Shown: piece after piece, positions 1-64,000 of the stretch
How the letters are laid out: every line of letters begins with the position of its first letter
How positions within the stretch are numbered: the first letter of the stretch is position 1
DNA from: Salinimonas profundi
GTDB taxonomy: Bacteria; Pseudomonadota; Gammaproteobacteria; Enterobacterales; Alteromonadaceae
Direction: 5' to 3'
DNA: 64,000 bases
NCBI RefSeq assembly: GCF_014750655.1
Contig: NZ_JABBXD010000002.1
Location: 1-64,000, forward strand
Translations under genes and position numbers: made by a program
Notes under the pieces: model-generated
Told to the model about the DNA's origin: nothing
Database searches by the model: none
Seen by the model: only the letters and a program-made list of their open reading frames with translations

Positions 1-76
1 TGGGGTATAGCCAAGTTGGTAAGGCAGCGGGTTTTGATCCCGCCATTCGTAGGTTCGAGTCCTGCTACCCCAGCCA
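1..76 (+). tRNA. tRNA-Gln (anticodon TTG), CCA encoded
   Basis: The cloverleaf can be folded by eye. The acceptor strand TGGGGTA at 1-7 pairs with TACCCCA, followed by discriminator G and an encoded CCA at 74-76. The anticodon stem GCGGG/CCCGC (27-31 and 39-43) encloses a 7-base loop with anticodon TTG at 34-36, and the T arm carries GGTTCGAGTCC. The gene begins at the window edge, so it may be the last member of a tRNA array lying outside. Glutamine tRNAs near ubiF/miaB are also found in Escherichia coli, which supports conserved gene order. Confidence 0.95.
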
Positions 77-215
77 TCCTTTTGTTCTCATCCAGACACT
101 TTTTTCATTAGATATTCGATTATCCGTTGCAGAATAATGCCGGGGCTACTTTCGCATCTGTCCATGCGTGGTAATATGCTGGAAAATAATAAAATTTTTT
201 CCTCAAGGATATACT

Positions 216-1676
216 GTGTTAGACACGATTGTTGCCGCTGTGAACAACGTTCTGTGGGGCGAAGGACTGGCCTTACGTGCTGATGTACCGGTTCTTGGGC
301 CTGTTGATATCGCCACAGGCCCTCTGCTTATCTACATGCTGGTCTTTTGCGGCATCTGGTTCACCGTGAAACTCGGTGGTGTTCAGTTTAAGCATTTTTT
401 CCATATGTTCTCTGTCATGAAAGGCAGTACACGCTCAACCAAAGAAGGCATCAGCTCATTTCAGGCCTTATGCACAAGTTTGTCTGCCAGGGTGGGTACA
501 GGTAACCTTGCTGGTGTTGCAGTGGCCATTTCATTAGGTGGCGCCGGCGCTATCTTCTGGATGTGGATGATAGCGCTTATCGGTATGGCCACCGGGTTTG
601 CTGAAAGCGTACTTGGTCAGCTCTATAAAGTTCGCGACGATAATGGTGAGTTTCGCGGCGGGCCCGCTTATTACATTAAGCAGGGGTTGGGAAAAACCTG
701 GCTGGCAGTGGCATTTTCATTGTGCCTTTTCTTCGGTTATGGCTTTGTTTTCAGTGCGGTGCAGGCAAACACTATCACTGATGCGCTGGAAAATGCCTAC
801 GCCATCCCTACCCTGTATTCCGGCCTCGCGATTATCCTACTGGCGGCGCTGATTGTGGTTGGCGGATTGCGGGGAATTGCCCGGTTTGCTGAGCTGGCTG
901 TGCCATTTATGGGCGTAGGCTATATTCTGGTTGCGTTAGTCGTCACTGCGATTAATATCACAGAGGTCCCGGCCATGCTCGGGCACATCATTTCTGCTGC
1001 GTTTGGTTTGGAAGAAGCCGGCGCTGGTGTCTTGGGCGCTGCCATTAAAAATGGTATCCAGCGTGGTCTTTATTCAAATGAAGCCGGCTCTGGGAGTGTT
1101 CCCCATGCTGCTGCAGGTGCTGCGCCTAACCCGAATCATCCGGTTTCACAAGGCTATGTACAGATGTTGGGCGTCTTTTTTGACACTATTATTCTGTGTA
1201 CCTGTACGGCGTTTATCATTTTGCTGGCCGGTAATGAAAATGCCGCTGAGGGCATGGGCGGTATTGGCCTGACACAGGATGCGCTGAGCATTCATATTGG
1301 CGCATCGGGCACTGACTTCATCTCTGCGGCAATCTGTCTGTTTGCATTTACCTCGGTCGTCGCAAATTATGCATATGGTGAAAGTAATCTGCATATGTTT
1401 CACCTGGACAACAAGCCAGGCCGGTTAATTTATACCGCAGGCTATCTGGGTATGATTTTATGGGGATCCATGGCAGCGCTGCCCACAGTGTGGGCAATGG
1501 CGGATATGGCGTTAGGGCTAATGTCAGTGATTAATATTATCGCAATAATCTGGATGACGCCGACGATTGTTTCAATCAGCAAAGATTACTTCGCCAAGCG
1601 ACAACGTGGTGAGCGTCCCGAATATAAACAGGGTGACTGCTCTATTCAGGGCAGTACAGAAGAAAATATCTGGTAA
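216..1676 (+). CDS. Sodium:alanine/glycine symporter (AGCS/AlsT family)
   Basis: This is an inner-membrane Na+-coupled amino acid symporter of about 486 residues, made largely of hydrophobic transmembrane segments. Family-typical stretches include SARVGTGNLAGVAVA near the N-terminus and GLYSNEAGSGSVPHAA in the middle. I chose the GTG at 216 because AAGGA lies 6 bases upstream. A GTG at 168 extends the frame by 16 residues but has no visible ribosome binding site. Alanine or glycine is the usual substrate of the family, and specificity cannot be read here. The gene ends at a strong bidirectional terminator. No glycine riboswitch is visible in the short leader after the tRNA. Confidence 0.9.
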   Translation: MLDTIVAAVNNVLWGEGLALRADVPVLGPVDIATGPLLIYMLVFCGIWFTVKLGGVQFKHFFHMFSVMKGSTRSTKEGISSFQALCTSLSARVGTGNLAGVAVAISLGGAGAIFWMWMIALIGMATGFAESVLGQLYKVRDDNGEFRGGPAYYIKQGLGKTWLAVAFSLCLFFGYGFVFSAVQANTITDALENAYAIPTLYSGLAIILLAALIVVGGLRGIARFAELAVPFMGVGYILVALVVTAINITEVPAMLGHIISAAFGLEEAGAGVLGAAIKNGIQRGLYSNEAGSGSVPHAAAGAAPNPNHPVSQGYVQMLGVFFDTIILCTCTAFIILLAGNENAAEGMGGIGLTQDALSIHIGASGTDFISAAICLFAFTSVVANYAYGESNLHMFHLDNKPGRLIYTAGYLGMILWGSMAALPTVWAMADMALGLMSVINIIAIIWMTPTIVSISKDYFAKRQRGERPEYKQGDCSIQGSTEENIW

Positions 1677-1680
1677 AAAA

Positions 1681-1710
1681 AAAAGGCGGCCTGCAGGCCG
1701 CCTTTTTATT
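1681..1710. terminator. Bidirectional intrinsic terminator
   Basis: A perfect 7-bp GC-rich stem GGCGGCC/GGCCGCC (1685-1691 and 1696-1702) with loop TGCA is flanked by an A-run on the left and TTTTT on the right. It can stop both the symporter transcript and the convergent AhpD-like gene. Confidence 0.9.
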
Positions 1711-2278
1711 ATAGTTTTTCAGGATTCCATTTAAATTTTTCAAATGGTTCGTCTACTGGCGTATTGGCCAGGTGATTGGTGTAATTACTCATAACCTTTT
1801 GTGAGAGTATTTGCACGATCTCCAGCAGCTGCTGGCGGTCATATCCCACGTTAAAAAATTCGCTTAACGAATCGTCATCAATACGACCACGATTGCGGGT
1901 AATGGACAGTACTGCGTTTTTCAGTACATTCAGTTTATTGTCACTGAGTTTTTCGTCATTTCTCAGCTCATTAATAAGCTTATCTTCCACCCCCATGTTT
2001 TTAGCGATGCCAGTGTGTGCAGGCACACAGTAATGACATTCGTGCTCAACATTCACGGTTTGCCATACGACGGTCAGTTCATCTTTGTTGAACGAGGTTT
2101 CCTGCGCCAGAGCATGAAGTTTCTGATAACCTTCAAGCAGCGTCGGGGCTTCTGCCATAATGCCGTGCAAATTCGGGATCATACCAAAATCTTCTTTAGA
2201 GGCTTTTAACAGCGGTTTGGCCTTTTCCGGGGCGCTCTGCTCATCATGGATGGTGTATTCAGACTTATTCTCAGACAT
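1709..2278 (-). CDS. Carboxymuconolactone decarboxylase / AhpD-like peroxidase-related protein
   Basis: A 189-residue cytoplasmic protein of the AhpD-like fold. The AhpD redox motif is visible as C81-x-x-C84-x3-H88 (CHYCVPAH), preceded by conserved acidic residues; in this family it supports alkyl hydroperoxidase or thiol-disulfide activity. It is transcribed divergently from a TetR regulator, with a long palindrome between the two starts, so it is very probably the target of that regulator. The natural substrate is unknown, and a role in oxidative or electrophile stress is inference. The stop codon abuts the bidirectional terminator. Confidence 0.85.
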   Translation of the reverse strand: MSENKSEYTIHDEQSAPEKAKPLLKASKEDFGMIPNLHGIMAEAPTLLEGYQKLHALAQETSFNKDELTVVWQTVNVEHECHYCVPAHTGIAKNMGVEDKLINELRNDEKLSDNKLNVLKNAVLSITRNRGRIDDDSLSEFFNVGYDRQQLLEIVQILSQKVMSNYTNHLANTPVDEPFEKFKWNPEKL

Positions 2279-2321
2279 TATTCATACCTGCTGTTTGGTG
2301 AATGTAACTCTGTATATGGGT

Positions 2322-2345
2322 TTACTTGAACAATTGTTCAGGTAA
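2322..2345. promoter_or_regulatory. Palindromic operator for the divergent TetR regulator
   Basis: The 14-bp perfect palindrome TGAACAATTGTTCA (2327-2340) is extended on both sides by TTAC and GTAA after one mismatched pair, giving a 24-bp near-perfect inverted repeat. It lies 43 bases from the start of the AhpD-like gene and 44 bases from that of the TetR gene, the usual position for an autoregulated TetR operator. Confidence 0.8.
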
Positions 2346-2389
2346 CAATGAAAAATCATCCTCTTTAATCAGATAACGACAGGTGCACT

Positions 2390-2977
2390 GTGTCTGAGCG
2401 ATCTAATGAGATTCTGGATAAAGCCACAGAATTATTCTGGGAAAAAGGTTATCAGGCGACCAGTATGCGTGATGTCCAGGATAAGCTGGATATGCGCCCG
2501 GGCAGTCTCTATGCGCGCTTTCCCGGCAAATCCGCCCTGTTCGTGCAGGTCATTCAGCATTACGCAACTCAACTGCGCGCCCGCCTCGAGCTGACCTCCG
2601 ATGAAACGGAGTTATTGACCGCAACGCGACGATTTTTGTCCGATGAATTACTACGCCCACCCAGCAAACGTTATCAACGTCAGTGTTTGTTAATTAACGC
2701 GATGGCAGAGCGCTCGAAACTGGGGACCGATGCCGCGCGGGCTTTAGACGACGCCCTGACGGAAATTGAAAAGGGTTTTACAACACTGGTGAGTGCACTG
2801 CAAAGCGCCGGGCAGATCACTACGTCAGTATCACCGAATCTTATTGCTACCTGGTTGCAAACACAGTTTATCGGCCTGCGCCATAGTGCGTATCGGGCCG
2901 GAAATGATGAAGCAATTCATTTTTTTATCGATAAGCTTATGCTCGATATTCAGGGACAGTGGCCCGCTACCCCCTGA
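2390..2977 (+). CDS. TetR/AcrR family transcriptional regulator
   Basis: A 195-residue one-component repressor. The N-terminal helix-turn-helix (about residues 8-50) contains the family-typical TSMRDVQDKLDMRPGSLYARF, and the C-terminal ligand-binding domain is divergent. It uses a GTG start at 2390. It is divergent from the AhpD-like gene with a palindromic operator between them, which suggests autoregulation and control of that gene. The inducer is unknown. Its 3' end overlaps the last 11 bases of the small membrane gene on the opposite strand. Confidence 0.88.
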   Translation: MSERSNEILDKATELFWEKGYQATSMRDVQDKLDMRPGSLYARFPGKSALFVQVIQHYATQLRARLELTSDETELLTATRRFLSDELLRPPSKRYQRQCLLINAMAERSKLGTDAARALDDALTEIEKGFTTLVSALQSAGQITTSVSPNLIATWLQTQFIGLRHSAYRAGNDEAIHFFIDKLMLDIQGQWPATP

Positions 2978-3146
2978 ACATCATCATCAGAAGCTGTATC
3001 ACCAGGCTGATCATAATCAAAGGCCAGATCCATCGTGCTATTTTTGATGCCGTTTCACTGCTGACACGCATGTTAGAGCGTTCAATCAGCGGGATAATGA
3101 TAAATAATGCTAAAAACAAAATCCCCAGAATAATCAGAACTTCCAT
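2967..3146 (-). CDS. Small two-helix membrane protein downstream of ubiF
   Basis: A 59-residue frame starts with ATG at 3146 and overlaps the ubiF stop codon as TAATG, which suggests translational coupling. The product has a very hydrophobic N-terminal helix (MEVLIILGILFLALFIIIP), a short polar loop with several charged residues, and a second hydrophobic segment (WPLIMISLVIQLLMMM). I do not recognise a named family. Location behind ubiF suggests a membrane role perhaps linked to quinone chemistry, but that is inference. It is easily missed because of its length. Confidence 0.65.
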   Translation of the reverse strand: MEVLIILGILFLALFIIIPLIERSNMRVSSETASKIARWIWPLIMISLVIQLLMMMFRG

Positions 3147-4327
3147 TACTGGATCCCCATTGCGTATTTAAGTACCAGTCGCTTGGCAGGTATCGCACGT
3201 TGTGCCACTCTGAGCATTTTGTTACGCAACCACTTGACGGGCGGATTATCGTTACTGAACAGCCAGTAGAATCCGTCCATCGCACTCATCATCGCCAGAT
3301 TATCCCGACGTCTGACCGGCTCGTACTTTTGTGCAAGCACCTCATCCAACGCGCTAATATTTTCACATGTACTGATAAGATTAAGTAACAAAGCAACATC
3401 TTTAAACCCAATATTCACGCCCTGTCCGGCCAGAGGATTAATAGTATGGGCAGCATCACCGAGCAAAATAGCCTGATGTCTGAGATAGTGCTGGGCGTGC
3501 ATGCGTGTAAGGGGAAAAGCTGCTTTGCCAACGACGGAAAAATTACCCGCGTGAGCCGGAAATGCGTCTGCTATCCGCTGTTTAAGTGTAGTATGATCCA
3601 TCCGGCTTAACTGCTTAACTGTTGTGGCGCTGTCGTACCAGATAAACGAGCCCATATTATCGTACATGGGTAAAAAGGCGCGCGGCCCGCTGCTGTGAAA
3701 CTCCTGCCATGTCCAGTCTGCCACAGGCTCATCGAGTTTCACGACGACGCCCAACGCATGCTGTTCGTATTGCCAGCCGCTCACACCGATTCCGGCTTCG
3801 CGGCGCACCACCGACTGTGCGCCATCTGCGCCGATGACCCACCGGGCACTTATGGTTTGTTCAGAATCAAGTAACAGGTTTGCAACCGATTCCCCGTCAA
3901 CATTCTGGTTAAACTGGATAGAGGCTGGGGCAGCTTGGAATAATGACAGCTTCTGACTGTGCGCATTTTCTTGCGCCGCTTGCAAACACGCCAGTTGAAT
4001 GAGCCGGTTTTCAATGAAATAGCCCAGAGTATCAGTATCAGCCATACCAGCATCAAAGTCTGTACGGGCACCGTCGTCTTCCCACACTGATAAGCGGTCG
4101 TACTTACGAATACGCGCAACGGGAATATGCTGCCAGGCGCCCAGCGCTTCTAGCATCCGGGCTGATGCCAGCGATATGGCAGACACCCGCAAATCCGGCG
4201 GTTGCTCTGCGTTAAAGGGTTCAGGTAACCGGGGCTCTAACAGGGCCACTGAATATCCCTGTTGAATCAAACCTAATGCGGTTGCCGCACCTGTCATCCC
4301 TGCCCCGTTTACACAAAAATCGTACAT
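3146..4327 (-). CDS. ubiF: UbiF-type ubiquinone biosynthesis FAD monooxygenase
   Basis: About 393 residues of the UbiH/UbiF/VisC/COQ6 flavoprotein family, which hydroxylate the ring in aerobic ubiquinone synthesis. Visible motifs are the N-terminal dinucleotide fold GAGMTGAATALGL, the middle DG motif GADGAQSVVR, and the C-terminal GDAAHTINPLAGQGVNIG. The assignment to UbiF rather than UbiH rests on gene order: in E. coli ubiF also lies divergent from miaB. I chose the ATG at 4327 because AGGAGG sits just upstream; the in-frame ATG at 4342 lies upstream of that site. The stop overlaps the start of a 59-codon membrane gene. About 290 bases separate it from miaB. Confidence 0.85.
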   Translation of the reverse strand: MYDFCVNGAGMTGAATALGLIQQGYSVALLEPRLPEPFNAEQPPDLRVSAISLASARMLEALGAWQHIPVARIRKYDRLSVWEDDGARTDFDAGMADTDTLGYFIENRLIQLACLQAAQENAHSQKLSLFQAAPASIQFNQNVDGESVANLLLDSEQTISARWVIGADGAQSVVRREAGIGVSGWQYEQHALGVVVKLDEPVADWTWQEFHSSGPRAFLPMYDNMGSFIWYDSATTVKQLSRMDHTTLKQRIADAFPAHAGNFSVVGKAAFPLTRMHAQHYLRHQAILLGDAAHTINPLAGQGVNIGFKDVALLLNLISTCENISALDEVLAQKYEPVRRRDNLAMMSAMDGFYWLFSNDNPPVKWLRNKMLRVAQRAIPAKRLVLKYAMGIQ

Positions 4328-4619
4328 ACGCCCTCCTGCCATTTATAACGGTATTATGTCCTAATCGATGGTGGTAGTCATGAACTGTTAAACAGGTTAT
4401 ACGGTGATAATGAATATTTAATCCGGCGGATTGGTGAATCGCTGGGCAAAGCGCATTAAAACAGGTAAAATACGCGGCTATTTTGAACATCAACCGACAC
4501 CCGCTAGTTGTAAAAAACGATACGGGTAAGCGCCATCTATTTGGTGCTCTCACGTGTGTTTTTCCTGTACCCTCAGGCATTGCTGTGTGCCGGTAATCTA
4601 ACATTGTATTGTAGTGGCT

Positions 4620-6056
4620 ATGACTAAGAAGCTGTATATCAAAACCTGGGGCTGTCAGATGAACGAGTATGACTCGGACAAGATGGCCGACTTGCTGGAT
4701 TCCACGCACGGCTATGCGCGCGCTGAAGAGCCGGAAGATGCAGATGTTATTCTGCTTAATACCTGTTCAATTCGTGAAAAAGCACAGGAGAAGGTGTTTC
4801 ATCAGTTAGGTCGCTGGAAGCATCTTAAAAAAGACAAGCCGGAGCTGGTTATCGGTGTCGGCGGATGCGTGGCTTCTCAGGAAGGTGACGCAATCCGGCA
4901 GCGCGCCCCGTTCGTCGATCTTGTGTTTGGTCCACAGACGCTGCACCGCCTGCCGGAAATGATTAAACAATTACAGGGCGGCGCGAAATCCGTCGTAGAC
5001 GTTAGCTTTCCTGAAATTGAAAAATTTGATCGGCTGCCTGAACCTAAAGCAGTTGGCCCGACGGCCTTTGTTTCTATCATGGAAGGCTGCTCAAAATACT
5101 GCAGTTTCTGCGTTGTTCCTTACACCCGGGGAGAGGAAGTCAGCCGACCGCTCGACGATGTCCTGCTTGAGGTGGCGCAACTGGCTGAACAAGGCGTGCG
5201 TGAAGTTAACCTGTTAGGACAGAATGTTAATGCCTATCGTGGCGAGCAGGATGATGGCAGCATCTGTCGTTTTTCTGAACTGCTGGAGCTGGTGGCCGCT
5301 ATCGACGGCATCGATCGCATTCGCTACACCACATCTCACCCGGTTGAGTTCACAGACGACATCATTGCAGTGTATGAAACGGTTCCTGAACTGGTTGATC
5401 ATCTTCATCTGCCCGTCCAAAGTGGCTCAGATCGCATCCTGAACCTGATGAAGCGCGGGCATACCGCATTGGAATATAAGTCACGTATTCGCAAGCTGCG
5501 TAAGGTTCGCCCCAATATCAGCATGTCGTCTGACTTTATCATTGGCTTCCCCGGAGAAACCGACGCCGATTTTGAGGCAACGATGGATCTCATTCAGGCG
5601 GTTGATTACGACCTGAGTTTCAGCTTTATTTACAGCGCTCGCCCCGGCACACCCGCAGCCGATGCAGTTGATGATGTCAGCGAAGACACCAAAAAACAGC
5701 GGCTATATCTGCTACAGCAACGAATCAACCAGCAAGCTTTGCGCATCGCCAGAAACATGGTAGGCACAGAGCAACGTATTCTGGTTGAGGGACCGTCTAA
5801 AAAGAACCCAATGGAGCTGTCCGGGCGTACTGAAAATAATCGTGTGGTAAATTTTGAAGGTTCACCGGATATGGTGGGTGAATTTGTCGATGTGAAAATA
5901 ACCGATGTGTTCACCAACTCACTGCGTGGCGACGTGGTGCGTCGCGAAGGTGATATGGGGTTGCGTGTGGCAGTTTCGCCCCAATCTATTACAGCAAAGC
6001 ATCAGGCGACGCAGCCTGATTCACTTGGCGTGGGCCAGTTTGTCCCATCAGCCTGA
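4620..6056 (+). CDS. miaB: tRNA-2-methylthio-N6-dimethylallyladenosine synthase MiaB
   Basis: A 478-residue radical SAM methylthiotransferase that converts i6A37 to ms2i6A37 in tRNA. Three N-terminal cysteines for the auxiliary cluster are visible at C12, C49 and C83. The radical SAM motif CxxxCxxC is at C157, C161 and C164 (GCSKYCSFC), and a C-terminal TRAM domain follows (roughly 370-440). ATG at 4620 matches the usual N-terminus [18 protein letters not shown], although no clear ribosome binding site is seen; a GTG lies two codons upstream. It heads the conserved miaB-phoH-ybeY-corC-lnt order. Confidence 0.96.
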
Positions 6057-6082
6057 ACACTTTTTGCGAGGATTTAAGCAGC

Positions 6083-7141
6083 TTGAGTAATTTGGTAAGT
6101 AACGAATTTGTACTGGAACCTGCCGATAATAAACGTTTGTCGGTTTTATGTGGGCCGTTTGACGACAACATTAAACAGATTGAGCGTCGGCTGGGGGTTG
6201 AAATCACCTACCGGAATAACGCTTTCAAAGTTCTGGGCGAGGATGCCCAGTCAAATGGTGCGGCGCAGTTACTCAAAGATCTTTATGTAGAAACGCAGCC
6301 GGTAAAAGGCCAGCCTGCAGAGCTTACGGCTGAGCAGGTTCATCTGGCAATACAGGAATCCCGGGTGCTGGAAAAAGACAGCAGCGGTACTAGCCACGGT
6401 AAAGACGTTACTATCAAGACCAAGCGTGGGGTCATCAAGCCCCGCAACCCGAGTCAGAGTCAGTATGTGGCGAATATCGTCAACCACGATATTACCTTTG
6501 GTATCGGCCCGGCCGGTACCGGTAAAACCTATCTGGCGGTGGCGGCCGCGGTAGATGCACTGGAACGGCAGGAAGTGCGCCGTATTCTGTTAACCCGCCC
6601 GGCGGTTGAAGCCGGTGAGAAGCTGGGCTTCTTGCCTGGTGACCTGTCTCAGAAAGTCGATCCTTATCTTCGTCCGCTTTACGATGCCCTGTTCGAAATG
6701 CTGGGTTTTGAAAAAGTCGAAAAGCTGATGGAGCGAAATGTGATTGAAGTCGCACCGCTAGCCTATATGCGCGGACGTACGTTAAATGATGCCTTTATCA
6801 TTCTTGATGAGAGTCAGAACACAACCACTGAGCAGATGAAAATGTTCTTAACGCGTATTGGCTTTAATTCCAAAGCGGTGGTCACTGGTGACATTACACA
6901 AATCGATTTGCCTCGCGGGGCGCGTTCTGGTTTACGTCACGCTATTGAAGTACTTAAAGAAGTCAAAGATATCTCTTTCAACTTCTTTACGGCCAATGAT
7001 GTTGTTCGTCACCCGGTCGTCGCGCGCATCGTTCAGGCCTATGAGTCGTATGATTCGCAACAGGAAGCGCTCAAGCAGGCTAAAAAAGAACAGGCGCTAA
7101 AAGAGCAGCAACAAGCCAGTGATGATTCCAGCGCTTCATGA
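6083..7141 (+). CDS. phoH: PhoH-like ATPase (YbeZ)
   Basis: A 352-residue cytoplasmic P-loop ATPase of the PhoH/YbeZ family. The Walker A motif GPAGTGKTY is near residues 142-150, followed by the Walker B-like IILDESQN. It starts at TTG 6083, with GAGGA 10 bases upstream and no better ATG in frame near the family N-terminus. YbeZ is thought to work with YbeY in RNA and ribosome metabolism. The stop overlaps the ybeY start as ATGA, so the two are likely translationally coupled. The C-terminal tail is rich in K, E and Q, as is common in the family. Confidence 0.95.
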   Translation: MSNLVSNEFVLEPADNKRLSVLCGPFDDNIKQIERRLGVEITYRNNAFKVLGEDAQSNGAAQLLKDLYVETQPVKGQPAELTAEQVHLAIQESRVLEKDSSGTSHGKDVTIKTKRGVIKPRNPSQSQYVANIVNHDITFGIGPAGTGKTYLAVAAAVDALERQEVRRILLTRPAVEAGEKLGFLPGDLSQKVDPYLRPLYDALFEMLGFEKVEKLMERNVIEVAPLAYMRGRTLNDAFIILDESQNTTTEQMKMFLTRIGFNSKAVVTGDITQIDLPRGARSGLRHAIEVLKEVKDISFNFFTANDVVRHPVVARIVQAYESYDSQQEALKQAKKEQALKEQQQASDDSSAS

Positions 7142-7623
7142 CGGCACTGATCGATATACAAATGGCGTTCGACGGCGATGATACGATCGCCGCTGACATT
7201 CCCTCACCTGAAAACCTCCAGCGCTGGGCTGATACCGTCTTTGCATACCTGGCGCTCAATGATCAGGAATTCACCGCACGGTTTGTGGATCGTACAGAAT
7301 CACGTACACTGAATCACCAGTATCGGGGTAAAGATAAGCCTACCAACGTGCTGTCTTTTCCCTTCGAATCACCACCGGGTATTGAGTTACCACTATTAGG
7401 TGATTTGGTTATTTGTGCACCGGTAATCAGTGAAGAAGCTGAAGCACAGAATAAGACGGTGGGTAATCACTATGCTCACATGATTGTACACGGCATTTTG
7501 CATTTGCTGGGATATGACCATATTGATGAGGCTGAGGCCCAGCAAATGGAGGCCCTCGAAATTCGCATTTTGGCTGAATTAGGCATTGACGACCCTTACC
7601 AAGACGATTACTTTGACCATTGA
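7138..7623 (+). CDS. ybeY: Endoribonuclease YbeY (rRNA maturation factor)
   Basis: A 161-residue metal-dependent endoribonuclease involved in 16S rRNA 3'-end maturation and ribosome quality control. The zinc motif H-x3-H-x5-H is seen as HGILHLLGYDH in the C-terminal half, and LSFPF is another conserved segment. The start overlaps the phoH stop by four bases (ATGA). Length matches the family (about 155 residues). Confidence 0.96.
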   Translation: MTALIDIQMAFDGDDTIAADIPSPENLQRWADTVFAYLALNDQEFTARFVDRTESRTLNHQYRGKDKPTNVLSFPFESPPGIELPLLGDLVICAPVISEEAEAQNKTVGNHYAHMIVHGILHLLGYDHIDEAEAQQMEALEIRILAELGIDDPYQDDYFDH

Positions 7624-7644
7624 CTAACAAATTAAACGGACACT

Positions 7645-8502
7645 ATGAGCGACGATAATCCCCACTCTACCAACGGCTCTTCGCAAAAAAGTTGGATCGA
7701 CAAAATCAAACTAACCTTTTCCGGAGAGCCGCAAAGCAAGCAAGATCTGGTAGAAGTTATCACCGAAGCGGAACAGCGCGAAGTTATTGATCCCCAGACG
7801 CGGGAAATGATCGAAGGCGTGATAAGTGTTAATGACATGCGTGTCAGAGACATTATGATTCCCCGCACACAAATGACCACCATTGATATCGATCAGAAAG
7901 TGGAAGAATTTCTTCCCATTATGCTCGAATCCGCTCACTCCCGCTTTCCCGTTATCAGCGAAGACAAAGACCACATTGAAGGCATTCTGCTGGCTAAAGA
8001 CTTGCTGGTTTACATGTTCAACTCCGAGCAGGAGTTCAATTTAAAAGAAGTGATTCGTCAGGCCGTTATCGTTCCGGAAAGCAAACGGGTGGATGTACTG
8101 TTAAAAGAGTTTCGTCAGCAGCGTTATCACATGGCTATTGTGGTGGATGAGTATGGCGGCGTATCCGGACTGGTTACTATCGAAGACATTCTGGAATTAA
8201 TAGTAGGTGAAATTGAAGATGAATACGATACCGAAGAAGACGGTACCGATGATATTCGTCCTTTGAACAAATATACCTATTCCGTTAAAGCGTTGACGCC
8301 GGTCGATGAGTTTAATGCATTCTTTGAAACCAGTTTCAGTGAAGAAGAAGCCGATACGATCGGTGGCATTGTTTTAAAAGCGTTTGGCCACATGCCTGCC
8401 ACTAACGATGAAATCTCCATCGGAGATATTCATTTTAAAGTTACAAACTCAGATAAACGACGCCTGGTACAGCTAAAAGTGACCATTCCCTCTCTGGAGT
8501 AA
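7645..8502 (+). CDS. corC: CorC/YbeX CBS-domain protein
   Basis: A 285-residue cytoplasmic protein with tandem CBS domains (about residues 65-190, starting at VRDIMIPRTQM) and a C-terminal CorC/HlyC transporter-associated domain (about 205-285). It lacks the membrane domain of larger CorB-type relatives. CorC is genetically linked to Mg2+/Co2+ handling, and the E. coli orthologue YbeX also affects ribosome maturation, in keeping with its ybeY neighbour. It lies 21 bases after ybeY and 23 before the annotated lnt start, in an apparent operon. Confidence 0.93.
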   Translation: MSDDNPHSTNGSSQKSWIDKIKLTFSGEPQSKQDLVEVITEAEQREVIDPQTREMIEGVISVNDMRVRDIMIPRTQMTTIDIDQKVEEFLPIMLESAHSRFPVISEDKDHIEGILLAKDLLVYMFNSEQEFNLKEVIRQAVIVPESKRVDVLLKEFRQQRYHMAIVVDEYGGVSGLVTIEDILELIVGEIEDEYDTEEDGTDDIRPLNKYTYSVKALTPVDEFNAFFETSFSEEEADTIGGIVLKAFGHMPATNDEISIGDIHFKVTNSDKRRLVQLKVTIPSLE

Positions 8503-8525
8503 TTCTTCTGAACGCGTTTTTTTCT

Positions 8526-10019
8526 GTGGCTCTGCTGATTATAAGCGGGGCCAGTCTGACATTTGCATTTTCTCCGTTTTACGCCTGGCCAGTTACGTTT
8601 CTGGCTGTGGTCATTGCTATCCGGCAACTGCATACACGACCAGCCTCCGGGTTTTCTACCGGGTGGTGGTTTGGCCTGGGCTGGTTTGGTGCAGGGATCA
8701 GCTGGGTTCACGTCAGTATCGCCACATTTGGCGGCATGCCGCTCATAGCATCAGTGGGCATCATGGCACTATTGTGTGGATACCTGGCCCTTTTCCCTGC
8801 TCTTGCTTTTTATCTGACTAAACGGTTTTTTACGCCCGCACTATGGCCCATGTCACTACCCGCCACCTGGTTTTTTACCGAGTGGCTGAGAAGCTGGTTA
8901 TTAAGCGGTTTTCCCTGGCTGTCCCTCGGATACAGCCAACTCGAAAGTCCACTGGCAGGATGGTTTCCGGTTATTGGTGAAACCGGCGTTACAGCGCTGG
9001 TCATGTTGGTGTGTACTGCTACTGCCATCTGGTCTTTCAGCAAAAAGCTGGTGCCTGTTGTACTGCTGATCGCCATCACTGCGATAAGCGGTATGGTGCT
9101 TAATCAGCATCGGTGGGTCACCACCACTGACCAACATACTGTGAGCATGGTGCAGGGCAACATCGAGCAATCTATCCGCTGGGAGCCTGAACAGGATGCG
9201 CCCACTATGGCGATGTACCAGGCAATGACTACACCTCTGTGGAGCAGCGATATTGTGATATGGCCTGAAGCGGCCGTGCCCAAGTTGGAATATCTTGCAA
9301 ACGGCTATTTGCACGCGCTGGATGAAAAAGCAGCATCCACTCAGACCGCTTTAATCACCGGGATTGTTGATTATAATTTTGAAACCAAAAATTCCTGGAA
9401 CACGATGATTGTGCTGGGAACTAAATCTGCCGGGGAAGCCGGTCACTATCGCTATGGCGGTAGCAACCGGTATCAAAAACACCATTTACTGCCTGTTGGC
9501 GAGGTTGTGCCATTTGAGAGCATTTTACGCCCTCTGGCCCCGCTTTTTGACCTGCCAATGTCATCCTTTTCACGAGGCGGGTTTGTGCAGGAAAATATTG
9601 TGGCTAACGGCGTGCGCATGGCGCCGGCATTATGCTTTGAAATCGCTTTTCCCCGCCAGGTTTCAGCCAACGTCCATCAGGATACCGGCATGATTATTAC
9701 CGTAAGCAACGATGCCTGGTTTGGTAAATCTCACGGTCCGGCGCAGCATTTACAAATCGCCCGTGTCAGGGCGAAAGAATTGGGGCGTCCGGTAGTCAGA
9801 GCCACCAATAATGGCATTACCGCCTTCATTGATGATGCGGGTAACGTAACCAGCCGTTTGCCACGATTTGAGCGTGCCAGTTTAACGGAGAGCGTATCCG
9901 CCACCACCGGATTTACACCCTATCGCTTTTTGGGTGAGTGGCCAATGGTCATTCTGTTGCTGATAAGTGTCGGAACTGCTCTGTATTTACAAAACGGGCA
10001 AAAAAACAGCGATAAGTAA
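8526..10019 (+). CDS. lnt: Apolipoprotein N-acyltransferase
   Basis: An inner-membrane enzyme of about 497 residues that adds the third acyl chain to lipoproteins. An N-terminal multi-span membrane region is followed by a periplasmic nitrilase-like domain. By alignment of motifs the catalytic triad is E248 (WPEAAVP), K318 (KHHLLPVGE) and C370 (CFEIAFP). The start is uncertain. GTG 8526 has no clear ribosome binding site, whereas GGAG at 8496-8499 is well placed for an unusual CTG at 8508, which would add six residues. It is the last conserved gene of the miaB-lnt block. Confidence 0.93.
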   Translation: MALLIISGASLTFAFSPFYAWPVTFLAVVIAIRQLHTRPASGFSTGWWFGLGWFGAGISWVHVSIATFGGMPLIASVGIMALLCGYLALFPALAFYLTKRFFTPALWPMSLPATWFFTEWLRSWLLSGFPWLSLGYSQLESPLAGWFPVIGETGVTALVMLVCTATAIWSFSKKLVPVVLLIAITAISGMVLNQHRWVTTTDQHTVSMVQGNIEQSIRWEPEQDAPTMAMYQAMTTPLWSSDIVIWPEAAVPKLEYLANGYLHALDEKAASTQTALITGIVDYNFETKNSWNTMIVLGTKSAGEAGHYRYGGSNRYQKHHLLPVGEVVPFESILRPLAPLFDLPMSSFSRGGFVQENIVANGVRMAPALCFEIAFPRQVSANVHQDTGMIITVSNDAWFGKSHGPAQHLQIARVRAKELGRPVVRATNNGITAFIDDAGNVTSRLPRFERASLTESVSATTGFTPYRFLGEWPMVILLLISVGTALYLQNGQKNSDK

Positions 10020-10053
10020 GCACCGTTTTCAACTTTCAAATGTCAGGTGAACC

Positions 10054-11325
10054 ATGCGTTATCTTTTAAGTTTTATTTTAGTGATCGTTTCGCTGCCGGC
10101 TTTATCAGCGTCCCTGGTTGTGACAGCTGACCGGATGCTGGATGTAAAGCGTGGTAAGCTCATCAATGACGCCGTGGTGGTAATAGAGGATAACGTTATC
10201 AGTCAGGCAGGAAGCGCCCAAGATATCACTATTGATAACGATGCCCGGATTATCCGACTCGGTGATGCAACGCTGCTGCCGGGACTGATGGACATGCATG
10301 TGCACCTGACCAGCGATGCTGCCACACATGGCTACAAGCGATTGGGCGTATCAGTGCCACGAGCGACGCTCAAAGCAGTGAAACACGCATCAGATACATT
10401 GCACGCCGGATTTACCACAGTGCGCAATGTCGGAGCACCCGGATTTGCCGACGTCGCTTTGAAAGACGCAATCAACGCGGGTGAAATAACAGGTCCCCGG
10501 ATGTTTGTGGCCGGTCCCTCGCTTGGCGTAACCGGCGGGCATTGTGACAATAACCTTTTGCCCTTTGACTATGCCCAGACCAGTGACGGTGTTGCCGACG
10601 GCCCCTGGGAGATTCGCAAAGCGGTTCGTCGTAATATCAAATACGGGGCTGATCTTATCAAATTTTGCGCAACCGGTGGCGTCTTGTCCAAAGGTACCAA
10701 AGTGGGTGCACAACAATATACTGCTGAAGAAATGCAGGCATTGGTGGAAGAAGCGCACCTTCGTGGCCTGACCGTCGCTACGCATGCCCATGGCACATCG
10801 GGTATAAAAGCAGCCATACGCGCCGGGGTCGACTCTGTTGAACATGCCAGCTTGTTAGATGATGAGGCCATCAGGCTGGCAGTAGAAAATAACACCTATT
10901 TATCCATGGATGTTTATGTGACCGAGTATATCCTGAGTGAGGGGAAAGCGGCGGGCATCCTTGAAGAGAGCCTGGCTAAGGAACGGACCGTGGGTAAAAC
11001 ACAGCGGGAAAGTTTCAGCAAAGCCGTCAAGGCAGGCGTTAAAATGGTATTTGGTTCTGATGCGGGCGTTTATCCGCACGGTGATAATTCCCGACAGTTT
11101 GCGCGGATGGTTAAATTTGGCATGACGCCCTTACAGGCCATACAGGCAGCAACAATCAATGCTGCATCACTGCTTAAACAGCAGGACAAACTGGGCAGTG
11201 TTGAACCGGGAATGCTGGCAGATATTATTGCAGTTCCGGGAAATCCGTTGGAAAAAATTCAGGTGTTGGAAAATGTTACGCTGGTGATTAAAAACGGGGA
11301 AATAATCAGACAACCTGAAGACTGA
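10054..11325 (+). CDS. Secreted metal-dependent amidohydrolase (Xaa-Pro dipeptidase/imidazolonepropionase-like)
   Basis: A 423-residue exported amidohydrolase. It has a signal peptide (MRYLLSFILVIVSLPALSA) followed by a TIM-barrel hydrolase with a binuclear metal site: H82 and H84 (MDMHVHL), probable carboxylated lysine K203 (DLIKFCATGG), H244/H246, H264 and D336 (FGSDAG). Such periplasmic enzymes act on dipeptides, often proline-containing ones; the substrate here cannot be read. It lies 34 bases after lnt and could be co-transcribed. Its stop is 3 bases from the stop of the convergent binding-protein gene, with no terminator between. Confidence 0.85.
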   Translation: MRYLLSFILVIVSLPALSASLVVTADRMLDVKRGKLINDAVVVIEDNVISQAGSAQDITIDNDARIIRLGDATLLPGLMDMHVHLTSDAATHGYKRLGVSVPRATLKAVKHASDTLHAGFTTVRNVGAPGFADVALKDAINAGEITGPRMFVAGPSLGVTGGHCDNNLLPFDYAQTSDGVADGPWEIRKAVRRNIKYGADLIKFCATGGVLSKGTKVGAQQYTAEEMQALVEEAHLRGLTVATHAHGTSGIKAAIRAGVDSVEHASLLDDEAIRLAVENNTYLSMDVYVTEYILSEGKAAGILEESLAKERTVGKTQRESFSKAVKAGVKMVFGSDAGVYPHGDNSRQFARMVKFGMTPLQAIQAATINAASLLKQQDKLGSVEPGMLADIIAVPGNPLEKIQVLENVTLVIKNGEIIRQPED

Positions 11326-11328
11326 AAC

Positions 11329-12054
11329 TCACGGCCATCGGCGGTATATATTTTTCAGCTCGCCTTTCGCTCTCATATTGTTTAACTCCGTCTCAAATGC
11401 ATCGCGCAAGGCTTCATCTTTGATTATCGCCCCATATGGACGCGCCTCAAAAATGGGGTGAATGGCGAGCTTTATATCCGGGTAGTATTGCCTCATTATA
11501 TAGGTCAGCAATCGGCGCTCTCCGATAACCACATCGGTTCTTTCATTTGCCAGTAATTTCAGTTGCGCCTCTCTGTCAGCGATCTCCAGATAGTGATCGT
11601 CAGCAATGATATTGGCAAACGTTTCCCCAAGCACATACCGGGCGGTTTGATAAGTAACAATGCTTTTACCCGCCAAATCGTCAATTGTATCGATCGTCAT
11701 GTTTCTGCTGCTCAAGGTGACGGCAACATCTTCGAATGGGAGATAAGGTGAAGTCTGAAAGCCTATTGCAGAATCAAACGCCGCCGGGCTGGCGATATCA
11801 TACTTACCGTTTCTGAAATCCTCTATCAGCCGATTGTATACGAGCAGGTGAAAGTCTGGCTGATAGCCAAGTCGCTCAGAGATACTGCTGATAATATCGA
11901 CGTCGATGCCGACCACACCGCGTTCTTCATCATAATAAGCCCAGGGCGGACCAACATTCACCGCTACTGACAGTGTTTTTTGCGCGCTCACACTGATACT
12001 GAAAAGCAGTAAAATCAATGCTGTTAAGCGCTTACAAATTTTGGCAATACGCAT
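11329..12054 (-). CDS. Periplasmic amino-acid-type solute-binding protein (SBP_bac_3)
   Basis: A 241-residue exported protein with a signal peptide ending near ISVSAQ. The fold is that of extracellular solute-binding family 3: LSVAVNVGPPWAYYDEE begins the first lobe, GIDVDIISSISERLGY is the family signature, and DDLAGKSIVTYQTARYVLG marks the second lobe. No ABC permease or ATPase is adjacent, so it may be an orphan sensor-type binding protein, as is frequent in Alteromonadales, rather than a transporter component. Ligand unknown. Confidence 0.82.
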   Translation of the reverse strand: MRIAKICKRLTALILLLFSISVSAQKTLSVAVNVGPPWAYYDEERGVVGIDVDIISSISERLGYQPDFHLLVYNRLIEDFRNGKYDIASPAAFDSAIGFQTSPYLPFEDVAVTLSSRNMTIDTIDDLAGKSIVTYQTARYVLGETFANIIADDHYLEIADREAQLKLLANERTDVVIGERRLLTYIMRQYYPDIKLAIHPIFEARPYGAIIKDEALRDAFETELNNMRAKGELKNIYRRWP

Positions 12055-12231
12055 GTTTCCAACCTACTCAGGCGCTCGGAGGGGGTGTAGTCAGCCGCAC
12101 TTTTTTATCGGCCAGATCTTTCAAAAGTTAAATAGAAAAAGCATGCTTCATTTGCCGCATTACCCAACTTTAATGATCACTTTATCAGTCTCAGGGTTAC
12201 ATATATACATTATTATACAATGAGATGAATT

Positions 12232-12477
12232 ATGAATTTATACATTGAGTCGCTGGAGGGGGGCTACTACGTTGTCGCTACTGGTGAGCAAGACAACCGT
12301 AAACCGCTTATGGCATCCCAGGATAAACCAAAGACATTTAATTCTATCGATGAAATCAGAACGCATTTCGAAGATAAGACGTTCGATGAAGTATGGTTAC
12401 GTCAGGCGACGCCCTATGAAGAAATGGTGGGTCAGGCTGACAACGATTCAGAACTTGAGATCGAAATAAAATGGTAA
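12232..12477 (+). CDS. Small acidic protein, possibly DUF6482-like
   Basis: An 81-residue acidic protein beginning MNLYIESLEGGYYVV. It has no signal peptide or membrane segment. The opening resembles small gammaproteobacterial proteins of unknown function (possibly DUF6482); I am not certain of the family. It lies 40 bases before a ybiI-like zinc-finger gene on the same strand, so both may share a transcript. Function unknown. Confidence 0.7.
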   Translation: MNLYIESLEGGYYVVATGEQDNRKPLMASQDKPKTFNSIDEIRTHFEDKTFDEVWLRQATPYEEMVGQADNDSELEIEIKW

Positions 12478-12517
12478 CGCTACCCTAAGCGTATTGTTTA
12501 AATAACCGGAGACAACT

Positions 12518-12784
12518 ATGGCAGGTGGATGGGCCAAAGATGGTGCAGTTCAGGAACAAATTGATGCGAGCGTCGAAGACGGAGTGGCCCGGGCTAAGGG
12601 CAGTATTCCTCAGGGTGAAAGTGCCGAGTTCTGTGAGCTCTGTGATGAGCCTATTTCACAGGCCCGACGCGAAGCAATACCGGGCGTACAAATGTGCATT
12701 GAGTGCCAGACTGAACAGGAGAAAAAGACGCAATCTGTGTCGGCGATGAATCGTCGAGCCAGTAAAGACAGCTTACTGCGATAA
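12518..12784 (+). CDS. ybiI: DksA/TraR-type C4 zinc-finger protein, YbiI-like
   Basis: An 88-residue protein, the same length as E. coli YbiI. The C4 zinc finger is CELC (position 38) and later CIEC, with REAIPGVQMC between. The N-terminus MAGGWAKDGAVQEQID and the C-terminal NRRASKDSLLR also match the YbiI pattern. YbiI-type proteins lack the coiled coil of DksA, and their role is poorly known. A good ribosome binding site (GGAGA) precedes the ATG. Confidence 0.9.
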   Translation: MAGGWAKDGAVQEQIDASVEDGVARAKGSIPQGESAEFCELCDEPISQARREAIPGVQMCIECQTEQEKKTQSVSAMNRRASKDSLLR

Positions 12785-12825
12785 CGTTGTCGCTACCGCA
12801 ACTGATTTTTCATCACCCAGTTGCG

Positions 12826-13281
12826 TTATCGATTGCTGAGGTTTTCACATCGCTGCGCAGCTTCGTTTGCATTACCAGCCTTTTCAGGCGTAAAACTTAT
12901 CGAGACTGAGGTCAGCACTGGCGTTTTATCCGGGTTGCCTTCAGCTGGCTTGTAACGCCAGCGAGCAAGCGCGGCAAGTACGTGCCGGTCAAACATGCCT
13001 TCAGGATATGAATTAGTAATCTTATATCCATCAGCGCGCCCCTTGCTGTTGATCAGAAAAGTGACACCTGTGCAGCCTGCGAGACTTTCTCTGGCAGCTG
13101 CCGGAGGCAGCGCCGGATCTTTTCTTGTTGCCAGAATCCAGTATTTTTCCAACAGATGTTGACCATCTTCTGCGGTCAGGTCGACATATTTTTGCGGATA
13201 GACATGTTCAGATTTTGCAGAATCAGTGGTGTTGCAGCCAACAGCTATCAACGGAAATAATAACAAACCAAATTTTTTCAT
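12826..13281 (-). CDS. Lipoprotein with TonB C-terminal-like domain
   Basis: A 151-residue predicted lipoprotein with lipobox LIAVGC (cysteine near residue 16). The middle and C-terminal part (GVTFLINSKGRADGYKI to LAALARWRYKPAE) has the beta-alpha-beta layout of the TonB C-terminal domain found in energy-transducer-like proteins. There is no N-terminal transmembrane anchor or proline-rich spacer, so it is not a canonical TonB. Role unknown; periplasmic protein-protein contact is a guess. Confidence 0.75.
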   Translation of the reverse strand: MKKFGLLLFPLIAVGCNTTDSAKSEHVYPQKYVDLTAEDGQHLLEKYWILATRKDPALPPAAARESLAGCTGVTFLINSKGRADGYKITNSYPEGMFDRHVLAALARWRYKPAEGNPDKTPVLTSVSISFTPEKAGNANEAAQRCENLSNR

Positions 13282-13297
13282 CGCTCGTCCTTGTAGC

Positions 13298-13329
13298 TAA
13301 AAAGCGGTAGCGCCATTTGCTTACCGCTT
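13298..13329 (-). terminator. Intrinsic terminator of the phytochrome kinase gene
   Basis: The stem AAGCGGTA/TACCGCTT (13302-13309 and 13322-13329) with a 12-base loop is followed on the minus strand by five T. It lies between the phytochrome kinase stop and the downstream lipoprotein start. Confidence 0.65.
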
Positions 13330-13422
13330 ACATCTTCTCTTTTACACCGTGATATTTAACGTTACGCTGTCTTTGACCATCGCTGTCATTATCAGGCGTT
13401 TTTTTGCTTTCACTCAGAGTTT

Positions 13423-16083
13423 TTACTTGAGAACTGAGCGAATTGTGTCGGTGGATAACGGTTTCACAAAATGCTGCTCAAACCCGGCTTCCTTCGACTC
13501 CTCGATATATTTTTCTGTGCCCCACCCGCTTTGCGAGAAGAACCTGACATTCTGTGCCTCGGGTAGTTTTTTAAGGATTCGGCATAACTCATAGCCATCG
13601 ATGTCAGGCATGCCAATATCAAGAAAAACAAAGTCAGGTTTAAAGCGCTTAAACGCTTCTTCGGCCTCTTTGGGCGAGGTGATACCTGACGCTTCAAGCC
13701 CCATTGCCTCAGACAGTAAGCAGTATGTATCGACAAGATCGGCATTATCATCGACAAACATTATCTTTTGTTGGCGAGTGGATGACACTGGCGTAGATTC
13801 TGTATCCGACTCTTCAAAGGCCTGTTTTGAAATCGGTAAACGCACCTCGAAAGTGCTGCCTTTGCCCTGCCCTTCACTGAATACTGAAATATCGCCGTGA
13901 TGTAATGTTACCAGCTTATGCACTAGCGTAAGGCCGATACCCAGTCCACCTTTGGTGTGGGTAGAATGCGCATCAATTTGCGTGAACATGTTAAAGACAT
14001 CTTTGAGCCGGTCTTCGGGAATGCCCATACCGTTATCTTCAACAGCCACCACGACCATTGGACCTTCTTCGCGAACGTTTATAGAAATTTCGCCTTTGTC
14101 TTCAGTATACTTGGCCGCATTGTGAATGATATTTGAAAAAATCTGACTCAACCGGGCTTTGTCACCAAATACAGTGACGCCATCCTGAAGATAGTGAAGA
14201 TCCAGTTCATGATTTTTGGCCTTGATGTGCTGGTCAACAATTTCCAGTGAATCGGAAATAACGTCCTGAATGTTGACCTTCTCAAACTCCAGTTTCACTT
14301 TGCCTCGTGTGATCCGCGACACATCCATTAAGTCGTTAATCAACTTAGACATATACTCAGCCTGACGATTGATGATAGAAGTCACTCGCGCCCGGGTAGC
14401 TTCATCTGAGGCCGTCTCTAAAATACTGGCGCCTGACATAATAGGCCCAAGCGGATTGCGAAGCTCATGCGCCAGTGTTGCTAGAAACTCATTGCGATAC
14501 TGATCCTGCTTTTCCAGCTCTTCAATACTGATATGCATGCGCTCCTGCACCTCCAGTGCGTAAACCAGAAACATGCGGTTCAGGCGATTTGCAGTATCAA
14601 TATCTGCCTTATCAAATTCAGTTGAGCGCCCCGTGATCGTTCTCTCATTAACCTGAAAAGTGGTGCGTGGCTTTAACCGCTCTTCTTTTGATGCAGCCTC
14701 GGATTTTTCACCTTCAGAGCCTATCCATTTTTGTACACGATGTTCCTCTTTTCTGAACCAGGCCGTGAAATACTGCTTTTTTTCAAATAATGGAATAATC
14801 AGAATGCCGGCAATATTGTAATGCTCAGCTTCTGGCCACTCTTCATACAGCGCGTCATTTTCATAAGGAAATCCGGTCGTGTTCCGGGCGCTGCTAAATA
14901 TAGATTTAATTAAATCTACTGGCAGGGTGTCACCTAAAACAATGGTTTCGTATTGTGAGAAGTAAATAAATCCGCAGCTATTCATCGCCTCCAAAAAGGC
15001 TTTCTCGCCGCTTTTCACAACCCGGCCGATGGGATTAGAGGGGCCGATTTTATCCAGCATGCCATCGACAGCTTTATCGATTTGCTGTTTTTTCTTACGC
15101 GCAATTTCTTCCTCTTTGGCCCGTAAGTGCCAGCTGAATAACTGACTTAAGTTTTCACACTGAAGCCGAACATCCTGAGGGATATATTTTGCGTCGCGAT
15201 GATGACAGGAAATCAATCCATAAAGCTCGCCCTCAGTGACCAGTGAGATTGAAAAAGATGCTCTCAACCCCTGATTCCTGATGTACTGCAAGTGAATAGG
15301 GGAAAAACGCCGTAATAGCGAGCGGGTAAGATCAAGGGGTTCGCGATTTGATTGTTCAATGGATGGGATCAGCGCTGCGGCCGGTAATTCTGTATCAGGG
15401 GTCAATCTAACCCAGTTTTGCGTGTACAGCTCGCGCGCCTGACTGGGTATATCGCTGGCAGGAAAATAAAGATTCTTATAAGAATCCATATCGTCTGCCT
15501 TTGCTTCAGCAATCACCTTTCCAGAATAGTCATCATGGAATTTGTATAGAACCACCCTATCCATATTTGTTAAATACCGGATGGTTGACACCATTTCCTG
15601 CGCCATCTCGCTTAACGAATTCATCTCTTTAAAACGTGGTGCCACCGACATGGCATACAGCTTGATAAATTGTTCTGCGCTATAGGCATCTCTGAATTCG
15701 GTCGCCGGCTCTAATTCGACAACGTACTTGCCGTTTGCATTGTAAACCACAGCAAGATAATCGTTATCGGTATCGGGTTGCAGTAATGCTTCATCAAGCT
15801 CAATTTTGATTGGCAGGCGGATTTTATTCGCTGACACCCGTTCGAAAGTATCTTTTAAAAACGCTTTCGTATCGGTTTTGGGACAAAGGATATCGATGAA
15901 GTGTTTGTCCAGAATAGATTCTTTGAAGATTTGCTGTGTATTTTCGCTGACAACACTTATCGTCAGGTCATCATCTTCGAAGGCAATCAAAAAACCATAA
16001 CTTTGAATAGCTTCCGGAATATGAATAGGTTCATCTTCACAATTTTCAAAATTAAACGTTATCTCGCCACTCTTATCAGACAT
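13423..16083 (-). CDS. Bacteriophytochrome hybrid histidine kinase
   Basis: An 886-residue cytoplasmic photoreceptor kinase with domains in the order PAS, GAF, PHY, HisKA, HATPase, receiver. C15 in NCEDEPIHIPEAIQSYG sits at the biliverdin-binding position. The GAF pocket motif PASDIPSQARELY and the SPIHLQYIRNQGLRASFSISL stretch are typical of phytochromes. The phosphoacceptor is H539 in LAHELRNPLG, and the receiver aspartate is D822 in FVFLDIGMPD. It presumably senses red/far-red light through biliverdin, but no heme oxygenase gene lies in this window. The gene is alone in its transcription unit, so its phosphorelay output is unknown. Confidence 0.92.
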   Translation of the reverse strand: MSDKSGEITFNFENCEDEPIHIPEAIQSYGFLIAFEDDDLTISVVSENTQQIFKESILDKHFIDILCPKTDTKAFLKDTFERVSANKIRLPIKIELDEALLQPDTDNDYLAVVYNANGKYVVELEPATEFRDAYSAEQFIKLYAMSVAPRFKEMNSLSEMAQEMVSTIRYLTNMDRVVLYKFHDDYSGKVIAEAKADDMDSYKNLYFPASDIPSQARELYTQNWVRLTPDTELPAAALIPSIEQSNREPLDLTRSLLRRFSPIHLQYIRNQGLRASFSISLVTEGELYGLISCHHRDAKYIPQDVRLQCENLSQLFSWHLRAKEEEIARKKKQQIDKAVDGMLDKIGPSNPIGRVVKSGEKAFLEAMNSCGFIYFSQYETIVLGDTLPVDLIKSIFSSARNTTGFPYENDALYEEWPEAEHYNIAGILIIPLFEKKQYFTAWFRKEEHRVQKWIGSEGEKSEAASKEERLKPRTTFQVNERTITGRSTEFDKADIDTANRLNRMFLVYALEVQERMHISIEELEKQDQYRNEFLATLAHELRNPLGPIMSGASILETASDEATRARVTSIINRQAEYMSKLINDLMDVSRITRGKVKLEFEKVNIQDVISDSLEIVDQHIKAKNHELDLHYLQDGVTVFGDKARLSQIFSNIIHNAAKYTEDKGEISINVREEGPMVVVAVEDNGMGIPEDRLKDVFNMFTQIDAHSTHTKGGLGIGLTLVHKLVTLHHGDISVFSEGQGKGSTFEVRLPISKQAFEESDTESTPVSSTRQQKIMFVDDNADLVDTYCLLSEAMGLEASGITSPKEAEEAFKRFKPDFVFLDIGMPDIDGYELCRILKKLPEAQNVRFFSQSGWGTEKYIEESKEAGFEQHFVKPLSTDTIRSVLK

Positions 16084-16355
16084 TCAACTATTCCGTAATA
16101 CCTGGCCTACTTTCATATAGTTATAGTTGGGCCATAAAAAAATACTGTTCATATTTACAATTTTTGTCATTGGCGAGATCACACTTGTACGTGGGCTGGC
16201 TATTATTTAATGTGGATAACGGTGTCACGTTTTTATCTGTGGACAAACGTGTAAACTAACAACGATTTTTCAACACCGGTTGAAACTGAACAGCTATCTG
16301 ATGCTCCGTCCAAGAGGTCAGACTATTACATATTGCTTGAAGAAGGATATGCCCT

Positions 16356-16802
16356 ATGCGCTCTATAGATTTAACGCCCTTATACCGCTCGTTTATCGGC
16401 AGTGACCATCTGGCCAGCCTTATTGATGCTGCCACGCAATCTGAAAAACAAAGTGGTTATCCACCGTATAACGTAGAAATTCTCAGCGAGACCAAATACC
16501 GTATTACTATGGCGGTCGCAGGCTTCAGACAGGAAGAAATAAATATTGAGATGCTTGAGAACACGCTGACCATTTCCGGAAAAAAAGAGCCCCGCGAGAC
16601 GGGTGCGCCAGAGCGAACATTTCTGCATAAAGGCATTTCCGACCGCGGCTTTGAGCGAAAATTTCAGCTGGGAGACAATGTCAAAGTATTAGGTGCGGAT
16701 TTAGAGCACGGTTTACTTAACATCGACATGGAGCGGATTCTGCCTGAAGCTAAAAAACCTCAAAAGATCGCGATCAGTAAAAGGCTTTCGGATCTGAGAT
16801 AG
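16356..16802 (+). CDS. Small heat-shock protein, Hsp20/IbpA family
   Basis: A 148-residue alpha-crystallin-type chaperone that holds unfolding proteins. The N-terminal SIDLTPLYRSFIG resembles IbpA, the crystallin domain runs about residues 35-125, and GLLNIDMERI replaces the usual G-x-L signature. AAGGA is well placed before the ATG. The 270-base upstream region holds no gene. I could not identify a convincing sigma-32 promoter or a ROSE-type thermometer there, though a TTGAAA occurs about 75 bases upstream. It is convergent with the RDD gene, one base apart. Confidence 0.92.
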   Translation: MRSIDLTPLYRSFIGSDHLASLIDAATQSEKQSGYPPYNVEILSETKYRITMAVAGFRQEEINIEMLENTLTISGKKEPRETGAPERTFLHKGISDRGFERKFQLGDNVKVLGADLEHGLLNIDMERILPEAKKPQKIAISKRLSDLR

Positions 16803-16803
16803 A

Positions 16804-17241
16804 TTATTTACGCACGTACTCAGGCATGTTGCGGATCACCGCCGTGCCTGACAGGTAATCGTGAAAACCCCGTTTGTTTTTATCAAAAATAATCCATATA
16901 AACCCCAGAAACAGCGGCACGATTGATATGATATAAGCAAAGTAGCGAACCACCGATTTGGTAACTGATGGTTTTGCGCCAGTGTTAAAGTCAACCACCT
17001 GAATCCCAAGTAACATTTTTCCTGGCGTCCCAAGGTACTTCTGCCAGAACCAGATAGTAAGCACAAACGGAAGAATATAGCCCAGTGTCACGTTCAGCCA
17101 GTTAACTTCACCACTGCTGGCAATCAGTACTGAGCCCATCGTCAGGGTGACCGGGACAGTGATAAACAAGAAAAACATCACTGTGTCGACCAGAACGGCT
17201 AAAAATCGACGCATAAAACCTGCCGGTTCAAATTCAGTCAT
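16804..17241 (-). CDS. RDD-family integral membrane protein
   Basis: A 145-residue inner-membrane protein of the RDD family, with arginine near the start (FMRRFLAVLVDTVMFF), a GTPGKMLLGIQVVD motif in the middle and about four hydrophobic segments. Transport or osmolyte roles have been proposed for some members; here none can be assigned. Its start overlaps the Nudix stop by four bases (ATGA), so the two are probably translationally coupled. Confidence 0.87.
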   Translation of the reverse strand: MTEFEPAGFMRRFLAVLVDTVMFFLFITVPVTLTMGSVLIASSGEVNWLNVTLGYILPFVLTIWFWQKYLGTPGKMLLGIQVVDFNTGAKPSVTKSVVRYFAYIISIVPLFLGFIWIIFDKNKRGFHDYLSGTAVIRNMPEYVRK

Positions 17242-17792
17242 AGGTATCCTTTTAAACGAGCCAGCCCCAGGGCATTGCAGGTTGAGGCATCTTTAATTTG
17301 CCCGCTGATAATTTTTTCGTCCAGCTCATCCAGCGATAACTGGTGAACCGTAAGGCCCTCTTCTTCCGGATCCAGCTGCTGCTCACCGGCGGTAAGCTCG
17401 CGTGCCAGATAAATATGGTATCCCTGATTGCACATACCATAAGCCAGATACTGAAACCCCACATGCTCCATAGTGCCCGCTGTCAGACCTGTTTCTTCCT
17501 TTAGCTCACCAGCAGCGAGTGTCAGCGGATCAACACCCGGCGCGTCATCCCAGGTACCCTGTGGAAATTCAAGCTGGCGCTCGCCGACTGGATACCGATA
17601 TTGCTCAACCATATAAACCTGATGATTGTGTACAGGAATAATAATGGCAAAATGCGGCTTTTCTACCACACTGTACAAGCCCTTCGCGCCGCTGGGACGT
17701 TCAATCTCATCTTCTCTGACGGTCATCCACCGGTTTTGATAAACCGTTTTAGAGCGCAGTGTTTTTATCTCTGTTTTGTCTTTATCACTCAC
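17238..17792 (-). CDS. Nudix hydrolase (ADP-ribose pyrophosphatase-like)
   Basis: A 184-residue nucleotide-diphosphate hydrolase. The Nudix box is visible as LAAGELKEETGLTAG, after GTWDDAPGVDP. The usual arginine of the REUxEExGU signature is glycine here, while the glutamates that bind metal are kept. FPQGTW ahead of the box suggests an ADP-sugar or ADP-ribose-like substrate, but this is not decisive. It overlaps the upstream lipoprotein hydrolase by 8 bases and the RDD gene by 4, forming a tight three-gene run. Confidence 0.87.
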   Translation of the reverse strand: MSDKDKTEIKTLRSKTVYQNRWMTVREDEIERPSGAKGLYSVVEKPHFAIIIPVHNHQVYMVEQYRYPVGERQLEFPQGTWDDAPGVDPLTLAAGELKEETGLTAGTMEHVGFQYLAYGMCNQGYHIYLARELTAGEQQLDPEEEGLTVHQLSLDELDEKIISGQIKDASTCNALGLARLKGYL

Positions 17793-18825
17793 TCACGGAT
17801 TCCTGTTTTGTCATACTTATGATACCCGGGATATTTTCAAACCAGTCAACGAACATTTCATGCTCTTTCTGCCCCACCATAATCGGGGAAACATGCGACT
17901 CCTCGTCATTCACATAGCGCTGCACATGAGGGTACTGCCATCCACCTTCATTACTGATATTACTGACCGGATCAGTCTGCGCGCCATATACCAGTGTGGG
18001 TACACCCAAAAGTGGTATCGCCGGTAGCATATCAGTTTGCGCCATCGTCACCCCACCGCGGGTAAGGGCCAGTTCAGCGCCCGCTTCTATTGAACTGTCC
18101 GGTACCAGCATATTCAGCCAGGGGCTGAACGTTTGCGCCACACCCAGCGACGCTTTATCAAAACGCTGCATCGGCGCCAGCAATACTAATCCGTCTGCCG
18201 CCTGGCTTTCGCGCGCGGCATTGACCGCCGCCAGTGCGCCCATTGAGTGACCAACAACAATAAGCGGACGTGGTGCGTCTTTTAATTCGGTACTGATAAA
18301 ATCAGCCATTTCCCGGCCGTCGGCAACTCCATAGCTTCGTTGCGAGTTTGCCTCGCCATGACCGGGCAAATCCGGCGCGACCACATCAAACCCCAGATAA
18401 TGGAAGTAGCTTATGGTAAATGCCCAGATATTCTTATCCCCGCCATGACCATGAAGCAGGAGCACCGTACCTTGATATTGATTCTCCAGCTGCTCGTCTA
18501 ACAGCAGCACTTTTTCTACCACTTTTGAGCCTGAATCCACGCTCGATGTTAATTTCAGACCGTATTCGGACGTGGATGCAGTATTGGTATCGGTTGGTTG
18601 AGCAGGAGAAGCCGCACTGTACAAATATTGCGTGCAAAATGACGTGGTACTGCTGCAATAATCCCTCGTGGAGACATTTATTATTTTATATAACTCGTCA
18701 ACACTTCCCTTACTGAAAACAGGTTTCAACTTTGCATTTTCAATCTCATCAGCGACTAAACCGGCGCAGCCGGAAACCAGGAAAACCAGTGCGCAGATAT
18801 TTGTTATGGTGAGAAAGCGTTTCAC
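17785..18825 (-). CDS. Lipoprotein alpha/beta hydrolase
   Basis: A 346-residue predicted lipoprotein with lipobox FLVSGC. The alpha/beta hydrolase domain occupies the C-terminal two thirds. LLLHGHGG gives the oxyanion region, GHSMGA carries the nucleophile serine, and the catalytic histidine is probably in the late YVNDEESHVSP stretch. The enzyme is probably an esterase/lipase-like or lysophospholipase-like protein anchored to a membrane; its substrate is unknown. It heads a run with Nudix and RDD genes. Confidence 0.82.
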   Translation of the reverse strand: MKRFLTITNICALVFLVSGCAGLVADEIENAKLKPVFSKGSVDELYKIINVSTRDYCSSTTSFCTQYLYSAASPAQPTDTNTASTSEYGLKLTSSVDSGSKVVEKVLLLDEQLENQYQGTVLLLHGHGGDKNIWAFTISYFHYLGFDVVAPDLPGHGEANSQRSYGVADGREMADFISTELKDAPRPLIVVGHSMGALAAVNAARESQAADGLVLLAPMQRFDKASLGVAQTFSPWLNMLVPDSSIEAGAELALTRGGVTMAQTDMLPAIPLLGVPTLVYGAQTDPVSNISNEGGWQYPHVQRYVNDEESHVSPIMVGQKEHEMFVDWFENIPGIISMTKQESVSE

Positions 18826-18863
18826 TGTTTTTTGTCCTTAAAAAAACCATTCCTGTTACAAAC

Positions 18864-18884
18864 AAAAAGGGAGCCTCGGCTCCC
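18864..18884 (-). terminator. greA intrinsic terminator
   Basis: GGGAGCC/GGCTCCC (18869-18875 and 18878-18884) forms a tight hairpin immediately after the greA stop, and the minus-strand transcript continues with TTTTTG. Confidence 0.85.
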
Positions 18885-18889
18885 TTTGC

Positions 18890-19366
18890 TTAAATATATT
18901 CTACTTCAGTAATTTCAAACTCAACGGTACCAGAGGGCGTTTCGATGTTCACCACATCATCTACCTCTTTGCCAATCAGGCCCCGCGCGATGGGCGAGTT
19001 AACCGAGATCAGATTGTTTTTGATATCCGCCTCGTCGTCACCCACAATGCGATAGCGGGTTTCTTTATCGGTTTCAAGGTTCATGATGGTCACCGTTGTG
19101 CCAAAAATAACCTTGCCGGTGTTTTCCATTTTGGTCACATCGATAATTTGCGCGTTGGAAAGCTTACCCTCGATATCCTGAATACGGCCTTCGCAAAAGC
19201 TTTGTTGCTCGCGCGCCGCATGATACTCAGCGTTTTCCTTCAAATCGCCATGCTCGCGCGCTTCGGCGATGGATTCGATAATGCGGGGGCGCGTTACAGT
19301 TTTCAGTTCGTTAAGCTCGTTGCGCAGAAGCTCTGCACCGTGAGCAGTCATTGGATACTGAGCCAT
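18890..19366 (-). CDS. greA: Transcription elongation factor GreA
   Basis: A 158-residue secondary-channel factor that stimulates transcript cleavage in backtracked RNA polymerase. The N-terminal coiled coil ([16 protein letters not shown], then acidic tip residues in [15 protein letters not shown]) and the C-terminal FKBP-like domain ([18 protein letters not shown]) are complete, and the length equals that of E. coli GreA. It lies behind carB as in E. coli relatives, but two terminators separate it from carB, so it probably has its own promoter. Confidence 0.97.
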
Positions 19367-19404
19367 GGTATTGTCTCACCTGTGTTTTTTGGATTGTCAT
19401 GATC

Positions 19405-19430
19405 AAAAAAAGTGCGCCATTAAGGCGCAC
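19405..19430 (-). terminator. Second carAB terminator
   Basis: Perfect stem GTGCGCC/GGCGCAC (19412-19418 and 19424-19430) with a 5-base loop, followed on the minus strand by seven T. Confidence 0.88.
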
Positions 19431-19450
19431 AGTTTTCGTTATTAATGTAA

Positions 19451-19477
19451 AACAGGATACCTCGTATCCTGTTTTTT
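19451..19477. terminator. First terminator after carB
   Basis: A perfect 10-bp stem AACAGGATAC/GTATCCTGTT (19451-19460 and 19464-19473) with a 3-base loop lies 4 bases after the last codon region of carB. Plus-strand reading gives a T-run, and minus-strand reading gives TTTTA. Confidence 0.75.
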
Positions 19478-19481
19478 GTCA

Positions 19482-22400
19482 TCAACGTTTAATTCGCGCG
19501 TGTAATTCCTGTACGGAAGTAGCACGATCGCGATCATCTGCCGACTTAGCCTGAACCGTTGCAAACGCAGCGTTCATGGTCGTTGTATAGGTGATTTTAT
19601 TAAGCAGTGCTTCGCGGCGGATATAGACAGAGTCGGTGATTGCCTGACGTCCTTCGGTGGTATTAATGATGTAGTCATATACCCCGTTTTTGATGGAATC
19701 AACAATATTTGGCCGCCCTTCAGATACTTTATTAACAACCGAGCTCATGATGCCAGCATCATATAACTGAGTTGCCGTACCGCGGGTACACTCGATCTCA
19801 AAGCCATTTTCCGTCAAAAGTTTTGCCAGCTCAATAACACGGGCTTTATCGGTGTCTCTGACTGAAAGCAGCACCTTACCTTCTTTAGGCAATGGTGCAC
19901 CAGCGCCCAGATTGGCTTTGGCATAGGCCTCTTCAAACGTTTCACCAACGCCCATGACCTCGCCGGTAGAGCGCATTTCAGGACCAAGCAGCGGATCAAC
20001 ACCCTGGAACTTCGCAAATGGAAGAACCACTTCTTTTACCGCGTAAAACGGTGGGATGACTTCCTCAGTCACACCCTGCTCTGCCAGGCTGACGCCCGCC
20101 ATTGCCCGCGCAGCCACTTTGGCTAACGGGATACCCGTTGCTTTTGATACAAACGGTACCGTTCGCGCAGCACGCGGGTTGACTTCAATCAGATAAACTT
20201 CGCCATCCTTCACCGCGAACTGGGTATTCATCAGACCAACCACGCCCAGCTCAAGTGCCATATCTTTAACCTGCTGACGCATCACATCCTGAATGTCTTT
20301 AGGCAAAGAATGTGGCGGCAGTGAACAGGCTGAATCACCAGAGTGAACCCCCGCTTGCTCAATGTGTTCCATGATGCCGCCGATGACCACATCGGTGCCA
20401 TCACACATCGCATCGATATCGACTTCAATAGCGTCGTCCAGAAAACGGTCCAGCAATACCGGCGAATCGTTAGACACCTTCACCGCCTCATTCAGATAGC
20501 GTTTCAGGTCTTTCATGTCATACACGATTTCCATTGCGCGGCCACCAAGTACGTAAGATGGACGAACGACCAGCGGAAAACCAATCTCGTCAGCCCGCTC
20601 AAGCGCTTCCTGCATATTACTGACAGTTGCATTGGCAGGTTGCTTCAGACTTAACTTATTGACCATGTGCTGGAAACGCTCACGATCTTCAGCGCGATCA
20701 ATTGCATCCGGAGCGGTACCAATGATAGGCACACCATTAGCCTCCAGTGCACGGGCCAGCTTAAGTGGCGTTTGTCCGCCGTACTGTACAATCACACCTT
20801 TAGGCTTTTCCTTTGCCACGATTTCAAGTACATCTTCCAGTGTCACCGGCTCAAAGTACAACCGGTCTGATGTATCATAATCCGTTGAAACCGTTTCCGG
20901 GTTACAGTTGACCATAATGGTCTCATAACCGTCCTCACGCAGTGCCAATGCAGCATGCACGCAACAATAATCAAATTCGATACCCTGACCGATACGGTTT
21001 GGCCCGCCACCCAACACCATGATTTTATCGTTGTCAGTGGGGTTGGCCTCACACTCTTCGTCATACGTCGAGTACAGATAGGCTGTACTGGTGGAAAATT
21101 CCGCCGCGCACGTGTCCACGCGCTTGTACACCGGGAAGATATCGAACCCACGGCGTACATCACGCACGTCACTTTCAGCAACGTTAGTCAGCTCAGCAAG
21201 TCGCGCATCTGAGAAGCCTTTACGCTTCAACGTGCGCATCATCTGTGCATCGATATTACTAATACCCAGTTCGGTTACCTGGTTCTCTAACAGGACCAGA
21301 TCTTCCAGTTGTACCAGATACCAGCGGTCAACATTGGTCAGCTCGAAGACTTCATCCACTGTCATGCCTAAACGAAACGCGTCAGCGATATACCAGATCC
21401 GCTCTGCACCAGGCTCTCTGAGTTCATAAATCAGCTTACTACGCGCATCCGCATCATCCAGATTAATCATGGGGTTGAGGCCCGTGGCACCGACTTCCAA
21501 CCCGCGCAATGCTTTTTGCAAAGACTCCTGCTGATTGCGGCCAATTGCCATGACTTCACCCACCGACTTCATCTGCGTGGTCAGGCGATCGTTCGCCCCG
21601 GCAAATTTTTCAAAGTTAAAGCGTGGAATTTTGGTAACCACATAATCGATGGACGGTTCAAACGATGCCGGCGTCAGACCACCGGTGATGTCATTGTCCA
21701 ACTCATCAAGGGAATAACCCACTGCCAGTTTCGCTGCTACCTTGGCGATCGGAAAGCCGGTCGCTTTGGACGCCAGCGCCGAAGAGCGCGAAACACGCGG
21801 GTTCATTTCAATGATAACCATTCGCCCGGTTTCAGGGTCCACACCAAACTGAACGTTAGAGCCGCCGGTTTCAACACCAATTTCACGCAACACAGCCATT
21901 GCTGCATTACGCATAATCTGAAATTCTTTGTCTGTCAGCGTTTGTGCAGGTGCAACGGTAATTGAGTCGCCAGTGTGTACGCCCATAGCATCGAAGTTTT
22001 CAATGGTACAGACAATGATGCAGTTATCATTTTTGTCCCGCACCACTTCCATTTCATATTCTTTCCAGCCAATCAGCGATTCATCTATCAGTAGTTCATT
22101 GATTGGTGAGAGGTCCAAACCGCGGTGACAGATTTCATTGAACTCATCGATATTATAAGCAATACCACCACCTGAGCCACCCATGGTAAAAGACGGTCTG
22201 ATAATGCAGGGAAATCCGATGCGGGTAAGCACATCGTGCGCTTCTTCCATGCTGTGTGCAATCTCAGCGCGAGGGCATTCAAGTCCGATGTTTCGCATTG
22301 CCTTATCAAAGCGGTCTCGGTCCTCTGCTTTATCAATGGCATCAGCGGTAGCACCAATAAGCTCAACATCAAACTCCTCTAATACCCCCTTGCGATCAAG

Positions 22401-22703
22401 CTCCAGGGCGCAGTTCAATGCGGTCTGGCCACCCATTGTGGGCAATACGGCATCAGGACGTTCTTTTTCGATGATTTTGCGCACCACTTCCCAGTGAATC
22501 GGCTCGATATAGGTAGCATCAGCCATTTCCGGATCAGTCATGATGGTGGCAGGATTCGAGTTCACCAGAATAACCCGATACCCTTCTTCACGCAGTGCTT
22601 TACAGGCTTGCGCGCCTGAGTAATCAAATTCACAGGCCTGGCCAATTACAATAGGCCCGGCTCCCAGTATCAATATACTTTTAAGGTCGGTACGTTTTGG
22701 CAT
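19482..22703 (-). CDS. carB: Carbamoyl-phosphate synthase large subunit
   Basis: A 1073-residue enzyme, the same length as E. coli CarB, that makes carbamoyl phosphate for arginine and pyrimidines. Two homologous halves each hold an ATP-grasp domain: the first begins at [23 protein letters not shown] and the second at [22 protein letters not shown]-terminal MGS-like allosteric domain follows (about residues 935-1073). It lies 12 bases after carA with no terminator between, so the pair forms an operon. Confidence 0.98.
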
Positions 22704-22715
22704 AGTGGGCGTGTC

Positions 22716-23846
22716 CTACTGCTTTGATTGTTCGATAAGTTCAATGAAGTGATCAAAAAGCGCGCTGGCTTCCTGCGGACCCGGGCTGGCTTCAGGATGC
22801 CCCTGAAAACTGAATGCCGGCTTATCTTTGCGGTGAATCCCCTGCAAAGACTGATCGAACAAAGAAATATGTGTGACTTCAAGGTTATCCGGCAGATTCG
22901 TCTCATCAACCGCAAAACCATGGTTTTGGCTGGTGATCATGACCACATTACGTTTCAGATCTTTGACCGGGTGGTTAGCACCATGGTGACCAAACTTCAT
23001 TTTCACTGTGGTCGCACCGCTGGCAAGCGCCAGAAGCTGATGCCCAAGACAAATTCCAAATGTAGGGATACCTGCATCAACTATCGTGCGAATTGCCTCA
23101 ATGGCATAATCGCAGGGTGCCGGATCGCCCGGGCCGTTAGACAAGAATACGCCATCCGGATTCATTGCCATCACCTCAGAAGCTGGCGTCTGAGCGGGTA
23201 CCAGGGTAATTTTACAGCCCCGGTCCACCAGCATACGCAGAATATTGTGCTTAACACCGTAGTCATAAGCCACAACATGAAACTTAAGCTCTGAACCTTT
23301 GACATAACCCTGACCTAATTGCCATGAGCCGTCATCCCACTCTCTGGGAGCTTTAATACACACTTCTTTGGCTAAATCCATGCCTTTAAGACCCGGATAG
23401 TTTCGGGCCTGTTCTAACGCATCCTGTTCATCCAGTTCATCAGTGCACACAATACAACCATTTTGCGCACCTTTATCCCGCAACAACCGAGTGAGTCTGC
23501 GCGTATCGATATCAGCAATACCTACAACTCCTTTTTCAGTCAGGTATTCTGACAGCGTCTGGGTTTGTCTGAAATTGCTGGCAACCAATGGTAGATCGCG
23601 AATAACCAGGCCTTTGGACCAGATTTTATCAGCTTCGACGTCTTCAGGGTTGGTACCGGTATTACCGATGTGGGGATAAGTCAGGGTGATGATTTGTTCA
23701 GCGTAAGAGGGGTCAGTGAGGATTTCTTGATAACCTGTCATGGAAGTATTAAAAACGACTTCCCCGACGGCCGTGCCTTTAGCACCTATCGCCGTACCTT
23801 TAAAAACAGACCCATCCTCTAACACCAATAGGGCAGAATTAGCCAA
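22716..23846 (-). CDS. carA: Carbamoyl-phosphate synthase small subunit
   Basis: A 376-residue glutamine amidotransferase subunit that feeds ammonia to CarB. The class I glutaminase nucleophile is in [15 protein letters not shown], and the catalytic H and E are in [12 protein letters not shown] chose a TTG start at 23846 because a perfect GGAGG lies 5 bases upstream and the product then begins [13 protein letters not shown], matching other CarA proteins. An in-frame extension up to 23885 has no family support. A terminator-like hairpin and a short reading frame lie in the leader. Confidence 0.96.
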
Positions 23847-23859
23847 GTCAACCTCCAAA

Positions 23860-23934
23860 TTAAGGATAACCGAGAGTTCCAACAAACATTGTTAAAACAC
23901 ACAAAAAACGGGAGGTGAGCATCATCATCAACAT
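23860..23934 (-). CDS. Possible carA leader peptide (24 codons)
   Basis: ATG at 23934 lies in the loop-proximal part of the leader hairpin. The frame runs across the T-rich tract and ends with TAA three bases before the carA GGAGG. The product would be hydrophobic (starting [14 protein letters not shown]). Its own ribosome binding site is poor (AACGGG). In-frame TTG codons exist upstream, extending to at most 38 codons. Overlap of a short frame with a terminator and U-rich tract recalls pyrBI/pyrE-type attenuation, but translation is unproven. Confidence 0.3.
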
Positions 23935-23941
23935 CCCGTTT
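23903..23941 (-). promoter_or_regulatory. Terminator-like hairpin in the carA leader (possible attenuator)
   Basis: The 8-bp stem AAACGGGA/TCCCGTTT (23906-23913 and 23934-23941) has a 20-base loop. On the minus strand it is followed by a T-rich tract (TTTTTTGTGTGTTTT). It lies about 60 bases upstream of the carA start and downstream of the predicted promoter, so it would act within the transcript. Confidence 0.55.
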
Positions 23942-24008
23942 GCAGTCTTTGCAGCTAATAAACCTGCACTGAGCAACCGTCAGCGCAAAATCTTGGCAAA
24001 TTCCAATA

Positions 24009-24037
24009 AGTATACAGCAGTATTTAAAACAGGTCTA
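24009..24037 (-). promoter_or_regulatory. Predicted sigma-70 promoter of carAB
   Basis: On the minus strand TAGACC (24032-24037) and TATACT (24009-24014) are separated by 17 bases. That is four of six matches at each of the -35 and -10 hexamers or better, with the TG-like context CTG before the -10. Transcription would begin near 24002. No convincing ArgR or PurR box was found. Confidence 0.4.
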
Positions 24038-24366
24038 CGGCGATTTGAGAAAACTTATAAAAATACCCATTTAGACGCGAAAAATCATGAAACACCGTGA
24101 AACATCCACTTTAGTGGGAAATCCGGTAAAGATAATCCTGTTTCCTCCGCCCGGTCACGTGGTGGCTTTCTGTCGAAAAAGCAGCCGAAAGTCATGTGAC
24201 AGACAGCAAACCTCAGTCGTGTAAGGTGTTGTATTCTCATCGCATACAGATGCCCTCATAACCGCACCTTTCTGCCGATACGTGCGCCAGTCGCCTGCTA
24301 ACCAATCATCAGGAACCGGGTTATGACTGATTCGTCTGCGCACCGCCTTATGAACGTCAACCTTTA
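24038..24366. other. Intergenic region between dapB and the carA promoter
   Basis: About 330 bases. A minus-strand frame runs through part of it (to 24155) but starts inside dapB and has no family resemblance. No RNA gene, strong hairpin with T-run, or repeat was recognised here. Confidence 0.5.
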
Positions 24367-25170
24367 TTAATCTGCTAATGCCAGTACATCTTTCATCGAA
24401 TACAGGCCCGCTGACTGCGTGGTGAGCCACTTTGCTGCTCTGACAGCGCCGTTGGCAAAGGTCAGACGACTGGATGCCTTGTGCGTAATCTCCAAACGCT
24501 CGCCAATATCTGCAAACATCGCCGTATGCTCACCCACAATATCGCCACCGCGGACAGTAGCAAAGCCAATCGTTTCGTGTTCCCGCTCGGGCTCATGGCC
24601 TTCTCTGCCATATACGGCACATTGTGATAAATCTCTGTCTAACTCATCTGCAATCGCTTCACCAATGGCCATGGCGGTGCCGGACGGGGCATCTTTTTTA
24701 AAACGGTGATGCGCTTCAGTAATTTCAATATCCGCGGTGCTTCCTAGCGCATTGGCGGCCTGCCTGACCAGCGCAAGCATCACATTGATACCCACACTGT
24801 AATTCGCTGCGAAAACCACGGGTATGTGTTTGGCGGCATCCCGTAAAACTGACATTTGTTCATCGGATAATCCGGTTGTGCCAATAACAACAGGCTTCTG
24901 GTTTGCTTTGCACCATTCCAGATTGTGTGTCAGGGCGGCCGGAAGCGTAAAGTCGATCATCACATCAATGTCTGATGGTCTGAGCGTGTTGACCGCGCAA
25001 CAATCTACAGACAACTTGCCAACACCAGCCAACTCACCTACGTTCATGCCCACCCAGGGTGAATCTTCTCTGACTGTGGCGGCAGCCAGTTTTGCGCGCT
25101 CATCGTTTTGTACAGCTTCAATAAGCACACGGCCCATACGACCATTTGCGCCAAAGATACCTACCTTCAT
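24367..25170 (-). CDS. dapB: 4-hydroxy-tetrahydrodipicolinate reductase
   Basis: A 267-residue enzyme of lysine/diaminopimelate synthesis, using NAD(P)H. The nucleotide-binding VGIFGANGRMGR is at the N-terminus, and the catalytic/substrate motif EAHHRFKKDAPSGTA is in the middle. I chose ATG 25170 because the product then starts MKVGIFGANGRMG, as in relatives; an upstream ATG at 25203 adds 11 unsupported residues. In many gammaproteobacteria dapB lies upstream of carAB, as it does here. Confidence 0.97.
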   Translation of the reverse strand: MKVGIFGANGRMGRVLIEAVQNDERAKLAAATVREDSPWVGMNVGELAGVGKLSVDCCAVNTLRPSDIDVMIDFTLPAALTHNLEWCKANQKPVVIGTTGLSDEQMSVLRDAAKHIPVVFAANYSVGINVMLALVRQAANALGSTADIEITEAHHRFKKDAPSGTAMAIGEAIADELDRDLSQCAVYGREGHEPEREHETIGFATVRGGDIVGEHTAMFADIGERLEITHKASSRLTFANGAVRAAKWLTTQSAGLYSMKDVLALAD

Positions 25171-25325
25171 ACTTTTATTCCCATACTCATCGTTACCCAG
25201 CATTTTGCCTGATGAAATTACGCTTGCAACTCATCTGCGTGTATATTACGCGTTCATACGATATGCTGCTTTTACCTTATAAGGCGCTTGCGCAGACAGA
25301 TAATGCCTGAATGATGGAGAAACCG

Positions 25326-26009
25326 ATGGAACGCCGCCTCGTCTGGGACCTGCCTACCCGACTCTTTCACTGGCTGCTTGTGGCCAGCCTGATTGTGCAG
25401 TATCTGACTGCAACCTGGATAGAAAACGCCATGCAGTGGCACTTTTACTGCGGTTACTTTACTCTTGGCCTGCTGGTATTTCGTCTCCTATGGGGCCTGG
25501 TCGGGCCAACCTACGCGCGCTTTACCCACTTTCTGACCTCCCCTGCCACTGTCCTCAATTACAATAAAACCCTGTTTTCTCGTCATAGTGTGGCCTATAC
25601 CGGTCATAATCCCCTTGGTGGTTATGTAGTGGTACTGATGCTGACAATGCTAATTACCCAAGCGGTAAGCGGGCTGTTTATGACAGACGACATATTTATG
25701 GAAGGGCCGTGGTATGCCAGTGCCAGTCAGTCAGTCCAGAATTGGATGAACACACTACACCGAACAGGATTTAACTGGCTGCTGGCAATTATTGCACTGC
25801 ATATTACCGCTGTGATTTTTTACGCAATATTTAAAAAACAGCCGCTCACGAGCGCTATGCTGCATGGAAAAAAGTCTACCAAGAAGCCCGCAATCCGTTC
25901 ATCAAAACTCTGGCTCGCAGCCTTCCTGGTAGTGGTAACCGCTATTTTAATTTACTATCTTGTGGTCATTGCACCACCGGCACCGGTTACCGAAGAGGTG
26001 TATTATTAA
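25326..26009 (+). CDS. Cytochrome b561 family protein
   Basis: A 227-residue inner-membrane di-heme cytochrome b of the Ni/Fe-hydrogenase-type b561 group. VWDLPTRLFHWLL contains one heme histidine, others are in WHFYCGYF and LHRTGFNW..LHITAV. A final hydrophobic segment with a proline-rich tail (APPAPVTEE) follows. I chose ATG 25326, which has GGAG six bases upstream, rather than 25311. Electron partner unknown; no c-type cytochrome gene is directly adjacent. Convergent with prpE. Confidence 0.85.
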   Translation: MERRLVWDLPTRLFHWLLVASLIVQYLTATWIENAMQWHFYCGYFTLGLLVFRLLWGLVGPTYARFTHFLTSPATVLNYNKTLFSRHSVAYTGHNPLGGYVVVLMLTMLITQAVSGLFMTDDIFMEGPWYASASQSVQNWMNTLHRTGFNWLLAIIALHITAVIFYAIFKKQPLTSAMLHGKKSTKKPAIRSSKLWLAAFLVVVTAILIYYLVVIAPPAPVTEEVYY

Positions 26010-26041
26010 AAGCGCTATGCTTGGACACGGCGTCCCTGATA

Positions 26042-27928
26042 TTAACTGATCACGCCTTTTTTACGCATGCATTGTTTTACATCGTCAATGGCCTGGGGAT
26101 CATCAATGGTAGAAGGCACATTGAGCGGTTCATTGGATACCATTTGTCTTAATACTTTTCGCAATATTTTTCCTGACCGTGTCTTAGGCAGGCGCGGAAC
26201 AACGATCGCCTGTTTAAAGCTGGCAACTGGTCCGATAGCATCGCGTACCATGGCAATAAGTTCAGCCTCCAGTGTGGCCTCATCGATAGCAGCACCGTCT
26301 TTTAGCAATACCATCCCCAGCGGGACCTGCCCTTTCATACTATCAGCCACGCCAATAACCGTGCATTCAGCCACCGCGGGATGTGCAGCCAGTACTTCTT
26401 CCATTTCGCCGGTGGAGAGTCGGTGACCTGCTACATTTATGACATCATCGGTTCTGCCCATAATAAAAACATAACCGTCATTATCTTTATAGCCTCCGTC
26501 ACCAGAACAATAATAGCCATCGTAACGTGACAAATAGCTGGCCTTAAACCGTTCATCATCCTGCCAAATGGTTGGCAGACACCCTGGTGGTAAGGGCAGC
26601 CTGATGGCAATGGCCCCCTGTTCACCTGCGGGCAGCGTATTGCCTGATTCATCCAGCACCTGAACATTGAAGCCAGGTACCGGCAGCGTCGAGGAACCGG
26701 GTTTTGTGTTAAATGCCTCGATGCCCACTGGGTTGGCACAAATCGGCCAGCCGGTTTCTGTTTGCCACCAATGGTCTATCACCGGTTTGCCCGTGTGCTC
26801 GCGGGTCCAGTCATAGGTAGCGGGATCGAGTCGCTCGCCAGCCATGTAAACAGCTCGCAGACTGGACAGTGCCTGCGCGTTAATTTTCTTACCGTCGGGA
26901 TCTTCCTTTCGAATGGCTCTGAAGGCCGTTGGCGCGGCAAAAATCACATTCACCTTATACTCTTCTATCACTCGCCAGAAAGCACCGGCATCTGGTGTCT
27001 TAACTGGTTTGCCTTCATACATAATCGTCGTCGCCCCGTAAATTAAAGGACCGTAAATAATGTATGAGTGGCCCACCACCCAGCCAACATCTGACGCCGC
27101 CCAGAAGACATCCCCTGGTTTAATATTGTAGATTGCGCTTAACGAAAAATTCAGCGCGACGGCATGACCGCCGTTATCGCGTACCACGCCCTTGGGTTTA
27201 CCCGTGGTGCCGGAGGTGTACAAGATATATAACGGATCGGTGGCATTCACCGACGTGCAGGCAGCAGGCTGCGCATGTTGCGTCACGTCACACCAGTCAC
27301 TGTCCCGGGTGGCGTCCAGGGTAGCGGAGACTTGTTCGCGCTGATAAACAATGCAGTGATTAACCGAATGACTGGCCAGTCTGATTGCTTCATCCACCAG
27401 CGGCTTATACGCGATGACACGATCAACCTCTATACCACAGGACGCGGTGACAATCACATCAGGTTTAGCATCGTCAATTCTGACAGCCAGCTCGCGGGGC
27501 GCAAAACCGCCAAACACCACAGAATGAATAGCCCCAAGCCGAGCACAGGCCAGCATGGCAATCGCCGCCTGGGGAATCATTGGCATGTATATGACAACCC
27601 TGTCACCTTTTTCCACGCCTTTTTGCTTCAATGCTCCGGCAAACTGGCTGACTTCATTAAGTAAGTCTTGATAAGTAAACGATTGTTTTGTGCCTGTAAC
27701 CGGGGAGTCGTAAATGAGAGCAAGCTGATCGCCTCTGCCGTGCTTCACATGATGATCAAGCGCCATGTAGCAGGTATTCATCTGACCATCAGCAAACCAT
27801 TCGTCCCGACCTGCTGTGTCAGACAATATTGTTTCGGGAAACGTATACCAGGGAAGTTTTCTGGCCTGCTCCTGCCAAAATCCTCTGGGGTCAGAAATCG
27901 CGCGTTTATACTGTGATTGATAATCCAT
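26042..27928 (-). CDS. prpE: Propionyl-CoA synthetase (PrpE-like)
   Basis: A 628-residue AMP-forming acyl-CoA synthetase, identical in length to E. coli PrpE. The P-loop-like ILYTSGTTGKPKGVVRD, the acetyl/propionyl-type DHWWQTETGWP and the C-terminal KTRSGKILRKVLR lysine motif are all intact. I chose ATG 27928 with AGGA seven bases upstream. The N-terminal and core pattern (MPMIPQAAIAMLACARLGAIHSVVFGG) favours propionyl over acetyl specificity, though both can be used by family members. No prpBCD genes are nearby, so it is detached from the methylcitrate operon. Confidence 0.85.
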   Translation of the reverse strand: MDYQSQYKRAISDPRGFWQEQARKLPWYTFPETILSDTAGRDEWFADGQMNTCYMALDHHVKHGRGDQLALIYDSPVTGTKQSFTYQDLLNEVSQFAGALKQKGVEKGDRVVIYMPMIPQAAIAMLACARLGAIHSVVFGGFAPRELAVRIDDAKPDVIVTASCGIEVDRVIAYKPLVDEAIRLASHSVNHCIVYQREQVSATLDATRDSDWCDVTQHAQPAACTSVNATDPLYILYTSGTTGKPKGVVRDNGGHAVALNFSLSAIYNIKPGDVFWAASDVGWVVGHSYIIYGPLIYGATTIMYEGKPVKTPDAGAFWRVIEEYKVNVIFAAPTAFRAIRKEDPDGKKINAQALSSLRAVYMAGERLDPATYDWTREHTGKPVIDHWWQTETGWPICANPVGIEAFNTKPGSSTLPVPGFNVQVLDESGNTLPAGEQGAIAIRLPLPPGCLPTIWQDDERFKASYLSRYDGYYCSGDGGYKDNDGYVFIMGRTDDVINVAGHRLSTGEMEEVLAAHPAVAECTVIGVADSMKGQVPLGMVLLKDGAAIDEATLEAELIAMVRDAIGPVASFKQAIVVPRLPKTRSGKILRKVLRQMVSNEPLNVPSTIDDPQAIDDVKQCMRKKGVIS

Positions 27929-28047
27929 GATAGTGTCCTGTGTAGGCAAGCAGACGCTGTAGAGTCTGATAAAACCGTTCGACTCTCTCTACACTAGTAC
28001 ACTTTTTCAACATCAGGGATAAGACTTCAGCCTTATATGCGTATACC

Positions 28048-30552
28048 CTATCCCGCCTTGCGGCCGTTGAGTAGCGTCACCCATGCATCTTCAACCACCG
28101 GTCTGGATAGATGGAAGCCCTGAAACACCTGGCATCCGCGTTCAGTTAAATAGCGCAGCTGAATATCATTTTCAATCCCCTCTGCTACGGTACTTACGCC
28201 CATTGCATCCGCCATATCAATAATGGTATTCACAATGGGCACTTCCTCCTGCGAGAAATTGATCTCATCAACAAAGTATCGATCAATCTTCAGCTCACTA
28301 ATGGGAAGCTCTTTTAAATAACTCAGACTGGAGTATCCCGTGCCAAAGTCATCAATCGAAAAGCGAAAACCAAATACAGCCAACATCTCCATCCGCTCAC
28401 GAACAATGCTGATACCGGATACCACTGTCGTTTCGGTGATTTCCAGCTGTAATTGTGCTGGCTGGATATGCCAGCGCTGAACGATCTCCATGAGTTTATC
28501 AGCAAAATCCGGACGCGCGATGTGGCGCCCACTGATATTAACCGCAATCCGGGTGATTATGCCCTGCTGATGGCAATGCGCAAGAATGCGACATGCTTCT
28601 TCCAGTACCCAATACCCAATATCGACAATAACATCACTTTCTTCGGCTATTGGAATAAACTCGCCGGGACTGACCGGCCCCAGAGACGGCTGATTCCATC
28701 GTAATAGCGCTTCAGAGCAGACCACATTGCCATGTTCGTCAAACTGAGGTTGAAGCATCAGATAAAATTCGTTGTTCTCAAATGCCTGAGCAAAGGCTTT
28801 ACCGATAAAGTTGTGGCGCTCGTAATCTGAAAATGCGCGTCGGTCAAAAGCAACCTTGCCCGCCAGGCCTTGCCCCTTTGCACGGTTACGGCCGAATTCG
28901 AGAATGCCGACAATTTTTTCATAGGTTGCCAGATTGCCTTCTATTAGCGCAGATGACACAGAAGCACTGATGGGGTGAAGATGGTCATGTAATGTTATAT
29001 CGGCGAGCACATCCCGTTGCAGCTTCCACTCTGCTTCATTTCGCATCTCTTCAATTGCAGTATCGCTGGCATCAAATGGTGCGCTGAATACCAGAAAAAA
29101 GCGGTCTGCATCGCCGCGATAGGCGTTAAATAAAGCCGGGACATGGGTTTCGATGCGTTTAGCTAGAATTTTCAGGATGAAGTCACCAATGTCTTTACCA
29201 AAGGTAAGATTGAAATGAGAGAACTTATCAACGTCAAACATCAGACAGTACAGGTCCTGATCACGCTCTCTGGCCTGACGTATTAAACCTTTAATATCCC
29301 GCTCAAAAGATTTCAGGTTCGGCAGACCGGTAATATCATCGAAAAATGCCATCCGATACATCGTATCCGACGCTTCTTTTCGCTCGGTAATATCGCTGAT
29401 AATAATGACATACTGTTGATAGCCATCCTGAAAAATGGGCGTGACAGACAACTCGATAGGAAACTGCTGACCGTTATTTCTGGCGCCATAAAGCTGATGC
29501 TCCTGACTTATTCCCACGGCGCCAACCAATGTCTCAATAGTGCTTTTCGCTGCAAACAGATCCGGCACGAGGTGTGCGATATCTGTACCAATGTAATGCT
29601 CTGCAGCAAGGCCGAATATGCGCTCTACAGCCATATTGACAGTGATAACAGTACCCTGATCGTCCACGGTAAATATGGCATCATTGAGGTTGTCCAGTAT
29701 GGTTCTGAAGTAGGTCGTAAAGTTGTGCTGGGTATCTGACAAGCGCCGCTGCTCAGTAATATCACTGATCGTCCCGACGACACTATGGCTAACGCCAAGC
29801 GGCCCCGGGCTGGCTGTTATTTTTGCCCACCGCTGTTTGCCAGCACCGGTAAAATATGGGACTTCCAACTGCTTGGTGGTATGGTGTATACATACCTGCT
29901 GTATTAATGCATCAATCTGCTGACGGGACGCATGGGGAAAGGTCGACAATGAGCGATGCAGCGCGACAACATTGTTCCCCTGAAAACCAAACAGCCGGTA
30001 AGTCTGTTCACTCCAGAGTATAGCGTTGTCTGCGACCAGAAACTCCCAGCCACCGGTTTGCGTTTTGGCACTTATATTTTCAAGTACACTACAGCAATTT
30101 GCTGGGGCACTATCGCCCTGAACATCAAAAGTCCGGTGGAACTGGTAAATACTATCGACACAAAGCTGGATTACCTGCTGCGTGTTGTCAGATAAAGCAC
30201 TATCAGACAGGCGACACACAATAATCAGCGTACATGTTGCGAAGTGTAACGGGCATAGCGCCCAGGTAGTGTTATCTGCTACAACGTAATCGATATCTGC
30301 GTTTTGCTCATCATCGCATTCGATGTATGAACGAACTACGGGTTCTGCTTCGCCACTTTCGCAGTCATCACAGACAAGTGACAAATTTTCATCATCACAA
30401 ATATAAACATGTACGTCAGTAACATCTCTGTAATCACGAATAACAGATACTACTGTGGCGATACGTGCTCTGTAGCCGGGCTTAGTCAATATTTGCCTAC
30501 TCGCTTGGCTATTCACAGGCTTATCTCCTTTTAGCCACAATCCAATGTCCAC
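28048..30552 (-). CDS. PAS-PAS-GGDEF-EAL protein, probable c-di-GMP phosphodiesterase
   Basis: A protein of about 834 residues without membrane segments. An uncharacterised N-terminal region, perhaps GAF-like, precedes two PAS domains (each ending in an SDITE-type motif), a GGDEF domain and an EAL domain. The cyclase motif is degenerate (RGDADRF near residue 480), so synthesis of c-di-GMP is unlikely. The EAL domain keeps EALLRW (E614), DDFGTGYSSLSYL and EGIEN, so hydrolysis is likely. I prefer GTG 30552, which has AAGGTGA upstream, over GTG 30564. Confidence 0.9.
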   Translation of the reverse strand: MDIGLWLKGDKPVNSQASRQILTKPGYRARIATVVSVIRDYRDVTDVHVYICDDENLSLVCDDCESGEAEPVVRSYIECDDEQNADIDYVVADNTTWALCPLHFATCTLIIVCRLSDSALSDNTQQVIQLCVDSIYQFHRTFDVQGDSAPANCCSVLENISAKTQTGGWEFLVADNAILWSEQTYRLFGFQGNNVVALHRSLSTFPHASRQQIDALIQQVCIHHTTKQLEVPYFTGAGKQRWAKITASPGPLGVSHSVVGTISDITEQRRLSDTQHNFTTYFRTILDNLNDAIFTVDDQGTVITVNMAVERIFGLAAEHYIGTDIAHLVPDLFAAKSTIETLVGAVGISQEHQLYGARNNGQQFPIELSVTPIFQDGYQQYVIIISDITERKEASDTMYRMAFFDDITGLPNLKSFERDIKGLIRQARERDQDLYCLMFDVDKFSHFNLTFGKDIGDFILKILAKRIETHVPALFNAYRGDADRFFLVFSAPFDASDTAIEEMRNEAEWKLQRDVLADITLHDHLHPISASVSSALIEGNLATYEKIVGILEFGRNRAKGQGLAGKVAFDRRAFSDYERHNFIGKAFAQAFENNEFYLMLQPQFDEHGNVVCSEALLRWNQPSLGPVSPGEFIPIAEESDVIVDIGYWVLEEACRILAHCHQQGIITRIAVNISGRHIARPDFADKLMEIVQRWHIQPAQLQLEITETTVVSGISIVRERMEMLAVFGFRFSIDDFGTGYSSLSYLKELPISELKIDRYFVDEINFSQEEVPIVNTIIDMADAMGVSTVAEGIENDIQLRYLTERGCQVFQGFHLSRPVVEDAWVTLLNGRKAG

Positions 30553-30764
30553 TGGTACGCTCACCTTTGCGCTGAGCCGTGTCTACCCGACAGCTCCAAA
30601 ACGTGACGTAACCTAATTATCTAATGCATAGCAAAACGTAGTCTATAGATTAGATTATGCCAATTTAAACGGAGTAATTTCTGTGCTGGGGTGATGCGCA
30701 TCGAGGGTGTCACAGGCAGTAGGCGCCTGTAAAAAATCAGGCGCAACTGTGATTTGATGTGGGA

Positions 30765-30983
30765 TCAGGGGCGAGTGGGTGTATCTTCAAGTAGCTTAAT
30801 GATTTCCTGATGGTTGCCCGTTTTGGCAAGGTCAATCAGATAGCTTTTTTGAAGCTCATCGAGCATTTCATTAGTCAGCAACTGCTTTACTCTGTTGACT
30901 TCCCCATTGGCAATGGCTGATTGCAACCCTTCCATTCCTGCGATGCTTTTGTCGCTGGGTGCATGATCATCTTCAATCGTCAT
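30765..30983 (-). CDS. Small acidic hypothetical protein
   Basis: A 72-residue soluble, helix-rich protein. Two short repeated-looking helices (VNRVKQLLTNEML and HQEIIKLLED) recall ankyrin-like or TPR-like helical hairpins, but I do not recognise a family. It has a strong ribosome binding site (GAGGGGAG) before ATG 30983, which supports a real gene. A stem-loop GCGCCTG/CAGGCGC (30723-30729 and 30738-30744) follows, without a T-run. Function unknown. Confidence 0.65.
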   Translation of the reverse strand: MTIEDDHAPSDKSIAGMEGLQSAIANGEVNRVKQLLTNEMLDELQKSYLIDLAKTGNHQEIIKLLEDTPTRP

Positions 30984-31097
30984 AAAGAACTCCCCTCAAA
31001 TAGGCTGGTTTAAGCGTGCTAAACTCTGACACAACGTCAGCTTCTGCATGCCTGTAAAAACATTTTGGTGTCTGCGCTACCCTTTTCGTCAGGCAAA

Positions 31098-31577
31098 CTA
31101 ATCCATTTTATAATCGTCGTGACATGCTTTGCAGGTACTACCGAGCTTGCCAATGGCATCCCGATACGCGGATTCGTCGCCCGACTTCGCCACACTCTGC
31201 AGGTTTGCAGCTGCATTTTTAAGATCGGCAATCTTGCTTTCCACATCATCAAAGTTTGACCACAATGATGCTTTGGCTGATGATTCAACACCGCTGTCAC
31301 TGGTATCTACCCGAAGGTAATCAGATAACATCGCCGCAAGCTGTTCCATACGCATCGCATTGGTTTCCATTACCTGCGCGTCATAGTCAATTTTGCCTTT
31401 TGCCATGCCGCCAAGTGGTGCAATGTTACTTTTAAGCAAAGTGAATACTGACTGTCGATATTCAACATACGCCTCGGCATGTTTTTCTGACATTGCCCTG
31501 GTCACATCAGCCGCTTGCACGGGCAGGCCGATAGTCAATCCTGCGACAGCGGCACTTATTAACAATACACGCTTCAT
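31098..31577 (-). CDS. Cytochrome c' (periplasmic)
   Basis: A 159-residue exported protein with signal peptide MKRVLLISAAVAGLTIGLPVQA. The mature part is a four-helix bundle ending with the heme motif CKACHDDYK, as expected for class II cytochrome c'. Known members bind NO or CO, and some protect against nitrosative stress. I chose ATG 31577 with AAGGA eight bases upstream; an in-frame TTG further upstream would spoil the signal peptide. Confidence 0.9.
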   Translation of the reverse strand: MKRVLLISAAVAGLTIGLPVQAADVTRAMSEKHAEAYVEYRQSVFTLLKSNIAPLGGMAKGKIDYDAQVMETNAMRMEQLAAMLSDYLRVDTSDSGVESSAKASLWSNFDDVESKIADLKNAAANLQSVAKSGDESAYRDAIGKLGSTCKACHDDYKMD

Positions 31578-31704
31578 TGTATTCATCCTTTTTTCCAATT
31601 ATTGGCTTATCTACGTACCAACCTGCTATTCAGCTTAACTGATCACTATGGGCCCTGGCCTATTTGCAATCATGGCATCGCCGACCGGCCTATTTCGAAA
31701 AGGC

Positions 31705-31738
31705 AAAAAAAAGCCCTTCGTAGTGGAAGGGCTTTTTA
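31705..31738. terminator. dnaJ terminator (bidirectional)
   Basis: The stem AAGCCCTTC/GAAGGGCTT (31711-31719 and 31726-31734) is flanked by runs of A and T, so it functions in both directions. It starts 9 bases after the dnaJ stop. Confidence 0.92.
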
Positions 31739-31742
31739 ATGA

Positions 31743-32870
31743 TTAGTTAGTCAGGTCGTCAAAAAACTTTTTAACCCCGTCGAAGAATCCCTGCTCTTTG
31801 GGGCTGTGCTTAGATTTTGCTCCGCCCATTGATTCATCGAGTTCTTTCAGCAAATCTTTTTGCTTTGATGACAGATTAACCGGCGTTTCGACCACAACCT
31901 TACACATCAGATCGCCGACCATTCCATTGCGCACAGACTTAACGCCTTTACCGCGCAAGCGGAACATCCTGCCGGTTTGCGTTTCAGGACTTACTTTCAG
32001 CTTAACTTTGCCGTCAAGCGTTGGCACCTGAAGCTCTCCACCCAGCGCTGCTGTAGTAAAGCTCAGTGGTACTTCGCAATACAGATTGTTGCCATCACGA
32101 GAAAAGATATCGTGCTGTCTGACATGAACCTGAACATATAAATCGCCTGCTGGTGCACCGGCTTCACCCGCTTCACCTTCGCCATTTAAGCGAATACGAT
32201 CGCCGGTATCCACACCCGCCGGAATCTTAACCGACAGTGTTTTGGTCTTTTCTGTACGGCCCTGGCCACGACAGCTGTTGCACGGGTCACTGATAATTTT
32301 GCCGCGCCCCGAACACGTTGGACAGGTTTGCTGAACGGCGAAAAAGCCCTGACGCATTTGCACCTGACCGTTGCCGTGACAGGTTGGACACGTTGTGGGT
32401 GACGTACCTTTTTTCGCGCCTGACCCATGACAGACTTCACACTCGACCAGCGTCGGCACTCTGATTTCTACATCTTTACCACGAACCGCTTCTTCTAACG
32501 ATAATTCGAGGTTATAGCGCAGATCTGCACCCTGACGTGCTCGTGACTGGCGCCCACGGCCACCACCAAAGATGTCGCCAAATACGTCGCCGAAAATATC
32601 GCCGAAGTCAGCGCCGCCACCGAAGCCCGCGCCACCGCGATTAGGATCGACGCCGGCGTGTCCGTACTGATCATACGCTGCGCGCTTCTGATCATCAGTC
32701 AGAATTTCGTAAGCTTCCTGAATCTCTTTGAATTTATCTTCAAGTGCTTTGTCGCCCTGCGTGCGATCAGGGTGATATTTCATCGCCAGCTTTTTATACG
32801 CTTTTTTGATATCGCGTGCGCCGGCGCTTTTATCAACGCCTAACACTTCGTAGTAGTCACGTTTCGACAT
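31743..32870 (-). CDS. dnaJ: Chaperone DnaJ
   Basis: A 375-residue Hsp40 co-chaperone. The J domain with HPD (KYHPDRTQ) is at residues 1-70, followed by a glycine/phenylalanine-rich linker. Four zinc-binding repeats ([32 protein letters not shown]) and C-terminal substrate-binding domains complete it. It is 178 bases downstream of dnaK. Two stem-loops lie in that gap (33013-33035 and 32971-32999), so dnaJ may be partly uncoupled from dnaK. Confidence 0.98.
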
Positions 32871-33048
32871 ATCGCTACTTTTCCTACTTCGTTACTTCAA
32901 GTGCCTGAGATCATCACACACTTTATCAATCGGTTATCACAGTACAATTTCATTGCCTTTACACAACAAAAGGCGCAACAAGACTATCCTGCTGCGCCTG
33001 AACTGTGACGTAATTCCGGGCTAACCACCCGGAATGCCGGACGACAGC

Positions 33049-34977
33049 TTACTTTTTATCGTCGTCTTTTACTTCTTCAAACTCAGCGTCCACGACGTCG
33101 TCGTCGGTTTTACCCTGCTGCTGCGCTTGATCAGCATCACCTTCTGCACCTGGTTGGCCGCCCTGTGCCTGCGCCGCTTCCATCAGCTTGCCAGACGCTT
33201 CAACCAATGCCTGCGTTTTGGCTTCGATTTGTTCTTTATCTTCGCCTTTCACCGCAGCTTCCAGGTCAGTAATCGCCTGCTCAATAGGTGCTTTATCTTC
33301 TTCAGATAGTGCATCACCCACTTCGTCAAGCTGCTTACGCGTGGCGTGGATCATGCCGTCAGCTTGGTTACGCGCCTGAATCAGTTCCTCGAACTTCTTA
33401 TCCGCGTCTTTATTGGCCTCTGCATCAGCGACCATCTTTTCAACTTCATCATCGCTCAGACCTGAAGATGCCTTGATAGTAATTTTCTGCTCTTTACCGG
33501 TATCTTTGTCTTTAGCAGATACGTGTAAAATACCGTCAGCATCAATATCAAAGGTCACTTCGATTTGCGGCACGCCACGTGCTGCCGGACGAATACCTTC
33601 AAGGTTAAACTGACCCAGAGATTTATTACCGCTGGACTGTTTACGCTCACCCTGCAGGACATGCACGGTTACCGCAGACTGATTATCTTCCGCTGTAGAG
33701 AAAGTTTGCGATTTCTTAGTCGGAATCGTCGTGTTTTTCTCAATCAACACGGTCATCACGCCGCCCATTGTCTCGATACCCAGAGACAGCGGTGTTACGT
33801 CAAGTAGCAATACGTCTTTCACATCACCGGCTAATACACCACCCTGAATCGCTGCACCAACAGCAACCGCTTCATCAGGGTTAACATCTTTGCGCGGCTC
33901 CTTGCCGAAGAACTCAGACACATATTTTTGCACTAACGGCATACGCGTCTGACCACCAACAAGGATAATGTCTTCAATGTCGCTTACCGACAGATCCGCA
34001 TCAGCCAATGCCTTCTTGACCGGCTCAAGCGAATTTTTAACCATATCTTCTACCAGCGACTCAAGTTTGGCGCGGGTAATCTTGATAGCAAGGTGTTTAG
34101 GACCTGATGCATCAGCAGTAATGTACGGTAGATTCACTTCCGTCTGCTGCGCTGAAGACAGCTCGATCTTCGCCTTCTCACCGGCTTCTTTCAAACGCTG
34201 CATGGCCAATGGATCTTTACGCAGATCAATGCCTTGTTCGCGTTTAAATTCATCAACAAGATACGTGATGATACGGTTATCAAAATCTTCACCACCTAAG
34301 TGGGTATCACCATTTGTAGCCAGAACTTCAAAAGTGTGTTCGCCATCTACCGCATCAATTTCGATGATAGAGATATCAAATGTACCGCCACCAAGGTCAT
34401 AGACTGCAACAACGTTGTCGCCTTTCTTCTTGTCCATGCCGTAAGCAAGCGCCGCGGCAGTTGGCTCGTTGATAATACGTTTAACTTCAAGACCGGCGAT
34501 ACGACCCGCATCTTTCGTTGCCTGACGCTGAGAGTCGTTGAAGTAAGCCGGTACAGTAATAACTGCAGCGGTTACTTCTTCGCCCAGGTAGTCTTCTGCG
34601 GTTTTCTTCATCTTTTTAAGCACTTCAGCAGACACCTGAGGTGGCGCCATTTTTTCACCTTTTGCGGCTACCCAGGCATCACCGTTATCTGCTTTAGTGA
34701 TTTGATAAGGCATAATATCAATGTCACGCTGTACTTCTTTATCTTCAAAGCGACGACCAATCAGTCGCTTGATAGCAAACAACGTGTTTTCTGGGTTAGT
34801 TACAGCCTGACGCTTAGCAGACTGACCAACCAATGTTTCACCGTCATTGGTGTATGCAATGATCGAGGGCGTGGTGCGATCACCTTCCGCGTTTTCAATT
34901 ACGCGTGGTTTGTCGCCGTCTAACACTGCGACACATGAATTTGTTGTACCTAAATCGATACCAATGATTCTACCCAT
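33049..34977 (-). CDS. dnaK: Chaperone DnaK (Hsp70)
   Basis: A 642-residue ATP-dependent chaperone. It starts [18 protein letters not shown] and contains the phosphate-binding [27 protein letters not shown] and the substrate-domain linker [15 protein letters not shown]. The tail is rich in Q, D and K, ending [11 protein letters not shown] as in gammaproteobacterial DnaK. A sigma-32-like promoter lies in the 98-base gap after grpE. Confidence 0.99.
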
Positions 34978-35017
34978 TACGTGTCTCCGAAAATATGTTC
35001 TGTAATTTCTGCACTTT

Positions 35018-35046
35018 TAGTGGGGTTATTTCCGCCACTTTTCAAT
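35018..35046 (-). promoter_or_regulatory. Sigma-32-like promoter of dnaK
   Basis: On the minus strand ATTGAAA (35040-35046), a 14-base spacer and CCCCACTA (35018-35025) closely match the heat-shock consensus CTTGAAA and CCCCATNT. It lies about 40 bases upstream of the dnaK start. Confidence 0.75.
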
Positions 35047-35075
35047 ACTCAACAGCAAAAAGTTTTGCTTATTTA

Positions 35076-35726
35076 TCAGGCTTTGGTGTCAACGCCGCTA
35101 TCAGGTGCGCGTGCCACCATCACCATGGCCGGTCTTAACAGACGACCATTTAATTCGTAACCTTTCTGCATGACCGTCATCACCGTATTCGGTTCGTGGT
35201 CTGCACTTTCCTGCATCGCCATGGCCTGATGCAATTCAGGATTGAAAGCTTCGCCCTGTGGGTCGATAGTCTTAACGCCAAACTTTTCAATGGTGCTGAT
35301 AAATGATTTTTGTGTCATTTCAACGCCATCAAGCAAAGGTTTGACTGCATCGTTGGAGCTGTCGCCAGCCTCAAGCGCGCGTTCCAGGTTATCTACTACA
35401 GGCAGTAGCTCACCCGCGAAACGCTCCAGCGCAAACTTTCTCGCCTTCTCAACTTCAGCTTCTGCACGACGGCGCGCATTTTCCATATCAGCACGGGCCC
35501 GTAAAACGCCTTCCTGCTGATCTTTGATTTTTGCTTCCGCTTCGCTTAATGCTGTTTCAAGTGCATAGATGCGTTGCTGCGCGTCATCATCACCGGCAGC
35601 GGCTTCTTCTTCGCTGACAACCTCACCTTCCTGAACCGGAATTTCCTGTGCCTCTTCCTGCACGTTTTCTGCGGTTATCTCAGCGTCATTTTCTGGCTGC
35701 GCCTGCTCGTCGCGCTTTTCGCTCAT
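35076..35726 (-). CDS. grpE: Nucleotide exchange factor GrpE
   Basis: A 216-residue DnaK co-chaperone. It has an acidic, E-rich N-terminal tail, a long coiled coil (roughly residues 50-110, [18 protein letters not shown]) and the C-terminal beta wing ([17 protein letters not shown]). I chose ATG 35726, which has GGAGG five bases upstream; the in-frame TTG at 35738 is part of that binding site. The order grpE-dnaK-dnaJ is complete. Confidence 0.97.
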
Positions 35727-35771
35727 GCCTACCTCCAACTAAATATTCAGGGCAATTTTTCGTTACCCCTT

Positions 35772-35799
35772 CAATAGGGTCGTTCAGTGATTTTTCCAG
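35772..35799 (-). promoter_or_regulatory. Sigma-32-like promoter of grpE
   Basis: On the minus strand CTGGAAA (35793-35799), a 13-base spacer and CCCTATTG (35772-35779) resemble the heat-shock consensus with one mismatch in the -35 and two or three in the -10. It lies about 46 bases upstream of the grpE start. Confidence 0.5.
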
Positions 35800-35988
35800 C
35801 CCCTGTATGCAAAAAACTTTGTTATTTAATCTTTTGCTCAGTCAGTGCTGAACTGCGTGTGGGCTTAGTAATGGGGTTTGTTTGAGCAGCTTCAAGGGTT
35901 ACCTATAAGATTTCCCTTACTGTTACCTGTGAAGCGCGGTCAACTTGCGGTATGTTATTGTCTGGTAACTCGTTTAATTATAAAAACC

Positions 35989-38900
35989 ATGCTAAGTATC
36001 TGGACTGTCGGCGCCATCGTGGTGGGATATCTGACGTTTTTGTTCATTGTCGCTTTTTTAGGTGACAAGTACCTGAAGGCCAATCAACAGCATCCGATTC
36101 TCTATAGCCTGGGATTAGGCGTTCACTGCACATCATGGGCATTTTTCGGCACCACCACACAAGCTGTACAGTTTGGATGGGCGGTGGTACCCACCTACGC
36201 TGGCATCATACTGGTAATGATGTTTATGTTTCCGGTGTTATTACGCATAAACCGGCTTTGCCAGCAGCACAGCATCAGCTCGCTGGCTGACTTCATCGCG
36301 CTTCGTTACCAGCGTTCACACCTCATTGCCGCTGTTATCACAGCGATATGCTTTATCGGCGTGATCCCCTACATTGCCTTACAGCTGGATGCGATAACCA
36401 AAAGCATTAACTTGCTGGCGCCGAACGCCCGACAGGGTCTTAACACGGTTGGCATCTACGTTGCTGCTTTAATGGCACTGTTCGCCATTTTATTCGGCAC
36501 CCGAAGCCTGAGCCTCAAAGAGAAGCACCCTGGGTTATTACTCACTATCGCCGTTGAGTCTGTGCTCAAGCTGATTGGATTATCTGTCGTCGGCCTGTTT
36601 GCCTGTTATGTCCTGTTCGACGGCCCCCTGGATCTGGTGGCACAGGCTGCGCAGCACCCGGCATCCCGCGACATTCTTTATGCTGACAATGCGCCATGGG
36701 TTTACCTGGGGCATGTGCTGTTAGGCGTGTGTTCCATGTTTGTTCTGCCCCGACAATTTCATATGAATTTTGTCGAAAGTAACGGTGATGGCGAGCTTCG
36801 CACGGCTCGCTGGCTGTTTCCGTTATACCTGTTGAGTATGACTGTATTTATTTTGCCGCTGGCGCTGGCCGGGCAGATGCTGCTGGACACCGCAGTCATT
36901 AGCTCAGACGAATTTGTACTGGCATTACCGTTATCCCAGTCAAACCTGCCGGTTTCAATGGCGGCCTTTATTGGCGGGCTCTCTGCCACCACCAGTATGA
37001 TTATCGTGGCGACACTGGCGCTAGGCATCATGATTGCCAACAATCTGATTACACCACTCTGGTTGACTATACGTCTGAAAAAACGCTCAGTAAGTACGAT
37101 GAAAGCCAGCGGCATTCTTACTATCCGGCGCATTACCGTACTAGTGGTACTATCGGTGGCTTACTGGTATCACCTGAATGTCAGTCAGTCAGCGCCACTG
37201 GTCAAAAGCGGCATTATTGCTATTGCCCTGCTGGGTCAGATGCTGCCGGCAATGTTATTAGGCATGTACTGGCAGCGCAGTACTGTTACCGGCGCCTATA
37301 TGGCCATACTGACCGGTTTCGCCGGCTGGCTGGCCTGGGTGCTTTACCCCAGCCTGCTATCGAGTTATTACTTTGAGCCCGCGCCCAGTGATAGCCAGTT
37401 AGCCGGAGGCTTCGTGCTTAGTTTGCTGGTAAACGTAGTGACATTGGTACTTATCAGCATCATGACGTCATCACGCCACACCGTTCATGATGAAGAGCCG
37501 CTCAAAACACCGGCGTTGATGATTCGGGTGGCCAACCTGATGCAATTAACACAGCGGGTGTTAGAGCCACAAGAACAACAGCAGCTCAGCGAGCAGCTTG
37601 CGGGCAACAGCGCGGCGGGCACGGGCTATGCCAGTGCCGGGTTACTGCAGAAGGTCGAGCGGCTGCTGGCAAATCAGGTAGGAACACCGGGTGCCCGCGT
37701 CCTGTTAAGTGCACTGGCAGAAACCAGACACCATGAACTCCCCGATCTTGTAGACTGGGTCGAAGAAGCTTCAATGTCATTTCAGTTTAATCACGAAGTG
37801 CTACAGTCGTCAGTACAACATATTCATCAAGGCATCAGTGTTCTGGATCAGCAATTATGTCTGCTGGCATGGAACAAACGCTACGAAGCGTTATTTGATT
37901 ACCCCGCAGACGTGCTTGAAACCGGCATGCACATTGAACAATTGCTGCAATACAACGCTAAACGCGGGCTGTTGGGAGACAGTGATAACGTCGACAATGA
38001 GATCGCCAAGCGCATTGCCTTTATGCAAGAAGGAACCCGCTATAAATATATTCGCCGCCAGCCAGATGGAAAAGTCATCGAGCTTAATGGCAGTCCCTTA
38101 CCCGGCGGTGGCTATGTTACCACCTACAGTGACATTACCGAGTACATCCAGATTCAGGAAGCCCTTGAAAATTCAAAGCTGGCACTGGAAGACAGAGTCA
38201 GGCAACGCACCGAAGAATTGCAACAGGCGCGAAATGATGCTGAACGCGCCAATGAAAGTAAAACGCGGTTTCTCGCTGCTGCAGGGCATGATCTGATGCA
38301 GCCCTTTAATGCTGCCACCTTATTTGCTTCTCTACTGACTCAACGTACAACCGGCACGGCGCTGGAAGAATTAAGCCAGGGTGTCGTTTCATCATTAAAC
38401 AGTGCCGAAACGCTCCTTTCTATGCTACTGGATATGACAAAGCTGGAATCCGGGGTGATGATACCGGAAGTATCCTGCTTTGCGCTTAACGATGTGCTGA
38501 CCCCACTGGTACAGGAATTTTCTGTCATTGCCCGTCAAAAAGGACTGACGCTTAATTATCCGCAGACATCAGTGTACGTTCATTCTGATAAGCGCTTGCT
38601 GCGGCGTATTGTGCAGAATCTGGTCTCCAACGCAATTCGTTATACAGACTCAGGAACCGTGCTGGTTGGCGTCAGAAGATGTGCGGATAATACTGTTTCC
38701 ATCTGGGTATGTGATACCGGTACCGGTATCGCGCCGGAAAAACAACAGGAAGTATTTACTGAGTTTCATCAGCTGGACGCCAATGAAAACAATCCCGGGC
38801 TGGGATTGGGCCTGACTATCGTTGACCGCATAAGCCAGCTACTCGCCCACCCTATCCGACTGGATTCAATGCCGGGAAAAGGCACGCGATTTACCGTGAC

Positions 38901-39345
38901 ATTACCACGAGTAGCCCGCCCGGTGAATCTACCTTCACCGCCAGTCAGTGTTGAACAGTCAAATTCATGTACGGAACAATTTCTGGTAGACAAATCGGTG
39001 CTGATTGTTGAAAACGATCCTGACGTGGCCAAAGCCATGAAGCTGACGCTGGAACAATGGGGCGCTACGACACTGCTGGCAGATAATCTGGAGTCTGCGC
39101 TGGCAGCATGCTCTGCGCCCCCGTCTTTGATGGTGGTGGATTATCATCTGAGTAACCAGCAGACAGGGACATCCGTTGCCCTGCATTTACGTGAGCGATG
39201 GCAGCATGCTGTACCCGGTATATTAAATACGGCTAAACGAGACGAAAATATCAAGGAGATTGCAGCCACCGCACAGCTTTACTATTTACCTAAACCCGTC
39301 AAGTCGCTGGCCTTGAAGCGCGCGATTAAGCGATTACTCAATTAG
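35989..39345 (+). CDS. crbS: CrbS-like sodium:solute-symporter sensor hybrid histidine kinase
   Basis: A protein of about 1118 residues. The N-terminal half (about 1-480) is a sodium:solute symporter-like membrane domain with some 12-13 segments. A PAS domain (about 600-715), a coiled coil, HisKA (H767 in AAGHDLMQPF), HATPase (GLGLGLTIVDR) and a C-terminal receiver (aspartate in LMVVDYHLS) follow. This architecture matches CrbS/MxtR-type kinases, which with CrbR control acetyl-CoA synthetase and acetate use in Vibrio and Pseudomonas. ATG 35989 is the best start; a TTG upstream at 35878 lacks support. Its 3' end overlaps the convergent response-regulator gene by 4 bases. Confidence 0.85.
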   Translation: MLSIWTVGAIVVGYLTFLFIVAFLGDKYLKANQQHPILYSLGLGVHCTSWAFFGTTTQAVQFGWAVVPTYAGIILVMMFMFPVLLRINRLCQQHSISSLADFIALRYQRSHLIAAVITAICFIGVIPYIALQLDAITKSINLLAPNARQGLNTVGIYVAALMALFAILFGTRSLSLKEKHPGLLLTIAVESVLKLIGLSVVGLFACYVLFDGPLDLVAQAAQHPASRDILYADNAPWVYLGHVLLGVCSMFVLPRQFHMNFVESNGDGELRTARWLFPLYLLSMTVFILPLALAGQMLLDTAVISSDEFVLALPLSQSNLPVSMAAFIGGLSATTSMIIVATLALGIMIANNLITPLWLTIRLKKRSVSTMKASGILTIRRITVLVVLSVAYWYHLNVSQSAPLVKSGIIAIALLGQMLPAMLLGMYWQRSTVTGAYMAILTGFAGWLAWVLYPSLLSSYYFEPAPSDSQLAGGFVLSLLVNVVTLVLISIMTSSRHTVHDEEPLKTPALMIRVANLMQLTQRVLEPQEQQQLSEQLAGNSAAGTGYASAGLLQKVERLLANQVGTPGARVLLSALAETRHHELPDLVDWVEEASMSFQFNHEVLQSSVQHIHQGISVLDQQLCLLAWNKRYEALFDYPADVLETGMHIEQLLQYNAKRGLLGDSDNVDNEIAKRIAFMQEGTRYKYIRRQPDGKVIELNGSPLPGGGYVTTYSDITEYIQIQEALENSKLALEDRVRQRTEELQQARNDAERANESKTRFLAAAGHDLMQPFNAATLFASLLTQRTTGTALEELSQGVVSSLNSAETLLSMLLDMTKLESGVMIPEVSCFALNDVLTPLVQEFSVIARQKGLTLNYPQTSVYVHSDKRLLRRIVQNLVSNAIRYTDSGTVLVGVRRCADNTVSIWVCDTGTGIAPEKQQEVFTEFHQLDANENNPGLGLGLTIVDRISQLLAHPIRLDSMPGKGTRFTVTLPRVARPVNLPSPPVSVEQSNSCTEQFLVDKSVLIVENDPDVAKAMKLTLEQWGATTLLADNLESALAACSAPPSLMVVDYHLSNQQTGTSVALHLRERWQHAVPGILNTAKRDENIKEIAATAQLYYLPKPVKSLALKRAIKRLLN

Positions 39346-39983
39346 TGTTCAGCTACCAGTTGATTAAACAGGACACCCGCCTGGGTACGGTTTACTACCT
39401 GTAACTTGCGTAAAACAGCGGAAACGTGCTGCTTAACCGTAGATTCAGAAATAGAAAGCTCAAATGCAATTTGCTTATTGAGCAGCCCGGCTGCCAGCAT
39501 TTTTAACACGGTGTACTGATGTGGCGTAAGCTGGGCGAGGTTGTGCGCAAAACGGGTTTGCTCAACAGCTTCAGGCTGGAGAGTGTCGTTTTGCACATGC
39601 TCGGGCAACCAGTTTTCGCCCTGCATGATTTTTTCAACAGCAGAGGTTATTTCATCCAGCGGGGTGGACTTTGGGATAAAACCGCAGGCGCCGATATCCA
39701 TAACCCGCCGGATAAGCGCCGGCTCATCCTGCGCAGATACCACAACGGTGAGTATATCCGGATAACGATTCAGTAGCTCTCCCAACCCGTTGAGGCCCGT
39801 GGTACCCGGCATGTTGAGATCTAAAAAGAGAAGCTCAACCTCGGGGTTTGCCGCCAGGGTATCCAGGGTTTCCGCCAATGTGGAGGATTCCAGAATAGCT
39901 TCACCGACAACGCCGCAAACTGCCTGTTTCATTGCAGCACGAAATAACGGATGATCATCAGCGATAAGAACAGGCGTGGACAT
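39342..39983 (-). CDS. crbR: CrbR-like LuxR-family response regulator
   Basis: A 213-residue response regulator with an N-terminal receiver (DDHPLFRAAM, phospho-aspartate in LLFLDLNMPG, lysine in IPKSTP) and a C-terminal LuxR-type helix-turn-helix (NKQIAFELSISESTVKQHVS). It is convergent with, and overlaps, the SSS-sensor kinase gene, which supports pairing. CrbR homologues activate acs in other gammaproteobacteria. The ATG at 39983 gives MSTPVLIADDHP, and an in-frame TTG lies two codons upstream. Target promoters here are unknown; the TAGTAC cluster at 42516-42554 is one candidate to test. Confidence 0.82.
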   Translation of the reverse strand: MSTPVLIADDHPLFRAAMKQAVCGVVGEAILESSTLAETLDTLAANPEVELLFLDLNMPGTTGLNGLGELLNRYPDILTVVVSAQDEPALIRRVMDIGACGFIPKSTPLDEITSAVEKIMQGENWLPEHVQNDTLQPEAVEQTRFAHNLAQLTPHQYTVLKMLAAGLLNKQIAFELSISESTVKQHVSAVLRKLQVVNRTQAGVLFNQLVAEH

Positions 39984-40052
39984 AAGCAAAGAACAACAGG
40001 TTGCAAAGTTGTTACTACTATATCAACGAAATGAAAACCCGCAAGAGAAAAC

Positions 40053-40078
40053 AAAAAAAGGCAGGTGTGACCCTGCCT
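40053..40078 (-). terminator. Terminator of the TonB-dependent receptor gene
   Basis: AGGCAGG/CCTGCCT (40059-40065 and 40072-40078) with a 6-base loop is followed on the minus strand by a run of seven T. Confidence 0.85.
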
Positions 40079-40105
40079 AAGACAACAAATGTTGAAGCGG
40101 TTGTA

Positions 40106-42430
40106 TTAGAAACGGTAGCCCACAGTTAAATGAACGGTACGGGGATCGCCGTAATAACTGATTAGCGTGGTGTCGTTACCCAAGCCCGGGCCGAAGCTGC
40201 CATCTTCATTCTGGGTCACAAAGTCATACCCTCCCACGATATATTCTTCATCGGTCAGGTTTTTCAGATGCAGGCCTCCGTACCAGTTACCTTCCACACT
40301 CTCCCAGTTCATACTCAGGTTGACCATGCCATAGGCATCCTGCTGAATAAGGTCACTGGTTTCGAAAATCAGATATTCATCCCGGTAATAATAGTTCGCA
40401 TTGAATGTAAAGAAGCCATATTGGGTATCCATGGCATAGTTGGCGGCCACATTCAGCGTATTTTCCGGTGTGCTGGCAAGCCCGATGAGCGGTGGCACAG
40501 CATTATTCTCTTCAATTTCAAAGTCGATGAAACCGTAAGCAACGTCAAAGGACAGGTTGTCAGTGGCCACAAAGGTAGCCTCGATCTCTATCCCTTTCGC
40601 TGACGTTTCAGCCGCATTGCGCAGACGCTGTTGCAGCGCCGTCGGGTCGTTCGAATTGCCTTCTATGCCAATATACTGCCGATCCTGATGGTCGTAGCTG
40701 AACAGCGTGGTATTCAGTCTGAATCGGTCGGTTAAGTCGCTTTTCATACCAATTTCAAAAGAATCAACAATTTCAGGATCAACACCCGGCTCATTGGTCG
40801 TGGCTCGCGGGTTGAATGTGCCTGATTTGAAGCCCTGTGCGTAACTGGCGAAGAACATCATGTCTCTGGAATACTGATATTCAATGCCTACCCGAGGTGT
40901 AAAGCGTGACCAGCTTTCGGTCGCTGGTGCATCAAGTACGCCGTCGCCGTCGGTGTCTGTGCCCAGCACCTGTGGAATGGGTACCATGTCGGGTCTGACA
41001 AACCCGTCAACCCAGCCGCTCTCAGGATACAGGTTGTACAGAACAGTACCATTATTGACCGTTGCCTGTTTTTCTTCATCGGTGTAGCGTGCACCTAATG
41101 ACAACGATAACTTATCGGTTACATCATAATTGACCTGCGCATACCCGGCCCAGCTTTCACTGTTGTTACAGCCTGACACTTCACGGGTAAAGCCAGTGGT
41201 GCCTTCCGGGAAAACGCCTGCTGCGGCAAAGTCTCTGCCCAACACACCCAGCACCGCATCAAAGACACCACAGGACTCACCATCGTAATAGTACAGACCG
41301 CTGACCAGCGTCATGCTGTCGCCGGTATAATTAAACTGAAATTCGTGGGTGTCATTCTCATCTTCATAGATGGCCGGTACATCAAAGATATCCAGCTGGG
41401 TATTATCAAAGTCGATATTAGTGGGTGAGTAACTTTCCCGATGCGAACCGATATACTTGACCTGCATGGCGTCGTTAATATCGTAGCGCGCCATCCAGCT
41501 ATATCCGTCTAACTCAACCTTGTTAGTGGTAGGAAGGCTGGAATAAGAATCAAACACCGAGTCGGGTTGAGGCGCGTCAGTCCGCAGGCTGGGAAGTAGG
41601 CGATATCCGCCTTTTGCATTTGAGTCGTCTTCTGTTTTATCCCAGCCCAGGCGGAAAAATAAGTCATCACTGGCATGAATTTCCAGAGAAAGACGTGCCG
41701 CCCATAAATCTTTATTGTAGTTTTCATTATCCTGACCAGGTTGCGATAAAATCAGGTATTCACCAAAACCGTCACGATTCAGATTGGCATAACCAAAGCC
41801 CAGATAGACCGTATCATCAATGAGCGGATACTGACCGGTGACCTTAATGTCGCGCTGGCTATAACTGCCCACAGTGCCCTGAACATTCAACTGCGGCTCG
41901 CCCGTCATTTCGCGGGTCACATATTTTACTGCGCCACCGATGGTGTTTTTCCCATACAGGGTTCCCTGCGGTCCGCGCAGCACTTCAATGCGCTGTACAT
42001 CCAGTAAATCCAGAACCGCGCCCTGAGGACGAGCAACATAGACATCATCAATATAGATACCGACGCCCGGCTCATACCCCCACAATGGGTCTTGCTGACC
42101 GAGACCGCGGATGAAAGCGGTCAGTGTCGAGTTTGTCCCACGGCTGGTTTGCAATGTGGTGTTGGGCGAAAACTGTTGTACTTCGGTCAGTACGCTGATG
42201 CCTTTTTCCGTCAGCTCAGCCGCGCCGATGGAGGTTATCGCTACCGGCACTTCCTGTAAGGTTTCCACCGTTTTACGTGCAGTGACTTCAATTCTTTCTA
42301 ACTTGCCCTTCTCTTCATCGGCGTTGTCTTCCTGTGCCAGTGTGACCGGCGTATAGGCAAAGGCAGTTGCTACAGCAGCCGCGCAGAGTGTACGACTAAA
42401 ACCAAGCGATTTTATCTGGGTGTGTTTCAT
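40106..42430 (-). CDS. TonB-dependent outer-membrane receptor (candidate 3-hydroxybutyrate-oligomer receptor)
   Basis: A 774-residue outer-membrane receptor. A signal peptide ends near TPVTLAQ. A TonB-box-like LERIEVTA precedes the plug domain (LQEVPVAITSIG, RIEVLRGPQGTLYGKNTIGG), and a 22-strand barrel ends in the aromatic VGYRF. Receptors of this type take up diverse organic ligands. The divergent neighbours, across a shared promoter, are a permease, two secreted hydrolases and 3-hydroxybutyrate dehydrogenase, so I infer a ligand related to PHB oligomers. A strong terminator follows. No FecR/sigma factor partner is present. Confidence 0.88.
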   Translation of the reverse strand: MKHTQIKSLGFSRTLCAAAVATAFAYTPVTLAQEDNADEEKGKLERIEVTARKTVETLQEVPVAITSIGAAELTEKGISVLTEVQQFSPNTTLQTSRGTNSTLTAFIRGLGQQDPLWGYEPGVGIYIDDVYVARPQGAVLDLLDVQRIEVLRGPQGTLYGKNTIGGAVKYVTREMTGEPQLNVQGTVGSYSQRDIKVTGQYPLIDDTVYLGFGYANLNRDGFGEYLILSQPGQDNENYNKDLWAARLSLEIHASDDLFFRLGWDKTEDDSNAKGGYRLLPSLRTDAPQPDSVFDSYSSLPTTNKVELDGYSWMARYDINDAMQVKYIGSHRESYSPTNIDFDNTQLDIFDVPAIYEDENDTHEFQFNYTGDSMTLVSGLYYYDGESCGVFDAVLGVLGRDFAAAGVFPEGTTGFTREVSGCNNSESWAGYAQVNYDVTDKLSLSLGARYTDEEKQATVNNGTVLYNLYPESGWVDGFVRPDMVPIPQVLGTDTDGDGVLDAPATESWSRFTPRVGIEYQYSRDMMFFASYAQGFKSGTFNPRATTNEPGVDPEIVDSFEIGMKSDLTDRFRLNTTLFSYDHQDRQYIGIEGNSNDPTALQQRLRNAAETSAKGIEIEATFVATDNLSFDVAYGFIDFEIEENNAVPPLIGLASTPENTLNVAANYAMDTQYGFFTFNANYYYRDEYLIFETSDLIQQDAYGMVNLSMNWESVEGNWYGGLHLKNLTDEEYIVGGYDFVTQNEDGSFGPGLGNDTTLISYYGDPRTVHLTVGYRF

Positions 42431-42515
42431 AACAGGTCCCTATTATTGTCTCTATCTTTAGAATTCGCTTTCTTAAAGGATGCGGTCAAAATCTAATCTA
42501 AAGCCTTTTTTCCTT

Positions 42516-42554
42516 AAGGTATCTAGTACCTTAGTACGTAGTACCATCGTACTA
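42516..42554. promoter_or_regulatory. Cluster of TAGTAC motifs in the divergent promoter
   Basis: TAGTAC occurs three times in direct orientation at 42524-42529, 42532-42537 and 42539-42544, and once inverted as GTACTA at 42549-42554. An AAGGTA/TACCTT inverted repeat (42516-42521 and 42527-42532) overlaps the first copies. The cluster lies between the receptor and permease starts and is a probable operator; its regulator is unknown. Confidence 0.6.
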
Positions 42555-42637
42555 TGTCAAACCCAGCCCTCTGTCGGCAGAATAATCACGTTCCTTTGAG
42601 GCTCTGCGGTCACAGAACAAATAAAAGGAAACGCATT

Positions 42638-43933
42638 ATGTTGAGTATGACTGGCCTGCTGCTGGGCCTGGTATTGCTGATTATTCTGACTATCCGGGGC
42701 ATGAATTTATTTATAGCCGCCCCGTTATGTGCATTAATTGTGGCAGTTACCAATCACATCCCCCTGTTTAGCGGCGACAGTAATTTTGTCACGCTTTACA
42801 TGAGTGGCTTCTCAGGCTTCATTGCCGCCTGGTTTTTTATGTTTTTGCTGGGAGCCATTTTTGGCAAATTCATGGAAGACACCGGCGCTGCGGACTCTCT
42901 GGCACGCTGGATTGTCGATAAGCTGGGCTTTAAGCATGCTGTGTTGGCGGTCGTGCTGGCCTGCGCGATTCTAACCTATGGTGGAGTGAGTCTGTTTGTC
43001 GTTGCGTTTTCTGTTTACCCTATGGCGTTGAGTTTGTTTAAAGACGCGAACTTACCGCGCCGCTTTATCCCAGCGACCCTGGCGTTTGGTTCAGTCACCT
43101 TTACGATGACCTCTGCCGGTTCCCCGGAGATTCAAAACTGGATCCCCATCAAATATCTGGGCACCTCACCCTTTGCAGCCTGGGAAGTCAGTCTGGTGGT
43201 AGCAATCTTTATGGCATGCTTTGGTTACTGGTGGCTCAAACGTATGATTGGCAAGGCTGTCGCCAATGGAGAGCATTTTGAAGCACGCGATCATGACCCG
43301 GATATTCCTGAGCGCGATTATCCTAATCCGGCAACCGGCCTCATCCCCCTTGTTGTAGTATTACTGCTCTCGTTTTTTCTACACGATACTATCGCGCAAT
43401 ATGCGTTGATTGTAGCCCTCGGCGGCGGTGTGCTGACGCTGATGCTGGTCAACTATAAGCATTTTCAGAATTTACCTGGCGCCATCAATCTGGGCACCAC
43501 AGGTGCGTTGGTAGCAATTGGCAATACCGCAGCGGTAGTGGGTTTCGGCAGTATCGCTAAAAATACGGATGCGTTTATGAGCACCGTCGACCTGATGACC
43601 CAAATTCCGGGAAATGAACTCATCGGCGCGGCCATTGCAGTAAGTGTGATTGCCGGACTGACCGGCTCTGCGTCCGGCGGACAAGCCATCGTACTGCCTC
43701 TGGTGGCACCGCATTATCTGGATCAGGGCGTAGAGCCGGAGGAGTTGCACCGGATTGTTTCCATCTCATCAGGCGCACTCGACTCATTACCCCATAACGG
43801 CTATGTTGTTACCACTATCCGGGCTATCTGTCACGAGACACATCAGGCTGCATATGGACCCGTCGCTGCGTTGACTGTCATTACGCCGCTCATCGGTCTG
43901 GCGATGGCCATTACGATGTTTACGCTTTCTTAA
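42638..43933 (+). CDS. GntP-family permease (probable 3-hydroxybutyrate importer)
   Basis: A 431-residue inner-membrane protein of about 12-14 hydrophobic segments, related to the gluconate:H+ symporter (GntP) family. Recognisable parts are AAPLCALIVAVTNHIPL near the start, GAIFGKFMEDTGAADSLA, and SASGGQAIVLPLVAPHYLDQG near the end. ATG 42638 has AAGGAAA well placed upstream; an in-frame ATG at 42554 lies in the operator cluster. GntP relatives near bdhA genes are thought to import 3-hydroxybutyrate, and here the gene opens a four-gene run ending in that dehydrogenase. Confidence 0.85.
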   Translation: MLSMTGLLLGLVLLIILTIRGMNLFIAAPLCALIVAVTNHIPLFSGDSNFVTLYMSGFSGFIAAWFFMFLLGAIFGKFMEDTGAADSLARWIVDKLGFKHAVLAVVLACAILTYGGVSLFVVAFSVYPMALSLFKDANLPRRFIPATLAFGSVTFTMTSAGSPEIQNWIPIKYLGTSPFAAWEVSLVVAIFMACFGYWWLKRMIGKAVANGEHFEARDHDPDIPERDYPNPATGLIPLVVVLLLSFFLHDTIAQYALIVALGGGVLTLMLVNYKHFQNLPGAINLGTTGALVAIGNTAAVVGFGSIAKNTDAFMSTVDLMTQIPGNELIGAAIAVSVIAGLTGSASGGQAIVLPLVAPHYLDQGVEPEELHRIVSISSGALDSLPHNGYVVTTIRAICHETHQAAYGPVAALTVITPLIGLAMAITMFTLS

Positions 43934-43947
43934 AACAGGAATTTTTC

Positions 43948-45141
43948 ATGATCGCAAAAACACATTTCGCTGCCCGTATAATGCTCATCGCGTTGTTTTG
44001 CTGTAATACGGCGCTCGCCCTGCCCCTGGTCGAAAAGCAAACATTTACAACCAAACAGTTTGCCCTGTTCTCGGGTAAAGTACTGCCTGAGGTAACCGTG
44101 GGTTGGGAAAGTTATGGCGAACTGAATGAAGCAAAAGATAATGTTATTTTAATTACGCATTATTTTTCCGGCTCTTCCCACGCTGCCGGTAAATATCATG
44201 AGGATGATGCCCAGCCCGGGTACTGGGATGCCATCATCGGCCCGGGTAAGCCCATTGATACATCAAAGTATTTTGTCATTAGTGTGGATTCACTGGCTAA
44301 CCTTTCTGCGTACGATGACAACGTCATCACAACCGGACCGGCATCTGTGAATCCTGAGACCAATAAACCGTATGGGCTCGATTTTCCTGTTGTCACTATC
44401 CGTGACTTTGTGAACGTACAAAAAGCGGTACTGGAAAGTCTGGGTATCCGCAAATTACATGCTGTCATTGGTCCGTCGATGGGGTCGATGCAAGCTATCG
44501 ACTGGGCAAGTGCTTATCCGCAGTGGGTACCCAGAATGGTATCGGTTATCGGCAGCGGCCAAAGCGATGCCTGGACAACCGCTGCATTGGAGCACTGGGC
44601 GCGTCCTATTCGGTTGGATAAAAACTGGAACGATGGCGATTACACCCGTCAAGAGCCGCCTACAGAAGGGCTGGTATCCGCACTGATGCTGATTACCCAG
44701 CAGGCGTTACATCCGGCATTTTTTAATCAACAGGGCAACTCGATCGATTATCAGCCGGTAGAACCGGCCCCGCTGGAAGATATTCGTCAAAGCCATTCCA
44801 TCGTTAACTGGCTTGAGCAGCGCGCCCGAAGCCGTGCTGATAAAATGGATGCCAATCACTTGCTTTATCTGGTCAGAGCCTGCCAGCTATTCGTGGCAGG
44901 ACACAAAGACAGCCTGCAGCAAGGCCTGTCAACAATCAAGGCCAAAACCCTGTTTATGCCTGCCGCCAACGACTTGCTGCTTATGCCGTACCTCTCTACC
45001 CGTACTTATGAACAGTTACGCAAAGCAGGAAAAAACAGTCACTATGCAGAATTACAAGGCAACCTGGGTCACCTTGAGGGTGTGCTTGATATCCAGGAGC
45101 AAGGCGAGAAACTCAAATCCTTTTTAAATGATGATAAGTGA
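43948..45141 (+). CDS. Secreted MetX-fold alpha/beta hydrolase
   Basis: A 397-residue protein with a signal peptide (cleavage near NTALALP) and a homoserine-acetyltransferase-like alpha/beta hydrolase domain. The nucleophile is S177 in IGPSMGSMQ, THYFSGSSHAAG lines the oxyanion side, and the likely catalytic histidine is in NLGHLEG near the C-terminus, with an aspartate in AANDLLLMP. True MetX is cytoplasmic; export and context argue for a hydrolase, perhaps acting on hydroxyalkanoate oligomers. It follows the permease by 14 bases with AGGA upstream, clearly in the same operon. Confidence 0.8.
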   Translation: MIAKTHFAARIMLIALFCCNTALALPLVEKQTFTTKQFALFSGKVLPEVTVGWESYGELNEAKDNVILITHYFSGSSHAAGKYHEDDAQPGYWDAIIGPGKPIDTSKYFVISVDSLANLSAYDDNVITTGPASVNPETNKPYGLDFPVVTIRDFVNVQKAVLESLGIRKLHAVIGPSMGSMQAIDWASAYPQWVPRMVSVIGSGQSDAWTTAALEHWARPIRLDKNWNDGDYTRQEPPTEGLVSALMLITQQALHPAFFNQQGNSIDYQPVEPAPLEDIRQSHSIVNWLEQRARSRADKMDANHLLYLVRACQLFVAGHKDSLQQGLSTIKAKTLFMPAANDLLLMPYLSTRTYEQLRKAGKNSHYAELQGNLGHLEGVLDIQEQGEKLKSFLNDDK

Positions 45142-45148
45142 GGAAACC

Positions 45149-46144
45149 ATGAAGGGATACGTGATTACACTGGGACTGGCGTTGTACAGCGCTTCAGCCC
45201 TGTGTCAGCAAATGAACATTGATACTGACAATATCACCGTTTCCGGGTTGTCCTCCGGCGGATACATGGCGAATCAGTTTCATATTGCCCACAGTGATAA
45301 GGTCAGCGGCGCAGCGATCGTTAGTGCAGGCCCCTACTATTGTGCGCGAAACGATATCACTATCGCGCTGGGTGCCTGCGTGGATAAATCAGAGCCGATT
45401 CCGCTACAGACCTTTTCTAAACGCGCTGAGGAATGGGCCGCGCAGGGAAAAATAGCACCATTATCTAATCTGAGTGAGGATCGCGTCTGGTTATTTCATG
45501 GCACCCGCGATAAGCGGGTGGCACAGACTGTCACCGCATCACTGTATGAACAATATCAGGGCTGGCTGACCAGTGGCGATATCCAGTATGTAAAAGACAA
45601 GCCGTTCGGTCATCTGTTACCCACCGTAAACAGTGGTGTATCCTGTGACAGTTCTGCCGCGCCCTATATCGGAGATTGTGATTATGATGCAGCTGGCAAG
45701 GCACTTTCTTTTTTACTCGGTGCGCTAAAGCCGCCCGCAAAAACCTTATCGGGTGAGGTGGTTTCGTTCAATCAAAAAGAGATTGGCGGGTCCAATGCAG
45801 ACACGCTGGCCGAAACAGGTTTTGCCTACGTGCCTGAAAGCTGTAAAACAGGCGAGGCTTGTCAGGTGCATGTGAGCTTTCACGGCTGTAACCAGTATGC
45901 TGATGAAGTGGGTAAAGCGTATGTAGATAATGCTGGCTTTAACCGTTGGGCTGACAGTAATAACCTTGTGGTTATTTATCCGCAAACGAAAAAGTCGCTC
46001 TTTATGCCCTTAAACCCCCAGGGATGCTGGGACTGGTGGGGCTATACCGGTGCAGATTATGCCACCAGAGAGGGTGCTCAGATTCAGGCTGTAGACGCCT
46101 TTATAGCGTCATTTGCAAAAACCGATAAACAGGATAAGTCATAA
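45149..46144 (+). CDS. Secreted polyhydroxybutyrate depolymerase-like esterase
   Basis: A 331-residue exported protein with signal peptide MKGYVITLGLALYSASALC. The lipase box is GLSSG with S35 as probable nucleophile, close to the mature N-terminus. A later HVSFHGCNQYADEVG stretch is typical of the depolymerase family, and GCWDWWGY follows near the C-terminus. There is no substrate-binding or linker domain, so it may prefer soluble oligomers or amorphous polymer. I chose ATG 45149, with GAGGA upstream, over 45128. Its stop overlaps the bdhA start (TAATG). Confidence 0.82.
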   Translation: MKGYVITLGLALYSASALCQQMNIDTDNITVSGLSSGGYMANQFHIAHSDKVSGAAIVSAGPYYCARNDITIALGACVDKSEPIPLQTFSKRAEEWAAQGKIAPLSNLSEDRVWLFHGTRDKRVAQTVTASLYEQYQGWLTSGDIQYVKDKPFGHLLPTVNSGVSCDSSAAPYIGDCDYDAAGKALSFLLGALKPPAKTLSGEVVSFNQKEIGGSNADTLAETGFAYVPESCKTGEACQVHVSFHGCNQYADEVGKAYVDNAGFNRWADSNNLVVIYPQTKKSLFMPLNPQGCWDWWGYTGADYATREGAQIQAVDAFIASFAKTDKQDKS

Positions 46145-46908
46145 TGTCACATACAATTTTTATAACCGGTGGAGCCAGTGGCATTGGTTTCGGTCTTGCA
46201 GAAAACCTGGCAAAAGATGGCCATCATGTGGTCCTTGCGGATATCAATGAACAGGCTGTTAACGAGGCCGCACAGCGCCTCATTGATCAGCAATTAAACG
46301 CCAGCGCGGTTGCTGTAGATGTCACTGATGCAGACGCCGTAGCGGCGCTGCCAAAGCGTTTGGATACCCTGAAAATTGATATTCTTATCAATAATGCAGG
46401 CATACAACATGTGTCGCGGCTAGAAGATTTTCCCGCCAAAAAATGGCAGCAGCTTATTGATATTATGCTGGTCGCCCCCGCCCTACTCAGTCAGGCATTC
46501 TTACCGGGTATGCGGGAACGAAATTTTGGCCGGATCATCAATGTAGGCTCTATACATTCTCTGGTTGCCTCGCCCTATAAGTCGGCCTATGTGTCTGCCA
46601 AACATGGCTTACTAGGCTTTGCCAAAACACTGGCGCTGGAAGTCGCTGATGCAGATATCACCATTAATACGCTCTGCCCGGCCTATGTTAAAACACCTTT
46701 AGTTGAGAAGCAGATCGCTGATCAGGCAAAGGAAAATGGTATCAGTGAAGATGAAGTCATCAACGAAATCATGTTAAAGCCGATGCCGAAAAAAGCCTTT
46801 ATCAGTATTGAGGAACTGGCCGGTACAGCGCGCTTTCTCATAAGTGATGTGGCCCGCAATATTACCGCCCAGACAATGGTACTGGATGGCGGCTGGACCG
46901 CCCGCTAA
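46144..46908 (+). CDS. bdhA: 3-hydroxybutyrate dehydrogenase
   Basis: A 254-residue short-chain dehydrogenase oxidising 3-hydroxybutyrate to acetoacetate with NAD+. It shows the nucleotide fold TGGASGIGFGLA, the family-specific NAGIQHVSRLEDFPAKKW, the catalytic Y and K in YVSAKHG, and the C-terminal ITAQTMVLDGGWTAR. It overlaps the depolymerase stop by one base, so the two are coupled. It completes the predicted chain from polymer to acetoacetate. No CoA-transferase or thiolase lies in this window. Confidence 0.92.
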   Translation: MSHTIFITGGASGIGFGLAENLAKDGHHVVLADINEQAVNEAAQRLIDQQLNASAVAVDVTDADAVAALPKRLDTLKIDILINNAGIQHVSRLEDFPAKKWQQLIDIMLVAPALLSQAFLPGMRERNFGRIINVGSIHSLVASPYKSAYVSAKHGLLGFAKTLALEVADADITINTLCPAYVKTPLVEKQIADQAKENGISEDEVINEIMLKPMPKKAFISIEELAGTARFLISDVARNITAQTMVLDGGWTAR

Positions 46909-46932
46909 CGCTTTCATTTATCTTTATTTTTG

Positions 46933-46973
46933 TGCTAATGTCCCAACCATCGCAGATGCCAGGGACATTAGCA
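46933..46973. promoter_or_regulatory. Perfect 12-bp inverted repeat before nadK
   Basis: TGCTAATGTCCC (46933-46944) and GGGACATTAGCA (46962-46973) are perfect complements separated by 17 bases, ending 4 bases before the nadK ATG. As RNA it would bury the only Shine-Dalgarno-like element (AGGGA, 46961-46965). As DNA it could be an operator. No T-run follows, so it is not a terminator. Confidence 0.7.
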
Positions 46974-46977
46974 TACC

Positions 46978-47853
46978 ATGCCCTATAAAACGGTCGGCCT
47001 TATCGGCAAACCCGGTCACACCGAAACCCTCACCAGTCTTAAGCACCTTATCGACTACCTCCAGGCCAGAGGTTGTACGGTCCTGCTTGAAGAGCACATC
47101 CAGCAGGAACTGAACGCGCCAGACCTTGAAGCGCAGAATCTTGTGGCAATTGGTAAGCATGCCGACCTTGCGGTGGTGGTGGGTGGTGACGGCAGTATGC
47201 TTGGTGCAGCCAGAGTACTATCGCGATTTGATATTCACGTAGTCGGTGTTAATCGCGGTAATCTTGGCTTTCTGACTGATATTCATCCGGATGATATTAC
47301 CTCACAGCTTGATCTTATCTTTGCCGGCGAGGCCATTGCAGAGCAACGTTTTTTGCTGGAGGTAGGCGTATATCGGCATGAAAAGCTTAAAAGCAGCAAC
47401 ACCGCAGTGAACGAAGTGGTTTTACACCATGGAAAGGTGGCGCACATGATGGAATTTGAAATTTACATTGATGAACAATTTGTTTTCAGTCAGCGCTCTG
47501 ACGGACTTATTTTGTCAACACCGACAGGATCAACTGCCTACTCGCTGTCTGCGGGCGGCCCCATTCTTATGCCCCGGCTGGATGCGGTTACTATGGTGCC
47601 CATGTTTCCCCATACGTTAAGCAGTCGTCCTATCGTTGTTGACGCCAACAGTACCATTTCGATGCGGGTATCGCGGGCTAATTCTGATAGCTTGCAAGTA
47701 AGCTGCGACAGTCATATCGTGCTTCCCGTGCTACCCGGCGATGAAATTCGTGTTCAAAAAAGCAAGGATAAGCTGTCGATGGTACATCCAAAAGGCTACA
47801 ATTACTTTAACGTTTTGCGCAGTAAACTGAGCTGGGGTTCAAAGCTCTATTAA
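46978..47853 (+). CDS. nadK: NAD kinase
   Basis: A 291-residue ATP-NAD kinase that makes NADP+. The GGDGSML motif is intact ([14 protein letters not shown]), followed by [12 protein letters not shown] and [24 protein letters not shown]-type conserved segments. Length is near E. coli NadK (292). Unlike many gammaproteobacteria, where nadK adjoins recN or grpE, here it follows bdhA by about 70 bases. The start is preceded by a striking inverted repeat. Confidence 0.97.
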
Positions 47854-47995
47854 CAGCACGCCGACATCGCAATATATCCGCCTTTTACCGAACCAGGCAT
47901 GTTGAAATTAATCAAAATTAACTGTAAATAAGTAGTAATAGACGATTGATAATCGCACGTTAGGCAACCTGACTCTATACAAGAAGGATACAGTT

Positions 47996-49138
47996 TTGAC
48001 AGTTAATACCACGGAATGCGGTTTATATCTGGAAGCGCAAAAAGAGCAGATTTTTGCTCAGTGGGAAGAACTTGCCAATGAAAAGTTGAAAGCAGCTTCT
48101 AACGCGCCGGATTTAATTGTCAGAAATTATCTTCCCTATTTTCTGGCAAACCTGGTGTCCGAGCTGAAAGCATTTGAATTGGAATCTGGCAGCGACATCG
48201 AAAAAATCAATAACATTGATTTTGACGCGAAATACAGTGATGAACACGGCCGCTCCAGAGCGTCGGTAGCACGTTATACGGTCGCACAGGTTATCCAGGA
48301 ATACTCACTGCTCCGTCAGGTTTTGCGAAGTCGCCTTTATGATAACAACATCCTTTGCCTCACCACCGCTGAGATAATTGACAGATTCATCGAAACCAGC
48401 TGCGCGCAGGCGGCACAACAATTTGCTAACTCACTGGACGAAGTTCAGGAAAAACTTATCAGTGTTATCGCTCACGATTTAAGAAACCCTATTTCAGTCG
48501 CCAGAAGTTATGTGGAAATCGGTGAACTTGGACTCTCAACCTCTGATAAAGTGTTTGGTTCACTTAAGCGCAGTCTTGAAAGGGCGCTGAAACTTATTAG
48601 TGAATTACTGGATACCACACAACTTGAAGCTGGCCGTGGCATGACATTTCGCTTCGAACAGAAAGACATGGTTAAAGAATTAGGCGTTGCCACGAATGAA
48701 GCGCAGGAAGTCTATGATAATCCTATCCGCTTTGCCACTGAGCTGGAAACCGCTCATGTCGTGTGTGATCACATGTCTATTTTACGCGTTGTAGAAAACC
48801 TCATTTCTAACGGTATTAAGTACGGTAGTGTAGAAAGCCCGATAACGCTCTCGCTTGAAAAGAACACCGATGAGATTCTTATCAGTGTTCACAACGAAGG
48901 GTCGTATATTGAGCCAGAACAACAGAACTCTATGTTCGAATTTTTATCCCGTCACACCGGCGGCAGAGATCAGAGAAAAGAGGGCTGGGGACTAGGCTTG
49001 TACCTGGTAAGACTTGTCGCGAAAGCACATAAGGGTAAGGCGTGGATTGAAAGCGATCGTGGGACTGGCACTACCTTTTGTATCTCAATAAAAAATGAAG
49101 CCCACCCGCCCGGTTCTGCATTTTCTGAGTATACCTGA
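47996..49138 (+). CDS. Soluble sensor histidine kinase with RsbRD-like N-terminus
   Basis: A 380-residue cytoplasmic kinase. The first 150 residues form a helical region resembling the RsbRD/RsbR N-terminal sensor type. HisKA follows with H in VIAHDLRNPISVARS, and HATPase has the N box (ENLISNGIKYG) and G box (GWGLGLYLVR). It starts at TTG 47996 with AAGGA seven bases upstream. No response regulator is adjacent, so it is an orphan. Signal unknown. Confidence 0.87.
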   Translation: MTVNTTECGLYLEAQKEQIFAQWEELANEKLKAASNAPDLIVRNYLPYFLANLVSELKAFELESGSDIEKINNIDFDAKYSDEHGRSRASVARYTVAQVIQEYSLLRQVLRSRLYDNNILCLTTAEIIDRFIETSCAQAAQQFANSLDEVQEKLISVIAHDLRNPISVARSYVEIGELGLSTSDKVFGSLKRSLERALKLISELLDTTQLEAGRGMTFRFEQKDMVKELGVATNEAQEVYDNPIRFATELETAHVVCDHMSILRVVENLISNGIKYGSVESPITLSLEKNTDEILISVHNEGSYIEPEQQNSMFEFLSRHTGGRDQRKEGWGLGLYLVRLVAKAHKGKAWIESDRGTGTTFCISIKNEAHPPGSAFSEYT

Positions 49139-49235
49139 TCTATCACCTACCAATGTGTCATTATTTTTTACACAATTAGTAATAAAGTTGTATGAATAAT
49201 ATCTATATTATTGATTGTTAATATATTTTTCAATG

Positions 49236-49251
49236 TGGCACGAACATAGCT
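49236..49251 (+). promoter_or_regulatory. Sigma-54-type promoter of the PEP-CTERM gene
   Basis: TGGCACGAACATAGCT carries GG at 49237-49238 and GC at 49249-49250 with the required 10-base spacing of -24/-12 promoters, close to the consensus TGGCAC-N5-TTGCW. Transcription would begin near 49262, some 60 bases before the start codon. Confidence 0.72.
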
Positions 49252-49321
49252 TCCAGTAGTGTAACCGAGAGGGCATGTATGCCGTCTTTACACCCCATTC
49301 GCAGTTTAAAAAAGGAAAGTT

Positions 49322-49930
49322 ATGAAGAAGGTGATCGCATCATTTATTGGCGGTATTGCGCTACTAGCAAGCGTAACAGCCAATGCCAGTCTGATTGTAA
49401 ATGGTAGCTTTGAAAACAATACTGTTAACGCCGGTGGCTGGAAATCATTCAACTCTTCACAGGTTGATGGCTGGTCCTCAGAAGCCGGTATTGAAATCTG
49501 GAACAATCTGAACAATTTCGCCGCGTTCGACGGAGCACAATTAGCTGAATTGAATTCAAATGGCTCTGGTTATCAAAGCCTTTACCAGAGCTTTGCATCT
49601 GACGCAGGGCAGGTTTACGCGCTTGATTTTGCCCACACGGCCAGAGACAACCTGAGCGAATCGTTTAAAATTGTGATAAGTGATGCAAATAGCGACACTA
49701 CGCTGTTTTCTGAGGTCATTACGCAAACGACAAGACGTCAATGGAATACGTTTAACACCGTATTTGTAGCCTCATCTGATATGACAACGATTACCTTTAC
49801 CTCATTAAACAGCGGCTCCACTGGCAATCTGCTTGATGCTGTTAGCGTCACAGTACCGGAACCCGGTTCTTTGGGGTTGATGGTACTGGGCTTAATCGCC
49901 CTTGTGTGTGGCCGCGCAAGAAAGGCATAA
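49322..49930 (+). CDS. PEP-CTERM sorting-domain exported protein
   Basis: A 202-residue exported protein with signal peptide MKKVIASFIGGIALLASVTANA and mature start SLIVNGSFENN. A carbohydrate-binding-like beta-sandwich follows, and the tail has the PEP-CTERM layout: VPEPGSLGLMVLGLIALV then RARKA. Such proteins are processed by an exosortase and are linked to exopolysaccharide. No exosortase gene is in the window. The sigma-54-type promoter agrees with known PrsK/PrsR-linked regulation of this class. Confidence 0.92.
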   Translation: MKKVIASFIGGIALLASVTANASLIVNGSFENNTVNAGGWKSFNSSQVDGWSSEAGIEIWNNLNNFAAFDGAQLAELNSNGSGYQSLYQSFASDAGQVYALDFAHTARDNLSESFKIVISDANSDTTLFSEVITQTTRRQWNTFNTVFVASSDMTTITFTSLNSGSTGNLLDAVSVTVPEPGSLGLMVLGLIALVCGRARKA

Positions 49931-49963
49931 GACAGCCGCCTCCCTTACTACCCCTATAAAGAG

Positions 49964-49994
49964 AAAAGCCATGCATCTGCATGGCTTTTTTTTT
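49964..49994. terminator. Bidirectional terminator
   Basis: AAAAGCCATGCA/TGCATGGCTTTT (49964-49975 and 49978-49989), followed by more T on the plus strand; minus reading also ends in TTTT. It is shared by the convergent PEP-CTERM and helicase genes. Confidence 0.9.
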
Positions 49995-50004
49995 GACTGA
50001 AGCA

Positions 50005-51303
50005 TTATGTTGAAGACGCGTGGCGCGATGAGCGGCGAGGCGTCACGGGCTTGTTTGGGCGACCTCTGCCATTCTTATCATCTGTGGCGCCGCGCGCGTT
50101 GGATGAACGCTTTGGCTTTTTCGGTTTATTAGGCTTTTTAGGGGGTGATAACCGCGTTTCTGCCAGGGATAATTCTGGTTCAAAACCCGCTAATTTCTCC
50201 CGTGGAATCAGGGTTTGTATCAGCGTTTCAATATCCTTTAATTGTTGATATTCATCTGCGCTGACCAAAGACCACGCTTGTCCTACAGCGCCTGCTCGCC
50301 CTGTTCTGCCGATTCTATGCACATAATCAGCGGCGGTGTTGGGCAAATCAACATTAACCACGACAGGTAACTGACTGATATCGATGCCTCTGGCCGCAAT
50401 ATCGGTAGCGACCAGTACATTTATATCGGAAGATTTAAAATCTGCCAGCGCTTTGGTTCTGGCCCCCTGACTCTTATTGCCGTGAATAGCAGCACTGGGA
50501 ATCCCCGCGGCATCTAACTTTTTGGATAACCGGTTGGCTCCATGTTTAGTCCGGGTAAAAGCCAATACCTGCTTCCATTTATTTTGCTTCACCATAGAAA
50601 TCAAAGCCGGCATTTTACGGTTTTTATCTACAGAGATTAATCGTTGGTCAATTTTATCAACGGTGGTGTTTGCCGGCGTGGTGGAGATTTTCACCGGATC
50701 ACGGGTAAGAGTTTGTGCTAATGCAGTAACCGTTTCTGAAAAGGTTGCGGAGAACATCAGTGTCTGTCGCGCCTTAGGCAATAATTTGATAATCCTTTTT
50801 ATATCGTGGATAAACCCCATATCCAGCATGCGGTCGGCTTCATCCAGTACCAGCGTTTCGAGCTGGTCGAATTTAACAGCATTTTGCTGGTGCAAATCCA
50901 GTAAGCGGCCAGGCGTCGCTATCAGAATATCAACCCCTTTACGAAGTCGCTTCATCTGCGGGTTAATACCCACACCACCAAACACCACTGTGGTATTAAG
51001 TGGCGTAAATTCGCTGAGTTCTCTGACATTTTGTTCCACCTGAGCAGCAAGCTCCCGGGTCGGTGTAAGGATCAGAGCTCTTACATGGTTGCCTTTGGGT
51101 GGATTGCCCTTACCTAACCGCTCCAGAACCGGCAGGCTGAAGCCCGCGGTCTTACCTGTACCGGTCTGTGCGGCAGCAAGTACGTCGCTGCCTGATAAAA
51201 TGACAGGAATTGCCTTTTCCTGTATAGGTGATGGTGTTTGGTAGCCCTGTTTTTCAATGGCCTTCATTAAATTATCTGACAAGCCCAACTGGGTAAATGA
51301 CAT
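50005..51303 (-). CDS. DEAD-box RNA helicase (RhlE-like)
   Basis: A 432-residue ATP-dependent RNA helicase. The motifs in order are Q motif ([11 protein letters not shown]), [18 protein letters not shown] in [16 protein letters not shown], and HRIGRTGR. The C-terminal tail is basic and rich in K, P and R, as in RhlE-type proteins. I chose ATG 51303 with GAGGT upstream; an in-frame ATG at 51354 adds 17 unsupported residues. Possible cold-shock or ribosome assembly role is general for the family. Confidence 0.93.
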
Positions 51304-51947
51304 ATAAACCTCAAAAATAATAGAGAATTTGCCGGTTATGTGCACGCGGCGCATTCAAAAAATAGTCATGTATCCTGTTGCGACAGACAGAACACCGTAA
51401 TTCGTCGACTTCAGACTGTAGACTGTGTAATTAACATTCAGTGTACAGTTGCTCTAAATAACAAAACTCAATACCGGATACGCAGGATGATGGTGACCAC
51501 GTTAAACATCAGTGAATATGCCAAGGCGCGCTCTTTTACCATTGGCTGTTACAGTAATCCTGTAAACCAAAAGGCAGAGAACGCCTGTCGCATGAGCTAT
51601 AAACACGAAAATGATAGCGATGTCAGACAAACTTATTTAGCTTAAAACGGAAAGTTTCTGTTTTAGAGGGACTAACGGCAGAAGCAAAGAGAGAACGTAA
51701 TTAAAGCCAGTTCAGAGCGGCGCGATAGTATCAGTGAATGTGCGTGTTGACCAGCACTATCGCGTTTAATACAGAAAAGTGTCCGTATCGGCACGGCGCA
51801 AGCGGTCAAACGTGTTACTGCGCCTCAACATCCGGATGGGACCAGCAAAAGCGCTGTTGTGATTAATCACGCTATGCGCCGACGGTAAACGTAGAGAAGC
51901 ATAACCTGTTCAACGCGTAACAGGTTACCCAATAACGCTAAGTAATA
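51304..51947. other. Intergenic region with two inverted repeats
   Basis: About 640 bases without a convincing gene. A plus-strand frame (51340-51645) has no family signs. Two perfect inverted repeats are present: CGCGATAGT/ACTATCGCG (51721-51729 and 51756-51764) and TAACCTGTT/AACAGGTTA (51902-51910 and 51919-51927), the latter close behind the bamE stop. Neither has a strong T-run. A small RNA is possible but unproven. Confidence 0.45.
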
Positions 51948-52304
51948 TTATTGATCCAGTGGTGTTTCAAAATCTTCTGAAAGATCGAAGTCACCGGTAG
52001 CGGTAACCAAACTATCATTATCAAATGTCAGAATGAGCTGTTTCTGGAAATCTTCTCCACGCTTGCGCATTCCGCGCTTCATATCATATACATAATACCA
52101 GGTATCATCATTGAACGAGTCTTCAACGACAGGGTGGCCCAGAACATAAATTACCTGGTCTTTAGACATACCCTTACGCAGCTCTTTAACATCACGTTCG
52201 TCAAGAAAATTACCCTGAGGGACATCAATTCGATAAATCCAGTTTGAACACGCCGCTGTCGACACAGTCAGCGCAGCCAGTAGTAGGTATTGATACAACT
52301 TCAT
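51948..52304 (-). CDS. bamE: Outer-membrane assembly lipoprotein BamE
   Basis: A 118-residue lipoprotein (SmpA/OmlA family) of the BAM complex. The signal peptide ends with lipobox TAAC, followed by NWIYRIDVPQGNFL and the family motif LRKGMSKDQVIYVLGHP. I chose ATG 52304, which gives a proper lipoprotein signal (MKLYQYLLLAALTVSTAAC); the longer frame to 52409 does not. It is 117 bases behind recN on the same strand, as often seen in gammaproteobacteria. Confidence 0.94.
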   Translation of the reverse strand: MKLYQYLLLAALTVSTAACSNWIYRIDVPQGNFLDERDVKELRKGMSKDQVIYVLGHPVVEDSFNDDTWYYVYDMKRGMRKRGEDFQKQLILTFDNDSLVTATGDFDLSEDFETPLDQ

Positions 52305-52420
52305 TCGAGAATCTGGTCCAGTTACTTTTTTATGATCTCGTAAGCGGAGTACTGCCCCGACAATACGAATTTTGATGCGGAGCATGCTACCCCACCCCAC
52401 TATGACCAATCAACCGCTTA

Positions 52421-54106
52421 TTAGTTCGATCCTGAACTTTTCAGTAATTCTCTGGCGTTAGCTAACGCCGAATCAGTCACCTTATCGCCCGCTAACAGTC
52501 GTGCTAGTTCATCAACACGTTCTTGCTCGGCCAGCGCCATCATCATTGTTTGAGTACTTTGTCCATCAGTAAGCTTGGTTACAAATAGCTGGTTATGGGC
52601 TTGCGCAGCTACCTGAGGTAAGTGTGTAACACACATCACCTGACTGCGCTGTCCAAGCTTACGCAATAAACCACCTACGATAGATGCAGTCGGGCCACTG
52701 ATTCCGGTGTCGACCTCATCAAAAATCATAGTTGGTGTCGCACTCTGATCACTTGCCAATACCTGAATAGCCAGCCCAATTCTTGATAACTCACCGCCTG
52801 AAACCACTTTGTCTAGTCGATCAGGATCCTGACCCGGATTGGTAGAGACCAGTAACGTTACCTCATCCAGCCCACGATTTGAGGGGGTTTTATCGGCATT
52901 GAACGAGACATCGACCACCACGGTGGCATGCGCCATATTCATCTGGCGTATCTGCGTTTCTATCTTTTGAGCAAAAATGGTGGCGGCATCATTTCTTGAG
53001 TCCGACAGTTTACGAGCAGCGGTCATGTAGTCTGCTTTTGCTTTTTCAAGTGCAACGGCTATCGCCTCAAGTTGGTTATCTTCATCTTCCAGCTGCTTAA
53101 ACTCTTGCGTCAACGCCTGATGCAACTCATACAGATGCTCAGGTTCAACACTGTGCTTTCTGGCCAGCTCAAGACATTTGCTATAGCGACTTTCCACTTG
53201 CTGGAGCCTGAGCGGATCGATTTCGAGCGCGTCACAATAACTGCGAAGTTCAGATGCCGCTTCTTCGACCTGAATCGACGCATCATTCAGCATGGTGATA
53301 ATCGGAGAGAGACTTGCATCGTGCTCCTGTAACTGGATGAGACGCTCCAGACTATTCTGTATGACCGAAAGCGCATTGCCCTCATCATTCTCGTACAGGT
53401 TATAAAAACTGGTCTGGGCTTGTTCCAGTAAAGCCTGCCCATTGCTGAGTCTTTTATGCTCTGTTTCAAGCTCTTCAAATTCATTATCTGCCAGTGCAAA
53501 GTCGTCCAGTTCTTCAACCTGATAGACCAACAGCTGACGCCTGTCAGCGCGGGTTTGCGCTTGTTGCTGTAATAACTGGAATTGCTTTTGCGCATCGCGC
53601 CACTGTTGAAAAGACTGATTGACAGCGCTCGTCAGCGCCTTGTGATTGGCAAAGCTATCCAGATGATTACGCTGCACATCATCTTTTAACAGTTGTAAAT
53701 GCGTGTTTTGTCCGTGAATCGCTAACAGAAACTGACCAAAACCTTTAAGTTGTTGCAGTGATACCGGGACGCCATTGATAAAAGCTTTTGAACGCCCCTC
53801 TTTAGAGACTACCCGTCGAATGAAGCAGCTTTCCGCGTCGTCATCGGCTTCCAGTTCATGCTCTGACAGCCAGGCCATTGCCGCCGTATTTCCGTTGAGT
53901 GCAAAATGCGCGACGATTTCAGCCTTAGCGGCTTCTTTTCTGACCGAGCCTGCATCCGCACGCTCACCAAGACACAAGCTCAGCGCATCTATGGCGATAG
54001 ACTTACCTGCGCCGGTTTCACCCGTAATTGCTGTAAGTCCCTGTTCAAAGTTAACCGTCAGTTCCCGCACAACAGCAAAGTTTTTAATAGACAATTGAAC
54101 AAGCAT
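52421..54106 (-). CDS. recN: DNA repair protein RecN
   Basis: A 561-residue SMC-like ATPase for double-strand-break repair. Walker A (GETGAGKSIAIDAL) is near the N-terminus, a long coiled coil fills the middle, and the signature (VSGGELSRIGLAIQ) and Walker B (MIFDEVDTGISG) are C-terminal. Length is close to E. coli RecN (553). Two LexA-like boxes lie just upstream, so SOS control is expected. Confidence 0.97.
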   Translation of the reverse strand: MLVQLSIKNFAVVRELTVNFEQGLTAITGETGAGKSIAIDALSLCLGERADAGSVRKEAAKAEIVAHFALNGNTAAMAWLSEHELEADDDAESCFIRRVVSKEGRSKAFINGVPVSLQQLKGFGQFLLAIHGQNTHLQLLKDDVQRNHLDSFANHKALTSAVNQSFQQWRDAQKQFQLLQQQAQTRADRRQLLVYQVEELDDFALADNEFEELETEHKRLSNGQALLEQAQTSFYNLYENDEGNALSVIQNSLERLIQLQEHDASLSPIITMLNDASIQVEEAASELRSYCDALEIDPLRLQQVESRYSKCLELARKHSVEPEHLYELHQALTQEFKQLEDEDNQLEAIAVALEKAKADYMTAARKLSDSRNDAATIFAQKIETQIRQMNMAHATVVVDVSFNADKTPSNRGLDEVTLLVSTNPGQDPDRLDKVVSGGELSRIGLAIQVLASDQSATPTMIFDEVDTGISGPTASIVGGLLRKLGQRSQVMCVTHLPQVAAQAHNQLFVTKLTDGQSTQTMMMALAEQERVDELARLLAGDKVTDSALANARELLKSSGSN

Positions 54107-54113
54107 AAAAACA

Positions 54114-54129
54114 CTCTATAGATATACAG
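54114..54129. promoter_or_regulatory. LexA-like box 1 of recN
   Basis: CTCT-N8-ACAG on the plus strand (minus: CTGTATATCTATAGAG), with one mismatched half-site relative to CTGT-N8-ACAG. It begins 8 bases upstream of the recN start. Confidence 0.6.
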
Positions 54130-54132
54130 TAC

Positions 54133-54148
54133 TTGTTTATTTATACAG
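54133..54148. promoter_or_regulatory. LexA-like box 2 of recN
   Basis: On the minus strand CTGTATAAATAAACAA, differing from CTGT-N8-ACAG only at the last base. It lies 3 bases from box 1; tandem SOS boxes are known for recN in E. coli. Confidence 0.72.
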
Positions 54149-54430
54149 TAATGAAATTTGTCTGGCAAGTAACTTGGGGTGATGTTTAATGTTTCCTGAT
54201 GTGTTGCCTTATCTTGGTCGTGTTTATTTCATTTAAGCAGGATAATCAGGCAATCACTCAGTATACCAGGCAAGAGCAAGTCGTTAATTTTGCTGCTCAG
54301 CGATAGATAAATGAAAGTTAATCATGTGATGAAAATAGATTTAGGCAAAAGCGGCGTAAGAATAGGCAAGCCATTTATTTGGTTAAGAGTAAAGTAACGT
54401 AACAGAAACTTAAAACCACAAAGGTGAACT
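54149..54430. other. Intergenic region between recN and the alcohol dehydrogenase gene
   Basis: About 280 bases, A/T-rich, with no gene-like frame. Apart from the LexA-like boxes just outside it, no clear operator or RNA structure was recognised. AAGGTGAACT directly before 54431 gives the dehydrogenase ribosome binding site. Confidence 0.5.
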
Positions 54431-55483
54431 ATGAAAACTATCGGTTATGCAGCGAAATCATCTGACGCACATATGGTGCCTTATCATTTTGAGCGCCGTA
54501 ATTTGCGTGACAATGACGTCTCCATAGAAATTTTATACAGCGGTGTATGTCATTCGGATTTGCATACGGTAAATGGCGACTGGGGCGATCAGCCTTATCC
54601 ACTTGTTCCCGGTCATGAAATCGTTGGTAAAGTTATTGATGTGGGCTCACAGGTTTCTAAGTATAAGGTGGGCGATCATGTCGCGGTAGGCTGTATGGTC
54701 GACAGCTGCCAGACGTGCGACCAGTGCGAGAATCATGAAGAGCAATTTTGTCGCGATGGTATGACGCCGACCTACGGTGCACCTGACAGACAGACAGGCG
54801 AAATCACGCAAGGGGGTTACTCAAAGCATATTGTAGCGCGAGAAGAGTTTGTGATGCGCGTACCAGATTCACTGGATATGGCCCGCACGGCGCCGATCCT
54901 GTGCGCCGGTATTACCACCTATACACCGCTGAAGAAATTTGGCGTAAAACAAGGCAGTCGTGTCGGGGTAATTGGCCTGGGCGGTTTGGGTCACATGGCG
55001 GTTAAGCTTGCGGTGGCGATGGGCGCTGAAGTTACGGTGCTAAGCCGATCGGCTAAAAAAGAACAGGAAGCCAAAAATATTGGTGCCAGTGGCATCCTCG
55101 TTTCAGACGATAAAGAAGCGATGGAGGCATCTGCCAATGCGTTTGATGTCATTATCGATACAGTGCCGGTAAAGCATGACCTTAATCCCTACACGCCTCT
55201 GCTTGATATTGACGGGACACTGGTGATTGTTGGTCAGATTGGTCCGATGGAAGAGCCCATTACGGCACCACTGGTGCTGGGCAGACGGCGCGTCGCGGGA
55301 TCATTGATTGGTGGCATAAAGGAAACGCAGGAAGTGCTGGATTTCTGCGCTGAGCATAACATTCATCCTGAATGCAAAATGATCAATGCTGATGAAGTCA
55401 ATGATGCGTTTGCCCATCTTGAAAAGGGTGACGTGGCTCACCGCTTCGTTATCGACATGTCGTCGCTGTCTGTTGACGCGTAA
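54431..55483 (+). CDS. Zinc-dependent NADP(H) alcohol dehydrogenase (YahK/cinnamyl-type)
   Basis: A 350-residue medium-chain dehydrogenase that interconverts aldehydes and alcohols. Catalytic zinc ligands are C40 (GVCHSD), H62 and E63 (PGHEIVG). The structural zinc cysteines are in CQTCDQCENHEEQFC, and the cofactor motif is GLGGLGHMAVK. Length and motifs match E. coli YahK (349). It is followed by an AraC regulator on the same strand, a likely control partner for aldehyde detoxification. Confidence 0.92.
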   Translation: MKTIGYAAKSSDAHMVPYHFERRNLRDNDVSIEILYSGVCHSDLHTVNGDWGDQPYPLVPGHEIVGKVIDVGSQVSKYKVGDHVAVGCMVDSCQTCDQCENHEEQFCRDGMTPTYGAPDRQTGEITQGGYSKHIVAREEFVMRVPDSLDMARTAPILCAGITTYTPLKKFGVKQGSRVGVIGLGGLGHMAVKLAVAMGAEVTVLSRSAKKEQEAKNIGASGILVSDDKEAMEASANAFDVIIDTVPVKHDLNPYTPLLDIDGTLVIVGQIGPMEEPITAPLVLGRRRVAGSLIGGIKETQEVLDFCAEHNIHPECKMINADEVNDAFAHLEKGDVAHRFVIDMSSLSVDA

Positions 55484-55542
55484 CTTTCTGTCAGTGTTAT
55501 ATTATGAGGTAAATTAGCAAACGCCAGTAGCAGAGAGCATCA

Positions 55543-56457
55543 ATGATCGATTTATCAGTTGAAAAAGATGAAGAGGCCCAACCTCGTCCTGATGATTGTG
55601 ACATGTTAAGTGCTGCTCTCTGTGCGTTTGCACCTCATGATGGCAATTTTGATCTTGCAGGGGGGCTGTTGCACGTTGTGCGCTCTACGGAAGTACAGAG
55701 CGAGACGACATGTGTTCTATCACAGCCGAGTATCTGTATCGTTCCTCAGGGTGCCAAACAGGTCACTCTGGCAGATACCACCTTTGAATATGATTACAGA
55801 AAAATGGTGGTATATTCAGCGGCCGTTCCTATCAGTATTCGGGTCACGCAGGCAAGTAAGGACGCCCCCTACTTTTGCCTGGTCATTCCATTGCACCCTG
55901 AAGCATTACATCGCTTATCTGCAAAAGTGTTTCCCGAAGGGGTGCCTGAGCGCAAATCCTCGCGCGCAGTTTATGTTAAAGACGCTAACGCCGGCATCAT
56001 TTCAGCAGCCAATCGTATGCTCACCATTCTTACAGAACAAAAAGATGCAGACTTACTGGTACCACACTGTATTGATGAAATACTGATTCGCCTGCTGCGC
56101 AGTAAAATGGGCCCGGAGGTTTTACAGATTGCACAGGCAGACTCGGCCATCAGAAAAGTGTCAAAAGCGATTGGTTGGATAAACAGTCATTTCCAGCAGC
56201 CGTTGTCCGTTGATGAGCTGGCTTCCCTTGCCGGTATGAGTGTGTCGGCATTCCATTCTCATTTTAAAGCTGTCACAGCACTCAGTCCGCTGCAATTTCA
56301 AAAACGTTTGCGACTGCAGCATGCCCGCGCGCTTTTGCGCGAGGGACGCGCAGGCGTAACGACCAGCGCACTGGAAGCGGGCTATACCAGCGCATCCCAA
56401 TTCAGCCGCGAGTATTTGCGTGAATTTGGTCATCCGCCATCAAAGGAATTGCCTTAA
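55543..56457 (+). CDS. AraC-family transcriptional regulator
   Basis: A 304-residue regulator. The N-terminal half resembles the AraC_N type domain (SQPSICIVPQGAKQV, KMVVYSAAVPI), as in E. coli YqhC, which controls aldehyde reductases. The C-terminal half has two helix-turn-helix motifs (VDELASLAGMSVSAFHSHFK and ALEAGYTSASQFSREYLREF). It lies 59 bases behind the YahK-like gene. Aldehyde-responsive control of that gene is an inference from this pairing. Confidence 0.88.
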   Translation: MIDLSVEKDEEAQPRPDDCDMLSAALCAFAPHDGNFDLAGGLLHVVRSTEVQSETTCVLSQPSICIVPQGAKQVTLADTTFEYDYRKMVVYSAAVPISIRVTQASKDAPYFCLVIPLHPEALHRLSAKVFPEGVPERKSSRAVYVKDANAGIISAANRMLTILTEQKDADLLVPHCIDEILIRLLRSKMGPEVLQIAQADSAIRKVSKAIGWINSHFQQPLSVDELASLAGMSVSAFHSHFKAVTALSPLQFQKRLRLQHARALLREGRAGVTTSALEAGYTSASQFSREYLREFGHPPSKELP

Positions 56458-56490
56458 ACGCGCCTGCGTTCTCTTTTCTTTACAACTAAG

Positions 56491-56504
56491 AGATGTCGAC
56501 ATCT
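56491..56504. promoter_or_regulatory. Perfect palindrome upstream of the acyl-CoA synthetase
   Basis: AGATGTCGACATCT is a perfect 14-bp palindrome 150 bases before the synthetase start and 34 bases after the AraC gene. It may be an operator for an unidentified dimeric regulator. Confidence 0.45.
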
Positions 56505-56653
56505 TTACGGGATTCGACTTTAGTCCTATGTCAATTGCATAAGCCATTTTGCTTGTTTATTGTAATTCCATGCCCGCAGTTCAGCAAAATCGCTGATGCG
56601 TTAATGTAACAACGTTTCCTCATCTAACGTGCCCTAGCATGGAGCTTTTATTT

Positions 56654-58372
56654 ATGACGTTGCATCACACGACCCCTTCTACTGGTTTCCCCCTTACTCA
56701 AAGTTACTTTTCTGGACCTGAAAGTCCTGCATTGAGTGAATTAACTATCGGCCAGCATCTTGATAAGATTGTCGACAAGTACCCACATCATGACGCCATT
56801 GTTGTGTCTCATCAAAATATCCGCTGGGACTATCAGACTTATCAGAAAGAAATTGACCGGGTCGCCGCCGGTCTGCTCGCAATTGGGGTTGAGAAAGGCG
56901 ATCGCGTCGGGATCTGGTCGCCGAATAACATTGAGTGGGCATTAATTCAAATGGCTACCGCCAGGATCGGGGCGATAATGGTGTGTCTAAATCCGGCTTA
57001 CCGACCTGGTGAACTGGCGTTTGCACTTAACAATGTTCAGGTAAAATTTCTGGTAATGGCTCAGCAATTCAAATCATCTGACTATGTGCAAATGCTTTAT
57101 GAGCTGGCGCCGGAACTAAAACAAGGCGGGCATAGTGAAGTTAACTGTAAGGCACTGCCCCACCTTGCACGCGTCATAAGTATCGGTGAAAAGCAGTGTG
57201 ACGGGATGCTGCCTTTTCATGAGTTACAGCAGGCGGGAGGCGAACAGGATCATGCGCGGCTGCAACAAATAGCGGTAACACTGACAGCAGATGAGGCGAT
57301 CAATATTCAATTTACTTCCGGCACCACCGGTAATCCGAAAGGCGCGACTTTAACTCACAGAAATATATTAAATAACGGGTTGCTGGTTGCAGAAGCAATG
57401 CGGTTTTCGCAACACGACAGACTCTGCATTCCGGTCCCGTTATATCACTGCTTTGGTATGGTTCTGGGTAATTTGGTCTGCCTGGCCAGGGGGGCATGTG
57501 CGGTCTATCCCTGTGAATCCTTTGATCCTGTGGCAACCTTACGCGCTGTAGAAACGGAAAAATGTACAGGCTTGCACGGTGTGCCCACCATGTTTATTGC
57601 TGAGCTGGAATTACCAAACTTTGCTGACTTCAACGTAAGTACACTGCGTACCGGCGTGATGGCGGGAAGTACGTGTCCTGAAGAACTTATGCGAAAAGTA
57701 CACAACCTGTTCAACATGACCGATGTGGTTATCGGCTATGGTCAGACAGAGTGCAGTCCTATCAACCATATTACCGATACCGACGCACCGTTGGAAAAGC
57801 AGGTTAAAACAGTGGGCCGTGCCATGGCCCACACGGAAGTTAAAATTGTTAATGAGCACAATGAGACTGTGCCGATTGGCAGTCCGGGAGAGATTTGCGC
57901 CAGAGGATATTGTGTCATGCAAGGATACTGGGATGATGAAGCGAAGACCCGCGCCACCATCGATTCGCAGCAATGGCTTCACTCCGGCGATTTAGGTGTC
58001 ATGGATGAAGAGGGCTACGTAACAATTGTTGGTCGCATGAAAGATATGATCATCCGCGGCGGTGAGAATATTTATCCGCGGGAGATTGAAGAGGTGCTTT
58101 ATCTGCATGAGGATGTCAGCGACGCCGCTGTGTTTGGTATTCCTGACGACAAATTTGGCGAGCAGGTATGCCTGTGGCTAAAAGTGAAAGACGGCGCTTC
58201 GCTGGATGAGCAGGCTATAAGGGAATACCTGAAGAATGAACTTGCCTATTTCAAAGTGCCTCGGTACATCCGTATCGTCGATGCTTATCCGATGACGGTG
58301 ACAGGTAAGATTCAAAAATTTAAAATGCGTGAGACAATGGTGAGTGAACTGACGCAAACGCAATCTGCCTGA
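56654..58372 (+). CDS. AMP-forming fatty acyl-CoA synthetase
   Basis: A 572-residue acyl-activating enzyme. The P-loop motif is IQFTSGTTGNPKGATLTH, YGQTECSP and WLHSGDLG are the other core motifs, and the C-terminal lysine is in MTVTGKIQKFKMRE. It resembles the medium/long-chain synthetase group often labelled acyl-CoA synthetase family member 2. GGAG lies 9 bases before ATG 56654; an in-frame ATG at 56639 precedes that site. A strong terminator follows. Chain length preference cannot be read. Confidence 0.9.
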   Translation: MTLHHTTPSTGFPLTQSYFSGPESPALSELTIGQHLDKIVDKYPHHDAIVVSHQNIRWDYQTYQKEIDRVAAGLLAIGVEKGDRVGIWSPNNIEWALIQMATARIGAIMVCLNPAYRPGELAFALNNVQVKFLVMAQQFKSSDYVQMLYELAPELKQGGHSEVNCKALPHLARVISIGEKQCDGMLPFHELQQAGGEQDHARLQQIAVTLTADEAINIQFTSGTTGNPKGATLTHRNILNNGLLVAEAMRFSQHDRLCIPVPLYHCFGMVLGNLVCLARGACAVYPCESFDPVATLRAVETEKCTGLHGVPTMFIAELELPNFADFNVSTLRTGVMAGSTCPEELMRKVHNLFNMTDVVIGYGQTECSPINHITDTDAPLEKQVKTVGRAMAHTEVKIVNEHNETVPIGSPGEICARGYCVMQGYWDDEAKTRATIDSQQWLHSGDLGVMDEEGYVTIVGRMKDMIIRGGENIYPREIEEVLYLHEDVSDAAVFGIPDDKFGEQVCLWLKVKDGASLDEQAIREYLKNELAYFKVPRYIRIVDAYPMTVTGKIQKFKMRETMVSELTQTQSA

Positions 58373-58375
58373 GAT

Positions 58376-58409
58376 AAAAAACCGGATATGGGTTTCATAT
58401 CCGGTTTTT
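58376..58409. terminator. Bidirectional terminator
   Basis: A 14-bp stem AAAAACCGGATATG/CATATCCGGTTTTT (58376-58389 region and 58396-58409) with a 5-base loop and terminal T. It lies between the synthetase and the convergent host-attachment-like gene. Confidence 0.92.
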
Positions 58410-58438
58410 CTTACCGTCTAAGCCAGCAGGCTGATAAT

Positions 58439-58900
58439 TTATTGAAGCGTTGAGCCTCGACCGGCCTCTTTAAGATAATTCTGCCAGGTGTCATGGTCTT
58501 CTCTGACCACATCTTTATTGATCGTGCAGCCAATGAGCTGCTCCAAGTTTTTATTCATATGATTTCTGAGTTTACCCAGGAAGCTGGCTTCAGCAATAAT
58601 ATCAATGTGATAGATTTTCTCTTCACACCGTTTACTTTCGAGCCAGTCTGTCACGTTACCGGCAAACCTTTTGGCTTCTACCTCTGATGCATCTTTTCTG
58701 CTCATGGTGTCAACCCCCTGCACCGCATTACTTGGAGCTGAAATAGCGCCGGGACGGTCAGTGACCAGGCTTGCATCAGATGATCTGCCATCATCATTGA
58801 GTAATGTCACGACAGGCTCCAGGCTGCTGACACCGTCTTTCTCGATGAAAATTTTTGCTTCTGCTTGATTAGCGACTACCAGATACGATTTACCTAACAT
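58439..58900 (-). CDS. Host attachment-like protein (PF10116 type)
   Basis: A 153-residue soluble protein beginning MLGKSYLVVANQAEAKIF, a start typical of the family annotated as protein required for attachment to host cells, which is related to bacterial eRF1-like folds. EVEAKRFAGNVTDWLE and ASFLGKLRNHMNK are further family-like stretches. The true biochemical role is unknown and need not involve a host. It has an AGGAGCAGAC-type binding site upstream. Confidence 0.8.
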   Translation of the reverse strand: MLGKSYLVVANQAEAKIFIEKDGVSSLEPVVTLLNDDGRSSDASLVTDRPGAISAPSNAVQGVDTMSRKDASEVEAKRFAGNVTDWLESKRCEEKIYHIDIIAEASFLGKLRNHMNKNLEQLIGCTINKDVVREDHDTWQNYLKEAGRGSTLQ

Positions 58901-59314
58901 GTCTGCTCCTCTTTTCAGGGTTCTAGATTTATAACCCCGGCAGGCGCAAAAAGTTCGGTAGAGAAAAGTAAAAAGTGGATTTCAGGCACACAAGGATACG
59001 GTAGAAAATGTCCACCTATCGAAAAGTAACTCCGCAAAATATGTTTGGGTATTCAAATCATCGATAACCACAAATTCCAGATTTTTAGCATCGACCATAT
59101 AGATATAAAGACACCGTTAACAGCTGAGTCGCGCGATCACATTGTGCTGCTGACTTTCAACAGATTGCATCGTAACTGAACAATAATCACAAAACTCTGA
59201 CAGTGCCTGAATGACGCTTGAATTGAGACTGGCCATAATAAAACCCGGATATTTTTAATACTTACCAACGCTATTTTTGTAAGTATTTTCCGAGACCCGA
59301 GGCGAAGCAAGACG
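58901..59314. other. Intergenic region with an AT-rich inverted repeat
   Basis: About 410 bases without a convincing gene. A perfect repeat AATACTTAC/GTAAGTATT (59257-59265 and 59279-59287) lies near its right end, before a short basic reading frame and the FRG-domain gene. A minus-strand frame (59137-59385) shows no family signs. Confidence 0.4.
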
Positions 59315-59422
59315 ATGAGTAAAAAAAAAGGATTATCTAGACGAAAGTATAAGCTTTTCCTTGCGTTGCGTGATAGCGTAGCCAAAAATTTTTATGCTGA
59401 TAATTTCTACTATGCAATTTGA
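59315..59422 (+). CDS. Possible 35-codon basic peptide before the FRG gene
   Basis: ATG 59315 opens a frame for a lysine/arginine-rich peptide (starting MSKKKGLSRRKYKLF). The frame ends at 59422 and overlaps the start region of the FRG-domain gene (ATG 59412) by 11 bases. GAGG lies about 12 bases upstream, a weak spacing. I recognise no family; it could be a coupled small protein or chance. Confidence 0.25.
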   Translation: MSKKKGLSRRKYKLFLALRDSVAKNFYADNFYYAI

Positions 59423-60227
59423 ACAACGTCATGGCTATATCCAGAACACGCGCCCTCTTGCGTCTCTCAGTGATTTTGTAGAATCGGTTGCTCTTATCGC
59501 GCGAAAACTTGACTGCGATCCCCGGGCTTTATGGTTTCGTGGGGTAGAAAGTTCGATGTATCGGCTAACACCTGTCATTATGCGCTCCACGCAATGGCGC
59601 GATAATATCGCGGCTGACAGAGAACGGACCATTTTCGATGACTTTGTTCGCAGGGTTAAACATTTTCAGCCCGAAGACGCCTGTAGCAACCGAACCTTTT
59701 GCTGGTACACCATGGCCGATCGATTTGGCATTCCCACACGATTATTGCACTGGAGCACCAGCCCGCTGATAGCATTGTATTTTGCAATCTGGCAACAGGA
59801 TGTAACAACGCCCACTGTGTGGGTACTCAATCCTAATGCTTTAAATGAAGTGACGCTGGGTCACAATGAAGTGTTTAAAATGGACGGGGAAGAACTGAGT
59901 GAAAGTCATCAGCACACGCACGACAGTTATGCTTTCGGTAGCCATAACCTGCCGGACTTTCCGATTGCAGTAGCCAATTGTTATACAGATGCAACGATTA
60001 ATGCTCACCGAACACGTTACACCGTGTCAGGGAAGCGAAAATTTGGTCTGGAAGATGTTGCGAAAGATACCAAAAAGCCCATTTTGATGAAGATTCGGTT
60101 TGGCCGCAGCGAAGAGTTTATCCATCAGCTTAAATCACAGTTATCTCAGTTAGGCGCAAGTCCGCAGGATATCACGCCCGGCATTGAGGGCATTGGCCGG
60201 GCGATCAACTTTGAACATAGCCTATGA
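59394..60227 (+). CDS. FRG-domain protein
   Basis: A 277-residue soluble protein with the FRG domain named for its conserved F/Y-R-G motif, here F48-R49-G50 ([10 protein letters not shown]). A second conserved block is [15 protein letters not shown] followed by [13 protein letters not shown] domains occur in suspected toxins, effectors and defence-linked proteins, but the reaction is not established. ATG 59412 is an equally possible start; neither has a good ribosome binding site. Its 3' end overlaps the convergent chemoreceptor gene by 6 bases. There is no obvious antitoxin other than the short frame upstream. Confidence 0.85.
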
Positions 60228-61541
60228 GTCGTCAGAGTTTTCCGACAACCGTGACACGCTACTGGTAACATTGACTGCCCCGGCTTCAATCTTCTCCATA
60301 GTCAACTGCACCCCGCTGATATAGTGACTATTTTTATCGACATGCTGCTTCACACGATGCATGTGAGCCGATGCTTTTTCGGATAACCGTTTATTCTCAT
60401 TAACCACTGATTCAATTTCCACCGTTGACTCATTGGTGCGCTGGGCGAGGTGGCGAACCTCATCAGCAACGACGGCAAACCCGCGGCCGGTTTCACCGGC
60501 TCGCGCAGCCTCGATGGCGGCATTGAGCGCTAACAAATTGGTTTGCTCGGCAACCCCCTGAATCGTAGAAACAATTGCCTCAATGCGCGAAGACTGCTCA
60601 CCCAAACTGTTCATCAGGACACTGGTTTCATTGACCTCATTTAACGTTTCATTGAAGCCATGGACCGCCTCCTCCAGCGACGCCTTGCCATCCATAGCCA
60701 CCTGCGCCGTTTCACGGGCAGTGGACAATGCGACTTCCGTTGTTTTCAGCACAGAGGCCTTTTCTCGCACCGATTCTGTAACGTTGGTGGCAAATTTTAT
60801 CACCGACACGACCTTCCCGAAGTCATCGAATACGGGGTTATAGGTGGCTTCAAGCCAAACTTCCTGATTATTTGCATCAAGACGCCGATAAAGCCCTGAC
60901 TCTACTGTTCCACGTGCGAGGATTTGCCAGAAGTCGGGGTTTTGCTGGTAAAACACATCGTCACAAAACATGCGGTGATGTTTGCCGATAATTTGCGATT
61001 TTGTGTACCCGACGGTTTTAAGGAAGTTAGTATTGGCTTCTTTTATTGTGCCATCGGGTTCAAATTCAATAATCGCGGTTGAGCGATCCAGGGCATTGGT
61101 CAGTGCAGTCAGTCTGAGCCACTGCTCATGCTTGAGCGTCACATCATAGGCAATTTTTATCACCGACTCGGTTTTACCATAGTCATCGGTGACAGGAAAA
61201 TATGTGGACTCGAGCCATACCGTGCGTCCGGACTTGTGCACGCGCGCGAAGGTACCGCGCACCGTTTTCCCTGCCTGCAGGTCTTGCCACAGTGCCTGAT
61301 ACTCGTTGGAGGCTGCAAATGACGCAGTACATAACGCCGAGTGACGTTTACCGATCAATTCGCTTGCCGCGAAGCCCATCATGTCGGCAAATTGATGATT
61401 TACTTCTGAGACAACAGCGTCAGGCGTAAATTTGACCAGAGGAACGGCGTGACTCACTGCATCGTAAAACGCCTGATGCTGAGATAACTGTGAGGAAATA
61501 TCTGACACCGTCTGATGGTGTCTGGCAGTGCGCATAAACAT
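60222..61541 (-). CDS. Soluble PAS-PAS methyl-accepting chemotaxis protein (BdlA-like)
   Basis: A 439-residue cytoplasmic receptor. Two tandem PAS domains (about residues 30-150 and 155-270, with repeated GKRHSALC / GKHHRMFC and [10 protein letters not shown] / [10 protein letters not shown]) precede an MCP signalling hairpin ([21 protein letters not shown]). There is no transmembrane segment. This layout is that of BdlA, the Pseudomonas biofilm-dispersion receptor, and of Aer-like energy sensors. I chose ATG 61541 with AGGG upstream; the longer frame to 61646 lacks support. Confidence 0.9.
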
Positions 61542-61716
61542 GGTAAAACCCTGTGTTTTGGACACCGCGACAAACAGGGTTACGTAGCAAGGTACGAAAG
61601 TGAAAGACAGTGTCGGTATGAGTTTGGGAAAATGGATACGCGACACTAACAGATAAGATCATACTTAAGTATTAATTATAATTTAATAATGCTTTATTAT
61701 TATTCAGTGATAACTA

Positions 61717-63777
61717 TTAAAATCGATAACGCGCAGCGACCCGCACCGCTCTCGGCTCGAAAATATGATAGTGAATATCTTCAATGCCTTCAGCAGATTC
61801 GCCCTGCTGTCTCGACGCGTAGTAATAGTCAACATCGTGATCATCGCTATCGGTCAGATTAAGAACGCTAACCGTAATCTGCCATTGCTTCCACGTTTTA
61901 CCGGCCTGTAGATTAAATAGCATACTTGAGGGCGAAGAGATACTTTGATCTTCTGTCAGGGGGCGATGACCAAAATAACGCATGCGAAGACTACCAAACC
62001 ATCCGTTTTCAAGGTCAGCACTTATTCCGGCCTGCAAGACGTGCTTTAACGCTCCTGGGATACTGTCGCCGGCAGGGTCACTGTCGGTGAACTGCGCATC
62101 TGTATAGGCGTACTCCAGGTCAAGACTCCACGCGGGCGCAAAGTAATAGTAGGCGGTGAGTTCCAGACCATGACGCTTGCTCTGCCGACTCGCTTCAGTA
62201 TTGCCTGCATCACCGACAAATAATAGCTCACTATCCAGCTCAAGCTGCCACAACGACAAAGAAGCATTGAGGGTTTCATCATAAAATGCGCGCACGCCAG
62301 CCTCAAACCCTGTGGTTCGAACCAGCGGATTCACCTGCTCCACGTGCTCGCCGGAGACCGGATCAACATTTATTGTTGTCCCTCTGGCATCATTTGAGTG
62401 TAAGCCCTGCCCCGCGGAAGCATACAATTCCCACTCCGGTGACAGGGTATAAATCAAACTTCCTTTCAGCGAGGAAATAGCGTCAGACGCATCTCCACTA
62501 TTTAACGAAAGATCCACACCAAAACGATTAATACCCGCGCGATCGCGTACGGAGAAATCAAAATAATCGATGCGTGCACCCACCACACTGCGAAACGCGG
62601 AAGTCCATTGCGTTTCGTTTTTAAAAAAACTGCTCAGGCTGCTCTGTTCTACTGCATCACTGCGAGTTGTGCCCAACCGGGTTCTGGCCTGGGTCGCGTA
62701 CAATCCCACCTCATCAATATCATCAACCCTTGTTTGCACACCAAGCTGTGTCACAGAGGGCGCTCCGAAGGTGGTATGACTGTTCGTGTAACTTGCCTGA
62801 CCGCCGTATATCATTCGATCATCGACTTGCTCAAACTGGTCGCCTTGCGCTGGATTATCTAAAAAATAGGTGAAATTGGACCATAAATTTAAATCATAGG
62901 ATATTGCGTAAGCAGATACGTGCCACCTGTCACTGGACCAGTCTGCACTGAGACTGTAGCGACCAGACTCCCCGCCAACAGTTTCATCGATTGAGCCAAG
63001 GTTACCAATTCGACCGGCGCTTACAGCGCGAGAAGGGATCTGATCAGCACTGTTCCAGCTGTTGTCATAGCCCATGAAAGTAACAGCAAAGTCACCCTCC
63101 CCCAATGCTGCGCTCCATTTAATTAATGCGTTGGTTTTATTGATATCTTCATTGATATCTGTCCAGGGCCCTTCGTAAAAATGCTTCTCAGCGGCTACCA
63201 GCCAGTGCCCGGCAGGACCGGTAAAGTTAGTCACGCCAACTGCGCGTCGATAACCATATTCGCCAAGAGTCACTTCGGTCATTGGCGACGGTGCTCTGTT
63301 CATCGTTTTCAATTGGGCACTGCCCGCCCCGCTAAAATCACCCACTTGGGGATAATATACGCCTTTCTGGTACGTTAAAGACTGGATAGTTTCGGGGATG
63401 ATAAAATTAAGGTCGGTATATCCCTGGCCGTGACCATGCGTACGCATATTAACCGGCATACCATCAACTGACGTGGCAAAGTCAGTGCCATGGTCAAGGT
63501 TAAATCCACGCAGAAAATATTGGTTCGCTTTTCCGGAGCCGCTGTGTTGAGTAGCAACCATGCCTGGCACAAACTCCAGTACATCACCGGTACGCATCAA
63601 TGGCCGTAATTGTATTTCCTGTTGACCGACGACACCTTCAGCAGCAGATATAGCGTCACCTACAAGATTGACCTGCCGGCTTTTAATTTCAACAATTTCA
63701 ATATCATGGTACGCAGCAAACGTGCTAAGGCTGATTAGGGAAAGTGGGATAGCGGTGAAAGTGGCTCTTTTGTGCAC
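61717..63777 (-). CDS. TonB-dependent receptor, substrate unknown
   Basis: An outer-membrane receptor of about 686 residues. A short basic signal peptide (MHKRATFTAIPLSLISLSTFAA) is followed by a TonB-box-like EIVEIKS, a plug domain (LRPLMRTGDVLEFVPGM, YFLRGFNLDHGTDF) and a barrel ending RVAARYRF. The plug has a histidine-rich MRTHGHGQGYTDLNF loop. GTG 63777 has GGA seven bases upstream and gives the best signal peptide; in-frame ATG 63789 and TTG 63810 are alternatives. The ligand is not evident; a metal is one possibility because of the histidines. Confidence 0.88.
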   Translation of the reverse strand: MHKRATFTAIPLSLISLSTFAAYHDIEIVEIKSRQVNLVGDAISAAEGVVGQQEIQLRPLMRTGDVLEFVPGMVATQHSGSGKANQYFLRGFNLDHGTDFATSVDGMPVNMRTHGHGQGYTDLNFIIPETIQSLTYQKGVYYPQVGDFSGAGSAQLKTMNRAPSPMTEVTLGEYGYRRAVGVTNFTGPAGHWLVAAEKHFYEGPWTDINEDINKTNALIKWSAALGEGDFAVTFMGYDNSWNSADQIPSRAVSAGRIGNLGSIDETVGGESGRYSLSADWSSDRWHVSAYAISYDLNLWSNFTYFLDNPAQGDQFEQVDDRMIYGGQASYTNSHTTFGAPSVTQLGVQTRVDDIDEVGLYATQARTRLGTTRSDAVEQSSLSSFFKNETQWTSAFRSVVGARIDYFDFSVRDRAGINRFGVDLSLNSGDASDAISSLKGSLIYTLSPEWELYASAGQGLHSNDARGTTINVDPVSGEHVEQVNPLVRTTGFEAGVRAFYDETLNASLSLWQLELDSELLFVGDAGNTEASRQSKRHGLELTAYYYFAPAWSLDLEYAYTDAQFTDSDPAGDSIPGALKHVLQAGISADLENGWFGSLRMRYFGHRPLTEDQSISSPSSMLFNLQAGKTWKQWQITVSVLNLTDSDDHDVDYYYASRQQGESAEGIEDIHYHIFEPRAVRVAARYRF

Positions 63778-63903
63778 AATATCGTCCATAAGTTCATGTA
63801 TTTTGGACAATACTCACTTCAGATGATTATAGATGCAGCATTTCGTTAAAATGGTGACATAAAGCGCTGAAAAAATATTAGGATAATCAGGTAAACGGCG
63901 GTT

Positions 63904-63999
63904 TTAATTATGCAACGCTTCCCAGCATCCATCCTTGCGGGACATAATATAATCCTCGGTAAAATCCGGAGACTGCAATATCATTTGCGCATGATTTTT
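63904..63999 (-). CDS. Possible C-terminal fragment of a gene running off the window
   Basis: On the minus strand a frame enters from the right edge and stays open for 31 codons to TAA at 63904-63906 (ending SRKDGCWEALHN). Composition looks protein-like, but the fragment is too short to place in a family. Confidence 0.3.
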   Translation of the reverse strand, partial: KNHAQMILQSPDFTEDYIMSRKDGCWEALHN

Positions 64000-64000
64000 A

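Follow-up and report, generated by a model that had tools for sequence, protein, structure and literature searches.

The 64,000-nucleotide stretch of Salinimonas profundi DNA analysed here (the window) contains a locus that is probably a dedicated regulon for the use of exogenous polyhydroxybutyrate (PHB) or, more likely, of soluble 3-hydroxybutyrate (3HB) oligomers. With somewhat less confidence, we favor a more specific description, a regulon for the use of polyester oligomers. In this version the TonB-dependent receptor would be specific for 3HB oligomers and interchangeable between a type-2 PhaZ/E22 esterase/permease module and a type-1 PhaZ/MFS/hydrolase module, and the system would be controlled by an SLC5-type kinase, derived in evolution from the acetate switch, that now detects 3HB and has an operator of its own. 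According to the proposed mechanism, the receptor would carry 3HB oligomers over the outer membrane, as suggested by gene association and by the exchange of modules. The exported type-2 PhaZ and the E22 esterase, of assigned family but presumed location and substrate, would release the monomer in the periplasm, possibly outside the cell as well; the permease, to judge from its fold class, could import 3HB, and BdhA, by its family, would convert it to acetoacetate. The neighboring SLC5-type kinase would detect a monocarboxylate, for which 3HB is the best candidate; the ErdR-like regulator would switch on both the receptor and the operon via a palindrome lying between them. A sequence-only reading of the window had already proposed that oligomers are cut outside, captured by the receptor, cut further in the periplasm and imported; our analysis supports this interpretation, with qualifications that concern the site of cutting, the regulators, which it missed, and a prior publication.

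Organisation of the locus

The list of open reading frames (ORFs) and the profile searches confirm all five genes of that reading. The TonB-dependent outer-membrane receptor (774 aa, 40106..42430, minus strand) is divergent from a four-gene operon on the plus strand, which encodes an inner-membrane permease of the ion-transporter superfamily (42638..43933), an exported E22-family MetX-like esterase (43948..45141), an exported type-2 short-chain-length PHA depolymerase (45149..46144) and the 3-hydroxybutyrate dehydrogenase BdhA (BDH, 46144..46908). The reported gaps of 14, 7 and -1 bases are correct provided that the depolymerase begins at its signal-peptide start at 45149, within an ORF listed from 45128. 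The permease ORF is listed as 42554-43933; its true start is probably 42638, because most orthologues start at the same Met. Overlooked in the earlier gene list were the neighboring hybrid histidine kinase (35989..39345, plus strand; the ORF is listed from 35878 and the start is our choice), the response regulator (39342..39989, minus strand) and the palindromes at 42524-42554.

The permease exceeds the Pfam cut-offs of both CitMHS (36 bits, cut-off 31.9) and GntP (28.8 bits, cut-off 22.5), hence the earlier label "GntP-type" is loose, holding in this broad sense, but not at the level of the GntP gluconate permease model TIGR00791 (36.7 bits, far under the cut-off of 292.75). A PDB sequence search with the permease gave no match. 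The MetX-like protein is assigned to NF005262, "E22 family MetX-like putative esterase" (618.4 bits, cut-off 450), and resembles esterase E22 (5jkf/5jkj) across the whole mature protein (E-value 9.3e-177); a literature search on esterase E22 found nothing. Ser177 is conserved in 88/88 aligned members, and Asp342 and His375 in 87/88; we take these three residues to be the catalytic triad typical of the fold.

The depolymerase matches NF050059 (390.8 bits, cut-off 280, residues 27-327 of 338) and can be considered a predicted PHB hydrolase by family membership. The PDB search identified the Penicillium PHB depolymerase 2d80 (1e-54), and the comparison with 2d80/2d81 revealed the same type-2 single catalytic domain, in which the GxSxG Ser, the Asp and the His of the triad as well as the cysteines are aligned; Ser42, Asp128, His162 and eight Cys residues are conserved in 96/96 aligned members of PhaZ. 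The structures 2d80/2d81, from Penicillium funiculosum, represent a fungal extracellular enzyme, which, unlike PhaZ of this locus, is not known to be associated with a transport locus. The N-termini of the esterase and the depolymerase are both signal-like. Since PhaZ is a single exported catalytic domain with no binding domain, its predicted action on oligomers in the periplasm appears as likely as cutting outside. BDH is recognized by TIGR01963 (343.2 bits, cut-off 307.05), with 3v2h as its best PDB match. The receptor contains the plug (PF07715, 62.6 bits) and the barrel (PF00593, 125.5 bits), both over the Pfam cut-offs, and its predicted structure is poor (mean pLDDT 64.9).

Conservation of the receptor and its partners

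The depolymerase search yielded 305 relatives, of which the best 80 were kept, so the sample of loci is biased to close kin; neighbors were counted within 7.5 kb and above set identity floors. Among these best 80 of 305, the permease was found in 70 loci, the receptor in 69, MetX in 67 and BDH in 66, with all five genes present in 62, while the response regulator lies this close to the depolymerase in 66. The receptor is divergent in 68 of the 69 loci that contain it. The receptor was found in 104 of the 147 genomes of the family, and in 102 of them it adjoins a depolymerase or the permease: the type-2 operon in 45 and, at loci lacking the type-2 enzyme, a short type-1 PHB depolymerase in 26 or the permease in 31, of which 30 also have MetX. 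In one of the remaining two genomes the receptor is isolated, and the other was left out of examination. Viewed from the depolymerase, the receptor lies within 10 kb in 45 of the 56 family genomes that encode this enzyme, and is missing from this range in 11. These counts leave standing the co-conservation of the receptor with the four genes, on which the sequence-only reading had staked its interpretation. Double entries occur in our counts (L128, L137 and L138 are the same as L056, L043 and L041, respectively, and L162 is the same as L054).

TonB-dependent polysaccharide utilisation loci comprise an outer-membrane receptor, degradative enzymes, a permease and their own regulator. The same composition is seen here, including the co-conservation of the receptor with a degradative operon, with the difference that the proposed substrate is a polyester instead of a glycan. 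If our interpretation is true, marine PHB breakdown would not depend on secreted enzymes alone, and would include a private receptor-based uptake comparable to that of polysaccharides.

When the permease was searched for across the class, 4 of 369 genomes gave a match, and two of these lie outside the order. One of these two (L164) contains, among the genes sought, no more than the permease and a weak match to an AMP-binding protein. The other (L163) has no site at up to one mismatch and possesses BDH, the regulator, the kinase, a receptor with 29% identity and the bare core GTAC-N4-GTAC.

Exchange between depolymerase modules

No family genome has the type-2 and the short type-1 enzyme together at the receptor. 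Two of the type-1 partners were scanned with NF050058 and obtained 243 and 261 bits (cut-off 150), and the genome search also finds type-1 partners over the cut-off. Grouping of the receptors from type-1 loci as one clade was rejected (17 rows against 28, p-AU 2.86e-5), although the regulators from type-1 loci fall on one side of a branch with support 99 in a 42-row subset tree. The complete regulator tree (119 rows) requires 2 changes for the type-1 group; rows L058 and L063 are long and partly mis-framed, and aligned segments were used instead for this tree. On the basis of this discordance between the receptors and the regulators we conclude that, as judged from the trees, one and the same receptor works with either type of depolymerase. 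The subset trees comprised all 17 type-1 rows, 15 of the 31 permease-MetX rows and, of the 68 type-2 rows, 13 or 10 chosen by hand, and were built under a model without mixture.

Alternative explanations

In 31 of the 104 genomes with the receptor, a depolymerase is missing within 10 kb, so that the range of ligands could extend beyond PHB: the receptor and the E22 esterase might serve short-chain hydroxyacid or acyl esters in general, with PHB oligomers as one ligand of several and PhaZ as an accessory in some lineages. We regard this as unlikely, albeit worth serious consideration, given that these 31 genomes retain the receptor with the permease and that in eleven loci (L107, L110, L111, L147-L154) an AMP-binding acyl-CoA synthetase is inserted between the permease and MetX. 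However, the partners that vary and recur, namely BDH, ScoAB and the type-1 and type-2 PHA depolymerases, all point to 3HB; seven receptor-permease-MetX loci that lack PhaZ have ScoA/ScoB after BDH (L085, L088, L090, L091, L096, L101, L160). Moreover, 9 of the 31 genomes encode PhaZ elsewhere and 2 more encode a long type-1 enzyme, while for the other 20 no depolymerase was found anywhere at the thresholds used. If the locus is indeed devoted to 3HB oligomers, the genomes with the receptor and the permease but no depolymerase found might belong to scavengers that use the products of other cells.

It is highly improbable that the locus salvages the cell's own PHB or leaked products of its breakdown. 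The PHB synthase PhaC is present in this genome, and its neighbors read, by eye, like phasins, a PhaR-type regulator and an acetoacetyl-CoA reductase. Yet PhaC was found in just 13 of the 56 PhaZ-bearing family genomes and the search gave no match in the other 43, which argues for exogenous PHB or oligomers as the substrate; besides, the enzymes have signal-like N-termini, and an outer-membrane receptor would be needless for internal granules. We assign a similarly small chance to a receptor of siderophore or vitamin type located next to a PHB operon by coincidence. It is true that the siderophore receptor model TIGR01783 gives the best NCBIfam score for the receptor and that the PDB sequence search found two relatives, a pesticin receptor and a haem receptor, but this score (160.9 bits) is under the cut-off of 223.5, which makes a siderophore receptor unlikely. 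Chance adjacency is likewise unlikely given the neighborhood conserved in 102 of 104 genomes, the conserved operator and the exchange between two depolymerase modules, and the probable counterpart in Alteromonas macleodii is raised under carbon limitation.

Relation to earlier work

The link between the receptor and PHB was already predicted in 2020 for one related strain: MASE_06600, a TonB-dependent transporter of A. macleodii ATCC 27126, has a PHB depolymerase as a neighbor and polyhydroxybutyrate as its predicted substrate, and is raised when carbon is limiting (log2 1.59) (Manck et al. 2020, PMC7190382). It resembles our receptor in being a TonB-dependent transporter beside a PHB depolymerase, and is probably its orthologue, as the locus is present in Alteromonas species (for example L029 and L078). 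According to the same study, most neighbors of carbon-responsive transporters are not raised under carbon limitation, and most such neighborhoods hold a transcriptional regulator, which is stated only in general; the passages that deal with MASE_06600 name no sensor pair, operator or depolymerase exchange for that locus (PMC7190382).

Sensor kinase, response regulator and candidate operator

The kinase is composed of an SLC5-like domain followed by PAS, HisKA, HATPase and REC. The SSF domain scores 22.6 bits against the Pfam cut-off of 22.8, and the remaining domains are over their cut-offs; the same Pfam scan gave no match to a STAC domain, which in CrbS/CrbR systems is placed between SLC5 and the kinase part. 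Elsewhere in the genome, a separate kinase/regulator pair with TACGACCATCGTCGCA adjoins acs/actP-like genes, and the two kinases align end-to-end with 33% identity over 1155 columns. The LuxR/NarL-type, ErdR/CrbR-like regulator resembles the model NF041830 (208.6 bits) yet misses its cut-off of 390, and is therefore classified as an ErdR paralogue. Kinase and regulator are, by sequence, paralogues of those of the acetate switch CrbS/CrbR (MxtR/ErdR), whose own copy is the one elsewhere in the genome; both systems combine a hybrid kinase, with an SLC5 domain in CrbS and a borderline SLC5-like one here, with a LuxR-type regulator, and they differ in that the pair described here has another half-site and lies beside a receptor and a polyester operon. 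We propose that the kinase is a sensor of 3-hydroxybutyrate. RpuS/RpuR of Sinorhizobium fredii, an SLC5/STAC kinase and a LuxR-type regulator that control a monocarboxylate permease, resemble the pair, but this alphaproteobacterial system responds to pyruvate and is described with no outer-membrane receptor in the account available to us (PMC9100948). If our proposal is true, the kinase adds a further small-acid signal to the SLC5 sensor family, after acetate and pyruvate.

The proposed site of the regulator is the palindrome TAGTACCATCGTACTA (42539..42554). The ACTU motif of CrbS/CrbR is an imperfect palindrome just upstream of the promoter, and the published acs site TACTACCATCGTCGAAT is similar to that of our locus (PMC5715377, PMC8402216); the candidate site has a similar spacing to -10-like columns and a different half-site. 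The palindrome occurs with at most one mismatch upstream of the receptor in 100 of 112 loci (1.45 expected), and 73 of the 75 perfect consensus sites in 2.65 Mb scanned lie within 600 bp of a receptor start. The half-site tracks a residue of the regulator helix, TAGTAC going with Q or N, and TACTAC with K in 14/14 cases, a count that includes short loci of the own genome and a covariation that reflects few independent events. A single perfect site in this genome is close to what chance would give (about 0.24 expected for 12 fixed bases in 4.07 Mb), and the whole-genome scan at up to one mismatch gave 2 matches for the pattern and 8 for the backwards control. The site conservation suggests that the regulator could activate the receptor and the operon from this palindrome, presumably by binding it in response to the signal. 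If so, the operator would offer an easy way to recognise PHB use in genomes. A possible second operator, imperfect with two mismatches (42524..42539), appears from hand reading to be spaced for the receptor promoter; it is not significant alone, as the window has 2 matches at up to two mismatches and 24 of 100 shuffles equal this.

Nine free-standing PhaZ loci, in about 400 bp searched, are mostly devoid of the operator; one has a perfect operator, located inside a neighboring ORF, and one has an operator with one mismatch. The rule that the operator is absent wherever the regulator is absent was rejected, since Thalassotalea (L056/L128) retains a one-mismatch operator. In one genome, the lone receptor (L112) has only a three-mismatch site, and a second locus without a receptor (L113) retains a one-mismatch site between the permease and the regulator.

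Genes of the locus and their conservation

The sequence-only reading had proposed a TonB receptor and a four-gene operon for extracellular PHB or its oligomers, and the ORFs of the window place all five genes where it had put them: the receptor, with plug and barrel domains (40106-42430, minus strand), and on the plus strand a permease (start most probably at 42638), an E22/MetX-like esterase, a type-2 short-chain-length (scl) PHA depolymerase (PhaZ) and a 3-hydroxybutyrate dehydrogenase (BDH, 46144-46908), the last three of which matched curated family models over cut-off. Its gene list was incomplete, as it omitted the pair that adjoins the receptor, an SLC5-like hybrid kinase (35989-39345) and a convergent ErdR/CrbR-like regulator (39342-39989). 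The window also encodes a histidine kinase with an N-terminal RsbRD domain (47996-49138) and a DUF642 protein with a PEP-CTERM sorting motif (49322-49930).

A search of genome contigs with PhaZ revealed 305 relatives, and in the best 80 of these 305 we found within 7.5 kb of PhaZ the receptor (69 loci), the permease (70), MetX (67), BDH (66) and the regulator (66), with all five genes together in 62; the kinase was found in 28, a count that is low in part because the loci stop 10 kb from the PhaZ match. The 11 loci without a receptor comprise the contig-cut L054 and ten distant ones, some close to contig ends. Among the 69, Alteromonas sediminis (L041) is the sole non-divergent case, with receptor and permease on the same strand. 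We also surveyed 147 evenly drawn whole genomes of the family (depolymerase E<=1e-40, receptor E<=1e-150, 7 receptor candidates scored per genome), of which 56 possess PhaZ and 104 the receptor (a single match each, G147 excepted). Judged from positions, the receptor lies within 10 kb in 45 of the 56 depolymerase genomes, which bears out its proposed membership. In nine of the 11 exceptions the depolymerase and the receptor-permease-MetX group sit apart; the other two are G150, whose lone receptor is away from the operon, and G256, where the locus is on a short contig. The association of the receptor with the PHB operon is established.

The idea of a PHB receptor is already in print, since the accessible text of Manck et al. 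2020 (PMC7190382) gives polyhydroxybutyrate as the predicted substrate of MASE_06600, an Alteromonas macleodii transporter neighboured by a PHB depolymerase and raised by +1.59 log2 under carbon limitation; the neighbours of such carbon-responsive transporters were mostly not raised. The available part of a report on Aliiglaciecola (PMC10821302) names PhaZ and BDH and leaves TonB unmentioned. The locus is of a known general kind, a TonB-receptor utilisation locus, with an unusual polymer; its substrate, place of cutting and signal are what we infer.

Exported enzymes and the source of the polymer

PhaZ can be aligned over its full length to the solved PHB depolymerase 2d80, and the triad and eight cysteines show no variation across the 96 aligned members. 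The catalytic-domain match covers residues 27-327 of 338, which leaves no space for a substrate-binding domain. A crude hydrophobicity scan, of limited specificity because it made the same call in 29 of 92 BDH, detected signal-like N-termini in 86 of 87 E22 esterases, 87 of 95 PhaZ and 18 of 18 members of the other, type-1 depolymerase family. Scoring of 15 of 24 first-look candidates found no type-1 enzyme in the window's own genome, so PhaZ is the sole exported PHA depolymerase recognised there; 12 of the 56 PhaZ genomes additionally contain a long type-1 enzyme (open frame >600 aa). Structural comparison of the permease model (pLDDT 74.7) gave TM-scores of 0.4-0.7 with ion-transporter superfamily carriers, namely yeast Pho90, NaS1 and INDY-type carriers; the top match bears another title.

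The own genome possesses PhaC, in a PHB synthesis cluster (G000:C8:155500-174500, L136) with ORFs that by eye resemble PhaR, phasins and an acetoacetyl-CoA reductase. In the family, however, only 20 of the 147 genomes have PhaC at E<=1e-30, as do only 13 of the 56 PhaZ genomes. A similar case is Thalassotalea, for which the accessible text of PMC7564069 reports two PHB depolymerases and the absence of synthesis genes.

Partner exchange between depolymerase types

At loci without the type-2 enzyme the receptor often has as its neighbour, some 0.2 kb away, a short exported esterase that scored above the type-1 scl-PHA depolymerase model's cut-off, both in the two examples scanned and in the genome search. 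The receptor is within 10 kb in 26 of the 29 genomes with an over-cut-off short type-1 enzyme, and no genome of the 147 has both types together at the receptor. Of 18 short type-1 loci fetched, 13 additionally encode an MFS transporter and an Abhydrolase_3 esterase; these 13 (L082, L083, L086, L087, L089, L092-L095, L097, L102-L104) represent a second kind of module, which also has receptor, type-1 depolymerase, regulator and kinase.

In 31 of the other 33 genomes with a receptor, it lies by the permease (30 with MetX, one contig-cut); G150 has neither gene by the receptor, and the count leaves out G274. PhaZ is encoded elsewhere in nine of these 31 and a long type-1 enzyme in two more, while neither was found in 20 at the thresholds used. 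ScoA and ScoB, which would convert acetoacetate to acetoacetyl-CoA, follow BDH in seven of the 31. In L107, L110, L111 and L147-L154 an AMP-binding acyl-CoA synthetase, perhaps an alternative activation route for the imported acid, lies between permease and MetX.

A single clade of type-1-locus receptors was rejected (17 rows vs 28; log-likelihood difference 437, p-AU 2.86e-5), and the type-1 state requires 4 to 5 changes on receptor trees, whereas the type-1-locus regulators occupy one side of a branch with support 99 in a 42-row tree; a 119-row regulator tree needs 2 changes and is compatible with one origin. This discordance indicates that the receptor, or the module beneath it, was swapped between the two module kinds. 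The swap is most simply read as a sign of one shared ligand, the oligomers of 3-hydroxybutyrate (3HB) that both depolymerase types release.

Beyond the family we found clusters of kinase, permease and receptor in L063, L122, L123 and L163. L063, from a Steroidobacteraceae MAG, has a receptor of 32% identity, PhaZ and a perfect copy of the operator-like palindrome described below; two more operator-like sites with one mismatch each occur at L063:13725 and 14559. L122 and L123, two genomes from another family of the order, contain PhaZ and an operator with 2 mismatches, and L163 has a receptor of 29% and the core GTAC-N4-GTAC. A class-wide draw of 369 genomes yielded the permease in 4, which marks the system as uncommon.

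The sensor pair and its candidate operator

For the sensor pair and operator of the locus, our searches of open-access papers on PHB/3HB-oligomer uptake and SLC5 sensors turned up no description; the texts consulted on the SLC5-type sensor family name no 3HB or PHB system. The palindrome TA[CG]TAC-N4-GTA[CG][AT]A recurs in the last 300 bases upstream of the receptor with 0 mismatches in 71 and 1 mismatch in 29 of 112 loci (dinucleotide-shuffle expectation 0.05 and 1.4, respectively), these loci being related rather than 112 independent events, with the window included and three genomes counted twice. A 450-base scan found it with <=1 mismatch in 117 of 128 loci, repeats included. The 138 loci, 2.65 Mb in all, contain 75 perfect sites; 73 of these are no further than 600 bp from a receptor start, and the remaining two fall within ORFs at other positions. 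When the sites were thinned to 55 dissimilar ones, information content was 1.69 bits per column in the arms against 0.42 in the flanks, and -35- and -10-like columns come after the site; the operator would then lie roughly between -51 and -36 relative to the transcription start, similar to the ACTU site of acs, placed at -52 to -36 in the accessible text of PMC5715377.

The own genome contains a single exact TAGTAC-N4-GTACTA (42539-42554) and a single one-mismatch copy, which lies within an ORF; a backwards control gave 8 per strand at <=1 mismatch, hence this count by itself proves nothing. An imperfect second copy abuts the palindrome, the window's two matches at <=2 mismatches being within chance. 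Where the half-site is TAGTAC, the regulator's recognition helix has VKQH/IKQH (88) or VKNH (6), counting the eight commonest forms, and where it is TACTAC, VKKH in 14 of 14, a pairing that amounts to few independent events because K-type regulators cluster in the tree.

The acs-linked paralogue has VKAH. This 41% paralogue of the window's regulator adjoins an acs-like gene, a CrbS-like kinase and an actP-like symporter gene (G000:C9:147000-162822, L146; names by reading sequences, that of the kinase also by alignment with the window's kinase), with the ACTU-like TACGACCATCGTCGCA between the kinase and actP-like genes, and the cluster is probably the genome's ordinary acetate switch. A third ErdR-like regulator (G000:C1:637691-638311; L142, L145), 43% identical to that of the window, has neighbours that by eye resemble lipB and lipA.
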